64,000 bases of DNA, taken from assembly GCA_037447655.1 (NCBI GenBank), contig JBBHKE010002850.1, positions 62,001 through 126,000 on the forward strand, written 5' to 3'. Shown here in pieces: positions 1 to 64,000 of the stretch (positions within the stretch are counted from its first letter, which is position 1; every line of letters starts with the position of its first letter). This stretch comes from Zygnema cylindricum (lineage: Eukaryota > Streptophyta > Zygnematophyceae > Zygnematales > Zygnemataceae). The translations under genes and the position numbers were made by a program. The notes below the pieces were generated by a model. It saw nothing but the letters and a program-made list of their open reading frames with translations, was not told where the DNA came from and did not search any database.

Positions 1-476
1 ATAGAGAATTAAACGGCATGTCTAAATTTTGAATAAAATTCGGACAAAAAATATTTTTTCTGTGAATTTTGAGGTGTTTTTTTTTCAACCGTCAGATTCG
101 GACGATCGGACGGTCGCCGATCAAAGTAGCGATCTTAAGAACACATGAAAAGCCCATAACACAACTTACGACAGGACAATTTGTCATATTAGCGTCGCAA
201 TTTTGAAGGCCACACTAAATAAGGCCTCAAATTGACCAACCAGGTTGCCCGTCCGCGTTTTTTTCCCGGCGGAATGTCATCCTACGTCGCGTCAGCTCGC
301 TAAAAATTTTCGTCAGGTGGCGTGCGCTGTACTATGATCATACGTCATATTTGTACGATCGTACAAGAGTGTCCGCAACTCACACACATACAATATGCCT
401 ACTCTACGCGAGTTTAGTGCCAAGTTTTGTGCGCCTACCAAAGGCTTACCATAAAAACGCCTACTTTTGAACTATG
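1..476 (-). mobile_element. MITE family C, copy 3 (interrupted, open at window start)
   Basis: The right end ends in CTACTTTTGAACTATG at about 461-476. The block at about 95-170 is the reverse complement of the interior of the copies at 15.6 and 19.0 kb (shared words around GATCAAAGTAGCGATCTTA and CCCATAACACAACTTACG). About 260 bp of unrelated sequence (about 172-430) interrupts it. The other terminus was not found and may lie left of the window. Confidence 0.6.
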
Positions 477-1310
477 ACTTAAACCATCTTTCGCCGTACA
501 CATTTGTCTAATTTTCAATTTAAGACCGCCATTCGTAAGCTGATAATGTTACCTTTCAATCGCAACCGTCAGATCCATAATCTGACAACGGTTGAAGAGC
601 CCTTACGGCCCTTGCACCTCTGCGCATTTTTGAAAGTTTGAACTTACACGGCCGTCAAAAAATTGAATGTACGAACTGACTGACCGACTGACTGACTGAC
701 TGGCGGCCGTTTGCCAAAAGAGTCCAGAATCTCAGACCGCGGCAGCTTCCAATCCGGCGGCAAGTATGTTTCCGTTGACCCTGATTGACGGCGTCACCAA
801 ATCTGCCGGCCAGCTACAGCACTATGCACAACCAGCCGGCTGTTCTGCTGGGTAGCCATTACTGTAAGGACTAACCTTCCACGCCATTCTTTCCGAACAC
901 GTGTGTCACTTCCACGTGATTCGGAGACCACGTGAACCTCTGAGTATTTAAAACGTGTCCTTTGGGAATGAAGTTTCTAACACTTGGCGGAAAGGCTTCT
1001 CTTGTCGAGGGCACAAAATGACAAAATCTTAAACGCGGCAGCGATTTTCATCTGCACCGATCATAAGATCCTATAGCCTCAAAATTTAACACGTGTGAGT
1101 GATATATCATGTTTCTGTTCTGACGCGGGATTATGGCACGGTCGGCACTTCAGTGCCAGCTGGCTCACCACCACCTGTCTGAATATCTGACACGTAGATA
1201 TTCAGATTTGACGGTTTAGATTCCATCGATTACTGTTCAGCCAGCTGTACCTGTCCTTTGACGCAGCATGATTTCTATCGTCCAAGAATGTACTGACAGG
1301 TTACAAAGTA
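477..1310. other. Non-coding; decayed MITE A fragment at 484-590
   Basis: No convincing coding sequence. Positions 484-590 resemble the interior of MITE family A (CGCCGTACACATTTGTC, then CAATCGCAACCGTCAGATCC) without its ends. A short ACTG/ACCG microsatellite lies near 675-705. The rest is unassigned. Confidence 0.45.
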
Positions 1311-2310
1311 CACCTTGAATCGCTATTAGGGTTAATATTTTTTTTCGCCACTCAAAAACATTTTTTATCCGTACACACTTGTCCGATTTTCACATTAAGA
1401 CCGCCAATCGAAAGCTGAGAACCTAAACTTTCAATCGCAACCGTCAGATATATAATCGGACAAGTGTGTACGGCGAAAATGTTTTAAGAAGACGAAAATA
1501 ACATTAACACTAAGGGTGCGTCTCTATGTACTTCAAACTTAGAGATTTTTTTTTGTTTTTTAGCGCAGATCCGGCGGACCCGGATTTCGGGTGTCCCTAT
1601 GTGTACCAAACGAAATTGTCACTTAGGGCGTGACGATTGTATACGTCGACAATGCCCGTGACGGCTGTCAACGTCTACAATCTGTGATGACCCACGTCAT
1701 TTTTCGTAACTGCTTGTGACGTCGCGTGATTTTTCGTGACATTGTAGACCTACCGCCCTCCAGCCTGTGCCGTTTCACGGTTCAAGAAGATGCGTTTTGA
1801 CTTTGCGTCTATTGTCGGCTCGACGTGAAATGGCATCGGAACCTTGAGACCCCTGCAAAAAAAAAATCCGTACCGGATGGAAACGGACAAAACAAAACAA
1901 ACTGTGTACTTCTCTTTGTCGTATTAAACAAAAACGGACAAAACATAGAGAATCGAGTACACTTCCACGTCGCTTGAAATCGTTTGAATTTTTTGAACAA
2001 AACGTTACACGTGCGAATACGTGTTCTTATTTGTTTATAAAAAATCCTTAATTTTAAATCACATCGGCCCTGTATTTTAAAGATAAGGTTGAAGATGACG
2101 TTTTTTGTCGTCGAAGTGGGTCGAAGAACACAACACGACAAGATGTAGTACATTTTAAATCCGATGATGACGCAAAATGTACTTCTCTTTTTTTCTATTT
2201 TATTGTACGGTTGAAACTTACGCGGTACGGCTATAAGTTTTACAGGAAAACGACAGAAAAAAACCCTAATTTAAGCACATAGAGACGCACCCTAATAGCG
2301 ATTCAGGGTG
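1311..2310. mobile_element. MITE family A, copy 1, split by a nested element
   Basis: The ends are CACCTTGAATCGCTATTAG and the inverse of CACCCTGAATCGCTATTA, flanked by TA on both sides (1309-1310, 2311-2312). With the nested insertion removed, the element is about 218 bp, the same size as copies 2 and 3. The TA duplication suggests the Tc1/mariner (pogo/Stowaway) group; this is inferred from ends only, and no transposase is present. Confidence 0.75.
1514..2292. mobile_element. PIF/Harbinger-like MITE (family H, copy 1) nested in MITE A
   Basis: A 779-bp element with perfect 16-bp terminal inverted repeats, GGGTGCGTCTCTATGT, and a TAA duplication at 1511-1513 and 2293-2295. A 3-bp TWA duplication with G-rich termini is typical of PIF/Harbinger (Tourist) elements. 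Related interiors occur at 8.9-10.0 kb and, inverted, at 17.5-18.2 kb. There is no intact transposase frame. Confidence 0.8.
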
Positions 2311-2312
2311 TA

Positions 2313-2936
2313 CTGTACGGCAACCTTCCGATACGAAATAAAGGTTCCACTGTCACTTTCCTGAATCCGAGGCTGTCACGTCTTTTTCAAGCTTGACTCT
2401 AGCGATGTCTTGTCACGTCACACGATTTTCTACATCTATGGCAAGGGCGAAGTTCCGCCAAAAGTTCAAAACAGGAAAGGACTTTGTTACGCTGACGTGT
2501 ACGGTTAAAATTTCAAGTTCGTACATACAGCAAGACCGTTAATAGGGAACTTTTAGGCCTCGACAAAACTTTCGGTTGCCGTACGGCACATTCTAGAAAT
2601 TGACGGACCGACAAATACGCTTTCTTCCAGGAAGATGAATTGCTCTTTCCGTATTCGGCCCATCAGAACGCGACAAGCTGAGTGAAAAGTACGGAAAATG
2701 TCGGTGAAAGTGGACTTTTCGTTAGTTCTCCACTGCGAAAAGATTGGAATCTCTTTCGCTGTCGGGACGTAAACGTTAAAAAATTTTGATTACATGACCG
2801 TACAATTTTTTTCACGACAACGAAATGGCTTCTGTCCTTCGTTCGCCATTTCCCGTAACAGTGTCATGTGCGACAAGTTGATGTCTTTCTCTATGTCGTT
2901 CTCAGCTCGTCCGTACATATCCGTACATGAAGACGC
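2313..2936. other. Unassigned non-coding interval
   Basis: No gene, repeat unit or RNA recognised. Short reading frames here lack any domain signature. The sequence is rich in GTAC/TACGG words, like much of the window. Confidence 0.4.
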
Positions 2937-2938
2937 TA

Positions 2939-3155
2939 CACCGTGAATTGCTATTAGTGTTGACAATTTTTTCGCCACTTAAAACATCTTCTCTCCGTAC
3001 ACACTTGTCCGATTATTACATGGAGACTGCCAATCGGAAGGTGAGAATCTTAGCTTTCGATCGCAACCGTCAGATCCACAATCCAACAATTGTGTACGGA
3101 GGAAAGATGTTTTTAGTGGCGAAAATAACATTAACCCTAATAGCGGTACACGGTG
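2939..3155. mobile_element. MITE family A, copy 2
   Basis: A 217-bp element with ends CACCGTGAATTGCTATTAG and CTAATAGCGGTACACGGTG, flanked by TA (2937-2938, 3156-3157). The subterminal sequence CTCCGTACACACTTGTC is mirrored near the right end, so most of the element can fold back on itself. Confidence 0.8.
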
Positions 3156-3157
3156 TA

Positions 3158-3764
3158 CTACGCTCCTCATAGAACCGGTGCGCACACACTATTACCGTTT
3201 GATTTTTGACGGCTGAGACGCAATCTTCCAGAGAAGACCTCAATTTGACTGATGGCCGCTCCGAATCTAAACGGCCGACAGCCGCCGCGGTAAAATCGAC
3301 TCGTCAAGCCGTGTCACCAAGACACGTGTCAACTAAGTGATTGTGACGTCACTCAGTTATTGTGCAGTTTCGTAGTTGCAAAATATGTACGGAATTTTAA
3401 TTCCGTACAAATGTCACATCTCTGCAGGCCGAACCGGGATACGGAAGTTGTTGCCGTTTTGTCGTTTTGTGCCGGAAAGGCGACCTGCGCAGAAAGTAAA
3501 AAAGTAAAAATAGACAGACTGCCGCGAGTGTACGGTCAAGATAGTCGAAAAACGGGAGTACGGAAAAACGGCGAAACGGAGACATAGAACGGGTGGCGTT
3601 CAAATTTCAAAAGGCAGTCGGCGATTCAGAAAAGTTTCCTTTACTGCTAACAAACACTGGAAGGAAAAAAAGAAAGAAAAAAAAAGAGAAGAGAAAAAAT
3701 ACTTGAAATAGAATTTTGTCTACCTCTCTCTCCCTCCCATCGCGTTCTCCTTTCTCCTCCTCCC

Positions 3765-3804
<40 letters not shown>

Positions 3805-3873
3805 TCCTTTTCCTCTCTCTCCTCCCCTCCCTCCCTCTCCTCCCCCCCCCTTCCCTTCCCATTTTTTCCTCCC
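3158..3873 (+). promoter_or_regulatory. Upstream region of the nucleoredoxin-like gene with a CT-rich leader
   Basis: No coding evidence. A pyrimidine-rich tract (about 3720-3872, with a CT dinucleotide run near 3770-3800) abuts the ATG at 3874. It probably forms the 5' untranslated region or a Y-patch-type promoter. No TATA box can be assigned with confidence. Confidence 0.35.
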
Positions 3874-4055
3874 ATGGGTTGCTACGGCTCGAAGCCCGGT
3901 GCCCTCGAGGACGCCCCTCGGTCCGTACCGTCCGTACAATCGTACGGAGATGCGTCCAAGGAAGATTTGGAGTGTAGTAGGAAGGCGGTTTTGTCGCTTC
4001 TGGGGACGAGGGAGAGGGGGCATTTGGTGGACCGAAATGGGAAGAAGGTAACCTT

Positions 4056-4086
<31 letters not shown>

Positions 4087-7012
4087 ATTCTTTTGGGTAT
4101 TGAGTTTTTTTTTTTTTTTTTTTTCATATCTTGTAATTATTTATTTGATAAAAACACAGATAAATACAAAAAAGAAACGAGCGAAAAAAAAGTTGAAGAT
4201 TAGAATGGGAACCTTTCGTAGAACACAATAATTTATTCATTAATATATTTGTTTTATTATCTTAGTTTAACTTTGTTTACTTTTTATTTTTTTCTGTCTC
4301 CTCTAATGATAATTATAATTCGGGTTATTACAGCCCTCTTTTTTTTTTTTGTCTACCGAGAAAAAGCAGGGGGCGGGGAGAGGGAGAGGGAGAGGGAGAG
4401 GGAGAGGAGGGGAGATGGAGAGGGAGGGAAAGGGAGAGGGAGAGGGAAAGGAAGAAAGTTATAAAGTAACGTACTATATAAACTTTTTATACCTTCAAAT
4501 AATTTATTACCTATTCAAAACAATTTTCCGTATTATGGATAAAAGGAAATAATGAAATGATCTTAAAGTTATCATTTAAAAATTTTTACATTTTTTTTTA
4601 ATTCCACAAATCCATTATTTTTCTAAATTCCCAATTTCCTTTTCATTTTCCGGAATATCTCCGGATTTTACGGAAATTTTGTAATATTGCGTAATTTCCG
4701 GAAGCTATTTCGAAACTTTCGGAGTGTCCAAATTCGCCAATGAAAGCTCCAATTTTCCTGTCCGTACAGAAATAGTACGAAATGGTACAAAATGGTACGG
4801 AATACTACAAAATAGTGTGCAGTATTACGAAAATGTAACGTATAGTACGCAGTAGTACGAAAGTACAAGTGACTTAACGCACTAAAAATTTAGTGCGTGG
4901 GGACGTGGCAGATTGTAGTCCACTCTCTTAAATAGTGTTGCTGCCACTATTTTGTCGCATTCGGTCAAAAAAAGTGGCGACCGAATTAGTGTTTATTAAC
5001 TCTAAAGTACACCGTGAATCGCTAATAGTGTTGATGTTTTTTTCGCCGCTTAAAACATCTTTTCTCCGTACACACTTGTCGGATCGAAAATCCGACGGTT
5101 CCGATCGAAAGACAAGGTTCTCACCTTCCGATTGGTGGTCTCCAATCATAAATCGGACACGTGTGTACGGAGAAAAGATGTTTTAAGCGGCTTAAAAAAA
5201 ACTTTGACCCCCTATTAGCGATTCACGGTGTACCGTACGGAGATCTTCGCAATTTCCGCTGGATGGGAAATCGAATCTTTGTTTAAATTTGTCGTCTGGT
5301 TTCTGTCAGTTTCGAAGTTCAGCGGAAACTTCCGACAATTTTGTCGTTTCTGACGCCTCCTTGTCCTGCCGTACAAGAGTGTAACGTAGGGTTTAAAAAG
5401 TACAGTACACCGTGTATCGCTATTAGTGTACGGTACACCGCGAATCGTTATTAGCGTTATGAACTCTATATCGGCGCCCCCAAATTTTGACATTGATACC
5501 TTAAATAGAATAAACTACACTATTTAAGGACGTGGACCATAATCTGCCACGTCTCCTGGCACTAAATTAGAATGAATGACGCTAATTTTTTCTTTACACT
5601 AATAATTTCTCAACGCTAATAACGATTCGCGGTGTAGTGTTGGGTATCGGGTAAATTCATATCGCGATAATTTCGATATTCGATATATCGAATATCGATC
5701 GAGCAGATTCCTCGATATATCGTACCGGGACCAACATAAATTATCGCGATATATATCGCAAAAACTTGGTGTCCGTACAGTCATAGTACGGAAAATCGTA
5801 CGGATACCCCCCCCCCCCTCAGCGCGCGCCCGGGGGAGGGGTGGGGGGGGGTTTGAAAAAAAAAAAAAAAATTAATGCCTCGATATATTGGCGATACGAT
5901 ATATCGCGATAATTTGGTTTTCGATATATCGAAGCGATATATCGATTATCGGGTACCTGAAATTCGATATATATCGAATATCGGCAAAAGGTCCTCGATA
6001 CCCAACACTAGTGTACTGTGTAGTTGATGCGTATCGAATCGGACTCGTCATGCTCTGTCGTCGATTTCGAAGCGTTTCGATCTTATTTGGATACCGCAGC
6101 TCCCTTCGGTTTTTTTATATCTCCTATATTATGCAAAACTGCCGATACAGAAGAATAGACGTTTTATTTTAAAACGTTTTTTTCAAATTCTATCAATCGC
6201 ATTATATTTTTTGAATACCGAAAAACCCGAAAATTCGACAATATCGCGATAGCCAAAATCGGTGTCCATCAATCGACGACTGTTGTAGGTGTCAGTTTAC
6301 GGTTAGTACAGAATACTAGACGGAAAATTTGGTTTTTTCACGGGGAAAAGGGGGAAGATCTTCGTTTGTCTTTTCTTTGCTTTTGGTGCACCTGTCAAGT
6401 TTAAACGCTTGAATAAAATATACCAACAAAACGTCTAACACCTTTTTTTTTCTTTTTTTCCTTTTTTTTCCATTTTAGGTGAAAGTGGACACTCTTAAAG
6501 GCCACACGATTGGTCTATTATTTTCGGCTCACGCGGTTCCCTCGGCTCGAGAATTTACTAGAATTTTGAACGAAGTTTACAAAGAACTTCGTTCAAAAGG
6601 AAAATTGTTCGAAGTGGTATTCATTTCGAACGACGAATCATCAACGATTTGGAAAGAAAGCATGAAAGAAATGAGTTGGTTAGCGATTCCTTTTTCGGAT
6701 CGAGATTCGGGCGACAATTTGGGTGCAAAATTTCAAGTTTCCGATATTCCCACTTTAATTATAATTGATTCCGAGGGAAATAAAGTTTGCGAAGACGGAG
6801 TCGAGACGATTCAAAATTTCGGAAGCAAATCGTGGCCGTTTAATTCGGAAAGGATTCAAATTTTAAGACAAGAACAAGAACGAGAACAAAGTAATAACAA
6901 CAACACTAATAACGATCATAAGAATTTTGAGAAACAAGACCGGTACGAAAATGGGTTTGGAAATAGCATAAGGAATACTCCACGGGAGAGTCAAGTGGCA
7001 CCCGAATTTTGA
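3874..7012 (+). CDS. Nucleoredoxin-like (thioredoxin-fold) protein, myristoylation signal, redox site lost
   Basis: Two exons: 3874-4047 and 6479-7012. The donor AAG|GTAACC and acceptor TTTTAG|GTG both fall between codons and give a 235-residue protein. The fold matches the nucleoredoxin subgroup: KLFEVVFISND, then SWLAIPFSD, then the cis-proline loop IPTL (Pro about 149). The active-site loop reads FSAHAVPSAREF (about 73-84), where family members have WCPPC, so both redox cysteines and the Trp are gone. The N terminus MGCYGS fits N-myristoylation at Gly2 with possible palmitoylation of Cys3, suggesting membrane attachment. The C-terminal 50 residues or so are a Gln/Asn/Glu-rich tail. A role as a non-catalytic binding or scaffold protein is inference. 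The 2.4-kb intron carries three mobile elements. The start is chosen because it is the first ATG after the CT leader and creates the lipidation motif. Confidence 0.85.
4371..4456. repeat. GGGAGA-type purine microsatellite in the intron
   Basis: A run of GGGAGA/GGGAAA units inside the intron of the nucleoredoxin-like gene. Similar purine or pyrimidine hexamer tracts recur through the window. Confidence 0.85.
5010..5230. mobile_element. MITE family A, copy 3 (intronic)
   Basis: 221 bp, near-perfect ends CACCGTGAATCGCTAATAG and CTATTAGCGATTCACGGTG, with TA at 5008-5009 and 5231-5232. The inner CGCTTAAAACATCTTTTC-type segment is mirrored at the other end. This is the best-preserved family A copy here. 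Confidence 0.85.
5434..5634. mobile_element. MITE family B, copy 1 (intronic)
   Basis: 201 bp, ends CACCGCGAATCGTTATTAG and CTAATAACGATTCGCGGTG, with TA at 5432-5433 and 5635-5636. A subterminal ATATCGGCGCCCCCAAATTT block is shared with the 36.6-kb copy. An orphan family A end lies just to the left (about 5404-5428). Confidence 0.85.
5635..6010. mobile_element. hAT-like MITE with ATATCG palindromic interior
   Basis: Terminal inverted repeats TAGTGTTGGGTATCG and CGATACCCAACACTA, the TAGNGTTGGG type often seen in hAT-derived MITEs. The interior is dense in self-complementary CGATATATCG words, with poly-C and poly-G runs near 5808-5848. I could not find a clear 8-bp target duplication. The left end abuts or overlaps the TA flank of MITE B. 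Confidence 0.6.
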
Positions 7013-7080
7013 AAAAGACAAGAAGATTTTGTCTTTTCTCGTCTTCTTATGTGTGATTGATTTATTGTGTGTTGAATGAC

Positions 7081-7086
7081 AATAAA
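7081..7086 (+). promoter_or_regulatory. Candidate polyadenylation signal
   Basis: AATAAA about 70 bp after the stop codon of the nucleoredoxin-like gene. A second AATAAA follows near 7215. Confidence 0.5.
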
Positions 7087-7930
7087 GAAGAAGACATTAC
7101 ATGAGGCGAGGGATACTATGTGTATAGAGAGGAATTTTCCTTTTTTTTAGTAGTTGTTGTCATTTTTTTTCTTTATTTGCGTAGTTTGGTAGTTCATTTG
7201 TTAAAAATTGAATGAATAAAGTTGTAAAAAAGGAAAATTCCTATGTTCCCCCCCCCCTCCCCAAATGTTTAGTGGTTTTTGCTAATGATTTTAATTCATA
7301 TTTGCCTATTTTTGTTTTGATGACATTTTGAAACCTGTTGGCAAATTTTAGATAAAAAGCCCTATTTTAAAAAAAAAATAGATAAAAGTCCAAAGTTCGA
7401 TTGATTTTAGAAGTAGAAATAGTTACTTGAAATCTTATTTCTGAAAACATTTGGGTTAAAAGTATATTCTTCGATTTAATGTTGGGTTTTTAAGAAAATC
7501 CACTTTGGGATGCATCCTTTGAAATGATCGAATTTTGTTTTGAAATTGTGTGGACATTGCTAATTATTTGTACAGAGGGAAAAATTACTATATGCAATAA
7601 ATGTGGCAAAATAGAAATGTGTAATAATGTTATACATAATATTACAGAAAATGGTATGCAATGGTCATTAATTACATTTAACAAACATTTAAAGTGTTCT
7701 ACTTAGTCCGTCTGCCAAAGTTGTCGTATAATTTTTTGTGACCGTTAGATAAAGTACAGTATGTACTGATTTCAAGCAGTACAGAAAAGATTTCGTGATA
7801 CCAAACGGAAAATGATCAGCGCAGACGTTATTTTGGCTGGACACAAGAGCCTACGTCAGCCTGTCAAAGATAATACATTTTAAGTACGCATTTAGTACAA
7901 ATTTCAAATTTGGTACACCATGAATAGTTA
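7087..7930. other. 3' flank, AT-rich, no confident gene
   Basis: Mostly AT-rich untranslated or intergenic sequence. A 60-codon frame at 7524-7706 (+) contains a CNKCGK cysteine pair but no family signature, so I do not call it a gene. Confidence 0.4.
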
Positions 7931-7933
7931 TTA

Positions 7934-8875
7934 GGGGGTGTCCCCATGCAATCGGTACTTTAATAGTATTTTGGACTGCAGTGAAGATTCTCCGTACTAC
8001 TTTGAAGAGCGTCCCAATGTGCGAAAATGAAATCGGAACTTTGACATGTGACGGTTGTAGACGTAGGTACATCTTGTGACGATTGAAGGCGACTACGAAA
8101 TTTTCGACTATTAGTGACGCCAACAAAAACAACGACAGTGGTTGACGTGTAGATTTTTGTGAAATTGTAGTCGTTTAGGGTTTGGTGACATTGTGACGTC
8201 GCGCCTACTCGTGACAACGTCGACGTCACTGATTCAAGAACTTTCCGCCATGGTTTTCCGATTTCGTTTTTTCAACTTTTTTCACTCGATTTGCCATAAA
8301 AAAAAACCTAAATATTGTCAATAAAAATAAAAACCAGAGATCTTTCATTTTATATAAATATTCCCTTTTTTCATTCTAAAAAGTGTGAAATGACAGCGAT
8401 AGTGTGAGAGGGAGAGGGGAGAGGCGACGATGGCGTAAATTTTAAAAAGGACCCATGAATGAAAGTGGAGGTCCGAGACCCGTGCAATTTTTTTTCCGTA
8501 CATGTGTGTGACGGGCATGGAGAAAAATAGAGAGGACTCTCATTCGCCCTAAAGTTTTCTCGCTCGCGTGACGCGTGCGTGGGTCGTATGTCATTCGTTG
8601 TTTGGGCTGTACTTTAACTAAAAACACCCCATTGAGGTGATTTTAAAATAAGTTTTTTTTGGGATGGATTCTGTTGCCCGGGGGTCGAAAAAGGGAAAAC
8701 GCCAAAATGTGTTCACATGACGACAAACATGTCGTACATTCAAAGTATGAATTGACGTTCACTATACTTTGGTAAAAACGATTTTCTCAAACGGCTAAAG
8801 TTTTTGTCAAAGTTCCCTGAATTTTAGGGCAAAAGACAGTGAAAAGTAGATACTTCAAAACACGGGGACACCCCG
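7934..8875. mobile_element. Element family G, copy 1
   Basis: Left end GGGGGTGTCCCCATG; right end is the imperfect mirror CACGGGGACACCCC. About 940 bp. It aligns with 10042-10975 over nearly its full length (shared words such as GTGAAGATTCTCCGTA and TGTGACGGTTGTAGACGT). It sits directly after a MITE-A-like end (about 7912-7933). It is probably Harbinger-like, judging from the G-rich ends; no transposase is seen. Confidence 0.6.
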
Positions 8876-8892
8876 TAAGTCGAACCGTCGAA

Positions 8893-10041
8893 GACTTGTC
8901 TCCATGTACTTGAAACTTAGGGGAATTACTTTGTTTTTTAGCGCAAATCCAATGGACCCAGATTTCAGGTGTCCTTATGTGTAACATAAAATAATGTTAC
9001 TTAAGGGTGTGACGATCGTATGCGTTGACAATGCCCGTGACGGCTGTCAGCGTCTACAATTTGTGATGACGCACCCGATTGTTCAAAAATTGTTAGTGAC
9101 GTCGCATATTTTTATGTGACACTTGTAGACATTTACCTTTTTCAACCCTTTGTCGGCGAATGTTGTCCATGGTTGACATTGCCTTCCTTGTACAGTTTGC
9201 CTTTTTGGCAATTTCCACTCACCTTTTGGCAATTTCCACGCGTTTCGAATCTCTCTCCTTATTTCAGAAACCTATCTCAAATTTGATATAATCACCATAA
9301 ATTTATGCTTTTTTTTAACTCATAGTGGATGCATTGATTTTTCCATTCTTGTGTAAATAATTAAAGATAGTAAAGAAATAAAAATAAAAATAAAAATAAT
9401 CATGATAAAATTATGCCTTTGTCCGGGTTAAAAACAAAGTAATGTTAATTGTGGGTTTTAATTTTTTTAAGGCAGTTTTTTTTTCTCCAGCTTCCCATTG
9501 GTCAGCGTAAAGCCGCCTAGTGAAAGGATGAGGAATAGTGGAGCTTGAAAGAGAGAATGCGAGGCTGCGTGAGAGAGGCGGCATGTGCGACTTGATGGGA
9601 CGCCCTTAGAGATTTCTCACGATTTCGTCAAAATTGCATCGGAATTTTCAGACCCTTGGAATGGAAAAATCCGTGTTGAACAAAACGCGATAAAACTAAA
9701 CAAATTGTGTACTTTGATGGACGAAAACAGACAAAAAAAAACGAAGACTGTACATTTCACCGTTGTTTGAATTCGTATGAAATTAATGTAGAAAATTATG
9801 CACATGCGAATACGTGTTCCTATTTGTTTTTCGAAAAAACTTTGTTTTAAAACACATCTTCTCTGTGTTTTAAAGAAAAGTTTGAACGTTGCCGTCTTTC
9901 TTTTGTGCTATCCCATATTGAGATTTGGCGTTTGGGTTGCAAAGAGAATGGATACTACTTCGATGACAGTGTCTTGATATCATCACTTAGTAATCCGGCG
10001 AAAAATGTACAGGATTTTTTCAAGATCAAACATTTGTGTCG
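8893..10041. mobile_element. Element family H, copy 2, between two G copies
   Basis: The first part matches the element at 1514-2292: a TCCATGTACTTGAAACTTAG-type start, then TTTTTTAGCGCA, then GACAATGCCCGTGACGGCTG. Ends are not clean. The ATG-initiated frame at 9585-9770 also occurs, degraded, in the other H copies. Its best translation has a Cys-containing stretch that could be a decayed zinc finger, but this is weak. Confidence 0.5.
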
Positions 10042-10975
10042 TTTTGTGCTAAGTGGGTATGTGCCAATATAACCGGTACTTTGAAGAGGAACTTTGGATT
10101 TTAGTGAAGATTCTCCGTATACTATTTAGAGAAATCGGAAATGTGAAATGTGACGGTTGTAGACGTGGATACAACCTTTGACGATTGAGACGACTAAAGA
10201 AACTTTCGACAATTGGTGACGTCTGCAAAAACAACGACGATTGTAAACATCTAGGTTTTTTGTGTCATCATAGATGTTTCGGGTTTTGTTACATTGTAAC
10301 GTTACGCTCATTTGTGACAATGTCGACGTCAGTGATTTAAAAACTTTACGCCATGGCTTCCCAATTTCGTTTCTCGACTTTTCTCACTCTACTTGCCATA
10401 AAAAATTGCCTAAAAGTAGTCAAAGAGTTATTTTTTAAACATATTTCATTTCATGCCGTTATTGTTGTGCCTCATTTTATAAAGTGTGAGATAAAAGCGA
10501 TAGAGTGAGAGGAAGAGGGAAGTGGCGACGATGGCTTTAAATTGTGCAAAGGACCCATAAATGAAAGTGGAGGTTTGAAACCCCTACAATTTTTTTTCCG
10601 TACATACGCGTGACGGGCAAGGAGGAAAATAACGAGTACTCTCTCTCTCGTCATAAAATTATCTCATTCGTGTGGCGCATGCATAGATCGTTTGTCATTC
10701 GTTGTTTAGGTCACACTTCAAGTAAATTCACCTCTCGCGAGGTGATTTTCGATAATTTTTTTGATGCGCGGGATTCTTTTGCCTTGGGGCGAAATGAGGA
10801 AAACCCCAAAATGAGTGCAAAAAACGAAAAACATGGAATACATTCAAAAAATCAAGTTGACATTAATTATACTATGGTAAAAGCATTTTTGTCACGCGAC
10901 AAAAATTTTTCTCGTTGGAGACTGAAAATTGGAGGAAAACGACAAAAAAAACTCGACACTTAAATGCACAGGCAC
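10042..10975. mobile_element. Element family G, copy 2
   Basis: A diverged direct copy of 7934-8875. It starts near GTGGGTATGTGCCAATATAA and ends near ATGCACAGGCACCCCC. The G-H-G order suggests either insertion of G twice beside H or H mobilised between two G copies. Confidence 0.55.
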
Positions 10976-13279
10976 CCCCCTAAGGTGTATTGAACAAGTT
11001 CTATGTCATACCTCAGTCATATGTCACTCTACTCAATCCCTTCTATTTCATACGTCATAATATTTTTTTGTTGGGTTCACATATAATTCTCACAAATGGA
11101 ATGCTTTGCATGTTTGTAGTCGTAATCCACCTTTTCACCTCGGCAAGGTGGTTTACCTAAAACTTTATAACAAATATGGGAAGCTTTTCCAACCCCCGTG
11201 ATCTCCGTTGAGTTTGGGAGTTGGCGCAAGTTGGGGCCAAAGCTTAAAAACAAATGTACAAGATAAATCATTTTTACATTGAGCATGAAAAAGGGCCGAC
11301 AACTATTTTGCCTCGGTATCCAAGATTTGGTCGTATTATTTGGTGCATAGTAACACAGATCTCGTACTTTTTCAAATCTCTACTGGTATGTTAAGTGGCG
11401 TGATTTAAAATAACTGATCGATAAGCTAATGGCTCTACCTAAGAGACTAAAAGCTGACATGGATATTTTCCCAACTTTTTTTTTTTTTAGAAATCATATG
11501 CAAGCCGGAGAATCACTAGACCCTAATTTAGTTTGGCTCGCTTGTTGAATCCAATTAAATTGGACAACTCAAACCGTTAAAGCGTTATCAACTCTACAAA
11601 GTCGTAAACATCTCTAAAACACGCTAAAAGTTAGATCATCAAAAAATTGTGTGTTGTTTTGTACATTATTGGTGCATGTGGGGTGGAGCTCATAAAACGA
11701 AAAGTTAGGTGTTTACAATAACAATAATTTTTGTACTAAGCCGTACTATTGTGTTTGTTTTCCAAAAAATAGCATTGCACAAGATTTGACTAGGATACTC
11801 TGAAGGTCCAAGAGCTAACAAAGACCGTTGGATTATACTTGGGTATTCACTCGCAAAGCAACGGCTCCATGGTCACACACCTTTACGAGGTGGCTAGTAA
11901 ATTAGAAAACGCGAGAAATGATACACGTGGATGATAAATTTATGTGTCACGATGGAATACACACGCAACTTTTACACATCATATAACCATGTGCCTTCTA
12001 TTAGGTAGACGCGAGTCCACCAAAATCTAACTGAAAATCCTTGCAAAAGTTATTTCCTAACGCTCGCTAGTCACTCCTTTGCAAAGACTAAAAAATTTGT
12101 GTGTTACAATGTCCTGGTACGCAAGTACATGGTACTTGGAATGCATGTATATGGTACATGTAATTCAAGTATGACGTATAGAATGAAGATTTTGAACATA
12201 AATTGGTTGTTGTAAAAAATCTTAGAATGATGTTCAATATCTGATTTTAAGTTTTGTGGTTCCAATCAAAGTAGAACACGTATACGACAACTTTAAAACA
12301 TCTGATGGAACTTCGGCCCAAGGGTGGACCCAGATTAATAAAATAATTGGGTTATTTACTAGACATGGTATGTTTCCCTACAACTTCGTACCATTTTTTT
12401 TTTGTTAGACGAAACATGTTTATAGGATATTTGTCAAGATACTGTGAACGTATGCGCGTAAAGCTTGACGGTTCAATGATTAGCTTTTTCAGATCCGTGG
12501 AGCAATCACACAAATCATCTAGTGTGTGGAGTCTCATCACGAAGACACTATCCACACATTGGACATGTACCATTGGTAATGTGAAAAAGCAAAAATATAT
12601 CCATGATGACCACAAAAAATAAAGCCTACACATCGTACAAGCCAGTGGGCTTTCGCCACGGTGGATGAAGGTTCACCGTAAGCATCCTTGCATGCTCTTG
12701 TCACCCACTGACCTTCAAATTTTGCCGCGCCTTTGAACCATTCTGTTTCAAAATTTCCATTTCTATTTTTCAAAATTGAAACAAGGTCAATTTTTTTTCA
12801 TAGGAATCATTAACTACCTCTGTTGGCACAAATATTATGTTCTTATTTAAAGTTTGAAAAATATTTCTAAATCCTCAAAATTTGAATGACAACCTACGTG
12901 GTTCCAACCAAAGTGAGCGAACGCATGTAAGGGGTTGTTTACGAGCCCAAGATAATGGAAAACCCTGCCGGTGAGGGTACCCAACACCTAATTTCATGTA
13001 CGGCAAGTGGGATGATTAAGTTACTTTGTCAGTTACTGGTTTAGGATACACCTCTATTAGCAAAAAAATGAGGTTGTTAAATGGACGTCGTACGTTTTCG
13101 TACAATTTTGCACCATATAAATTGTTTTTTTAGATAATATATTTATTCGAGATTTTTCAATATTCTTTTAACTTATAGGCGTTAACCTTGTTCGTCTGAT
13201 TTTTTGGTTTTTGACATCTTTGTAGCAATCGCTCAAACCATCCATTATGTGAAGACACCATAGTAGCCACACACAGGAC
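10976..13279. other. Unassigned AT-rich interval with diverged internal repeats
   Basis: No gene recognised. The segment near 12490-12600 and the one near 13215-13320 look like diverged copies of each other (shared order of GTAGCAATC..TCAAACCATC-like words, then ACACATTGGACATGTA / ACACAGGACGTGTATA). They are probably remnants of an old repeat family. Short frames here have no domain signature. Confidence 0.35.
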
Positions 13280-13369
13280 GTGTATAACCAGTACAATTGG
13301 AAAAGTAACATAATATTTTTGATCGTGTATAACCAGTACAATTGGAAAAGTAACATAATATTTTTGATA
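13280..13369. repeat. 45-bp tandem duplication
   Basis: Two adjacent, essentially identical 45-bp units beginning GTGTATAACCAGTACAATTG (13280-13324 and 13325-13369). Confidence 0.9.
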
Positions 13370-15641
13370 AACGACTGGCAAAAACCCTGCTCTTTGTATA
13401 TGTTATCTGCCTTCCCACAAGATTGGTGCAAATCCACCAAAAGCTGTAATCCTTGTCGGAAAAAAAAATCTTTGAAGCTCCTTTTGCCATCCAACGATCT
13501 TGTGGCAAGGATTTTGGAATTTTAAACATTACAACAAAGTTCGTGAAAGATTATAAACCAAATAAAATACACACACGACAATGGTGTTCCTCCAAAAAAC
13601 ATTCAATACATTAAGCACAATGCAAATACAACTCTTTTCTTCCTTCCTTTTACTTCTGACCTTTCTACGCCTTCTTAACAAGCTACGTCTCCAAAAGATA
13701 ATACTACCACAAATTCTCAACTAATATATATAGGTACACGACTAGAAACGCGTAAGAGTCAACGTAGTGAAATGAACGACCGACAAGGTGAACCGACTTG
13801 AACAACACGGTGCGACTATGAAAGTCAACCGCGAACCAACTTGAATCACACGGTACGATTTGAACTTACGTAAAACTGAAACTACCAAGCAATTTCCACA
13901 TCACTTCTATAGTACTATTCAAACATACGTGAAACAAAATGAACATTTGATTTCTACGTCAGTTCAAATATCCAGCGACGAAACTTCTTCGTCACTGGTA
14001 CTTCAAAAATCCAGCGACGAAACTACTTCGTCGCTGGTCGTCGCTATCTTAGCTATAAGAATGACTCGTCTCTAAAAGAGTTCTCAGTACCAAATCCTAA
14101 CAGTTCGTACAATAATATAGTACACTCGTACAAATTTGACATTTGCGTATGCTTTTACAAATCTTAACTTTCTTCCATCTATACATGCAGAATATTTGAC
14201 GATTTTTAACACCCATCACAACCTACGTGTTACTAGTATTAATAAAACACATAGGTGAAAGGTTGTTTATTTACACTACATAATGGAGGATTCTGCAAGA
14301 TATCAATACCAATAAATGCGTCCTTACGTTCATTGAGACCTCGTAATAGAAGTTAGACCTTAATGTTCGGGTAAAGTTAAAAACAACATCAACTTGTTTT
14401 CCGAAATAAGAAGTACGCTGTGACTTATTAATTGGGAGTTGTTATGATATTAACGTACATTTTGTCAAACTTTGTACCCAATTTACAGAAGATAAAAGGA
14501 AATAAAATGTGATTACGACTATGTGGTTGTGAAAGCTCCACCTTATATTTGGTAAACAAGCCCAATCAAAGATAAAGTATTTGCTGTTACAAAGTTTGAC
14601 TTATGAGGCCCAAGATCTATAAACACTAAGTCTATACTAGGATAAAAATTGGAACTCCAATAGCGGAATTCAGGGTTCCAATGAGGGTTGTGGCAGCATG
14701 AAACAAATACTTGTAAACAATCAAACAAACATTAGAATCATGAAATATTGAAGGTTAAAAAAGAGATCAAGTGGTTAACGGGTGAATTGCATCAAATGCA
14801 CAAATTTGTCTACCAGTTGCAACTAAAATGTCGATGCACAACAAAGCACAATCGAGACAGCACAAAAATAACCAAGTTAGAGAAATCACATGTAGGAGCA
14901 TAAAATTACAACCGTGGCAAGTGAGTTAACCAACATACTTATAACAAACATTTTTTTTCACTTCACAATGTTCATCTCTCTTTTTTACTCACTCAACAAA
15001 ACCAACAAAACACTTTTACTCATGTACAACTAGTGAAAAAGGCACGTGATAGTTCCACCTATACAAGTTCAAATTGTAACGAAAAGTAAACATGAGAAGA
15101 ACGCTTCGACAAATAAACATGTACGTGACGCGAAGAGATTCTAAAATTTCCGACACGAACCCGAATATATGACGGTTTGCCAAATTGTTGATTTCAAAGA
15201 CTCCCGATTCCAGTTCAAATACTAACTTCGAACGCTTATTTTAATAAGAGCATAGATTTAAACGCACACATGAAACGTCGAAAAAATAATGATGTGTGAG
15301 CAAGGAACAAATGCAAAATAAAATATAATGTGTTGACCAACTTTGTCTTCATAATAAAATAAAAAATATTTAATCCAAAGTTCTACTACAATTTAGGGTA
15401 TGTGCTCATGTATAAAAGTACCTGGTTTTTTATTACATCTTCTGTCAAAGATTTTATCGCTGCTTTCGCTGGCCTCGCATCGCATATTTAAAGATAGTGT
15501 AATGTACGAAATATGTTAGTCCGTACTAAAATTGCTCATTATTTCGTAGAGGCGTACAAAAAAAGTGTCAAGTAATAGAGTCGACAGGGAAAATTGAGTG
15601 CGTCGCAGGGAAAAGCGTACTCCGATATTGGTACTGTTTCA
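13370..15641. other. Unassigned AT-rich interval with two short hairpins
   Basis: Positions 13972-14037 hold two tandem copies of a hairpin of the form CCAGCGACGAA..TTCGTCGCTGG. The same kind of motif surrounds the transposon at 48-54 kb. No other feature is supported. Confidence 0.4.
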
Positions 15642-15944
15642 AGTTCAAAAGTAGGTGTTTTATGGTAGGCCTTTTGTCGGCGACTTTAGCGTAAGTTGTG
15701 TTATGGGATTTTCATGTGATTTTCTTAGATTGCTACTTTGATCAGCGACCGTCCGATTGTCCGAAACTGACGGTGTATATAAATATTTTTGGTCTGAATG
15801 TTTTAATTGGTCCAATTTTTGGTCCGAATGTTTTAATTGGTCCGAATAAGTCCGAATACAATATGGGTCTTAAGGTTATATTGTATGTTTTGCATACAAT
15901 AGGCATACTGTATGGGCCTACTTTCACCTACATTTTGAACTATG
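15642..15944 (+). mobile_element. MITE family C, copy 1
   Basis: About 300 bp with inverted ends AGTTCAAAAGTAGGTG and CACCTACATTTTGAACT. The interior has repeated TTTTAATTGGTCC units. An 80-codon open frame is conserved with the 19.0-kb copy, but the AT-rich repetitive sequence makes real coding unlikely. Confidence 0.7.
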
Positions 15945-16079
15945 CACTATTTAAATAGCGTTAGTTACTACTTTCGAATGTTTTAAATAGTGTAGCGTAC
16001 GAAATGTGTCAAAACTAAAGCTTGTAATTATTTTGTACAAAAGTACAGAATATGTGTCAGATAAAGGTGTCGACGGTGG

Positions 16080-16089
16080 NNNNNNNNNN
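16080..16089. other. Assembly gap of 10 N
   Basis: Ten unresolved bases. Base composition changes sharply to GC-richer sequence on the right side, so the true gap size and even the join are uncertain. Confidence 0.98.
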
Positions 16090-16141
16090 GGACCAACGTA
16101 GGTAAGTACGTCCTCTGCCAGCGGGGAGGGAGGGAGCTTAC

Positions 16142-16232
16142 CGTCTCCTGCATGAATGGATGCAACCAGGGTGGGTGCCACGTGGAGGAAGAAAAGCAGT
16201 ATGATGCTCATCATGGTCATGGCGACGGCCAT
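16142..16232 (-). CDS. Putative first exon of a secreted protein (partial)
   Basis: ATG at 16232 opens a 30-residue segment: a short N region, then a hydrophobic core (MMSIILLFFLHVAPTLVA, residues 7-24), then ASIHAG, which looks like a signal peptide with cleavage near Ala24-Ala28. It ends at a good donor, ACG|GTAAGC. An AT-rich TATA-like stretch lies about 30 bp upstream and a CACGTG box about 50 bp upstream. Downstream exons would lie beyond the 10-N gap and none was found. The family cannot be named from a signal peptide. Confidence 0.4.
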
Positions 16233-16259
16233 GGCTGAGCACTCGCCGCGGAAGAAGGC

Positions 16260-17135
16260 TTTTTAAAAATAAAGACACGGACACGTGGCAGTTTCTTCTA
16301 CTAAAGACGGTTCTAGTAGAAAGAGAAAGGCTTTGACTTTAGCAATCCGTAGCAACGAATCTTCAAATGTGATTAAGAGGAAGGAATCACAATACTACAG
16401 TTTTATACTTTGTACGATTCACATAAAACGGTCCACTTATATTTGTCGGTTTCTGCGGTCTTGATTACCGCCCAAATGTACTTTTCAGTACAATATGTCC
16501 AATTAAATTTGTCGGTTTGAATGACGTCTGAACAACTGGAAGATACAAGTCCAGTCCAGTTGTACGCTATTTGATTGGTGGAAGCAATTGTCTCGTAGGC
16601 GAAGTGCTCGCTACAGTACTTTAGCTTGATAACGAGACAGGCTGAGTAAGACTACTGCAGTCTCACACGTAGATATAATCAGAAATACGTGAGCTGTACA
16701 TCGCGCAAATCGATGGATCGCAGCTGTACTTGTGGTTTTCTTGTCAGGCGTGGATGATGCCACGTAATCATCCGAAACGTTTTGACACGCGTGACATCTA
16801 CGTGACAGTATCGCCCGCACTTTTGACGTTAACAATGAAGCGTTTTCATTGGACGGGCGAAATGTAATGTAAAACGGGAAAATATTAATGTACTCTCTAA
16901 TGTACTCTCCGGAAGCGACCACTTGAAAAAAAAAAATACGTCGAAAGAAATGAAGCGGCCTTTTACCCGCCGATAACGGCTGTACGGTAGGAGATTTTCC
17001 CACGGGTACTAAGGTTTCACACGCGTGAAAGTGATGCATATGACGTTACTTGGCGGCGGCCTCGAGGTGGTCGTTGCGCGCACGCATGCTCGCAGTCGCC
17101 AGCATCCATTCGCGTCATTCGAGCGATGCGGATTG
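16260..17135. other. GC-richer intergenic interval, no gene recognised
   Basis: Contains a CACGTG box near 16284 that could belong to the promoter of the secreted-protein exon. The 142-codon frame at 16611-17039 (-) has no recognisable domain and is treated as chance. Confidence 0.4.
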
Positions 17136-17390
17136 TACGGTGTGGTACGGTCGGTGAAGCGTGCGAAGGTGGTCTTGCGTATTTGGCGGAAATGGATTTG
17201 AAAATGTTTGACTCGTACGGTATTTGTACAATTTAATATAGTATCGCCGATTTAGTACATGCTGCTTGTGTCGCATTAAAAGCGATGGACTACAGTCGTG
17301 GACGCTCCACGTGGCAGTCACATCTCGACAAGAGCCTACAGGTGCTGACTGTCAAAGCGTTCATCCCAAGGGTGCCGATGAACACATCCT
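17136..17390. repeat. Inverted repeat, left arm (pairs with 20046-20312)
   Basis: This segment aligns to the reverse complement of 20046-20312: shared words GGCGGAAATGGATTTGAA, GACTCGTACGGTATTTGTAC, ATGGACTACAGTCGTGGA and CTCCACGTGGC. It carries indels that destroy the frame kept in the other arm. Confidence 0.75.
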
Positions 17391-17465
17391 GTACAGCATG
17401 AAGTACGTTTTAGCGTGATTCGCTTGACGCCGTAATTATCGTGAGAAAATTGCAACTTCTACTTA

Positions 17466-18188
17466 GGGTGTGTCCCCATGTGCATAAGTAAGGGGTTTTT
17501 TCTGTCGTTTTACTGTAAAACTCAGCGTCGTACTGCCTAAGTTCCAACCGTACGAAGGAATCGCAAATTTGTAGAGTACAATTTGCGTCACCCTCGAACT
17601 TAGGATGTACGAAAAATTGTCGTCTTGTGTTTTTGGACCCACTTCGACGACAAAAAACGTCATCTTCAACCTTATCTTTAAAACATATGCGCTATGTGTT
17701 TTAAAACTAGGGACTTTATGTAAACAAATAGGAATACATAATCGCACGGGTCGCTATGTTTTGTCCGTTTGCATTTAATACCACAAAGAAAATTACACAA
17801 TTTGTTTGGTTTTGTCCATTTTCGTCCAGTACAGATTTTATTTTTGCAGGGGTCTCGAAATTCCGATGCCATTTTACGTCGACCGGACAGGAGACGCAAA
17901 GGCAAAGCGCAACTTCTTCAACCGTGAAACGGTACAGGGTGGAAGGCGGTACGTCTACAATATCACGGTAAGACATGCGACGTCACACAAGCAGTTCCAA
18001 AAAATAACGTCCGACAACACAGATTGTAGACGTTGACAACCCTCACAGGTATTGTCGACGTATACAATCGTCACAAGCGTAACTTACGATACGTTCTTAC
18101 ACATAGGGACACTTGAAAAGCGGGTCCGCCGGATCCGCGCTTGAATACAAAGTAAGTTCGCTAAGTTACAAGTACATGGGGATATACC
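17466..18188. mobile_element. Harbinger-like family H, copy 3 (inverted)
   Basis: Left end GGGTGTGTCCCCATGTG and right end near TACATGGGGATATACC. The interior is the reverse complement of the family H block (ACAATCGTCACAAGCG, CACATAGGGACAC, then GGGTCCGCCGGATCCGCGCT). The ends are imperfect and the copy is diverged. Confidence 0.6.
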
Positions 18189-18256
18189 GTTACACCAAAA
18201 TGAAAGTAAAACATGTTAAAACATAAAGTACGAAAATGTGTTAAAACCGTACAGTA

Positions 18257-18807
18257 CACCGACAATCACTATTAGAGTAAAGGAATAAATATCATAAAAA
18301 AAAAATAAGTGTTATAAACACTAATCGGGAATCACTTTTTTTTGAAAAAAATATATATATACTAATCAATTACTAACTGTATTTTGGGTTGTCCTGAATA
18401 ATCAATACCCTCCCTTTCGATGTCTACAGTAATATGTGTACCCGTACAAAATCTGAGAGTTCGTAGGCCGTCGTGCTGTTCACACGGTCGACGGACGAAC
18501 ATATGAGAACGTGATTTTTGTCAACGAGTTTGCGTCTCTTTCTTCCAGTGCACATTCACATGTGTGCGCAATAATGTTAAGTGTCTTTTTATGCTTTTGT
18601 AATTCAAAAAGTACCATTTCGTACGGAGATACCTTGTCCGTACACCAGACTATTTCCATCGCAGTGTACTTCCACTATTAACGTTAATTGAAAAGAAACC
18701 CTAACTAGAATAATGGAAAAAATAAAATTAGGGATTGTATTTCAGGTTTTTTTTTTGAAAAAAGGGCACCGAATTGGCGTTATATACTCTAATAGCGATT
18801 GCCGGTG
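18257..18807. mobile_element. MITE family E (TA target), about 551 bp
   Basis: Ends CACCGACAATCACTATTAGA and TCTAATAGCGATTGCCGGTG, flanked by TA (18255-18256, 18808-18809). The terminal layout is like families A and B, but the interior differs. Isolated ends of the same type appear near 57649 and 40780-40803. Confidence 0.75.
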
Positions 18808-18982
18808 TAGTTGTTCAAACCTTATTTTACTCACGATTCAATCGCACGAAAAATAGGTAAGAAACGCATTGAACGATTTGAAAAAATAATTAAAATAGTT
18901 AATGACATTGTATCCTTGTTATTCCGTCCATGTAAAAAAATTCAATAGGATTGTACAGAATTCATACTTACCGCGCGCAGAT

Positions 18983-19288
18983 CATAGTTCAAAAGTAGGC
19001 GTTTTTATGGTAGGCCTTTAGTCGACGCCTTCATCATAAGTTGTGTTATGGGCTTTTCATGTGATCTTTTTAGATCGATACTTTGATCAGCGACCGTCTG
19101 ATCGTCCAAATCTGACGGTGTACAAAAAATATTTTGGTCCGAATGTTTTAATTGGTTTAATTTTTGGTCCGAATTTTTTAATTGGTCTGAATAGGTCTGA
19201 ATACAATATGGATCTTAAGGTCATATTGTATGTTTTTCATACAATAGGCATATTGTATGGGCCTACTTTCACCTACTTTTGAACTATG
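18983..19288 (+). mobile_element. MITE family C, copy 2
   Basis: 306 bp with inverted ends CATAGTTCAAAAGTAGG and CCTACTTTTGAACTATG. It aligns end to end with 15642-15944, including the internal GGTCCGAATGTTTTAATTGG units. Confidence 0.8.
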
Positions 19289-20045
19289 GGGCAAATGGTG
19301 CAACGACTCTTTTTGTAAAAGTTTGTACATTTCTTGAAAATTCCCGTACATTTCCCGTAAAATTCATGTTTAGTTAACCGGACATAAAGTTATAAGAAGT
19401 GCAACATATCTTTTCGTTAAATTCCGTGCATTTCCCGAAAAATGCCTACATTTCCCGTGAATTTCCGTCTAGTTAACCTGACAGAAAGTACTTAGCGTTA
19501 TTTTGCTATATTTTCAAAAGTCACGAATTATAAGTAGAAATCGGAAAAAATGAAAAAAATGCACGATTTGAACAACAACGGTTAAAACTTTACAATTTTA
19601 TTCCGATTTCCATTAGTAAATATCCTTGTTCAAATTTTACATTAAAGTACAATGTCAAAATAATAGTTAGTCCGTACGGAGGAAAATTACAAAACTTTAG
19701 AGCAACGAGATAGTGTCGCCATTCTTACAAATGAGCGGCCAAATCTGAGCCTACAGTGTACCGCTATAAGTGTGAATAACATTTTTTACACTTAAAAGCA
19801 TCATATATCCGTACACACTTGCAAAAAACATTGACACAGTTTGTCAATGTACTAAAAATTACAGGTAAATAGTCGAGTACGCATTATATCATTTTTTCAA
19901 CATATTTAGATGGTAATCATACCTATTACTCGCATATTATACGAATGCATTTACGTAATTTCTATTGTAATTTGTACTTTGGGTATTGTCTAGGTAGAAG
20001 GTACACGACGGCGTCCAGCGAATCACGCTAAAACGTAAATCTTAC
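19289..20045. other. Unassigned AT-rich interval; partial MITE A end
   Basis: Positions about 19755-19825 resemble the left end of MITE A (GTACCGCTATAAGTGTGA, then ATATCCGTACACACTTGC) without a mate. The rest has no recognised feature. Confidence 0.4.
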
Positions 20046-20258
20046 CTTATTGGAGCCATCGACACTCTTGCAATGAACGCTGGGACAATCAGCACTTGTA
20101 TGCTCTTGTCTAAATGACCGCCACGTGGAGCATCCACGACTGTAGTCCATTCCTATCAACGCAACAGAATCATGATGTACTAAGGGAGCAATACAAACTA
20201 TAATTGTACAAATACCGTACGAGTCAAAAATCTCAAAATTCAAATCCATTTCCGCCAT
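20046..20258 (-). CDS. Open exon-like segment in the right arm of an inverted repeat
   Basis: ATG at 20258 starts a 71-codon open frame that reaches a consensus donor (AAG|GTAAGA). It includes ALIGMDYSRGCSTW and Cys/His residues further on, but no family I recognise. The left arm of the repeat (17.1-17.4 kb) holds a decayed version, so this may be the first exon of a duplicated gene or of a mobile element. I keep it as a low-confidence hypothetical. Confidence 0.3.
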
Positions 20259-20312
20259 AGACCTACAAAATCATTGAACGCTTTGCAAACCATACCGTAC
20301 TATCCACATTGC

Positions 20313-20899
20313 ACTTTTCTCTTATAAGAAAACCACTTAAACAAGTCAAACTTTGTTACTCTAACCTGTACAGTACTATTGTATATTACTCGGATTACGA
20401 GTCACCCGGAGTGGCGGTGCTCGAAAACACCAGTCACCCACTCCAGAATCCCGGCTTGCACCACGGCCATTCGATGAAGACCGACATTTAGTATTTTTCG
20501 TCTAAATAAAATGTTGTTTCGTTAATTTTGTGCGGTCTGGAATTCGTGTGGTCTAATCTATTTCTCTATACACTTCGTCACGTAATCAGCTAAATAAAAC
20601 ACATTGCGTTGTTCATATTTACATAATCATCGTACCTTATATACTCTAACACAGATCCTAGCCTACAGGATAAAGCTACCGGCTATCGAATTCTTGACAA
20701 AAGGGAAGTACAAATCCTGAGTCCGTCAAGTCCATTTCGGTAAACCTACCCAAAACAACAGCCTATCTCTCTCTCTCTCAGCAACATGGGCAGCCATGGC
20801 TCTAGTTTCCTCTCCAACCTTCAGTGACTGTGACAAGTGTGGGGGTTTTGAGAGTGGAGCGAGAGTCAGGCTGTATTTGTTGCCTTCCTCTTATTAATT
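20313..20899. other. Unassigned interval
   Basis: No gene recognised. Near 20765-20860 the minus strand reads into what may be LTR sequence of the copia fragment to the right. Confidence 0.3.
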
Positions 20900-21260
20900 T
20901 TTACTTTATTCATACCTTTAAAATACATACACTTCAACACTCCCCTTAATTTCTAGTCTGTTGTTCTACAACCACCGGTGCAGGTGGCGGAGCAGCAGTA
21001 GTAGTAGAAGTAGACATGATACACTCTCTGAAGCTATCAAGAATCCTACAAAACAGCTGTTCTTAAGTGCTCACCAATTCTTATACAAGCATCCAAACCT
21101 CACAAAACTCTATCAGAAAATAGAGTAGCATAAACACTGATAACTCCCAAAGTTATAGCACAACTGACCCGACAACACTCAAGATATAATACTCAGAAGT
21201 TTCCCAAAAACTGTTTGCAGTTTTACTACTTGGAAGTCTGGATACATAATATGTTATGAG
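20900..21260 (-). mobile_element. Ty1/copia terminal fragment with a stub gag start
   Basis: On the minus strand an ATG at 21017 opens a 23-codon Thr/Pro-rich stub ending at TAA (20946-20948). It is followed at once by a purine tract and a start resembling a copia 3' LTR (GGGGAGTGTTGAAGTGTATG). The stub resembles the N terminus of copia Gag proteins. The layout suggests an internally deleted copia element in which gag start and 3' LTR were joined. Confidence 0.45.
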
Positions 21261-21326
21261 TCCTAAGTCTTATACTTGTGTTGAACTGGCAACACCAGTG
21301 TACTTGAGAGGTACATCAAACCACCA

Positions 21327-21393
21327 AGCTACCACTAACCTGTCAAGCTACCATTGAGCTATCACTAAGCTACCACTGAGCTATCACTAAGCT
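21327..21393. repeat. 12-bp minisatellite (AAGCTACCACTG type)
   Basis: Tandem imperfect units of the form AGCTACCACTG / AGCTATCACTA, about five to six copies. Confidence 0.8.
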
Positions 21394-21526
21394 AACTAGA
21401 ATCGTATCTATCGCAGTTGCTCTATCCTGTAAAGAATCACATTAAGAATATCAGACACTGCGTTGTCCGTACGAACAATATCAAATATAATCGTGGTTGC
21501 ATTGTCCTGTCTGTGTTGCAGCTTCG

Positions 21527-21755
21527 CTGCTGCGCTGCTCTGCTGTTGTGTTGCTCTGCTGCTGCGCTGCTCTGCTGTATAGCAGCTGCTCTGCTGTATA
21601 GCAGCTGCGCTGCTGTATAGCAGCTGCGTTGTTGTATAGCAGCTGCGCTGCTGTATAGCAGCTGCGCTGCTCTGTTGTATAGCAGCTGCGGTGCTCTGTC
21701 TGTATAGCAGCTGCGCTGCTTTGTTTGTAAAGTAGCTGCGCTGCTCTGAGACTGA
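21527..21755. repeat. Palindromic minisatellite (GCAGCTGCGCTGCTGTATA type)
   Basis: Starts as a GCTGCTCTGCT-type repeat and passes into about nine units of roughly 20 bp, each containing the self-complementary stretch GCTGCTGTATAGCAGC. It lies immediately beyond the broken 3' end of the gypsy element. Confidence 0.85.
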
Positions 21756-21939
21756 AAGCTTTCCAAAAAAGACAACACTCCCCTAAAGCTTTAGACTCAG
21801 TATCCTGGCGCAGCTGCGGTGATAAAATAGCACAGCATCGCAACATAGCGATTAGCAAGTCACCCAATCCCACTACCTCACAATGGTGGAATTATCGCAA
21901 AGTGGCAGTATAGCAGTGCAACAATTCAACTATTCACTT

Positions 21940-22440
21940 AATCCCACTGAATCCATTCTCCATGTCCAACGTGGAGTAGATGGTGGCCCCAGCAAGAGAG
22001 TCGAAGATCTCTTTTGGGGTAGGCATATGATAACGGTCGGAGACAGTCGCCGCGTTGAGCATTCGGTAGTCCCCACACATCCAGAAATCTACAGTTTTTT
22101 TGGAGAAGTCTTTCTTTGGCGGGAGTACGGTTGGTGAAGCAAACCCATGTAGCCTTGTACTCTCCTAAATCAACCCTGCGTCTACCAAAGTCTGCACCTT
22201 TGAAGTGATGATTTCTTTTTCCTTGAAACTGAGAGGGTACTGCTTTTGCCAAACAGTTGCCGTCTCATCGATCAGGTCAATCCGAAAAGGGGTCCCCTTA
22301 TAGATCCCTACATCTATGTCAGACCAGGCGAACACCTGCCCGTTCTCTTCTAAGAGCTTAGAGAGCCGTGCCTTTTGCTGTGGGTCTAGCTGTTCACCTA
22401 GAGTCCAGTCCATCTTCCCGGGTTCCATTGCCGCCAATGC
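21940..22440 (-). pseudogene. Ty3/gypsy reverse transcriptase, N-terminal fragment
   Basis: The frame shows the classic Ty3 entry to RT: QVFAWSDIDVGIYKGTPFRI, then a QYPLSFKEKEII-type segment, then LVDAGLI. After one in-frame TAG (22165-22167) it continues through ASPTVLPPKKD, CGDYRMLNAAT, DRYHMPTP and YSTLDMENGFSGI. The order fits RT motifs up to the first catalytic Asp (LD in STLD). The sequence ends before the YxDD motif, at the edge of a minisatellite. The upstream part is in the same open frame as the methyltransferase C terminus, joined by a linker of about 130 residues with two SSVGG repeats. Confidence 0.8.
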
Positions 22441-22784
22441 TTCCGGTGGCCTACCCAAGAGGGAGATGTCGAAATTCAGCTCTACCTGTGGATCTGTCCC
22501 TTGTTCAGCTGTTACAACTTCCCCTAAGCTGTCCTGTTCTGAGCTTCCGTCCCCCCCCACTGAGGAAACTCCTGGGTCTAGTGTGCTATTGCTCCCCCCC
22601 ACTGAGGAAGTTCCTGGGTTTGGTATGATATTTAAATGTAATTTGGTGAATGTGAATTTTTCCCTCCTTGTCTTTCTCCCCCCCTCAAGCTTTAAAGTTG
22701 CGTGCATGGCCAATAACTGTGGGGCTTGAAGGTATGTTGTCCGTGATGGTGGAGACTGAAAGCTTGAGAATGCAAGAGAATGTT

Positions 22785-23720
22785 TCAGCACCCAAGAAAT
22801 TGCATTTAAATCCATACTTTGTCCGATTGAACTGCACCTTCTTGAGGCCGAGACCCATGGCGCAGTTGTGGTTCCTTGTTGAAATCCTATTGCTTGCTCC
22901 CTTTTTGCAATATTTGGCTCTGTCCATGTGGCGGTTGTACTGTCACATATCATTCCTGGTGAGCCCTTCCGGTAAGCATGGCTGTTAGGAAAAGATACCA
23001 GGGTTGGTAGGGCCTTCCTTGGATATCCGGGTTTATTGCAAGAGAAAAAGGGTGCTCGGTCGGCTTTGGTCACTGGAGTGGCCATGCGCCCTGGTCCGAG
23101 AATGTGTTGAACTGTGATGTTGGGATCCGTAACTTAGGTTTTCAACAGCTTTTAGAGGATGTGAAGAGGAACCAAGTTGGTCCAATAAGCGTGAACTCGG
23201 AGGGCTCTTGATCTGACCTGAGTTGCATCAAAAACTTTTGGAGTCCCAAGAACCTTGGTCACTTTGTTCCAGCTCTTGACCACCTGTTTTTTTTTTTTCA
23301 CATGTTGGGTGAACATTTTCCAAGACGTACCCCATTAGCGTATCATGGCGTTCCTGCATCTTTGTTATTAGTCGCGACATGTGGAAGAATGTTCTACTCC
23401 GGATATCTTGGTGTCCCCTGCCCTGTATTGCTAACGAATACCCTTGGCACGCCCATCCAGCAATTACCAGATCCACCCTTCTAAGCTTTTCCAAATGTGA
23501 ATTGGTGATGTTGTCCACATTTTGGGGAAGCGTGCGGTGAGAGTTGAACATGGCAGACAGTATGAGTTGCTGTGAGTAAAGTTGGTGAAGCTGTTGCAGT
23601 CAGTACTCACTGACTCCACGGGCGTTAAGAACAATCTCGACTGCTGAGTACGCTTCTACTACGTATCCAACTTTTAGGACGGCCTCCAGATCGGAGCTAA
23701 TGCCGGAAAAAAATGATTTA
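22785..23720 (-). pseudogene. C5-cytosine DNA methyltransferase domain inside the gypsy pol
   Basis: Motifs in order on the minus strand. Motif I: FFSGISSDLEAVLKVGY (from about 23716). Motif IV: VIAGWACQGYS, with the catalytic Cys codon at 23447-23449; the usual Pro before Cys is Ala. An arginine/aspartate stretch GHQDIRSRTFF follows. Motif VI: ENV at 23312-23320. Motif VIII: SRALRVHAYWTNL within 23179-23217. Further on come PTLVSFPNSHAY and REQAIGFQQGTT. Motif X-like: IGQSMDLNAISW at about 22792-22824. Damage: TGA at 23600-23602, a frameshift at a 12-bp T run (23287-23298), TAA at 23152-23154 and 23134-23136. The C-terminal block shares one open frame (23085-22168) with the RT start. In the cell such an enzyme would methylate DNA cytosine using S-adenosylmethionine; this copy cannot be made whole. 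Motif identities are seen; the functional role in the element is inferred. Confidence 0.8.
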
Positions 23721-23933
23721 AATCTTGAGTCCTGAGGGCAGGACCTCTAGTGACACTACCTGTCGATTGAAGTCTTCCCCTTTGTAAGGAGCTGTTGGAA
23801 GTTTTGAGCGGGGAACCTTTGTTGTTCCAGGTAATATTGCAGCAAAGCTCCTTACCACTTCCCGCCAAAGTGTGGCCATCTGTCTTAATCGATTTTGGTA
23901 CTCCCTTTCCCACCCCTTAGAAATAGGGAATTG

Positions 23934-24779
23934 CTAGATGGAATTGGCGATTTCGGTGGAGTAGTCGAAAAGCTCCGAAGGGGTTGAGGTAGAGTATATT
24001 GGATAGCAACCAAACACCGGAACAGCTGTTTTTCCTCGGTTCCATAACTCCAAGGGGACCAACACTTTGGTGCCCTCCGGATTCTGAGGGTCTAAGACTG
24101 TGATTTGTTCCCTCCATACGCTCAATTCCAGGTTCAATCTTGTCCACGTTGCCATTCCCAGCAAAATTTTGAATTGTTTACCTTCCACCACTAGGAAAGG
24201 AAGCTGAACTTGAACATGTTGGCCTGCGTCATCCGCAAGTTCGATTTCCATGGCTTTTATGATACCATATAGTGGTTGGCTCCCACTGTTGACCGTGCTC
24301 AGGCATATGTCGCTGGGGCTGATTTTCGGCCGGAGTTCCTCGGGCATTTGTTGTAATGCTGAGGTGGTGATGAGATTAGGGAGAGCTTCGGTATCCACCA
24401 CTGCATCCTGGTACCCGCCGTATCCATTAAGTTTAAAATTTCCCGTTCTGTTTAGAATAAGAGCCACTGACAGGGCCTTATAATCTCTATCCGCCATAGA
24501 AGTTTTTGGTTCCGCCGACATGAAGACTGTCTTGGGTGGTTCTGCCAACGCGACCCTTTCCCTCCTGGTGTGAATCTCTTCCCCCAGTGCCTGAATGAGG
24601 GTTTCTTCGGGCAGATTGTGGGAGGAAGCTAGCGTCTTGACGTGCGTCAGGGCGTAGGGCATCAAGTGCCGTACTAGCATGACTGCCGGTTTGGAGGAAG
24701 GAGGGTGAGCTTTGGGCGATGAAATTGGTGAGTCCTCGTCCTCCAATTTCTCTTGTCTCCTCCCCCCCTTCTTCCTCAT
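23934..24779 (-). pseudogene. Retroviral-type aspartic protease region of the gypsy element
   Basis: A 281-codon open frame. The catalytic loop is AVVDTEALPNLI (normally DTG or DSG, so the Gly is replaced by Glu), followed by PLYGIIKAMEIEL and the flap/second half with ILLGMATWTRLNLELSVWRE, matching Ty3-type proteases (LLGM..W...). The glycine loss probably makes it inactive. It is followed downstream, after about 200 bp, by the methyltransferase motifs. Confidence 0.7.
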
Positions 24780-24866
24780 TTTATGCGTCAGAATTCGATG
24801 TGGGAGGTGTCACTGGCGGATTCGTGGGTGGTCTCTCGGCCAAGTATCTTTCGAACCATTCCTGAT

Positions 24867-25685
24867 CTATTTCGCGGGTTGCAGTATCTTTTTCCGGTTG
24901 GGGTTTCTTAAAATTTTCGAAACCGAATGAAGTTTCTTTGGAGCCATGGGAGGCGGATGAGTCGGTTTCAGGCCTAGCCTAATGTCATTGTTCGGAAGGT
25001 TTGCCCGCGGTGTAAAAGATAAGGGACCCGTGGCTTTGCGGCTGTGGTCATTTTGTTCCATCGGCTGTTTGTCCTTTCTCTGGGAGGACGTTGTAGAGCG
25101 GAGTTGCCTGCGATTGTCCCCTAAACCAACGTTCCAGGCCACGGACAGAAATGTCTGAGCATGATGAGCCTTCGGCGGCTCCATATCCCAACCCATTAGT
25201 TGATCAACATCATCACCCACCGTAGTGTGCTGCTCCAGCTCCGCTAGCCTTTGTAACAATTCTTGTTTTTGTTTTTGCAGTTTTTGAGCAGGCGTAAGAG
25301 GATGAGGTGTGCGGGCAGGTGATCCCAGGCAGAGAGCAGCCAGCTCTGCTGCCAAGGCGGCCAATTGAGTGCTCTGCTGCTGAATGATATGTTCCGGAGT
25401 CAGTCTGCTGGGTCCTGGTTCATCTGGAGATCGACGTCCCCAAGGATACAAAAGTTGTAATGGAAGAGGATTAACGGTTGTTTCCCTTTCTCTCGTGAAC
25501 AAGGCATATTGCATCATCTCCTTTGGGACTCTATTTTTCCGGAAACATTGTCCTTCTTTATGGCCCATGAACCCACAGGCCTCACATTTTGACCCCTCAC
25601 TAGTATACTTTCCCCTTAGCTCATTTGTGATCTTAGCATTATCAAATTTAGGAAGTCTAATTTGTCTCAACTGGGATAGAGACAT
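24867..25685 (-). pseudogene. Gypsy Gag C-terminal / zinc-knuckle region
   Basis: A 272-codon frame with CEACGFMGHKEGQCF near its start, a CxxCxxxGHxxxxC-type zinc knuckle of retrotransposon Gag. It is followed by a Gln/Leu-rich stretch (LAALAAELAALC, then KLQKQKQELLQRLAELEQ) that could form a coiled coil. It lies upstream of the protease frame, consistent with a gag-pol order. Probably broken relative to the capsid frame at 26839-26177. Confidence 0.6.
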
Positions 25686-26176
25686 CTTAGCGGTTTTAGA
25701 CCGTGGAGTAGGTTTAAGGTGTCCTTGTTGACTAGCGTGCGGTCTCCTCCTCCTCCTCCTCCTCCTTGCTTGCGTTACTGCTGCTTTCGGGTACGTTCTG
25801 CACGTTCTTTCTCAAACTAATATTGCTTGATGGTGAGTTCTGGGTTGAGCTTCCTTGGACATCGTTTCCACCCGTGACCGATTTGGTTGTAGTTCAGGCA
25901 AATTTATAGGTAAACTCTTTCGTCCGCGCCCATTGCAAGTTCGGGTTTGCTGTCCGATTCTTGTTTCCCTTTAAGCTTCCGCAAAGCTTAAAGTTCGGTC
26001 TGTTCCTCTTGGCTGAGAGATGATTCCCCAGCGAAACCTGCAAAGTTGGCTCTTGAATTCCTGGTCACAGCCTTTTCCCTCGCTTCGCTGTGCACAAAAT
26101 GATCATACAACTTCATGGCGGCCAATGAGATTTCCTGAGCCGTGGGATTTCGGTCGTCAATGGCTTGACTGGCACT

Positions 26177-26839
26177 CTAATTGTCGAGAGCTGCCTGCCT
26201 TGTTGGCCCGAACGAATTTCGAACAGCAACATAATACTTTGTGGCCATAGCCAGGGTATCAATGATTGACAATTTGGTCTTCTGGCAGAGGCTGGAGAGG
26301 CGATTCAACAACGTCTGAGGGGTCTCATTCTTCAAACAGCGGAAGTCAGTAAGCTCTTTAATTGCAATTTCATTCCTTTCTGTGTAAAGGAGTCTCCATG
26401 CGTCCAGAAGAGTGCTGCAGGGATTCGGGTTGGCGACCATCCGGGTGGCTGCCTCAGCGGCCTGTACGGCCTGCAGGTGGTTGACATAGGCCCTGCCTTG
26501 GGCCTGCAGTTTCATGTCCATGGTGAAAGTGGGGGTAAGAGGAGCTGCGGCGGCAGCAACCAGGTCGCCCGCTGCTTGAAGAACCTCGGCGTCCAGAACC
26601 GGATCCAATATTTTGATGCTTGGAGCCATCAACAAAGGCTGACGCTCCTTATTGTCGGCCAAAGCTCCTCCGGCTAGATAATTGACCATCATTGGGAACA
26701 GAGTGGTTTCAAAATTTGTTGGGATGGCCCCCTCCCTGTATTTGTTGATTTCAGACTGCATGAAGGATTTCCACAGCAGTTTGAAATCAAAGAAAGGAAT
26801 TCCGGAGTTATCCCCGGTGAAGATCCGGATGTCTCCCAT
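26177..26839 (-). pseudogene. Gypsy Gag capsid-like region
   Basis: A 220-codon frame beginning MGDIRIFTGDNSGIPFFDF and ending VAVRNSFGPTRQ. It has an Ala-rich centre and the pattern ETPQTLLNRLSSLCQKTKL, as in retrotransposon Gag (UBN2/RETROTRANS-gag-like) regions. Placement before the zinc knuckle supports the call. The match is by pattern and position, not by a named motif. Confidence 0.5.
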
Positions 26840-27329
26840 TCTCTTTTCTTCTTCGGTAAGATTATGGAACCTTGGTGATGCCTGTTCGGTCGGGCTGACA
26901 AATTAAGCCGGTGAGATTGCTCGAGGATCTGCTACCTCGAGATCCGAACCGGTACCTCCTCTAATAGGAAAGGCGGTTATACCAACAGTAGTCCCCCCCC
27001 CCCCCCCACTGAGGAAGGTTTGGTCCTTGAAAAAGTGGGATAGTTGTCTACCCCTCTATATCCAGGAGAGGCGCGTGCTTTCTTAAGAACTTCCACCTCC
27101 GATGGTATGTGAAGACGAGGTCGAGGTTCCCGAGGAATGGATGGCGATGGAGAGGGTGATGACTGGAAGCTTGGAGGAGAAAGTGACTGTTTCCCGAAAG
27201 GAGTCTGCTTCCTAGGTCGCCTTTGGGAATCTTCGGAGGAGGAGGTCCGGAACTAGTGGATGGCGACCGTCTGTGAGGAGGCGAGTAGACGTCGGGTTTG
27301 TGGGGTAGGCAAAGTGAACCTGGTGACCC

Positions 27330-28849
27330 TCAGATTGCTCCCGCGGGAGAGATGGATGGCAAGGGGAAAGAGGAGTGAGGGGGTGATGGAGGAGGAGTGG
27401 TCAGTCCGAGGGAAATGTGTAGTCTCCGGTCGGGTTGTAGTTGCACCACGGCCTCCAGGGTGGAGGATCCCGTGACAAAGACAAAGGTAGGGAGAGCAAT
27501 AGCCGCGGCTACCGAATTACTCGGCCAATCTGGACCCAACCCCTCTTTGTTAGGCCCTGTTGTTTTCTCCCCTTCCCGCTGAAGAGGAGATTCTGGTCTC
27601 GGTGCTGGTGAAGTCCTGGGATCTCGCATGTCAGGAGGAGTTGCCTGATCCAGAGGTTGTACTTCCGTCGCGAGACCTTTCTACGAAGAGGAGCTACTTG
27701 TCCACTAAGGATTCCCCTAGATCTCCGTCTAGAATCCCGTATCGGGATAAGCTCCTGTTCCAATGCTCTCTTCCTTTGCTATTAAAGAGCATCCCAATCG
27801 ATTGCGACGGGTCCAGCCCCCGCCGTAGCCCTATCCTGCGATAGCAGGATCTCAACCAATTTCTGGGTACTGCTCACCACCCCCGAGAGATCCAAAATCC
27901 CCAAACCGGGTACCTCGGGGTCCGAAGGCCTTGAACGCCATAATCCTTCGGATGGTCACACAATTGGTTCGGAAAGAGACATAGAACTTGGGGAAATTGA
28001 GGTTGAAGGAAAGAACGGCTCTTTTTTAACTAGGGGAGCAAATCAACCTTTGCTGTCCCGATGGTTGAACCGGAAATTTCTCTGAGGCTCGGGTAACTTC
28101 CGCTTGCTACTCCCCTTCCCTGGTCCGGCCCCGAGAAGTTGCTCTGCCCCTAGAAGGTCTGCTGGTGGCAGTTTCCTGAGATACGATGGGCAATTGTCGG
28201 GTAGCGCACGGCATCTCTGGTTGCTCTCGGGCTGGGATAGGAGAGCCACTCTCGGACGAGCTACTAAGGATCTCCACTACTCCTCCCACTTGGCGTATAA
28301 TCAGGGCTCGGTCGCTTCTGGCAACCCGCTGCACCAGCTCCTTCTTAACCTTCAACTCATGGATATTGTGAAGGGCTAGAATCTCCTTACGACCGGGTCT
28401 GTTAGGATCCGACAACAGTTCTGATCCATGTATGTCTCAACTATCAAGAGCCTTCGATCTGGTGTAACATACCACCTCGGGAGGGTGGCCTAGGACCGCT
28501 TCTTTATGAGCCAAACCCTTCCTACGAGATTGGGGAGAAAAAGTATGTCTTTCTCCTTCTCCGTAGACCTAGCCCTGGCAGCCTCGGACAACGTCGCAAA
28601 GTTTTCAGGGGAAATGACCGGAGGAGGTGGAGGTGAGGGTTGCCTCTCTGTTTGCCTCGGAGGAGTCCCAACTACAACCGGCTCGGGCATCATTCCCTTA
28701 AGAAACTGTTCAATGTTCAAAGTTGAGGTGAAAGGGACTGCTTCCTCATGCACCTATGACTCTTCCGTTTGTGCTACCGCTTCTTGTCTCTCCTGTTCTT
28801 CCAGACTGACACCGGAAGGATCCCTATCCTGAGCTTCTCCTCCGCCCAT
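27330..28849 (-). pseudogene. Gypsy Gag N-terminal, Pro/Ser/Arg-rich region (fragmented)
   Basis: ATG at 28849 begins MGGGEAQDRDPSGVSLEEQ. After an in-frame TAG (28754-28756) the frame continues with FTSTLNIEQFLKGMMPEP and a Pro-rich stretch. Further fragments (28415-28107, 27763-27509, 27629-27330) share the same low-complexity character and lie in shifting frames, so this region is decayed. Confidence 0.5.
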
Positions 28850-29397
28850 GACTTACAGGAGCAGATGAGCTAGATCTCTCTGATAAAGTCCACCACCCTA
28901 AACAGCTATCCTTTTAAACAAAAGGGGACAGTTGCTTTTCAGTACTGCGCTTTTTCCATCGAAAACCGAATAAATGCTACTCCCCTGACCACTCTCCAAA
29001 TAATAGAAAAAGAAGGATAGTCGTTTGATCCGGCCCACAAGAATTACGGACAGAAACCCAACGACGACCACAAGAGTACGCAAATAACTCCCACGCAGAA
29101 ATATAGAAACAATAAAAATCGGCTCTTTTAGATTAAACATTATCACCTTGCCCCAAAGAATGGAAATAAGATATAGGTAAATAATAATGGTGAAGCAAGC
29201 AAACATACCTCGGAGTGCAAAGATGACCAAACTCAGAAGAAAGAAACTCTCATAATGGCCCCGAAGACAGATATGAGTCTCCCTCACCCCTCGGTTCCGC
29301 CGTACGGATCCGACAAGACTCTTCTAAGTTTCAAACAGCGAAAGTCCAAACCGCCCAAAGAGAGAATAGTGCCAACCACCCACCCGAGCTACGGTCT
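28850..29397. other. Leader/flank of the gypsy element, unassigned
   Basis: No gene recognised. It could hold 5' leader or LTR sequence of the gypsy element, but no matching second copy exists in the window to prove it. A minus-strand frame at 28898-29287 is hydrophobic and has no family signature. Confidence 0.3.
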
Positions 29398-30135
29398 CCA
29401 CAAAAGACAATCCAAAACAAAGATGGCAATAGAGTCAACGACACAATGCAACAGTTCTCCAACAAAAAGGTTGATTTAATTCTCGGCGGGTTTTCTCAGG
29501 AGACAGTACTGAAAAAGCCACCTGTCTCCTTCGGTCCAAGTGCCTTATACAACCAAAGTTTGTCCTACTGCAAGTGCCAAAGTCAAAGCAATTCCAAAAG
29601 CAAATCAGCGGCCACTAATTGTTATCGCACCGACATAAGACAAAACAGACTGTACTACACTCAGGGCAAAAAGTTAGGCGACTGGTTCTGACAAGAATCG
29701 CAGCCACGGATCCTTCTATTGTACACTAGTGGGCAACAAAGTCCTGAATTGACGTGAAACGCCTAACTTTGACCCAGTATCATAAATGTTCTGCCAATCG
29801 GTTAGACCCAAACTAACATCCTACTAACAACTAACAGCAAGATCTACCGGAAAATCTTAAAGGCTGCGTGCCGTTCCACAATGTACCCCTCCGCTAGAGC
29901 TACACAGAACGGATGCCATGTGATGGAGACGCCACATTTGCACCGGACTAACTCCGCAGCCCGACCTCCGTTTAAGGTGAACTAGAGTGCGTTGTGCTCC
30001 ATGGTAAAAATACAAAGTTTTGATCCGACGAGTTGTCCCCACCCCTTCTCCGTATGCTGGAGTCCGTACAAGGTGGAACGAGGCCCTGAGACTTCTAGGA
30101 GTGCAAATGTGCCGAAGATGCACACGAGCTTGACA
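29398..30135 (-). repeat. 738-bp long direct repeat, copy 1 (LTR-like)
   Basis: Aligns along its length with 32229-32963 in the same orientation (shared ends CCACAAAAGAC and GCACACGAGCTTGACA; shared interior AGTGCCTTATAC and CCACAATGTACCC). On the minus strand it begins TGTCAAGCTCG. Size and placement around copia sequence suggest LTRs, but the far end lacks a clear CA and coding sequence abuts it directly. Confidence 0.65.
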
Positions 30136-32228
30136 TTATTTGAATCACTACTCTCAATCTTGTCATCACCCTCATTCTCAAAAGGTGTCTCTTTTGATGT
30201 CACATTGTTTGTGTGAGTGGATGATTCTCTAATGACCTTGTCCCTTTGTGCTTCGTTGCTGGTGGACTTAGGTTTCGGAACTTTCTCTAAAGCCTGCTCT
30301 ACAAATCGCACCTTTTTCTTTGTCCCTACCTCTATTAAGAATTCTTTTTCTTCCTCCTCCTCTCTTGTGAATTTTTCATAATGACTATCCTCCTCGTAAT
30401 CTTGGGCCCGTTTATGCTCATTAGCTCTTTTTACCATCCTTTCCAAATTTTCATTGAACTCTACATTTCTAGACTCTCGGACCCTCCCAGTAACGGGATT
30501 ATAAATCCGATACTGCATCGAGTTTTCACTATATCCCACAAAGTATCCTTCCCATGAACGTGCTGCAAACTTCTCCTCCCGATTTCTTTCCTCTACATAT
30601 CCGATAGCCTCACATCCCCAAATCCTTAAATGTTTTACCGTAGGCACTTATCCACTCCAAAGTTCCTCCGGTGTTTTGTTACCTAAAGCCGAGTTAATTC
30701 TCCGGTTGGTAACATGATTTGCCGCCCTGATTGCCTCTCCCCAAAGTCGATGAGTGAGTTTTGTCGTATGGAGCATGGCCCTCACCATCCCTTGCAATGT
30801 CTGATTTTTCCTCTCTGCTACTCTTTTGATTGTGGGGAATAACGAGCCGTGAACTGCTGCTTAATACTCGTCTCTTTACAATATTCGGCGAAGGCAAGAA
30901 ATTCACCTCCACGGTCCGATCGCATTGCTTTTACCTGCCTCCCACTTTCCCTCTCAGCCATAACCACAAAATCTAAAAAATGTCTCTAATGCTTCTGATT
31001 TTGCCTTCAAAATGTACACCCATGTCTTCTTGCTGAAATCATCAACTATCACCATAATGTATTTATTTTTTCCAATGGTTTCTAGATGTATGTCACCACA
31101 AAGGTCTACATGAACTAGGTCTAAAGGGGCATTTGCTTTGAACTGAAGGTCTTTCACCGGATGAGGCTTCCTTTTATGCTTCCCTTTTGTGCATCCTACA
31201 CATCCGATAACCTTTTCTCCTGTCTTCACGTCTAGTCCCCGAACCGCACCATGACGAATCATCTCTTTGATATTACTCTCTGAAGTGTGACACATCAGAT
31301 GATGCCACAACGTGAGGTCCTCCTTGTTGACCTCAGCCGAATGAAGGTGCCCTTCTTCGTCCGCCGTCCTATTTTCTGGTTTTCTCCAAATCAGCCTACT
31401 TTGCATATTTTAATTTACAACCCCCTCTGCAAATGGTCCAGTTTTACTACTCAAAATGATTCAACCCCCTTCTACGCATGTGGCTCTTCCACCTTTCCTT
31501 TGAAGTTGTGGGACACTTAAGAGATTAATGCACCCCCCCGGATTATAAAGCTCATTATTAAAACATACTCTATTGACTTTAGTTTTCCCTTCCCTATCTT
31601 GTGTCAGTAGATCCAATCGTACTGTTCCCAGTGTATCAATAACCATCATCGAACCATTAGCCACTATGATGGATTTTGGTATAGTGAGTTTTCTAATATC
31701 ACTGAATAGTCCGGGGTCTGAACACATGTGATGGGTAGCACCTGAGTCCATGATCCAATTGCTAAATTTTCCTTTACCATCTTTGCCTCGTGTGTGAAAT
31801 AGGATATCCTCTTTTTCCTGTGATTCCTCCATAAGTGAAATGAAGAGTTCTTAATCCTGTCCCATTGTCCCATCCCCACAAAATCCCCTCTACTTGATGA
31901 ACCAATTCCTCAACTTCCTCAACCTCTAAATTGTCCCCCTTCTGCGATTGTTTCCCTTGAGTGTGTCCCTATTTATGACAAACGTTACACTGTTTACTTT
32001 TTTCTGGGCATTCAAAAGAGCCATGTCCAGTCTCGTTACAATTGTAACAAGTCATCTGAGATGTATCACGTTGATATGAGCCTCTCCCTAGGCCCTGTGA
32101 CCTGCCTCCTCATCCACGATGTCCACCTCCTCTCCCCGTATATCCCCTAAGGATGTAAGCTCCTCCGTCATCCTCCTCTTGATAACTCTGATAGGATGAC
32201 CCCTTGTTTTCCTCTTTCGGTGTTGCTT
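30136..32228 (-). pseudogene. Ty1/copia gag-PR-integrase fragment, no RT
   Basis: Minus strand, in order: a Gag zinc-knuckle remnant (about 32050-31970), aspartic protease with DSGATHHMCSD (31760-31725), GAG-pre-integrase (LTLWHHLMCHTSESNIKEM, then GCVGCTKGKHKRKP), integrase core (LDLVHVDLCGDIH, then VIVDDFSKKTWVYILKAKSE), the D(x)E part in shifted frames near 30900, and the integrase C-terminal segment (LRIWGCEAIGY, SWEGYFVGYSENSMQYRIY) at 30640-30400. RT and RNase H are missing: integrase runs straight into the repeat at 30135. Several frameshifts are present. Confidence 0.75.
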
Positions 32229-32963
32229 CCCACAAAAGACAGATCCAAAACCAAGATGGCAATAAAGTCAAAACAAAACAAATATTCTCCAAAAGAAGGT
32301 TTGTTGGAATTTTTGAGGGTTTTCACAGGAGACATTACTGAAAAGCAACCTGTCTCTTTCGGCCCCAAGTGCCTTATACATCAAATGTTTGTCCAATCTC
32401 AGGCTGAAAAGTCAAAGCTATGTTATTAACCAATCAGCAACAAGCAAGTGTAATTGAACTAACATATGACAAATTAATCTGTACTACAGTCAGGGAAAAA
32501 TGTTATGCTTCTGATTGCGGCTAGATCCGCAGTCAGAAGTAATTATTTAGTCCACTATTATAAGACAAAGTACTGAAAATGACACTGAAGTGCCAAACTT
32601 TTACCTAACGTAATTAATGGACCAAAAGTTAGCTTAACCAGAACTATGTTTCTACGGACGGCTAACAACATAATCTAGACGATAATATGGGAAGTTACGT
32701 GGCGATCCACAATGTACCCTCCAAAAGGGCTCATGGTAGCTGATCCCATGTAACGGACCTGCAATCTTTGAGGTGGGATAACTTGGTCGTCCGGCCTCCG
32801 TTAAGCGCGAAAGAAAGTGCTTTCCGCTCAGTTTGGAGAATCCAAGGAGCTAACCCTGCTTCGTGCACTCACTCCTCCGTACTCTAGGTACCGTACAAGG
32901 GAGAAAATGCCTCAAAAACCTTAAGCATATAAAGGTGTGTCTGAAAAGCACACGAGCTTGACA
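32229..32963 (-). repeat. 735-bp long direct repeat, copy 2 (LTR-like)
   Basis: Partner of 29398-30135. It lies at the 5' side of the copia fragment and joins directly to Gag coding sequence. The two copies are clearly diverged by eye, so the event is old. Confidence 0.65.
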
Positions 32964-33403
32964 ATAATACTTTATCAAAGTACCGATTTCATGGGGACGT
33001 ACATTTAGTTCCTTCGACTAAAAACCGCTCACTTGGACCTCACACTTTACATAACATACAGACAGAGTTTCACACACAAAATCTAGTTAGAGACAAAGTG
33101 ACACTCACATAAAGATAGCCTTATAGTCACTTTTACTTCAGTGAACGCGAACAAGTTTTTTCTTTAAACGTCTAAGTCCTAATTTATACAAATACGCCTA
33201 TATAATAACCAAACTACTAATCGGATCACTGTATGCTACACTATTGTACTATCCACTTCACTACGATACATGTAATCCTAAAACAGTTCTCCCCTGCAAA
33301 CAACCTTGGTTTGTCCCTAAACTATTCCTACTAAACTGTGCAACTTAAACTACTACCACAATTTTACCTAGTGAAAATGTACCACCGTAACAATACTTGC
33401 ATA
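32964..33403. other. Unassigned interval
   Basis: AT-rich, no recognisable coding or repeat structure. Confidence 0.3.
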
Positions 33404-33745
33404 ACTCCAAAAGTGGTCATATTTTCGCCTACGCCAATAGAATGTTGGTTCACTAACATTCGAATCTTTATGTGACGTGTCTATCAAATCTGCGTTATTA
33501 ACCCGACCTTTAAAATAAGATCGTTCATATACCTTTAGTGTTTCTCTTTTTCTGAGTGACTTGTGGAATATTGTGACCGTGCAAACATAATAGTGGTGAT
33601 ACCACTTTCTCGCTGGTCATCGCTACTTTAGTGATGATATCGTCTCATTGCTAAACAAGCAACAAGATAATCTCATCGCCCTCGCTCATAGATGGATCAT
33701 TCTGAGTGTATAGTTTAAAAATAACACTTTACCTAAACTTTGGAA
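33404..33745. repeat. Direct repeat, left copy (pairs with 34672-35020)
   Basis: Shares CAAAAGTGGTC, CGCCTACGCCAATA, GTGGTGATA and CTCATTGCTAAACAAGC-type words in order with 34672-35020. It may be an LTR of the copia fragment lying between the two copies. It also contains TCGCTGGTCATCGC hairpin-like sequence. Confidence 0.65.
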
Positions 33746-33764
33746 TCTCACTCTCTTACACCAC

Positions 33765-34450
33765 ATGCTTCCCTACAATATGCCAATTCAGGAGCAAGTA
33801 ATGCCTTTGTTAACATGTCTGCAATCATCTTCGAACTAGCCGGTGTTAAATTTTTATGACTTTGGATAGAACTTTTTCCTTGACAAAATGCAGTCGTATA
33901 TCCATATGTTAGCTCTTAAAATGGTGACTTGAATTGGAGGTAATATATATGGGTGCTTGGTTGTCACACTAGACAACTTGTGCTCTGTTCTGCATGGATC
34001 TTAACTCCTGCAAAAGTGACTTAACCCAGATTACTCCTTCACAGCAGCTCGCTGCCATATACCTAGCTTCCATAGTTGGCTGAGCCGTGACTTTTTGGAG
34101 CTTGCTACTCAAGCAACATGTTCTTTTCTCAATTTGCAACATATATCTGGTTGTTGATTTTTTGCTTGGTATGTCACCATAACTTGCGTTGCTCTAAGCG
34201 TTGATCTTGTCCCATCTAGATATCTTATGACTCTTTTTGCGGCATCCCAGTCTGTCTTTTTTTGCGTTATGTAGACAACTACGTAGTACTGCTATAGTAG
34301 CAGTAGTGTGTAGACGAGTACAATTCTTAAAATAAATTAGGCTACCAACTATTTGCCTATAAGGAATACCACTCAATTTTCTTCTTCTGGTACATCTCTT
34401 ATTTAAACGCATTAGGAAGTTCCAAGTCCTTTTGACTTTGGTCTGTTTCT
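33765..34450 (-). pseudogene. Ty1/copia RNase H region, degenerate
   Basis: Minus-strand frames give GIPYRQIVGSLIYFKNCTRL (end of RT, normally VGSLMYL..TRPD), then SKKSTTRYMLQIEKRT, MEARYMAASCCEGVIWVKSLL and CDNQAPIYITSNSSHH, which follow the order of copia RNase H. Several stops and frameshifts. It is flanked by the direct repeats at 33.4 and 34.7 kb. Confidence 0.75.
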
Positions 34451-34671
34451 ATCGTTGTTAAACCACCTTTTGCATTTGACGTTTCAATTTTTTCTATAAT
34501 GTTTCCCATGGCCTCCTTCTGTGTGAACCTAATTATTATGTTTTGTCTATTCCTGTCCACCTATATTCTTAGGATATATTATGCTTCTCTTAAGGCTTTT
34601 ATCTCAAACCTAGTATTTGAGCCTTCTTTACTTTCTTTATTTTTGTCAGTGATTTAAATAATAGTATTTTC

Positions 34672-35020
34672 ATTACTTCAAAAGTGGTCCTATTTTTGCC
34701 TACGCCAATAAAATGTTGCTTCACCAAAATCTGAATCTTTATATGGTATGCCATTCAAATCCGCAATATTTTCCGGTAATAAGTTGCAACCCGGTGTTGT
34801 ATATTAGATTGTACAGATACCTAGAGTGTTTCTGTTTTTCTATTTGACGAGTAGAAAATTTTGATAGTGGTGATATAATATTGGTGATACCATTTTGTCG
34901 CTAGTCATCGCTGCTTCAACAACGAGATCATCTCATTGTTAAACAAGCGACGAGATCATCTCATTGCCCTTGCTCAAAAATGGATCAGTGAGAGTCCATA
35001 GTTTAAAAACAATACTTTTA
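34672..35020. repeat. Direct repeat, right copy
   Basis: Partner of 33404-33745. The gap between them holds only the 3' part of copia pol, so if these are LTRs the element has lost most of its interior. Confidence 0.65.
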
Positions 35021-35440
35021 ATTTTGTGGACAACGGTGTGACTAAATTTTTTTATAAAACTTGTACAGTACTAAATCTTACATGTGTTCGACCTACGGGT
35101 TACCGCGAAGGCTGCCAACACAGCCGCATCGCCAACTGTGAACGCCAAACAAAATTAGCAAACAATCCGCTCCACAAACAGCTTCCAATGCCCATTGTTT
35201 ATTTTAACTTTATTTATTTGAAGTTTAAAGAATTTCTCTCATTAAATCAAAACAAACTGTTGTTTGATCTTTGTTCTGTCGTTTTTTGCTTTTTCTCTCT
35301 CCTCTTCCCCACTTCGCTTTTTGGTTTCCACTTTCTTTTCTTTCCGTGGCCACCATTCCTCTTTCACCCCTCTTTTTTCCCCTTCGTGATTTTTTAGATC
35401 CTTCCCTATTTTTAACAAATTTCTCTCTCTTTCATTCTAT
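35021..35440. other. Unassigned T-rich interval
   Basis: No gene recognised. The pyrimidine-rich stretch from 35270 onward leads into the purine tract at 35468. Confidence 0.3.
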
Positions 35441-35467
35441 CTCTCACTTGTTCTCTCTTTCTCTCTC

Positions 35468-35855
35468 TCGAGGGAGGGAGGGAAAGAGGGAGAAAGAGAG
35501 GGAGGGAGGGAGGGAGGGAGGGAAGGAAGGAAAATGAAAGGGAGGAGATGAAAGAAAGAGAAAGAGAGGGATGGAGGGTGGTAGAAGGGAGAAGAGTGAG
35601 GGTGTGAAGGAGGGAGGGAGGAGGGAGAAAGGGAGGGGGGGAAGGAGGGAGAAAGAGAGGGAGGGAGGGAGGGCGATCAAATAGAGGAAGGAGAGGGGTG
35701 CAAAAGGTGGGAGGAAAAGATGGCCAGTGGGAGGGGGGGAGAGGGGTGCGAGAGAGGGAAAGAAAAGATGGAAAGTGAGATGGAAGGAGGTAGAGAGAGA
35801 GGGAGGGAGGGAGTGGGGAGAAAGAGAGGGAGGGAGGGAAAAAGGGAGAAAGTGT
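35468..35855. repeat. GGGA/GAAA-rich purine tract
   Basis: About 390 bp of GGGAGGGAGGGA-type sequence with few pyrimidines. Both strands give long low-complexity frames that are not genes. Strong G-run content could form G-quadruplexes or triplex DNA. Confidence 0.85.
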
Positions 35856-36114
35856 TAGAATCATATTTATAATCGGCTGTCGTGTGATTGTTTGGTTTTA
35901 GCTTAACTGTGTGCTTTGATTTGGTTTATTACTCTTATGTAGATAATGTTGTTCTTTGGTCTAAAATAGACAGCAGAAGCCACCCAAACTATCATTTGTC
36001 CAAAATCTTAGAATGAATATGCCAAAGAACAACCATGTTGAAATGCATCCTCCAAAATACGTGCGCAGCAACTACAATAAGTGTCATGCACCAGACGCCC
36101 AATAACAAACAGGC

Positions 36115-36262
36115 GTACACAGACGCAACAAACATGCATACACAAATACATCAATCACCCGTACACAAAAGGATCAAAATCGTACACAGACGCAACAAAC
36201 ATGCATACACTGATGCATCAATCATCGGTGCACAAACAGAACAAGCATGCGTACACAGACGT
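36115..36262. repeat. About 67-bp minisatellite (GTACACAGACGCAACAAACA)
   Basis: Units beginning CGTACACAGACGCAACAAAC at about 36115 and 36181, with a shorter third start near 36250. Each contains ATGCATACAC and CATCAATCA. Confidence 0.75.
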
Positions 36263-36575
36263 ATGGACAACAACTAGAGTTTCATGCAATAAAGCTTAAC
36301 AAAGCTTCATCATCAATAAAACCCTTGGACAAATGCATAAAACAATGCATAACAAACAAGTATATTAATACATATATATAAATAATAACAAATGAATGCA
36401 ATCTCATATAAACAAAAGTATAATAAAATAATAAATGTATCACGTAAATGCATGACCTAATCGACAACCCTAATTTACTACATCTTTGGTCCCTACTTTT
36501 GAAATAAGCATTAATGATTCATTCCTAAGAAACTCGTACCTATATATGCACTTGTGAGCTGTCGACAAATCACTA

Positions 36576-37142
36576 CACCGCGAATCGTTATTAGCGTTAT
36601 GAACTTCATATCGGCGCCCCCAAATTTTGATTCCAAAACCCGGAATTGAATTAATAATACTAAGTTTTCCTTTACGTTAATTATGTTTCTAGAGAATTAG
36701 CGATTATAATTCAAATTTATGATATTTTTGAATAGTGTGGTGTACGGACGTGTCAGTCCATACAAAATGGTACTTTATTAAGTAAAAAAGTATGAATAAT
36801 GGATTAAAATAATTGCAATCATATGTAAAACTGCTCTTAGAATAAAAGACAGGATGAGCTCGTACCTATTTTAGTATAAAAATATGTGTGGCGTAATAAT
36901 TATTTGCGCGAACACCCAAATTAGAGTTATGAAAAAAATAGAGTCAAAGGACGCAACAGTGTACGGTTTATCAAATTTTGTACTTTTACCTATTTACTGT
37001 GAAGATCCTAATGTCGAATCCGTCGTACCAAATTAGAATTATAGATCAATTAGAGTTAAACTTTTTCTTCGTAATTAGTGTTAATAACCCTAATTAATTT
37101 TTAACACTAATAGTTTCTCAACGCTATTAACGATTCGCGGTG
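36576..37142. mobile_element. MITE family B, copy 2, about 567 bp
   Basis: Ends CACCGCGAATCGTTATTAG and CTATTAACGATTCGCGGTG, flanked by TA (36574-36575, 37143-37144). It shares the ATATCGGCGCCCCCAAATTT block with the 5.4-kb copy, which looks like an internally deleted derivative. Confidence 0.85.
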
Positions 37143-37333
37143 TAAGTGTCAAGATACCCAACGTAAATCACGTAACTGTTACAAAGTCCTATTTAACCAT
37201 AATAACCTACTACTAAGAATAATCTAAACATAAGTGTACACCTGAGAGAGTCAACCTATCGAAAGCGTACACTTGTCTACAAGTACAACACTAAACACAC
37301 ACAAATTAAAGTGTTCAAACCCTAAATGATCAC

Positions 37334-38095
37334 TTAAATGGAATTTGACTTTATCATCACTACACCGCGAATCGTAACTAGTGTAAAGAAAAAATTAGAG
37401 TAAAAAAACAAAAAAAAAACAATAAGAGTTAAGAACGACTCTTCAAGTGATTGATAGCGTATGCCATTGTTGGTTTCTCTCGCCCCTTGATAACCTCCTT
37501 TGCTACTGCAAACTTGCTTGGAAGACTCCTTTATAAAGACAAACAACCTTTCTTTTTTTGTAGGAAAGTTATTGAGTGAGTTAAGTTGTTCTATGATGAC
37601 ATTAAACCTTTTTACTCCATCATCAATGGACTCATTCTCCTCCATTCTAAACCCAATATATTCTTCAAAGAGATAATTTTCATTTGCCTCAAACCCCTTT
37701 TCAAACGCATTTTGCAAAGTGGTCCAACAATCAAAAGCCCTATCATGAGTTAGAAGGTGTTCATGCATAGAACTAGCACAACTTTGTATAAGTGCGGCGG
37801 AGGCCGCCATATCTTTCTTGTCCCACTTATGTGCTCGAGCTGGATCCACGGAAAGATCCGGTCGTGTTTCTTCCCCGATAACGATGTCCCAAAGTTTTTT
37901 CGGTGTGAATGCTCCTCGAATGTATCTCTTCCAAATTGCATAGTTGGAACCCGTGAAGACAATGGTTTTATTAAACACTTTNNNNNNNNNNCCTCTCCCT
38001 CTCCCTCTCCCTCTCCCTCTCCCTCTCCTCACCTCTGTGGCAGTTGCAGATTTGACACCTCCCCCTTGTGGCCGTTTTGCCGTGATTTTTGACAT
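37334..38095 (-). pseudogene. Ty1/copia Gag (UBN2-type) fragment, contains an assembly gap
   Basis: ATG at 38095; Arg/Gly repeat (encoded by a CCTCTC microsatellite), then a 10-N gap at 37982-37991, then typical copia Gag: FTGSNYAIWKRYIRGAF, KKLWDIVIGEE, a WDKKDMAASAALIQS-type segment and MEENESIDDGVKRFNVIIEQ. The frame runs out near 37440 where a solitary MITE end (TA then CACCGCGAATCG, 37361 onward) lies. It sits inside what would be the seventh intron of the carrier gene. Confidence 0.8.
37982..37991. other. Assembly gap of 10 N in a microsatellite
   Basis: The gap lies at the edge of a CTCTCC repeat, so repeat length there, and the number of Arg/Gly codons in the Gag fragment, is not reliable. 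Confidence 0.98.
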
Positions 38096-38184
38096 AAGAC
38101 TCTCATATATGGCGAACTGAATCGCAGGGTTACTGACCTAAAGAACAAAAGAAAGGAGAAATCCAGTGACTGATAAGTCTACTA

Positions 38185-38370
38185 CACCGCGAATTCTTAT
38201 TACAGTTAAGAAACAAATTAATATGAGACATGTTTTAGTGTTGATGATCCCATTTTCAGGGCAAAATAACGTTAAGAAAAATCAAATAGTATTGTTAACG
38301 CATTTTTTTGTTCAGAGGGCAAAGAAAACCCGGGACTGTTGCAGATTACCATTAAAAGCGATTTACGGTG
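38185..38370. mobile_element. MITE of the A/B type, 186 bp
   Basis: Ends CACCGCGAATTCTTATTACA and AAAAGCGATTTACGGTG, TA on both sides (38183-38184, 38371-38372). It lies between exon 7 of the carrier gene and the copia Gag fragment. Confidence 0.75.
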
Positions 38371-38560
38371 TACGATCATACAAAAGTTACAAGGACCATT
38401 TCTGTTTCTGCTTTTTTAATACAATTTGAAAAAGCATCAGCCTGACTGAGGAAAAACTCTCAATGTCACATGATAAACAAAATATAAACAATATCACCAA
38501 TCGTAGAATTCGAGATGCTTTTAAGTACGAAAACATAATAGGAAAAAGCTGTTTCCATAC

Positions 38561-41500
38561 CATCACAAGAGTGGGAACTACACCCTTCCAAAATCCCAAA
38601 ATCCCGGCCTCCCTGTGTAACTCGAGCACCTGAAACAAAGAGAAAGACGAAGGAGGCAATAAGTGGGAGAGAAAAAGAGAGACGACCACCCACAAATCAT
38701 TTACAAACTGAGTTTCAATCAGTTCCCATCAAAAACAGCATTTGTTGCTTCACTTTTTAAATTGGCAGGCAGTTTCCACATTTCACATTGTTCATTCAAC
38801 AATGTAAAAAAAAAAATAAGGAAATCGAACAACAAAAACGTATCTTCAGCTGTGAGAAAAGGGTCCAAACTATACATGAGAAAAGAGTCCAAACTATATA
38901 TGTAGATTACTACTTAAGTCCGAAACAATTTGCTTGTATTTTCACTTCCATAGCAGCAGCTTTTTTTCAAATTTCACAATTTTCAAACACATAAAAACAA
39001 TGAAAGAAAATCCACCATAACATACAAAACAAGGTTTCCTTAAGGCAATAACTTTCTTCAATACTATGGTTGAACTGCAGATATTTTAAATTGTCACTCA
39101 AAAAGACCATAGTACAATTGTCTACCGAAGGATAAATTATCCAAAGCTTTCAAAAACCCTTACAAAAACCACTCACAAAAGCCATCATACAATTTTCTAT
39201 CAAAATTTGATTCAACCAATACATAAAATGAACAGAGAATGGCTAGAAGGGAATACTTCTGATGGCTTACTGTTGCAATCGCTCCTTGAGGCTTTGCATG
39301 AGAATCTTCAATAGGACTTGTATCTTCTGTTGAAATTGAATCATTTGGTCTTTCCGATGAACTGGAACCATCCTCTTGAGATCTTTCATATTTTTTTTCT
39401 GAAGAAGATTCATTTGGTATAGGTGGAGGTTCAATCATCACTCTCTTCTTTACTTGAGATTGTGTCTGTAAACAAAAGGCAAACAACAACAGTCTTATTT
39501 TAGTCTTAGTCATAGTTTTTTTCGATTTTTCACTAAATACATCAAGTAAAGAAGGAAAAGGCGATTTTGTTCTTCGAACGGGGCCAATAATTAGGCTCAA
39601 ATCAGCAATCGTGATCAAAAACATCCAATGTTTTCTTATAACATCAACTCTTTAGGACTTCATGAATAGTAAAGGGAAAAAAAGAGCTTGGAGGTGCAGG
39701 TTTAAGGACTACAAACAGTGGCCAAAATACAAAAAACTCACAAAAGCAACGATGTTACAATACACATCAAAGACACATACATTTGTACATCTATATACAT
39801 CAAATACTTGAGATTTGCCTCACCTGCATTCTTGTAACAATAATCCAGATGGGGTTTGTAAGCAAAACATTTGCACACCTGTCCAGTAACCCATAAACAG
39901 TAAATAAAATAGTGAATACCTTCTATGTCCACAGAATATGAACAAACAAGGTAACCAAAAGATTAGCTCGCAGGAAAACACCAGGTGACTCACGATATTA
40001 CAATTTAAGTTTAACAAGCTTCACGTCTTTAACAAGAGGAACAAGGCAAGAAACAAAAGTAACTTCTGATCGGCCATTAGTTATATCAATCACGACATAA
40101 ATTTCCAGGTCAAGTGAAACTTTGTTATCCAAACTTTATCCAACATTTGTTAATTTTAGTTAACTGTGGTAATTTCCTTGACAAAAATGTCCTAATAGAA
40201 TTATACATGTGAACATTGATGTTACAGAATCGTAAACATGTTAATAATTACCAGCAAACCTGGCAAAAAAACACTTTTAAAACACTTTTAAGAAAACACT
40301 ACTTAGATTTTTTTGGTTTTCCAGTTTACCCATCAACAACCATTCCAGCATCACCTTCCAATTAGCTCCACATATACCCTCTTGCTTTACAGTGTGTCCA
40401 TCCTGAACCAACTTTGGAGATACTTCCTTAAACTCTTTATTTTTATTTACTTTTGACTTTTCTTTTCTGTTCAACAGCTAGGCCAGCATCCTTGGTTGAT
40501 TTTTGCTGGATGCCAACACCAATTAAACAAAACATCTACCATAATCATTATGGAATAAACTAATTCTAACTGCCAATTTTGGTTTTGAAAACCTACACGA
40601 TACTAACTGCACATCAATTATAAAGCTAATCACTCTAATCCGAGTGCATTTATTTTTGACCCAAAATCATAAATTAGCACTTATTAACATTATTTAGTTA
40701 TATGACCCATAATAAGCCACGTGAAAAAACATAACTCAGTGTAGTTAACTTAAATGATGTGTTAAGACTAATAATTGACTAACTCTAATAGCAATGTCAG
40801 GTGTATTTTCTCTACACTGTTAGTCCTAATACCAATATTGATACCAATTTATACCAATAAACACCAATCAATACCAATTAATTATGAAAAAAAGAGTAGA
40901 TTGCTTCACCAGAATACCTACCCGGCCATTGCCGCGACCAAAAGAGAAGCCAGCATTCCAACTGAGCCATCTCCTCGGCCATCTTTTTTCCGCCTCAATG
41001 CCATAGCCACAGCTTGGTCCCTAAAGAGCTGATAAAAATAATAATAAACTCCCTGTATCCACAAAAATACACCAACCAACACAAATGGAACTACAAATTC
41101 ATCAACAACAGACTCAGATTGTTAAGAACAACATAGTTGTCATTTCTGCTAGAAACTTGTGCCAGAACGACAAAAAAATTGATTTAAAAATTATTTCGAG
41201 AGTTAGAATGCTCCTGGAAAATAATTCGTATTACAAACACCCTACAAATAATTCCTACATGGCATGCAAAGCTGGCTTTAACTTGAGTGAATTCCTACAT
41301 GCTATATTTTTACATCTAATCACACGCAACACCGGGGTTACATACAGAAAAATACTGAACTGACAAAACGAGACTTCACCTGAGAACACGCTGTGCCAAT
41401 AAGTGATGGCTGTAATCCCCTGTAAAGACCACCCCATCCTTCCTTCGTCATAATCTGCAACCCCATACAAACGAGCAAAAAATAAATATCCATTGCGCAT

Positions 41501-43703
41501 AATGCAAATTTGGATATTTATGTAACATTTAGAAAACCAAAAACATGTAACACAATAACCACACATCAAACTTTGGATAAAATGTAACAAATAAAAACCA
41601 TAGATCTTGTTAGTAAACATACATGTACAAATGTTTAGAGATTTTTCCAGGCAATCTATATCGAACAAAACTCAAATAAGACTGAGTTTGATTAACGACG
41701 ATGTTCAGCTTTAAAGTTAATTTAGAGCAGTTATATGATTTAGTGTGATAACGTTATGTAGGCTAAAATTACCACCGAAATATTCCCATCTACATTACAC
41801 AAGAAAGTAATATTCACATTTTTCTCCCCCTCCCCCCATCTCTCTCCCTTTCCCTCTCTCTCCCTCTCTCCTTTTCTCTTTCTCTCCCTATCTCTCCCTC
41901 TATCTCTCCCTCCTTTCTCTTTGATGAGCAGAAATTAATAGCAAAAGCAGAAGACACATAATATTGGTGAACGCACCGCCTTCGCTATTTGTGTTAAACA
42001 TTTTTCAGGCAGTTAAAAATACTTTTTCACATCACATAATTTCAACCATAAGGTTGCGATTAAACAGTGAGACCCTTACGTTTGGATTGCTCCACTAAAA
42101 AAAAAAAACTAACAGTTGGCAATAAAGTTAAAACGCTTTCAACAGCCCGAAAAATGTTTAACAGAAATAGCGATGCGCATGCACTAAAAAAACTTGAACA
42201 TTTTTTGAAATATAACAGAATGTAGTTGAAAATGGTTAAGACTACAAACCACACCACCAGTTAACATAGAATGACCATGAATACTTTTTAAACAAAATGC
42301 GATAGCAATTAGTTGAACTCTTCTAAGCCATTATCTTTACTGAATGCAAACCGACAGTTGATGGCCGACAGCCGACGGCTGATTTTGAGACAGAATGTAA
42401 TTGAGAACGGTTACAGACTGCAAAACCCACGTCAAATAATCGTGGAATAACCAGCAATATTTTTCCCTTACCTCCCATAACTCATGAAGAGTTCCGCGTA
42501 ACTTTTTCTCCTGTTTCTTCTGAATTGCTAACAACTCTTGTTCTTCTCCATTGCCTGTACCATCAGCTCTTTCACCTTCTTTTTGTGCATTTTTCCGTTC
42601 ATTCCTTTCCGTTTGTTGACGAGTATTGACCTGCCAGCCAGAGAAAAGTGATTGATGACTAATCTCTTTTATTCCCTCTCTCCCCTTCCCCCCATCTCTC
42701 TCCCCCGCTCTCTCTCTCTCCCCCTTCCTCTCTCTCTCCCTCCTCCAGAAAACTAATCGGAAACTTTGCAGAAAACTAATATTGTAAATTAAGAAAGTAT
42801 ATATAAAAGTGGACTAAGCAACGGCAACGATCATAAAAACGAAACTCTGCAAAAAATTCATAGGGTAATTACGCAAGAGAAATTTACACTATGTTGAGGG
42901 AGAATCGTACAGTTTTACGAGTAACTGTACGTACAATTACTCAAATAACTGTACAAATAACTGAACTAATTATACGATCTACTCTCAAAACGAGGATAAA
43001 ACTTTGAAAGCCCGAGCAGTGTAAATTCAAACCGGATCCAGGAAAACAAGCAAAACCGGACAAAAAACTGTAAATGAAAAAAAAAAAAATGTTTAAACGA
43101 TTGAAACAATGGTAAACTGCATCTAATGTAACTACCATTCAAAAACATAAATCCTGAATTGAAAGGCTACTGGCTATTTTCAGTCAATAAGAATAAGATT
43201 TTCTTAATAAGTTGAAAAAGAGGAGAATAAATCCATCAAATAGAGCTAAAACAAATGAAAAATATGGAAAAAAATCAGCAAACCTTCCAAGAAACTTCAC
43301 AAATAGAAACTATTACAGCTAAACATTCGTCTCTTAAGAAGATTTTATCCCCTGGTCACTACTGAATTTTCGAATCTATTCACCTTAACCTTCCAGAGCC
43401 ATACCAAAAATCAAAGCCAGAAAATACTCTAAGCAGTGATTATTTGTGAAGCTTTGGCATACTGATTCGCTCAAATTGCACTTGCTGTGAAAAAAATGAA
43501 TCACAGTCCGTCTTTCAAAAGTAAAAAAGAAAATGAAACGAATGTGTGCTCTCCCTCTCTCTCCCTCCCTCCCTCTCCCTCTCTCCCTCTCTCCCTCTCT
43601 CACTCTCTCTTTCTTGACTTACCGCTTGCAAGGGATAAGTTAGGAGCTGAGCTATGATTCCTCCAGAGGCTCCGGCAAGACCATTTACAAGAGCATCTGA
43701 CAT
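38561..43703 (-). CDS. PXN: Peroxisomal NAD carrier (mitochondrial carrier family), 5' seven exons
   Basis: Exons (minus): 43703-43623, 42630-42472, 41454-41380, 41052-40922, 39878-39824, 39465-39271, 38629-38561. All junctions are GT-AG and in phase, giving 255 residues. The start MSDALVNGLAGASGGIIAQL, then TYPLQA|VNTRQQTER, then EGWGGLYRGLQPSLIGTACS, GVYYYFYQ, NVLLTNPIWIIVTRMQ and GILGFWKGVVPTLVM match plant PXN, which moves NAD (and related nucleotides) across the peroxisomal membrane. PX[DE]xx[KR]-type carrier signatures are partly seen (TYPLQA, TNPIWIIVTR). Family members are about 330 residues, so the last third (third carrier repeat) is missing: no exon was found to the left, where mobile elements begin. 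It is either 3'-truncated or has a very long intron. Confidence 0.85.
41824..41923. repeat. CT-rich microsatellite in carrier intron 2
   Basis: CTCTCCCT-type repeat. Similar tracts sit in intron 1 (about 42673-42747) close to exon 2 and just inside the first donor (about 43551-43612). Confidence 0.8.
43551..43612. repeat. CTCTCCCT microsatellite next to exon 1 donor
   Basis: A pyrimidine hexamer/octamer run only about 10 bp from the 5' splice site of the carrier gene (purine-rich on the sense strand). Confidence 0.85.
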
Positions 43704-46298
43704 GATTAAAGCTTAAAATATAAATAAAAGCTGTTCTTGTAACGAAACAAGAATATATTCTACGCTGGAGTGGGAACACAGTACTTAGGTGCTCTTGTAA
43801 TGAAACAAAAAATAATCGAAAATGATATATTGCTTATCCTATGCTATTTGTGCAGAAAATTAACTTTCTCTTGCACTCACTGCTACTAGTTTACCAAACT
43901 TAGAAATTTAAATGAATATGTGAAACTTATATGAATATATGAAAATTATATGAATATGTAAAACTTATATGCCTGTATGAATGATATTATAAACTTCACT
44001 CCTCGTCAAACAATTTTTGTTGTGTCAAAAATAGTTCCTTGCAAAAGAACTGCCGTCGTAATAATCCTGCTTGTACAAAGAAATAGAAAAAAAAAAGAAA
44101 AAAAGCTCTACCGCTCTGCCTTCTGTATGGCTAGAGCACTGTAGAGCATAAAATTGGAAGTTAAATCACACAGATAGGCGAAGAGAAGCGGGAAAAGAGG
44201 GCAGAAAAGTCAACTCCTGTAAAGGGAGGGAGTAGCAATGGGTGTCACGTCACTTCATGCAAAAAACTGGTGTCACGTAACGCCGATTACCAAAGTTGTA
44301 TGTTTGACGTCAATGGAGGAAGGTCACGTCACACTTTAGGGGTGACATCCCCATCCTGCTCAGTTTAGAGCGATTTTTAGAGTGGTACATGGCTCAGTTC
44401 TGTACAGATTTCGTAAATGAGTTCATTTTACGTTTATTACAAGAGTCGTTGGCCAATGAAAATAGCACAAATATTTTAAACATCCAATCAGCCAACAGAA
44501 ACATTCCTTTAAGCATTGGAAGTTAGATCGAAGCTCCATGGAAAGAAAATGTTAATATTTTTAGTGGATCGGCCTTATAGTCATGACAGATTGTACAGTT
44601 TCCTACAAAAAACAATTTACTGCTAATGTTCGAGGATTCTCCAGTAAAATCAGTCTCCAAATAAATAGCAACGTACTTCCAAAGGTACAGTACTGCAGCT
44701 TATTTATTGGCCGAATGTCAGCTCGACGTCGTAATAAGCAGGTGAAGAGAGACCAGAGTCTGTGTCCCAAATTGGCGGCTGAATGAACGCAAAAATCGGA
44801 AGGGCGTATGATGCCTAGACACGTGTGTACGCGCGCGGGGTATATGAGTGGTACGACGGAGGGCGTGGCGACATCGAACTGGTATGGGCGTACGGATGGA
44901 GACCACGGAGGATAGGCGAGGAGAGCTGGCGTGGCTCGCTCTGATTGGTCGGAGTTCCGTTTGGGCCGCCCAGTCCTGGGGGTCGGGCGGCATTGTACGA
45001 ATATTGTCAGCAGGATCTCAGGAGCCGACACGCTGCTCGTGACAAGAAAAGTACAGCGGGCGAATTTATTTTCGGCGACATCTGGCGACCTTGAGAGCGT
45101 ACGGTAAGATAGGGTGATTTGTACGGTCGCGGTAGACACCTCCGGGGAATACTTGGGGAATTTGCAGATCAGCTGCCAGCTCGGCGGTCCGGTTTGGCGG
45201 GGAAGTGCGGAGACTCGGGTGTGCGCGCCAAAAGACAATTCGTCGGTGTGCGGGAGTTGCATGTGCACACGCGTGGACAGTGGAAAATGCCAGGTGGCAA
45301 CTATTGGAAGGAGGGAAAGGGCAAATTATTCGAGAGTATGAGTTTCAATTGGGAAACACGGATATTTGGCCAATTGTGTACGCTATCGGTGGTTGTCAAA
45401 TTTTGATTCGGGCGGCGAGGTAAGATACGAGACCGTACAAAAGGGAGGGTATGACCTTCCCCTGTACTGGATATGCAAGTTTGGAGTAAATGTGCCGTAC
45501 GGATCACTGTGGGAAAATTTTCCCGCCCATCGACTAGTGGTCGGTGCCGCGGGTCCAGTGCCAGTTGCCAATTCCGTGAGCGGGAAAAGAACTTCGCCCG
45601 TTTGAAATATCAAGTGTGAACGCATTAAATGATTGCAGCTCGACGATTGGACCGCCGACCATTCTTCGTCGATGAGATTGTACCATAAAGACGAACCGAC
45701 CGTAAGAATAGTAGTTAAGGAGATCGTGAATCAAATCGGACGAACAAGATTCACAGATGCTTCCCAAGCTATGAAGATGGTAGAAATATAATGAAATATA
45801 ATACCCCACCAGAGGCAATCGGCATCGTGTGAGATCTTCGCCACTAACCCAGTTTGGGACGAAACCGAACTAAACTGGTTTCGTTAATTGGAAGTTCGGC
45901 TTCGATTATTCGCAGCTAAATAGAGGTACTAGACTACAGTGCAGTACAGTACGGTCTCGTACAATGAAGTACCGTTCACCTAAACCAGCATGTTCGGTTC
46001 GATCGCTCTGTTCGGTTCCATCATGCCCATTCGGTCAAAAGTCTAAACCGATGTACAAATGTACGGCTCAACATTTACAGTACAATGGAACATATCTTAC
46101 AGTTCGTCAGCATACCGTACATTGCGGTACACATGAGCGCTGATGGTCGGTGCAGTTCTCGGCCCTCGATGCGAGTGACAAGCCCTTGCCACGCCATGCG
46201 GCCATGCCCCACTGCAGCAGAGAAATGCGTGGCACACACGTGTGGGAGCACATGAACGGTCCTGTGCGCAATGAAAAGAAAAGGACAAGCACACACTA
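43704..46298. other. Upstream region of the carrier gene, GC-richer, no confident gene
   Basis: Likely holds the 5' leader and promoter of the carrier gene near 43704-44560. The long frame 44603-45268 (-) and the plus-strand frames 45114-45605 lack domains. Several GTCACGT/CACGTCA words occur at 44240-44330, which could be regulatory. Confidence 0.35.
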
Positions 46299-46470
46299 CA
46301 CCGCGCATTGTTATTAGTGTCAACGACACTAATTTGGGTTATTTAAATTTTGATTTTTTTTCCAAAAAAAGTATACGTGATTTTAATTTTTCCTCGACTT
46401 TAATTGAGGTTCCGTCCAAAATAGCGTCAAGACCGAAAGTACAACAATATATAATTAGTGTGGTGTACGG
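46299..46470. mobile_element. MITE family B-like end (partial)
   Basis: TA then CACCGCGCATTGTTATTAGT at 46297 onward. Internal words TAGTGTGGTGTACGGA are shared with the 36.6-kb copy. No right end recognised, so the right boundary is approximate. Confidence 0.45.
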
Positions 46471-47344
46471 ATGATGTCAGACCGTACAAATTTGTACCTT
46501 TTTACTTGAAAATATTCAAAATTAATTCTAAATTATACGCGCATGCATATGAACGTGCGCTAAAAAAATGGGTTCACCCTCGTCGCCAAAAACCTCGTTC
46601 GCACACGATCTCCTTTAATCACCTGTTCTGCAGTGTGAACGTAAAAATGTTCGCATGTGCGAAGTCATGATCTTACAGTTAAAGAAGTGAGCTGATTTTA
46701 TTTTACACGTCCACATTAACCGTCTTAAAACCGCGTACTCTTGCTTCATGTGATTATTTCCTGTTCAGTTTATATAAACACTATAACATGTATTTTGTCC
46801 AATTAGCGTCAATATGTACTCTATTTCGGTGCAACGAACGAATATAGCGTAAATGTTTATTCTAATATGGTGTCTATATGTGATTTCACTCCCAATTAGA
46901 ATTAATGTATACGTTAATAAGGGGTCGAAGTGACAATGGACCACAAATTACAATTAATGAATTAAAATAAATAGAATAAAAATACAACATTTGGCGTTGA
47001 TGATATTTAGGACAGTTTAACGCCAAATGCGGACAATCCACAGAAAAATGGATCCCTTATCGAAAACAAATCTCATCCATCCATTTTTTTTTGTTTTTTT
47101 AGGGATCTGACGTTGCGCCGTCCTTTTGGCAAACGAATAGATCTCATTCGTTTCATGAAGAACAGGCGAAAATACCGCCGCCACCTTCATTTCGTTTCCA
47201 TGGATTCGATGTCGCATGTGGCGGCTCCTTCACCCTCTGCATATGGCGCGTCACTCTATTTACCTTTTCATTGCCTCTGTCCCTCTTTCACGCTCCCTTT
47301 TCATCCGAACCTACCTATGTTGATCTCCCTCTTTTCTTTTTGAA
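46471..47344. other. Unassigned interval
   Basis: AT-rich, no gene recognised. Confidence 0.35.
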
Positions 47345-47935
47345 AGTTTTTTAAAATGTGCTCCCTCTCGTTTATGCCCTCTCCCTCTACCTCTCTCTCT
47401 CCCTCTCAATCTATCTCCATTCCCTCTCCCTTTCCCTCTCCCTCCCCCCTCCCTCTCCCTCTCTCTTTCCCTCTCCCTTCCCTACTCTCTCCCATTCCCT
47501 CTCCCTTTCCCTTTCCCTCTCCTTCACACCCTCTCGATCTGCCGCACTATCTCTCTTCCCCTATTCCTCTCCCTCTCCACACTCCCTCGATCTGCCGCTA
47601 TCTCTCCCTCCCATTTTTCCTCTCGTTTCCACACTCTCTTTACCTTTCCCTCTCCCTTCCCCTCTCCCTCTCCCTCTCACCCTCTCAATCTGTTGCACTC
47701 TCATCCTTTACCTCATACTCTCCCTCTCCCTCACCCTCTCAGGCTGCCTCCTCTCCCACTCCCTTATCATCTCTTTTTAACTCTCCCTCCCCCGTTCAAA
47801 TTGCCGTTCTCTTTAACCGTTGATCTCCCTCTTCCTCTCCCACTTTCGTTTCCCTACACTCAAAATCATGTGGTTTCTCCTTCCCTTTCTCCCTCTCTCA
47901 TTTACTCCCTTTTCTCCCTTTCCCATTTACTCCCC
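47345..47935. repeat. About 590-bp CCCTCT-type pyrimidine tract
   Basis: Almost purely CT on the plus strand, with imperfect CTCCCTCTCC units. It interrupts nothing recognisable. The long Ser/Pro/Leu frames it creates are artefacts. Confidence 0.9.
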
Positions 47936-48577
47936 AATTAAAATTACACATTAATGTCACTAATTTTTTTAACTAACTCCATTGTTGTATTTTTTTCTTT
48001 GTTGTAGGCTCGGGATTTCATTCAGTGAGTTGATTGTGAGGGAGGAACAAATGCACGAATTGTGGGAATGTCATGGAGTTTTCTTTACTCCATTAAATAT
48101 TAGTACTTCCAAACACATTTTTTCATGAGTTAGAAAAGGTTATTAGAATATCAATTTTTTACAAAAGGTAATTTTTATCGGCGATGTACATTTCGTTCTT
48201 GTAGAATAATATTTTATTTAAGTTTGAAAAATAGGTTGGTTGTACATATTGTACTTTTTTGATGGTGAACCTCTTTGTTATTCTCAGGTTTAAAGGATTG
48301 AATTTATTTCCAAGTATATTATTGTAATATATTTATAATTGTAATTCATTTTCATGTTGTTGCAAAAGACGGGTGCTGTGATTTTAATTCTCCATGTTTT
48401 GTAAATGTTAAGCGATACACTTGATGAATTGCGTGGGCATTGTTAACTATTTTGGTTGTTACACATGTGATTGTTCATTCTCAATCTCTTTCTTTCTAGT
48501 TGTCACATTTTCATTTTATTATTTATTTTATCTCAGTCAATCTCCCTTTTTTTTGTCTGTCTCTCTCTCCCTTATGG
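47936..48577. other. Unassigned AT-rich interval
   Basis: No gene or repeat recognised; ends at the 142-bp satellite. Confidence 0.35.
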
Positions 48578-49003
48578 TACTCAACGACGAGACTGTCTCG
48601 TCGCTGAATGGTATGTTTTTCTATCCAGATAGTCAACGACGAGAATTTCTCAGTGCTGAATGGCATGTTTCATTTTTCACCATTCAGCACCGACACTGTG
48701 TCAAAACAAGGTCTTATAGTACTCAACGACGAAACTGTCTCGTCGCTGAATGGTATGTTTTTCTATCATGCCAGTCAACGACGAGAATTTCTCGGTGTTG
48801 AATAACATGTTTCATTTTTCACCATTCAGCACCGACACTGTGTCAAAACAAGGTCTTATGGTACTCAACGACGAGATTGTCCCGTCGCTGAATGGTATAT
48901 TTTACTATCATGCCAGTCAACGACGAGAATTCCTCGGAGCTGAATGGCATGTTTAATTTTTCACCATTCATCAACGACACTATGTCAACACAACACTATC
49001 CGT
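48578..49003. repeat. Three tandem 142-bp units with hairpins
   Basis: Units start at 48578, 48720 and 48862 with TACTCAACGACGAGACTG-type sequence. Each holds ACGACGAG..CTCGTCGCTGAATGG hairpins plus an inverted CCATTCAGCACCGAC copy. The spacing is exactly 142 bp twice. The same hairpin core appears around the transposase gene to the right. Confidence 0.9.
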
Positions 49004-49592
49004 CCCTCTAGTCTTCATATTCTCTGACTTGTGTTTTTATGTTCCACACTTTTTTTTAACATCTTTAAAATCCAGCTTTTTGGTCTCTCTTTTCCTTTAT
49101 GGCTCTATCCGATTCTTTCTTTATTTTTCTATCCCTTTCTCTCACATGGTCTCTCTACTTCATATCACTATCTGTCTTATCCTTGCTTTTTTTATGTCAT
49201 ACAATAATTTATGCCATCCAGCGACGATGCTGTGTTGTCGCTTAATGGTATAATACACATTCGGCCAATGGGCGACCACAATGTGTTGTCGCTGAATGTG
49301 AGCATGATACTCTAAACATAGATATGAATTTACACCGTCACTAAAAAAACATTTCATCCAAATTTTTGGCCATTCATGTATCATAAACAATATGAAAACA
49401 AAAAAATGAAAGAGGGATATATAATATTCAACGTCAAAGAAAGAAATACAATGTATACTGCATACTACAGTAAAATAAAAGTAAATGTATTAACCTATAA
49501 AAAAAAAACTAAAAAAAAAAATAAAAAAAAATCCACACTATGAGTAAAAAGTTATAAAAACGGCTCGTTATCCATTATACAGCCACTCCTAA
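49004..49592. other. Interval with further hairpin motifs, downstream of the transposase
   Basis: Motifs CCAGCGACGATGCTGTGTTGTCGC (49210 region, a 7-bp stem) and a second inverted copy near 49270-49300. It probably forms the subterminal region of the transposon. Confidence 0.45.
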
Positions 49593-51480
49593 TTAAACCA
49601 CCTCTTCAAAAAGTGCCTCATAATCATTGTATTCCTCTAAGTCTTCCTCATGATTGGGTTCATCATCTTGAATGTCGGCCTCTCGAAAGAGTTGGAGTAA
49701 ATCTCGTGCAGGAGCCGAAGGAGGTGGCACCTCGTCGCCATCGAAATGATTTCGCCATTTCATTATTATGTCTTGCAACTCTTGAGTAAGCATGCTCTCC
49801 TCCCATTTGCCATCCTTTAATGACAATCCACATTGGATCATCGCCTTTCGTGCATATCCCATGCCATTTTTGTCCTTCATTTCGTTCACCTCTCGTATCG
49901 AATCGCGTGCCAATGTTAAGAAAAAGGCTTTACCCGGTCCAACTAACTTACCATACCATTTTTGGCCCCTAGGTAAGGACCACTTGTGGCTCTCTACCCC
50001 CTTCATCTTCCAATCTTCCCATTTTCTTGACCACACCTCTTTGATTTTAAAAATTACAAATGAATCGGCAGGTTGCACTAAATGCATTGCACAGGGAGGA
50101 AAATATTGGAGTGTTGTTCTTTTTGCGCGTAAAGCGGTGTTTAATTCCTCGGACACATTGTGACCGCCACAATTGTCCACAATTATAACCTTTTCAAGCC
50201 CATCACGGTCTCTTTGGCATGACCTCGGTTCAGCGATCCATTGTGGCAAGACCGTCTTGTCGTTCCAACCTTTCCGCCCGGTACCGTAACAAACTCTTAC
50301 AGAAGAGAGTGGGAAAAGATATTGAGTGAGGGAGGGAGAGAGAGGGCCACAAGTGTATAGGGAGAAATCAATATAACAACATATCACTCCATATATAATA
50401 TTTTGGGTGTGGAGTACAAGGGAGAATAAGTGAGACAATAGCGTTAATATTTATAAGGAAAAAGATTCATGGGGAAAGGAAAACACCTGGAATGTCATCG
50501 TGGATGCCCTTGATCGGGTAATTAAGGAGCTTGTTGGAGAAGATTAACATAGGAGATTCAATTCGGGCGTTCACTCCGTCGTGAGTCGAACCATCAAAGT
50601 CATCGACTCTCCACCTCCGACAACATCCGCGTATTCGACCACCTCGTACCCGCGAAAACCCAACGTCTTTTTGTTATCCATTTTTACAATCGCGTGGGTC
50701 TTGTCCATGTTCGACTAGATCCTTGTTGTAGCGACCTATAATCACAATAACACATAAAATTGTAAGAAAAACACAACACAGAAATGTATGATGGTCGGGG
50801 CAACTACTTTCATTCGCTTATTTGCATTTATCCCTAGAAAACAAAATTTAAAATAATATATGCAACATATATTACAGCATATAGCAATGAGTTGTACAAA
50901 TGTTCAAAAAACTTACCCGATAAAAATCCTCTTTTTAATTCGCCCATGTGATATGCTACTTTTTTTTCGATGTATTCTTCCTTCTCCGGGCTTAATTGTA
51001 CCTTTCCTTTTTGAGCCCTCGTCATAATACTGTGTTTTTCACAAAACCGTTGAGTCCATCGTTTTGTCATTTTCATTTTTATCTCCTTACCCTTTTTGTC
51101 GATGAATAGTCTCATATTCTCCTCCTTCATACGTTTAATGATATGAGCTGCCATGGTCCTTACAATGGTTTGGGACATTTTCATACCCGCCTTCTTGAAG
51201 CGGTAAAACTCCTCCACCAACTACGAGTGCATTGCTGTGACCCATGGAAATTCCTTCCTCCCCCTACCCGGCAGTGCCTTTGTCACCACCACACTTCTTT
51301 TTCCGAATTCCGCAGACGACAAAGTATGTTTCGTCGCCCGTATGTCTCTCAATGTCCCAACCTGACCCTTCCACCACCGACTTGCTTTTTGGTATTTTGC
51401 AACGTAAAGAAAGGGAAAGAAAAACATGTCAGTCATATTTTATATAAAAAAACTTATATATATCATAAAAAAAATGGTTT

Positions 51481-51610
51481 AACGACGACCAACAGTCTTC
51501 GCTAAATTCAGCGACCAATGTTGGTCGTCACTGGTTCAATTATCTGGAGCCATTTCAAGATTCAGCGACGACAGATTGTCGTCGCTAATTCAGCAACGAG
51601 TTGAAGATGT
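51481..51610. repeat. Hairpin motif cluster in the transposase intron 1
   Basis: ACGACCAACAGTC, then ACCAATGTTGGTCGTC, then GCGACGACAGATTGTCGTCGC (7-bp stem), the same core as the 142-bp satellite. They lie between proposed exons 1 and 2. Confidence 0.7.
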
Positions 51611-53213
51611 CGTAATGTCAAACATACCACAAGTCAAAAAAATAAATATTAAGCATGTAAGTGAGTGGGTGAAATATGGGAAGTGATAGAGTGGAGTAAG
51701 AGTTAGTAAGAAATACATACCAATTACCGTTTTTTTTTTTCGACAATGCCCGTGTGAGCCTCATCAATTGCCCTCGATCTGCTCGTATTTGTTCTTGTTG
51801 AGCCGCTACTTGATGAGTGAGTGCGGCAATTATTAATGGCAAATCCTCTCCTCTCGGTGGTGACGGTGGCCTAATCGGTGGCGGAACACTTTGTATTTCC
51901 CATAGGCGAGGGCGTGGCACTTTGACATTGCGAAACTTTTCCAATATCGTCGTACGATCATCTCGGAGAGCAAGTACCTCGGGAGTTACTCGACAATATT
52001 TTAGGATGTTGTATAGCCGGGGATCCCACGGATGATGATGACGTAGCAACTCCGGGACATTCACCCGAAAACCGTCCTCCCCACAAACAACCCATGTTAA
52101 CCGCGGATTTGCCGGATCAAATTGCCTTGTGTGGGCAAAGGTCGAGCCTCGGTCCTCAAGCGAGATAAACAACCATGTTGGATGTGCGGTGACATCTGGA
52201 GGGATGCCGAGAATTTGCGGAAAAGGATTCGCTTCCGGGTTTAGGGGCCGGGGTTCACCATACTTCCAATGTGCCGGCCATTTGGCAACCAAAATATAAT
52301 GTTCGGGTCGAGGCACGAAACTTTCCATTTCCTTCCCTCCCATGGGAGGAGGAAAATACCAATCGGGATGCTCAACCGGGTATGGAGGTTGAGGATGCGG
52401 AGGAGCCATTATAATGGCTCTCTCCCTATTTGGCGTGGGAGGTGCCCCGAACATGTCGTCGTCATCATCAAATTCCTACTCACGTTGTTTTTCCTCACTA
52501 TCCGGGGTTTGTTCGTCCTCCGTGGTGGGATCATCCTCGTTTTTCCACACCACGATGTCGGTGGGTTCCAAAATTTCGGGTTCGGGCTTGTCTTCCGGCG
52601 GTTCTTCACTATCCTCGATGCTCTCGTCGCTATCCGAAGACGATGGGACGTATAATTTGTCATTGTCATCTTTCACTTTACTCTTACCCTTTGCTATCTC
52701 TTTCTTCCTAGCTATCTTACTCCGTGGTTCAATCCCCCCACATTTCTCGACGATCGCCTGCCCCCCCACTCCTTCCTCCTCCACTGTCTCACAAAACCCT
52801 ATTTTTTTTTTTATTATTATCCTTCTTTTTGTACCTAATCTTCCTCTAACCTCACTCGACCTACCCTCTTCAACCGTCGCCTCCTTTCCCTTTCTTTCCT
52901 CTCCCAACCATGTCTTCCCCTCCCTCTCTTCACTCAACAACTTCTCTTCCCTAAAACCCCCACCTTTTCCCTCCTCGTTGCCCCCATCAAAAAGTATTTT
53001 TTTTCTTTTTATTATTTTACATTTTTTCTCTACCTTTTCCCGTGCCTCACTTCCCTCACCCTCTTCTCTCGTCGCCTCTATCTCCCCCCCGTCTACACCC
53101 ATTACCGTCTTTTCACCCTCCTCTAATGGAATTTTTTCTCCCTTACTCATCTCACTTTCCACCGCCTCCCCTCTCCTCACATCTACCGAATCACCCCTTT
53201 CCTCCCTTCCCTC

Positions 53214-53495
53214 CTCCGGTGAAATCCCCTCTTTTGCTACCTCATCTAAATTTGTCTCCTCCCTTCCTCCCCCAACCTGTGTCAATCCTTCCACCTCTAC
53301 CTCTTCTCTCATCTCCTTTTCATGCTCCCTCCCCTCCGACGGCTCCCATCCCTCCTCCGATAAAATCCCCTCCTTTGTTACCTCATCCAAATTTGTCTCT
53401 TCCTTTCCTCCCCCAACCGGTGTCAATCCTTCCACCTCTACCTCTTCTCTCACCTCCCTTTCATGCTCCCTCCCCTCCGGCGGCACCCAACCGAT
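53214..53495 (-). repeat. Two 141-bp units coding a 47-residue repeat
   Basis: In the acidic/basic N-terminal extension, GREHE.E.REEVEVEGLT then GGG.EETNLDEV.KEG occurs twice, offset 141 bp. Frame is conserved, so the duplication arose while the frame was coding. Confidence 0.85.
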
Positions 53496-53768
53496 TTGTA
53501 GCGAAGTGGTCGCCTCCCTTTCTCTCGCTAATTCCTCCGCGGTACCCCTTACTCCTATCGCGGTTTTTGGGGCATCTCTTTCCCTCTCTAACCCCCTCGG
53601 TGTTTGCCTTTCCGTTGTGGGGTTTCCTCTCCCCACTCTATCCTTTTGTACCTCATCCATTTGTACTCTTGGCCGACGTCGTAGATTGCGCCGAGGTAAT
53701 GGAGGGTATCGACGACGATACGGCAAGACACTACGCTGTCGCCTATACGACTGGATGTCGCCCTCCAT

Positions 53769-54475
53769 GTAAATTAGCCACACGTGACAAAAATATGAAG
53801 AAAAAGAGGCAGCTACACAAAAGGATGAGAGAATACAGGAGTTTGCCTTAATAATGAGAGGTCGTACGTAAAAATAACGCATGAGGTTTTAACGCATTAT
53901 ATGCGTTCGAAATATACTTGCAGAATGTATTGTTCGCGACGGCACGAAGTCGTCGCTAATCCAATCAATTTGATCATTCCAAGAATGTGATGACGAAACA
54001 AAATTAGGAGATGTCGCGGTTCACTGCTTAGAAGATTCCAAGAGTGGCAACGACGTGCAATATACACTTACAGACTGTGTGGTCCGTGACAAAAGAAAGT
54101 CGTCGTGTCTCTAATTTTTTTGGATAATCCAACAGTGCGACGACAAAAGTGAATCAACAAATCACGCGGTTTAATGATTCTGCGATTCCAACAATGGGAC
54201 AAAGACAAAGCCTCGTTGACCATACGATGGTTCATACTTATAGTACTAACTAAAGACAAAAAAATAAAATATGCTCGGTATTGTAGTTTGTCACTTTTAT
54301 CGTTGTTGCGACGACGAATTGTCGTCGCCAGTTCAATTTCTTCATCCACGCCTCGGTGCTTCAATGTGGCTGCCTGCTAACAATATTTGTATATTACAAC
54401 CACAAGTGACGACACGCTGTCGTCGGTGTTTCACGACGGTGCACGAGGATCCAACATAACGACATTAAAAAAATG
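53769..54475. other. Upstream flank of the transposase with hairpin motifs
   Basis: Hairpins GCGACGGCACGAAGTCGTCGC (about 53938), GCGACGACGAATTGTCGTCGC (about 54308) and GTGACGACACGCTGTCGTCGG (about 54406). With the motifs at 48.6-49.3 kb they bracket the transposase gene, suggesting element ends outside about 48.6 and 54.5 kb. No terminal inverted repeat was identified. Confidence 0.5.
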
Positions 54476-56659
54476 TGGTGGGGGCGTGGAAAAAAGAAAT
54501 ATAAATTCTAACGAACACTTAAAGGTAGAGATAAACAAAATGCCACATTATAAGCGAATACTATATTGGGACACACAATGTAAGCAGCCGTAAAAAGTCA
54601 TATAAGGTAAGAATAAAAAGGTAATATTGTTTACTTGTATTATATTCGCATGTAAAGTGTTCAGGAAAGTTATTGACGGTCCTCGGTATAAGGCACTCCT
54701 TTCCATTTGTATTACAATCCGCAATCATCTAATTGATTACACGAACGCATGCAGCCTTTGTTGACATGTGTTGGAGCTTGCGTCACACCACCGGGCTGAT
54801 ACCGTGGTCCACACGCGGTGAGTCTGACGGTGAGTCCGGAGGTGAATTTGGGGGTGAGCTAAAATCGGACCCACTGCCTTCCATGAGGGTGTCATCATTT
54901 TGTGATCCCATCCCTTCACATGCCTCTCCCTCCCCCTCTTTCTCGCCCCACTCCATCTCCTCCTCAACCGGAGGTGGGAAAAAAACAGCGGGAGCTCTGG
55001 CTTTCGCCGCAAAAAAGGTGGTAATGGGCCATATATTTTCTTAAGATAGTGACGGCAACTTGTAAAAGATAAATATGAAACAACAAAAATAAAATGCAAC
55101 AACAAAGGTAAATTTGAAGGGAGGAAAAGAGTGCCATTGTTGGAGTTAACGACAAGTATATATAGGAGGGGAAGGGAATCTCTTGTGAAAAAAATTAGGG
55201 AAAAGCTTGGTCAAAATTTGAACATTCAAAATTTTAAATGAAATATTTTGTTTGAAAGTCAATTATTTCGATTTTAAAAACGACACGGTGATAGCGGGAA
55301 GGTTTTAAAATTTGCTTCAGTTTTCAACGTGAGAGTATGCACGTGGTTAACAATGGACGTTTTTTCATGAAAAAGGCGTGAGAAAACATGGCAGCTCGTT
55401 GGGGTACGGAACTTAATTGGAAAGGCAGCGGGTAAGAGAGGCGTGTTTTGATGCATCGTAAAAAAAGCCAAAATGTTTGCGTGGATAAAAAATAGGACAC
55501 GTGTAATCTTACGCGACCAATCACGTGACGTGAATTATTATTTGGTTGGTCACTATGTACTTTTTGGTTCATTTTAGTGTCATCATTTACTCTAATACGG
55601 AACAACCTTCACGTTAATAAAGGTGAGACAACTGAAAGAATGACGAGGTAAAGCCCTTATTACATTTAAGACACATATTAGCATACTTAACTCTAATAAA
55701 ACCACCCAAAAGGGACGTAATTAGAATACATGAGATACGGACGAACGGAGCTACGACCATACGTCCGTTACATGTAGAAACGACGTGGCATGTTAACACT
55801 TCCGTAAACGTCAAAAAAAAAATATATGAAATTAAACTTTACGTTACGCGGTATAGCGTTGACACGCAACCGCTGTAAAATTGTCTGATCGGTACGGATA
55901 CTCGATTTGGCGCCGTCGTACAATTTTTAAGATTATGTACGGTTACATATATTAATGTGTACAATCGTACGGATAATATTCCATTTTTGCTATCCCCAAA
56001 TTAGCATTAACGATGAAATTAGAATAAACCTTTTTTTTTCAAATTTTCAAATTCTTAAATAGCGACTATGATGGTATATTTACTTCCACACTATTTAAAT
56101 TTTTTGTCGCAGACCTGGGATGGAGTTGGTATCGGATGGACGCACACATCGGAGGCGCTTCTAACCGTCAGAAACCGATTCCAACATCAAGACTGGAAAT
56201 CGATACGGGTTACTGTAGTGTGTAACTGTGTATGTTGCTGGACAGTTCCGATGCGGTGAACCGCGGTGGATTTGTGACGACCGCAAGATGGTGTTGTACG
56301 GTATCCTGAAAGTCCTAGGCAGAAATTTCGGCCTTCGGATATCCTTCGATGGATACATGAAATGGAACACGATCTCAAACTGGATTCGAGCTGACGATTT
56401 ACTTGACGGTATCGCATTGAAATTGTGGCATACACGTGGAGCTTCAGATATGATGGTTCGAAATTGCGCGCAGTTTTGCGCTTTGAGAAAGTACAGAAGC
56501 TCTATTGCCTATTGGAGATTGGAGCAACGATTTGGAGCGTAAATTTTTGGAATTCCGACGTCGATTTCTAGCGGCAACCAAGACGATTCGTATCGCCTGG
56601 CGCTACATCGTCTAAAATTTGCAAGGGAAGATGCGCATCAATTATCTCTCACCACGTGT
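54476..56659. other. Unassigned interval, no confident gene
   Basis: Contains moderately GC-rich stretches at 54770-55030 and 56100-56600, but no frame with a domain signature. The target duplication of the hAT MITE begins at 56652. Confidence 0.35.
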
Positions 56660-57133
56660 CAGAGGTCGCAAAAGTCAAAAATTTAGATAACCGAAACCGA
56701 CCGTTTTTTATTTTCAAAATCTCAGTACCCGACGCTCGACCGGATTATGTCACGCTCCAAAATTGTAAACCGTTACCCGAAACGCATTTACGAAATTAAA
56801 AGTTAACCGAAACTCGATTTCTCGTGACTACCCGTACCCGCCCGTACCCGAATAAGTACAAAATTAGTGGTACATCTCTCGTATACCTTCCAGGCTTCCA
56901 CGATAACAATAGTACAAAGTACAATAATGTTGGATTGTACGGAAAGTACAAAATTTTCATTTTTTTTCGTTTTTTGCTTACCTGACCGTAACCGGTTTTT
57001 TTTTTTTTTTCTGTGAATCAACCGCCCGAATCCGCCCGGCCCCCCAAATTTGGCAACCGAATACGTTCCGGAACCGACGCGGGCGGTTGGTTAACGGTCG
57101 GTCACGGTTTCGGTTGACCGTTTGCGACCCCTG
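56660..57133. mobile_element. hAT-type MITE with 8-bp target duplication
   Basis: 474 bp. Ends CAGAGGTCGCAAA and TTTGCGACCCCTG; target duplication CCACGTGT exact at 56652-56659 and 57134-57141. The CAGNGGTCGCAAA end and 8-bp duplication are hAT hallmarks. The interior is built from ACCGAAACCG / GGTTTCGGTT and CCCGTACCCG words. Non-coding. Confidence 0.9.
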
Positions 57134-57141
57134 CCACGTGT

Positions 57142-58342
57142 GACGCTGCAACGGGATGTTTACTTTGTAGGATGGCGATGCCATACTTTTTATTTCCCAA
57201 TGCGATGCGATACGAAACAAGAAAATGATGTCAACTTTTTTTTCTCTCTATTATGCTTTTTTCCCTCTTTCCCTCCCTCCCATCCTTCCTCCATCCCGTC
57301 CACGCTCCCCCTTTTCTTTGAACTTTTCCTTGTCTTATTTTTTGCTCCTTGATACACTTTATTTTTTGGTCTATCTTCCTCTTCCAAATTTATTTCCCCT
57401 TCCTGCACGAGAAATAATAAATTACTTAGAATCAATTTCCAAATAAAAACTAATAAGTTTATTACCGAATCCATTTCAAAACTTGTAGGCATGCTATGAT
57501 AGAGCACCATGTTCACTTGTTAAATGATATAAAACTAAATGCTGGCTAGATCAATTTCAAGCAAAAGTAAATAATCCTTTCCGTACTTTTTGTGTTGAGT
57601 TACGGTCGGTACAAATTCTCAAATATTGACACATTATTTCATGTACAGTGCCCATCGCTATTAGAGTAAAGGTTTCTATGTGTTTTTTGACCCAAAATCG
57701 CAAACCAGTGTTAACAACGCTCCTTAGTTAGAACGTAAACTTAAGGACAGAGCATCCCAATATAATCGTAATTTAGCGCCACATTTTTGCCACATACTGT
57801 AGATACCAACGTACCGCTTTAAAAATCTCATTTACGTTTATCGTAAATGCTTGTAACAATTGTAAACCTTAGTCTTCAACACAAAGGCAGGTGCTTAGCA
57901 TACATAGGAACAATATTAATACATAGAGTCAATATGTGATTTTATCAACGGACACGATGTTACAGTAATTGGCTTAATTACCAAAAACGCACCCACCAAA
58001 TGTACCACAATTTGCCTACAAGACAACCAAGTACTTCACCAAACCATTCGACCTTAAAACATTTTATCAACCTTGAGTAAAGCCGCACAATGGTAAACCA
58101 TCTGAGTACATGGAAACAAAAGAGAGGAAAATTCAGCAACAAAACTCAGACAAAAACAAACAAACAAATAAAAAAAAGTACTTCGAAAGACGCCAGGTTG
58201 TAAACAACTCTCTACACAACACTCTACTCAACTCTCTAAAGACCACTCTACCTTTAACTATGATTTCAAGTTCAGAAATCGATTGCAACATCACAAGGGA
58301 ATCGGGGCAGATAAAAAACGAAAGAATATCACCAAAGCGGAT

Positions 58343-58381
<39 letters not shown>

Positions 58382-58765
58382 AATGCAGAGTACGGGGGAA
58401 GTGAAAAGGTGCACATGAAATCACCGCTATTATGAACATAAACCAGCCTTAGGAAAGTACAGATTTTCAAATTACCCATCATCTTAACATTTATAAAATT
58501 GATCTGTAGAAGAAACTATATTATTCTACAGCCCCAGTGGTCTTATTGACCAAGTAATCATCAAAAATTGTCATTCAGAAACGGCCCAAAATCTCCACTT
58601 AGATACAAAGTCTCCCATATAGAGTTTCCCATATAGATGGAAGTTTATCCGTAAATCCAGGACCAGGTAGGCAAAAAAAATATATCAACGCTATCGAAGT
58701 CAAAAAAGATCAAACGACTCATGTCGTCGTTTTGCAAGAAATATAAACCCACAAAGAGAAACTCC
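57142..58765. other. Unassigned interval with partial MITE end and GA run
   Basis: A family E-like end (CCATCGCTATTAGAGTAAAGG, 57655 region) without a mate. A GA dinucleotide run at about 58344-58378. No gene recognised. Confidence 0.4.
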
Positions 58766-58834
58766 TTTTCCTTCCTTTACTTTCCCTTCCCTTCCTTTCC
58801 CTTCCTTTTCTTTCCTTTCCTTTCCTTTCCTTTT
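58766..58834. repeat. TTTCC microsatellite
   Basis: Imperfect CTTTCC/CCTTCC units 3' of the gene at 58916-63780, just past its stop codon. Confidence 0.85.
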
Positions 58835-58915
58835 CACTGATTTTCACTGACGCAGAAAAAAGACATGAACATCAATAGTGTGGACGTCAATATTGTGGTC
58901 GTCAAAAAGTGGACA

Positions 58916-61900
58916 TCAGTAGTTTGTCGTAACGCCCTCCCACAGAGCAGCGTACATGCCGCCATAGCCCGGGAACATGTAATCATTTTCCCCGTCAAAA
59001 AAATAGGACGTAAAAGTAACAGGAGGTCTCTTTAACAATTTTAGGAGTGTGGCAAAGGCTGTGTTGCTGACATCGGTGGTAAGAGTGAGCTCAGGAGCGT
59101 CCATATTCTTTGCCAAATAGCTGAACAAGATCTGCGACCGATAACAAATTTCACAAAACTCTGGGATTTTATGAGTATTGTGTAATAGTGAGCAAATTCA
59201 CGTTTGATTCCATCGCAGTATTGATATATCGAATAATGGAGATGTGACGATGGTTTGTACAAGTATTCGTACATGGATTCTGTGAATGTATTTCTAACCA
59301 CACTTTATAAAGTCGGTATTGAAGATACGCAGTTACAAACAAACCAGCTAAAGTGATAGGAATTAAATCTAACATTATCCTAACACTATTTGCAAACAGT
59401 AGAGGTTCAACCAACTCATTCAAAAAATATGTTTTATACCGTAAAAATGTTTTCAAAAATGCTTTACGTCAAACGTGGAATATGCTGGCAACGGTACTAA
59501 GTGACAAATGATATGCAATACTTGTACCCACCGTCATTTTTTACAAACCATACGTCTTTTTAAAAATACGTTCCTATACTTTCTGAGAATACTTACATCG
59601 ATTAAGCGGAAATACTTGCGAAACACATTTAATTCCCAATGTATTGAATATTAACAACCTCAAATAGACCTCATATCAAATATAGTAATTTTTTCCTCGA
59701 TATGCAACACTACTGGACTTTTTTTTTCCTTTTTTATACTGAGAGAAGATTTGCAGTTTAAACCTTCACCTCACCTACTTTTGCTTGCAACTGACGCGAA
59801 GAACCTTCAACATTATTTATCATAGAAGGAGCACAACAATTAACATCCCAACCAACGGCAAACAGGGATGCATAAAAGCTAACAAACCCAAAACTATTGC
59901 TGACCTGATGTAAACTATGGTTCAAATGTGCGAAACAACTGGAAAGGCTACATGTGAATTTTTCTCGTACTATACGCTTATTATACTCGGAAAAACTGCA
60001 TAATAAGTGCTATAGTCGAGGATAACAAAATGCAAATGTTTCCGAACGTTTTCCACATTTGAACTACGATGTAAACCAGAAGAGAGCAACCACATAAAAG
60101 CACAAATACCTCCACTGAAAAACAATCTTAAATAAGAAAGCCCCACACAAGTACAAAGAATAGAATTCTTTTCTCTCGTCTCTCTCATTTAACGAGTTGT
60201 GATTGTGAGCTCACCGTATGCCCTCCATCCATGTTAGTCACACGATAACCTTTGAGGTATACAGGTGAAAGGTTTTGAAGGGACGCGAGAATTTGCTGGA
60301 GTTCCACAGCCGTCTTATCCGTACCACCTTGCCACCTGAAGACACGTTTTCTCATTTTCTCAATTTCTCACTTTCTCAATTTCTCATTTTCTCATTTTCT
60401 CGTTTTCTCGCCTGCTTACTTGGGAGATTCTAGGATCAAATTTCGCTCTAATCAAGAAGGGTAACTAGGGGCATACATCAAGTGTCAGTCCAACATGAAA
60501 TCTGAAACGGCTAAAATCTAAGTTGAAGCAATCAATCTTATCTTAAATCTGCCCAATTCATCATTACTGACTACTATAAGACTTAGCTCCATCCCGTAAT
60601 GGAGACTATTGCTAGGTAAAGACTGAATGGACGTAAACTCTTTTTGGTGCTTTAACGTGGGAGAGAGAAGAATAGTACTGGATTAGTTTTCTGTTTCAAA
60701 CACCAACTCCAATTGCAGCAAAACACGCCATTTGTATCACAATTTCTTCCTATTATTCTACATGTTAAATCCAGCACAGTAACGATTCTGCTAACAAATA
60801 TGCTCTGCCTATCCGACCTCTTCCCCTCTTCCCTCCTTTCCTCTCCTTCCCTCTTTTCTTCCTTTCTCCTTCCTCTTTGAGTCTATCTTTGTCAGTCGTG
60901 ATTCATGTTTCTCAAGTCTTGAGAGTTAAGGAGCCACTCAACGATCCAGAGATCGGCAATGTAGAGCCTCTTAGTGGAGGGATCCTCTGTTAAGGAAACA
61001 CTCACAGGTTTATAGCCCTACATTCCACCTCCCTCGAAGGTCACAGAGACAGAGTAAGATCTTTTAGAATTGTGGAATTCACAATCGAATCGACCTATCC
61101 AGAGCTATCCATACAGTTACGCATCAATAAGATCCGATAAGGTGGGCGGCACTCTGACAGAAAAAAACACTTTTTTCGCACCAAAATGGCTCGGTGAAGG
61201 TAGTTTACATGTACCAAATACTGTGGGTTGTGCTGGCAAGTTAATGATTGTATCACCAATATAAATCCACACTAAAAATGTTCACAAAATGAATGCATCC
61301 CACGCTAGGTGATTGACAGTTAACCTTGTTACCATAAAAAAACAAAAAACAAGTCACACAGTTTATGAATAGCGTGGATCCCGGCCACATTAGTGAACAG
61401 TGCACTATTCATTTCCTATGGAATCTTTTCCCTGAACAAAATTCCACTGTTTTCCTTTTCCAGAATAACAAAAGACAAAGAGATCAGGGCTCACAAGTCT
61501 ACTCAGTTGAATCCAACGGCTGTTAGTGCCACAGCAGTACGAGGCGTCATGTGGAAAACCAAAAGTTATATCCCATTGTGTACCGCTAGGCCAATATTTC
61601 TTATCCAAGAACACAGCTGCGTAATATATGGTTCCCCAATTGTCGAATGCGTAGCTCTCAATCTGCAACATGATTCAACAAAGTACGACGTGAATCGCTA
61701 TTAGCGTTAAGAAATATAGGCACCTGTTACAACTTTAGTACATCGTATACATTTCCGTCATTTAAAATGAGCTTTTCTCCAAGCACACGAGGCTGGCTTC
61801 TGATTGGAGGCCACCAACAGGAAGGTAAGAATCTTATCTTTCCATCGTTTGAAAAGTGAAGATCAAAGAGCTGTCAGTGATACCTTTTTTTTTTAAACCT

Positions 61901-63780
61901 TTGAGACACCACCAAATATTGTCATACCTCCAAAATCAGACAATAACAATTCTTTAGAGGATCTCAAAAATGGAGCCTCTTTATGAATGTGATAAAGAGC
62001 ACAAGTGCCAATAATTGCGATAACTCAAAAAGTGTAGTCGGGTAAATATATAAGAACTACATTAAAGTTGTTAAAGGGCCCAGTAAGCAGTAACTAACAA
62101 GAATCAGACTGTCAGGTCATGATGCCTGAAAATGATAAATTTGAGAAGCATTTCTCATTTGACATCAAGGATCCCTTTAGACCAACCGATGTAATTTGCA
62201 AAAAAAATCAGCGTTTTTTTCTTAATAAATAAACTCACAACCTTGTCTTTTCCACATTTGCCTATTGACATACAATTTGTAGATTAAACATCGAATGGTA
62301 AGGAACTGCCGCTTAATACATGCAAAAATGTTTCTTATATACAAAGTGTTGGTTAGAGATTAGCGGAGATGTACATTAAGTAAAGAACACCAAACATTAA
62401 TACAGTTGACATGAATATATTGATTAAAATTATTTTGATTAAGCAAAGGATATTGACTTTTTGTACAAAAAAATTGGAGTAAGGACAAGGTGTCACCTAA
62501 TTCAATAAAATGGCAAATGCAGGAGAACAGGCAACAGGAAAGAGATAAGAGGGAAAAGGGGAGAATTTCATTACACCTTATACTAACCAGTATCAATCTT
62601 CAGACAATACAAAAGGTCTTCTGAGGGAGAAAAAATCCTATCAAATTTGCCACGTATGCATGTTTTTGCAGCTGTCGGTAACTAAATCAAACGCCTTTTT
62701 TTTTGGTCCTTGGACAGCTCAACGAGGTGAGTAGTGAAAGCAATTTTCTGGTCGTGATGTGTCTTTCTTTCATAAGCTACGGAAAGGGAAGTCTCTTTAT
62801 TTTGTCGTCTAAATTTCTTTTACTTTTTTTGTTTGGTTGTTTTTGTCATGGTATTGTTCGTAGGGAAAAGGGGAGAATTTCATTACACCTTATACTAACC
62901 AGTATCAATCTTCAGACAATACAAAAGGTCTTCCGAGGGAGAAAAATCCTATCAAATTTGCCACGTATGCATGTTTTTGCAGCTGTCGGTTACTAAATCA
63001 AACGCCTTTTTTTGGTCTGTTTTCTAATAAGAATGTGATGGCGAATATACTGTTTAAAGTTAATGGCATTGAAGAAGCACCACCACATCTTCAATATCTC
63101 GACAAGATAACGTCACATCTTTATACTTGTGTTTTTGTTGCTTTTGCAGAAACATCCTCACTTTTGTTCCGAAACTCATAAACCATCTCATCTGAAGTTA
63201 GAAACCTTACGGACTATAATTAAAACACAAAAATCTGAAGCATACAACTGACCTGGTATGCTTGATAGCCAGCATTGATATGGCTATTTAAAGTTCGCTG
63301 AAATTCAGTTCCGTCCTCCTCATAACTCATTCTCCAACCAATCTGCACAAGTTCTTAGTCCCAATTTCAGTCTCTCTTAACATCCAGCTACTATATTATT
63401 GGAGCTTCCTTCTCCCCCCGAAAAATTGCACTGAATTTTGATAAATCATCATTGATGCAACCTTAAAAGTTAAAACCATCTGCATTATCATAAAAATAAG
63501 AAAATGGACCAAGGGATCAGACCAAAACAGTCGTGCCAGACAAAAAAAGGATAAGATTTGGAAAATGGCTTACACTATTTGAGTTCACTGCCCACATGAT
63601 GTTGTAATATACAAGAGGACGAGGAATTGGTACTGTATAGACACTGATCGAGTATGGAAAGTGAGTACGAGAGCGTTGGCTGATGAGTTTGGGAAGGAGA
63701 GAGGCCTCAACATGGGTATTGAGTATTGGAGGCGATGTGAACCAACCAGAGTTTGCATATGTCCTCTCAAAGTAGCTGTA
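58916..63780 (-). CDS. Multi-exon gene, tandem-repeat protein resembling bacterial tandem repeat domain 1 (3' part)
   Basis: Exons (minus): 63780-63574 (may have upstream exons beyond the window), 63342-63253, 61662-61541, 60335-60215, 59131-58916 with stop TGA. The internal junctions are GT-AG and in phase if the 61541 donor (CC TC|GTACTG) is used; about 251 residues are visible. Four diverged segments share one layout: a short helix with FQ..L or LL..L, then a YxxxxYxV-like strand, then YAA[VL][FW] (VYYNIMW, IYYAAVF, HTILFSY, MYAALWE). That layout resembles the bacterial tandem repeat domain 1 found in serine-hydrolase-like polyglycine-cleaving enzymes. No catalytic domain is visible here; it could lie upstream, outside the window. 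Family call is inference from pattern. Confidence 0.6.
60350..60411. repeat. TTTCTCATTTTCTC microsatellite
   Basis: Imperfect 8-10 bp units CTCATTTT / CTCAATTT just upstream (sense) of the acceptor of the fourth visible exon. Confidence 0.85.
61682..61860. mobile_element. Decayed MITE A copy in an intron
   Basis: GACGTGAATCGCTATTAGCG start, then TGATTGGAGGCCACCAACAG and AAGGTAAGAATCTTATCTTT, resembling the interior of the 2.9- and 5.0-kb copies. The right end is not found. Confidence 0.5.
62551..62708. repeat. About 157-bp duplication, copy 1
   Basis: Nearly identical to 62863-63017 (GGGAAAAGGGGAGAATTTCA start; only a few differences). Lies in the intron between the second and third visible exons. 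Confidence 0.9.
62863..63017. repeat. About 155-bp duplication, copy 2
   Basis: Second copy of the segment at 62551-62708, same orientation, 155 bp of unrelated sequence between. The few differences suggest a recent event. Confidence 0.9.
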
Positions 63781-63978
63781 CTGTATGAATAAACAGCAAA
63801 ACAATCAGGCTTCTTGAACAAATGGAAGAATAAGGGATCCCTATATGGTAGAATTACAACATTAGCGAAAGTGGGAAAAGATCTCACCGGTTGACTATAT
63901 TGCAGTGAAAAACACGATTTGTGCACAATAAAAGGTAGCACAAAGGAGACACAGGCTATAAAACAAATATCCTTAGAA

Positions 63979-64000
63979 ATCCAGGCTACCCAGCCTGGAT
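63979..64000. repeat. Perfect 9-bp stem hairpin at the window edge
   Basis: ATCCAGGCT, loop ACCC, AGCCTGGAT. It may be a structural or assembly-edge feature; the sequence beyond is not visible. Confidence 0.6.

What the first reader, a model, noticed from the sequence alone, without database searches (positions are those of the whole stretch)
22785..23720. A cytosine DNA methyltransferase domain lies between protease and reverse transcriptase of a Ty3/gypsy element
Seen: methyltransferase motifs I, IV (Cys at 23447-23449), VI (ENV), VIII and X in canonical order on the minus strand, flanked by Ty3-type protease and RT. Known: from memory, methyltransferases captured by retrotransposons have been reported in a few eukaryotes such as dinoflagellates and a charophyte alga; this is rare. 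Inference: the element family gained an enzyme that could methylate its own copies or counter host control. The copy is broken, so its relatives matter more than itself.
Basis: partly seen in the sequence, partly recalled or inferred. Interest (0 to 1): 0.92.

Follow-up and report, generated by a model that had tools for sequence, protein, structure and literature searches.

The report
Retrotransposons carrying a DNA methyltransferase
This stretch holds a broken copy of a jumping gene; at 52 other places in the same genome the same kind of DNA-methylating enzyme sits joined to reverse transcriptase, and the enzyme likely marks the element's own new DNA copies.

Summary
On the minus strand, 23725-22768 matches the 320-residue DNMT3-type cytosine methyltransferase of an open relative (77% and 84% identity in two pieces, a frameshift between them), between a protease and a Ty3/gypsy reverse transcriptase (RT). 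This copy is a relic, cut off inside RT at 21949. Its genome (353 Mb; GRAS genes, so probably a streptophyte) has 123 scored DNA_methylase matches; in a DNMT-RT search 52 of 67 listed matches run from DNMT into RT. One copy is a single 2395-aa ORF with identical 931-bp repeats. The DNMT shows purifying selection; nearest solved relatives are DNMT3 enzymes. The kind is known: KnitGypsy-Dnmt3 of Klebsormidium (2018). Not found described in my searches: (1) a conserved stop between protease and DNMT (UAG in 21 of 22 subfamily-A copies), likely a readthrough site; (2) a PHD finger ending pol (48 of 51 rows with room for one; not the window's subfamily A); (3) relatives labelled Closterium, Cymbomonas and Mesvir1 plus metagenomes, with the DNMT in two fixed places (PR-DNMT-RT or RH-DNMT-IN) that sort the DNMT and RT trees with one change each. 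Self-methylation of cDNA is the likeliest role, untested.

The parts
28960..30135 (-). left terminal repeat A1 of the element (starts TGTC at 30135)
   Evidence: blastn to A of copy C1374, 81.9% over 1,185 columns
24867..26902 (-). gag region, named by position; ORFs 26177-26902 and 24867-25811, the latter with a CCHC-like knuckle seen by eye
   Evidence: ORFs; 83% DNA identity to C1374; no gag family reached Pfam cut-off
23934..24809 (-). protease ORF, ends at the UAG (23936-23934) that lies in frame before the DNMT in relatives
   Evidence: Pfam gag-asp_proteas E 0.15, below cut-off; relative L006 Asp_protease_2 2.1e-4, below cut-off; stop context
22768..23725 (-). DNMT3-type cytosine-5 methyltransferase domain, broken by a frameshift near 23288-23274 and by stops; catalytic Cys codon 23449-23447
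   Evidence: Pfam 8.5e-7 for one piece; 77% and 84% identity over residues 2-147 and 152-320 of 320 to C1374
21949..22305 (-). start of the Ty3/gypsy reverse transcriptase, cut off at 21949; RNase H, integrase, PHD and right repeats are missing
   Evidence: Pfam RVT_1 E 0.031, below cut-off; 82.7% DNA identity to C1374 ends here

Best explanation
The window holds a truncated relic of a Ty3/gypsy retrotransposon family whose pol polyprotein carries a DNMT3-type cytosine methyltransferase, which likely methylates the element's own newly made cDNA before integration. Shown from sequence: the order A1 - gag region - protease - (UAG in subfamily A) - DNMT - RT - RNase H - integrase - PHD or PHD-like end - purine tract - B1 - GC - A2 - B2 in the fullest copies; low dN/dS in the DNMT; young copies with open frames; relatives in several green algae. 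Inferred: in subfamily A most ribosomes would stop at the UAG and make Gag-protease, while a minority would read through and make DNMT-Pol, so that the enzyme is carried with RT and integrase. There it would act on fresh double-stranded cDNA, so that incoming DNA resembles methylated host repeats or is shielded from attack. The PHD finger (clear in subfamily B and most relatives) would bind histone tails and steer insertion. A further inference from the split repeats: ordinary reverse transcription with a B-GC-A terminal repeat, then integration through a circular form cut at GACA-GC-TGTC.
For: DNMT and RT in one alignment at 52 of 67 listed matches (60 of 4263 candidates scored). dN/dS 0.10-0.36 in the 12 computable of 55 pairs (42 saturated, 1 identical). 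Cys 94 and Glu-Asn 137-138 invariant in 10 aligned copies. Sequence and predicted fold nearest to DNMT3 enzymes. C1344: one 2395-aa ORF, 931-bp repeats 100% identical. Stop between protease and DNMT in 22 of 22 subfamily-A copies, TAG in 21 and TAA in one. DNMT placement sorts both the RT and the DNMT tree with one change, so enzyme and pol descended together. The 2018 paper showed that related retrotransposon DNMT3s (SymbioDIRS) methylate CG in yeast (PMC5890265).
Against: In the same paper the Klebsormidium gypsy DNMT gave no methylation in yeast, judged inconclusive by its authors because DNMT3B also failed. CpG depletion is not a clear footprint: observed/expected 0.61-0.66 in subfamily A, 0.89-0.92 in B, 1.01 in the rest of the window, 0.63-1.28 in flanks, without raised TpG in the A copies other than the window's. 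UAG-CAA-UUC fits only 5 of 6 letters of CARYYA, and all six mattered in a mammalian construct (PMC4132726 passages); no covarying RNA structure follows. Subfamily B has Glu for Pro in motif IV (WECQG). The fold model is poor over 93-110, which contains the catalytic Cys. Subfamily A's PHD is atypical and below Pfam cut-off. No expression or methylation data.
Confidence: 0.55

Rival explanations
1. The enzyme acts mainly on the host or on other transposons: DNMT-Pol in the nucleus methylates host DNA or competitors, or disturbs host methylation to the element's benefit.
For: A DNMT3-type catalytic domain under purifying selection would work on any DNA; the 2018 authors discuss host-wide effects for Symbiodinium (PMC5890265).
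Against: The domain is fixed inside pol at two places next to RT and integrase, which suggests a role in the particle or the integration complex; the Klebsormidium methylome was land-plant-like (PMC5890265).
Confidence: 0.2
2. The domain is kept for another job, for example as a nucleic-acid-binding or RNA-methylating part of the particle, not for DNA methylation.
For: Negative yeast assay for the Klebsormidium domain (PMC5890265); motif IV WECQG in subfamily B.
Against: Cys and the Glu-Asn of motif VI are invariant in 10 aligned copies; nearest relatives are DNA enzymes, DNMT3A/3B/3C.
Confidence: 0.15
3. For the UAG step only: the stop is a true end of Gag-protease, and DNMT-Pol is made by reinitiation, a separate transcript or splicing rather than by readthrough.
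For: CARYYA fit is 5 of 6; no downstream structure; the stop-free genome count did not complete.
Against: Protease and DNMT-Pol are in the same frame across the stop; TAG-CAA-TTC-CC is invariant in 10 aligned copies from divergent clades; the codons after the stop encode conserved protein (QFPIS).
Confidence: 0.3
4. A chance juxtaposition or a one-off fusion in the window.
For: Only the broken window copy, taken alone.
Against: Many copies with the same arrangement in this genome and 61 pol-type proteins elsewhere.
Confidence: 0.01

Closest known systems
KnitGypsy-Dnmt3 of the charophyte Klebsormidium nitens (de Mendoza et al. 2018, PMC5890265)
   Same: DNMT3-type domain in the Pol ORF of an LTR gypsy element, DIRS-like repeat layout, low Ka/Ks, streptophyte host (probable here).
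   Different: Here: a conserved stop before the DNMT in subfamily A, a PHD finger in subfamily B and most relatives, two DNMT placements, relatives in further green algae. K. nitens sequences were not among my labelled hits, so direct kinship was not tested; the paper's figures are not held, so its domain order was not seen.
SymbioDIRS-Dnmt3 and SymbioLINE-Dnmt of dinoflagellates (PMC5890265)
   Same: Retrotransposons with a captured cytosine DNMT; SymbioDIRS-Dnmt3 active on CG in yeast.
   Different: Other retrotransposon classes (tyrosine-recombinase DIRS, LINE); these elements have an rve integrase.
DNMT3A/DNMT3B de novo methyltransferases
   Same: Unpermuted catalytic domain, best sequence and fold match.
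   Different: About 20-24% identity in the listed fold matches; embedded in pol; the PHD finger sits about a thousand residues away at the other end of pol, not in an ADD domain.
Chromodomain gypsy elements (chromoviruses)
   Same: A chromatin-reader domain after the integrase (recalled; listing only).
Tobacco mosaic virus type stop readthrough (UAG-CARYYA; PMC4132726 passages)
   Same: UAG followed by CAAUUC, 5 of 6 letters.
   Different: Sixth letter C; lies between Gag-protease and DNMT-Pol; activity not tested.

Membership tests
Ty3/gypsy LTR retrotransposon | pol order protease, RT, RNase H, integrase with rve core | tested here: met
   C1374 and C1344 ORFs; the window copy keeps protease to RT only
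Ty3/gypsy LTR retrotransposon | terminal repeats TG...CA and short target-site duplication | tested here: inconclusive
   TGTC...GACA ends in five copies; exact 4-bp duplication in C1344 and C829, 3 of 4 letters in C1100 and C449, none in C1374; repeats are split A - B-A-B, not plain LTRs
KnitGypsy-Dnmt3 | DNMT3 domain inside gypsy Pol | tested here: met
KnitGypsy-Dnmt3 | DIRS-like repeat layout A-coding-B-A-B | tested here: met
   5 of 10 stretches read: C1344, C829, C1374 (with an extra 3.8-kb segment), C1100, C449; the window copy has only A1
KnitGypsy-Dnmt3 | sequence kinship to the K. nitens elements | not tested
   no record labelled Klebsormidium among the listed hits
DNMT3-type cytosine-5 DNA methyltransferase | best match DNMT3, unpermuted motif order, catalytic Cys and motif VI Glu-Asn | tested here: met
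DNMT3-type cytosine-5 DNA methyltransferase | DNA methylation activity | not testable with these tools
DIRS | tyrosine recombinase, no rve integrase | tested here: not met
   rve integrase in the pol ORFs scanned; the rest of the stretches was not scanned for a tyrosine recombinase
PHD finger protein | C4HC3 zinc pattern after the integrase | tested here: inconclusive
   met in subfamily B (Pfam 3.4e-10; PDB 3.4e-17) and in 48 of 51 rows; not met in subfamily A, the window's own subfamily; lost in the window copy
Programmed stop-codon readthrough | conserved in-frame stop with conserved coding sequence on both sides and a stimulatory context | tested here: inconclusive
   stop in 22 of 22, TAG in 21; context 5 of 6 letters of CARYYA; stop-free genome count unanswered

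The most novel reading that the evidence does not exclude
One ancient gypsy lineage of the green line took up a DNMT3 once and has kept it, mostly with a PHD finger, ever since, moving the enzyme once within pol (between the PR-RT and the RH-IN place). The element would thereby be a self-contained epigenetic writer and reader: it methylates its own cDNA, doses the writer by stop-codon readthrough in one branch, and chooses insertion chromatin through the PHD finger.
Probability: 0.3. Interest if true: 0.85.

Novelty: new variant of a known kind. Interest (0 to 1): 0.62.

Why it matters
Transposons are normally targets of cytosine methylation, so a retrotransposon lineage that keeps its own DNMT3 under selection asks why being methylated pays. 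The 2018 report knew the gypsy case from one charophyte. Here the arrangement appears in large numbers in another, probably streptophyte, genome and in records labelled Closterium, Cymbomonas and Mesvir1 and metagenomes, usually with a PHD finger. The role becomes testable in parts: the DNMT domain, the PHD finger and a 60-nt UAG context can each be assayed alone.

Tried and rejected
Rejected: chance or single fusion. Membership in DIRS despite the repeat layout (rve integrase; exact 4-bp duplications in 2 of 5 copies). Closterium, Cymbomonas or Mesvir1 as the window's own species: their labelled proteins are at most 42% identical to my queries, which argues against but does not exclude it.

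Dropped claim: the DNMT trees drew the RH-IN elements inside the PR-RT elements, which would give the direction of the move (in one search, 0 of 200 bootstrap trees had the PR-RT rows as one side of a branch). AU tests did not reject the PR-RT rows as one clade: p 0.825, where the held tree was 25 log units better, and p 0.297. The direction is left open. The second test (29 RH-IN rows held together, p 6e-8) left out the unassigned rows P0047 and P0006, which nest among them; I do not read it as evidence against that group, but no test with them included was run.

Led nowhere: RNA structure after the UAG. CpG depletion as a footprint (mixed). Copy C544 as a single-unit integration (A-coding-B only, no target duplication). 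Host naming by matK (no match, and no control genome rang) and by 18S rRNA (not completed).

Limits: score only the best candidates (123 of 782; 60 of 4263), so copy numbers are lower bounds, and not each of the 123 was shown to lie in an element. I read 31 of the 123 places (8 loci, 8 more as 20-kb stretches, 15 more as pieces): 21 subfamily A, 9 subfamily B, 1 (C514, L007) that matched neither query. The 11 copies for dN/dS were chosen for open frames; C2678 and C82 have one stop each, skipped. The third subfamily-A clade (C412 and kin) was not. In one search the rows were anchored on TAG, so the count rests on having tried all 22 subfamily-A copies, which were found by their DNMT; the 22nd, C1999, has TAA (read from the frames). 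The genome count of 258 also required TAG. Relatives were found by DNMT searches, so the share with a PHD finger says nothing about gypsy elements without a DNMT. One search drew one member of the outgroup (human DNMT3A) on a long branch.

Full report
What is in the window. A minus-strand relic of a Ty3/gypsy element runs from its left repeat (30135) to 21949, where it is cut off inside the reverse transcriptase. DNMT homology covers 23725-22768: residues 2-147 at 77% and 152-320 at 84% of the domain of copy C1374, with a frameshift in an A-run between the pieces and some stops. The ORF piece 23228-23599 passes the Pfam DNA_methylase cut-off (8.5e-7). Protease and RT pieces are below Pfam cut-offs by themselves, but 26932-21949 is 82.7% identical in DNA to C1374, whose RT, RNase H and integrase are clear and whose protease is just under its cut-off.

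The family in this genome. The assembly (352.8 Mb, 2689 contigs) gave 123 scored DNA_methylase matches among 782 candidates. A query of DNMT plus RT from C1374 gave 67 listed matches (60 of 4263 candidates scored); 52 of the 67, the query's own place included, run in one alignment from inside the DNMT (start at 164 or earlier) into the RT (end at 646 or later), many with internal stops. I read 31 of the 123 places: 21 of subfamily A, to which the window belongs, 9 of subfamily B, 1 unclassified. A and B are roughly 37-45% identical in the DNMT over the long alignments; B has WECQG instead of WPCQG in motif IV (one B copy has a stop at the W, another S). C1344 (B) is a single 2395-aa ORF with 931-bp repeats that are 100% identical; C1374 (A) has a 1520-aa ORF from DNMT to the pol end. 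Repeat identities run from 100% (C1344), 99.6% (C829), 97.8% (C1374) and 96.0% (C1100) to 80.3% (C449), so insertions span a long time. Copies with open frames exist.

The enzyme. It is DNMT3-like and unpermuted: the best PDB sequence hits are DNMT3A (1.3e-14), then DNMT3C and 3B; DRM2 matches weakly and over part. The predicted fold (mean pLDDT 74.9, pTM 0.80) is poor over 93-110, 169-176 and 220-239, the first of which holds the catalytic Cys. All 50 listed Foldseek matches (119 had E up to 0.001) are DNMT3 structures. Across 11 copies dN/dS is 0.10-0.36 in the 12 computable pairs of 55; 42 pairs are synonymous-saturated and 1 is identical. Cys 94 and Glu-Asn 137-138 are invariant in 10 aligned copies.

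The stop codon. Between protease and DNMT, in frame, each of 22 subfamily-A copies (window included) has a stop: TAG in 21, TAA in one broken copy, C1999. The copies were found by their DNMT, not by the stop. The next codons are CAA in 20 and TTC in 20 of the 21 TAG copies. C1374 and C665 are synonymous-saturated in the DNMT; a third clade is 57-59% identical in protein. In a 10-sequence alignment TAGCAATTCCC is an unbroken invariant block. The 20-base context with TAG occurs 258 times in the genome, against 1 for the reversed control; the count with the stop left free did not complete. UAG-CAA-UUC fits five of six letters of CARYYA, the TMV readthrough hexamer; PMC4132726 (passages) found all six important in a mammalian construct. 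No covarying structure lies downstream. I predict readthrough; C1344 of subfamily B reads through without any stop.

The PHD finger. Subfamily B's pol ends in a PHD finger (Pfam 3.4e-10; best PDB match PHF12, 3.4e-17, then lid, BAZ2B, WSTF and PHF21A). Subfamily A has a weak, atypical one (0.0035, below cut-off). Of 51 rows with an integrase and at least 110 residues after it, 48 have a C4HC3 pattern; the three without are the two own subfamily-A rows and P0136. Several of the nearest solved PHD fingers are, from memory, readers of unmodified H3K4; this is a lead only.

Repeats. The layout A1 - coding - G-rich purine tract - B1 - GC - A2 - B2 is complete in 5 of 10 stretches. Outer ends are TGTC...GACA, with exact 4-bp duplications in C1344 (TTGG) and C829 (AAGG), 3 of 4 letters in C1100 and C449, none in C1374, which also has an extra segment of about 3.8 kb. 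The inner junction reads GACAGCTGTC in all five, and a 17-base version occurs 134 times in the genome against 0 for the control; these sites were not each tied to a DNMT copy. Because the purine tract lies directly before B1, canonical reverse transcription would give B-GC-A terminal repeats; the observed layout would arise if integrase acted on a circular form at GACA-GC-TGTC. This is my inference. Copy C544 has A-coding-B only and no duplication, which neither supports nor refutes it. The DIRS-like layout of KnitGypsy-Dnmt3 was already reported (Fig. 4 legend, PMC5890265).

Relatives elsewhere. Three protein searches (one search lists 120 of 186 hits) gave relatives in metagenomes and, by source labels, in Closterium sp. 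NIES-53 and NIES-54 (P0075, P0176, P0189) and Cymbomonas tetramitiformis (P0082, P0190-P0192), and one labelled Mesvir1 (P0172; Mesostigma viride, recalled). Of 77 rows examined (74 chosen from the hits plus 3 own), 16 have the DNMT after the protease or before RT, 59 have it after RNase H or, in shorter pieces, before integrase, and 2 could not be assigned. Placement changes once on the RT-RNase H tree (50 rows and 5 outgroup rows; RH-IN group SH-aLRT 99; the PR-RT side 47) and once on the DNMT tree (83 rows; RH-IN group 100; 100/98 in a careful tree of 52 rows with 29 of 58 RH-IN rows). So DNMT and pol appear to have descended together in two lines. The retrotransposon DNMTs group apart from human DNMT3A and four metagenome enzymes (99). 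This favours one old capture and one move, but host algal DNMT3s were not in the tree, two captures from related hosts are not excluded, and the direction is not resolved.

Host. The genome has 27 GRAS matches (none in 14 control genomes, which the answer does not show to include plants); from memory, GRAS genes among eukaryotes point to streptophytes. The species was not identified.

What is known. The 2018 paper (parts 1-4 of 7 of its main section read; figures not held) established DNMT3 capture by gypsy in K. nitens. PMC12344493 (passages) mentions retrotransposon DNMT3s, in its words in LTR Copia and DIRS families, with reference to that paper. The listings showed no paper, by title or abstract start, on a readthrough stop, a PHD finger or the second placement in such elements; subscription papers and bioRxiv are largely outside the library.

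Verdict. A real family of a known kind with new anatomical features and copies that look recently active. Self-methylation of cDNA is the likeliest role and is untested.

Noticed in passing
window 30957-31850 (-) and 37337-38137 (-): Pieces of Copia-type elements: gag_pre-integrase, Pol_BBD and a copia-type gag polypeptide.
   Followed up: partly
window 49596-50450 (-): DDE_1 superfamily transposase piece (E 1.2e-8), with a Tc5-like HTH just under cut-off at 50837-51220.
   Followed up: partly
window 6479-7009 (+): Thioredoxin_8 domain in an open stretch (E 3.1e-20), possibly an exon of a nucleoredoxin-like host gene.
   Followed up: partly
window 21547-21714: Array of a 19-bp unit just beyond the broken end of the element.
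   Followed up: no
window 15658-15935 and 19003-19280; 17188-17320 and 20115-20247: A 278-nt direct repeat (88%) and a 133-nt inverted repeat (78%), perhaps another mobile element.
   Followed up: no
window 51621-52475 (-): ORF of 285 aa without a Pfam match; a similar reading frame lies beside element copy C449, so it is probably repetitive.
   Followed up: no
P0184: A DNMT-bearing gypsy pol protein is filed under a Minisyncoccia bacterium MAG; probably eukaryotic contamination.
   Followed up: no
C544, 3207-14290 of its 20-kb stretch: A copy with A-coding-B only, lacking A2 and B2, without target duplication; single-unit integration or deletion.
   Followed up: partly
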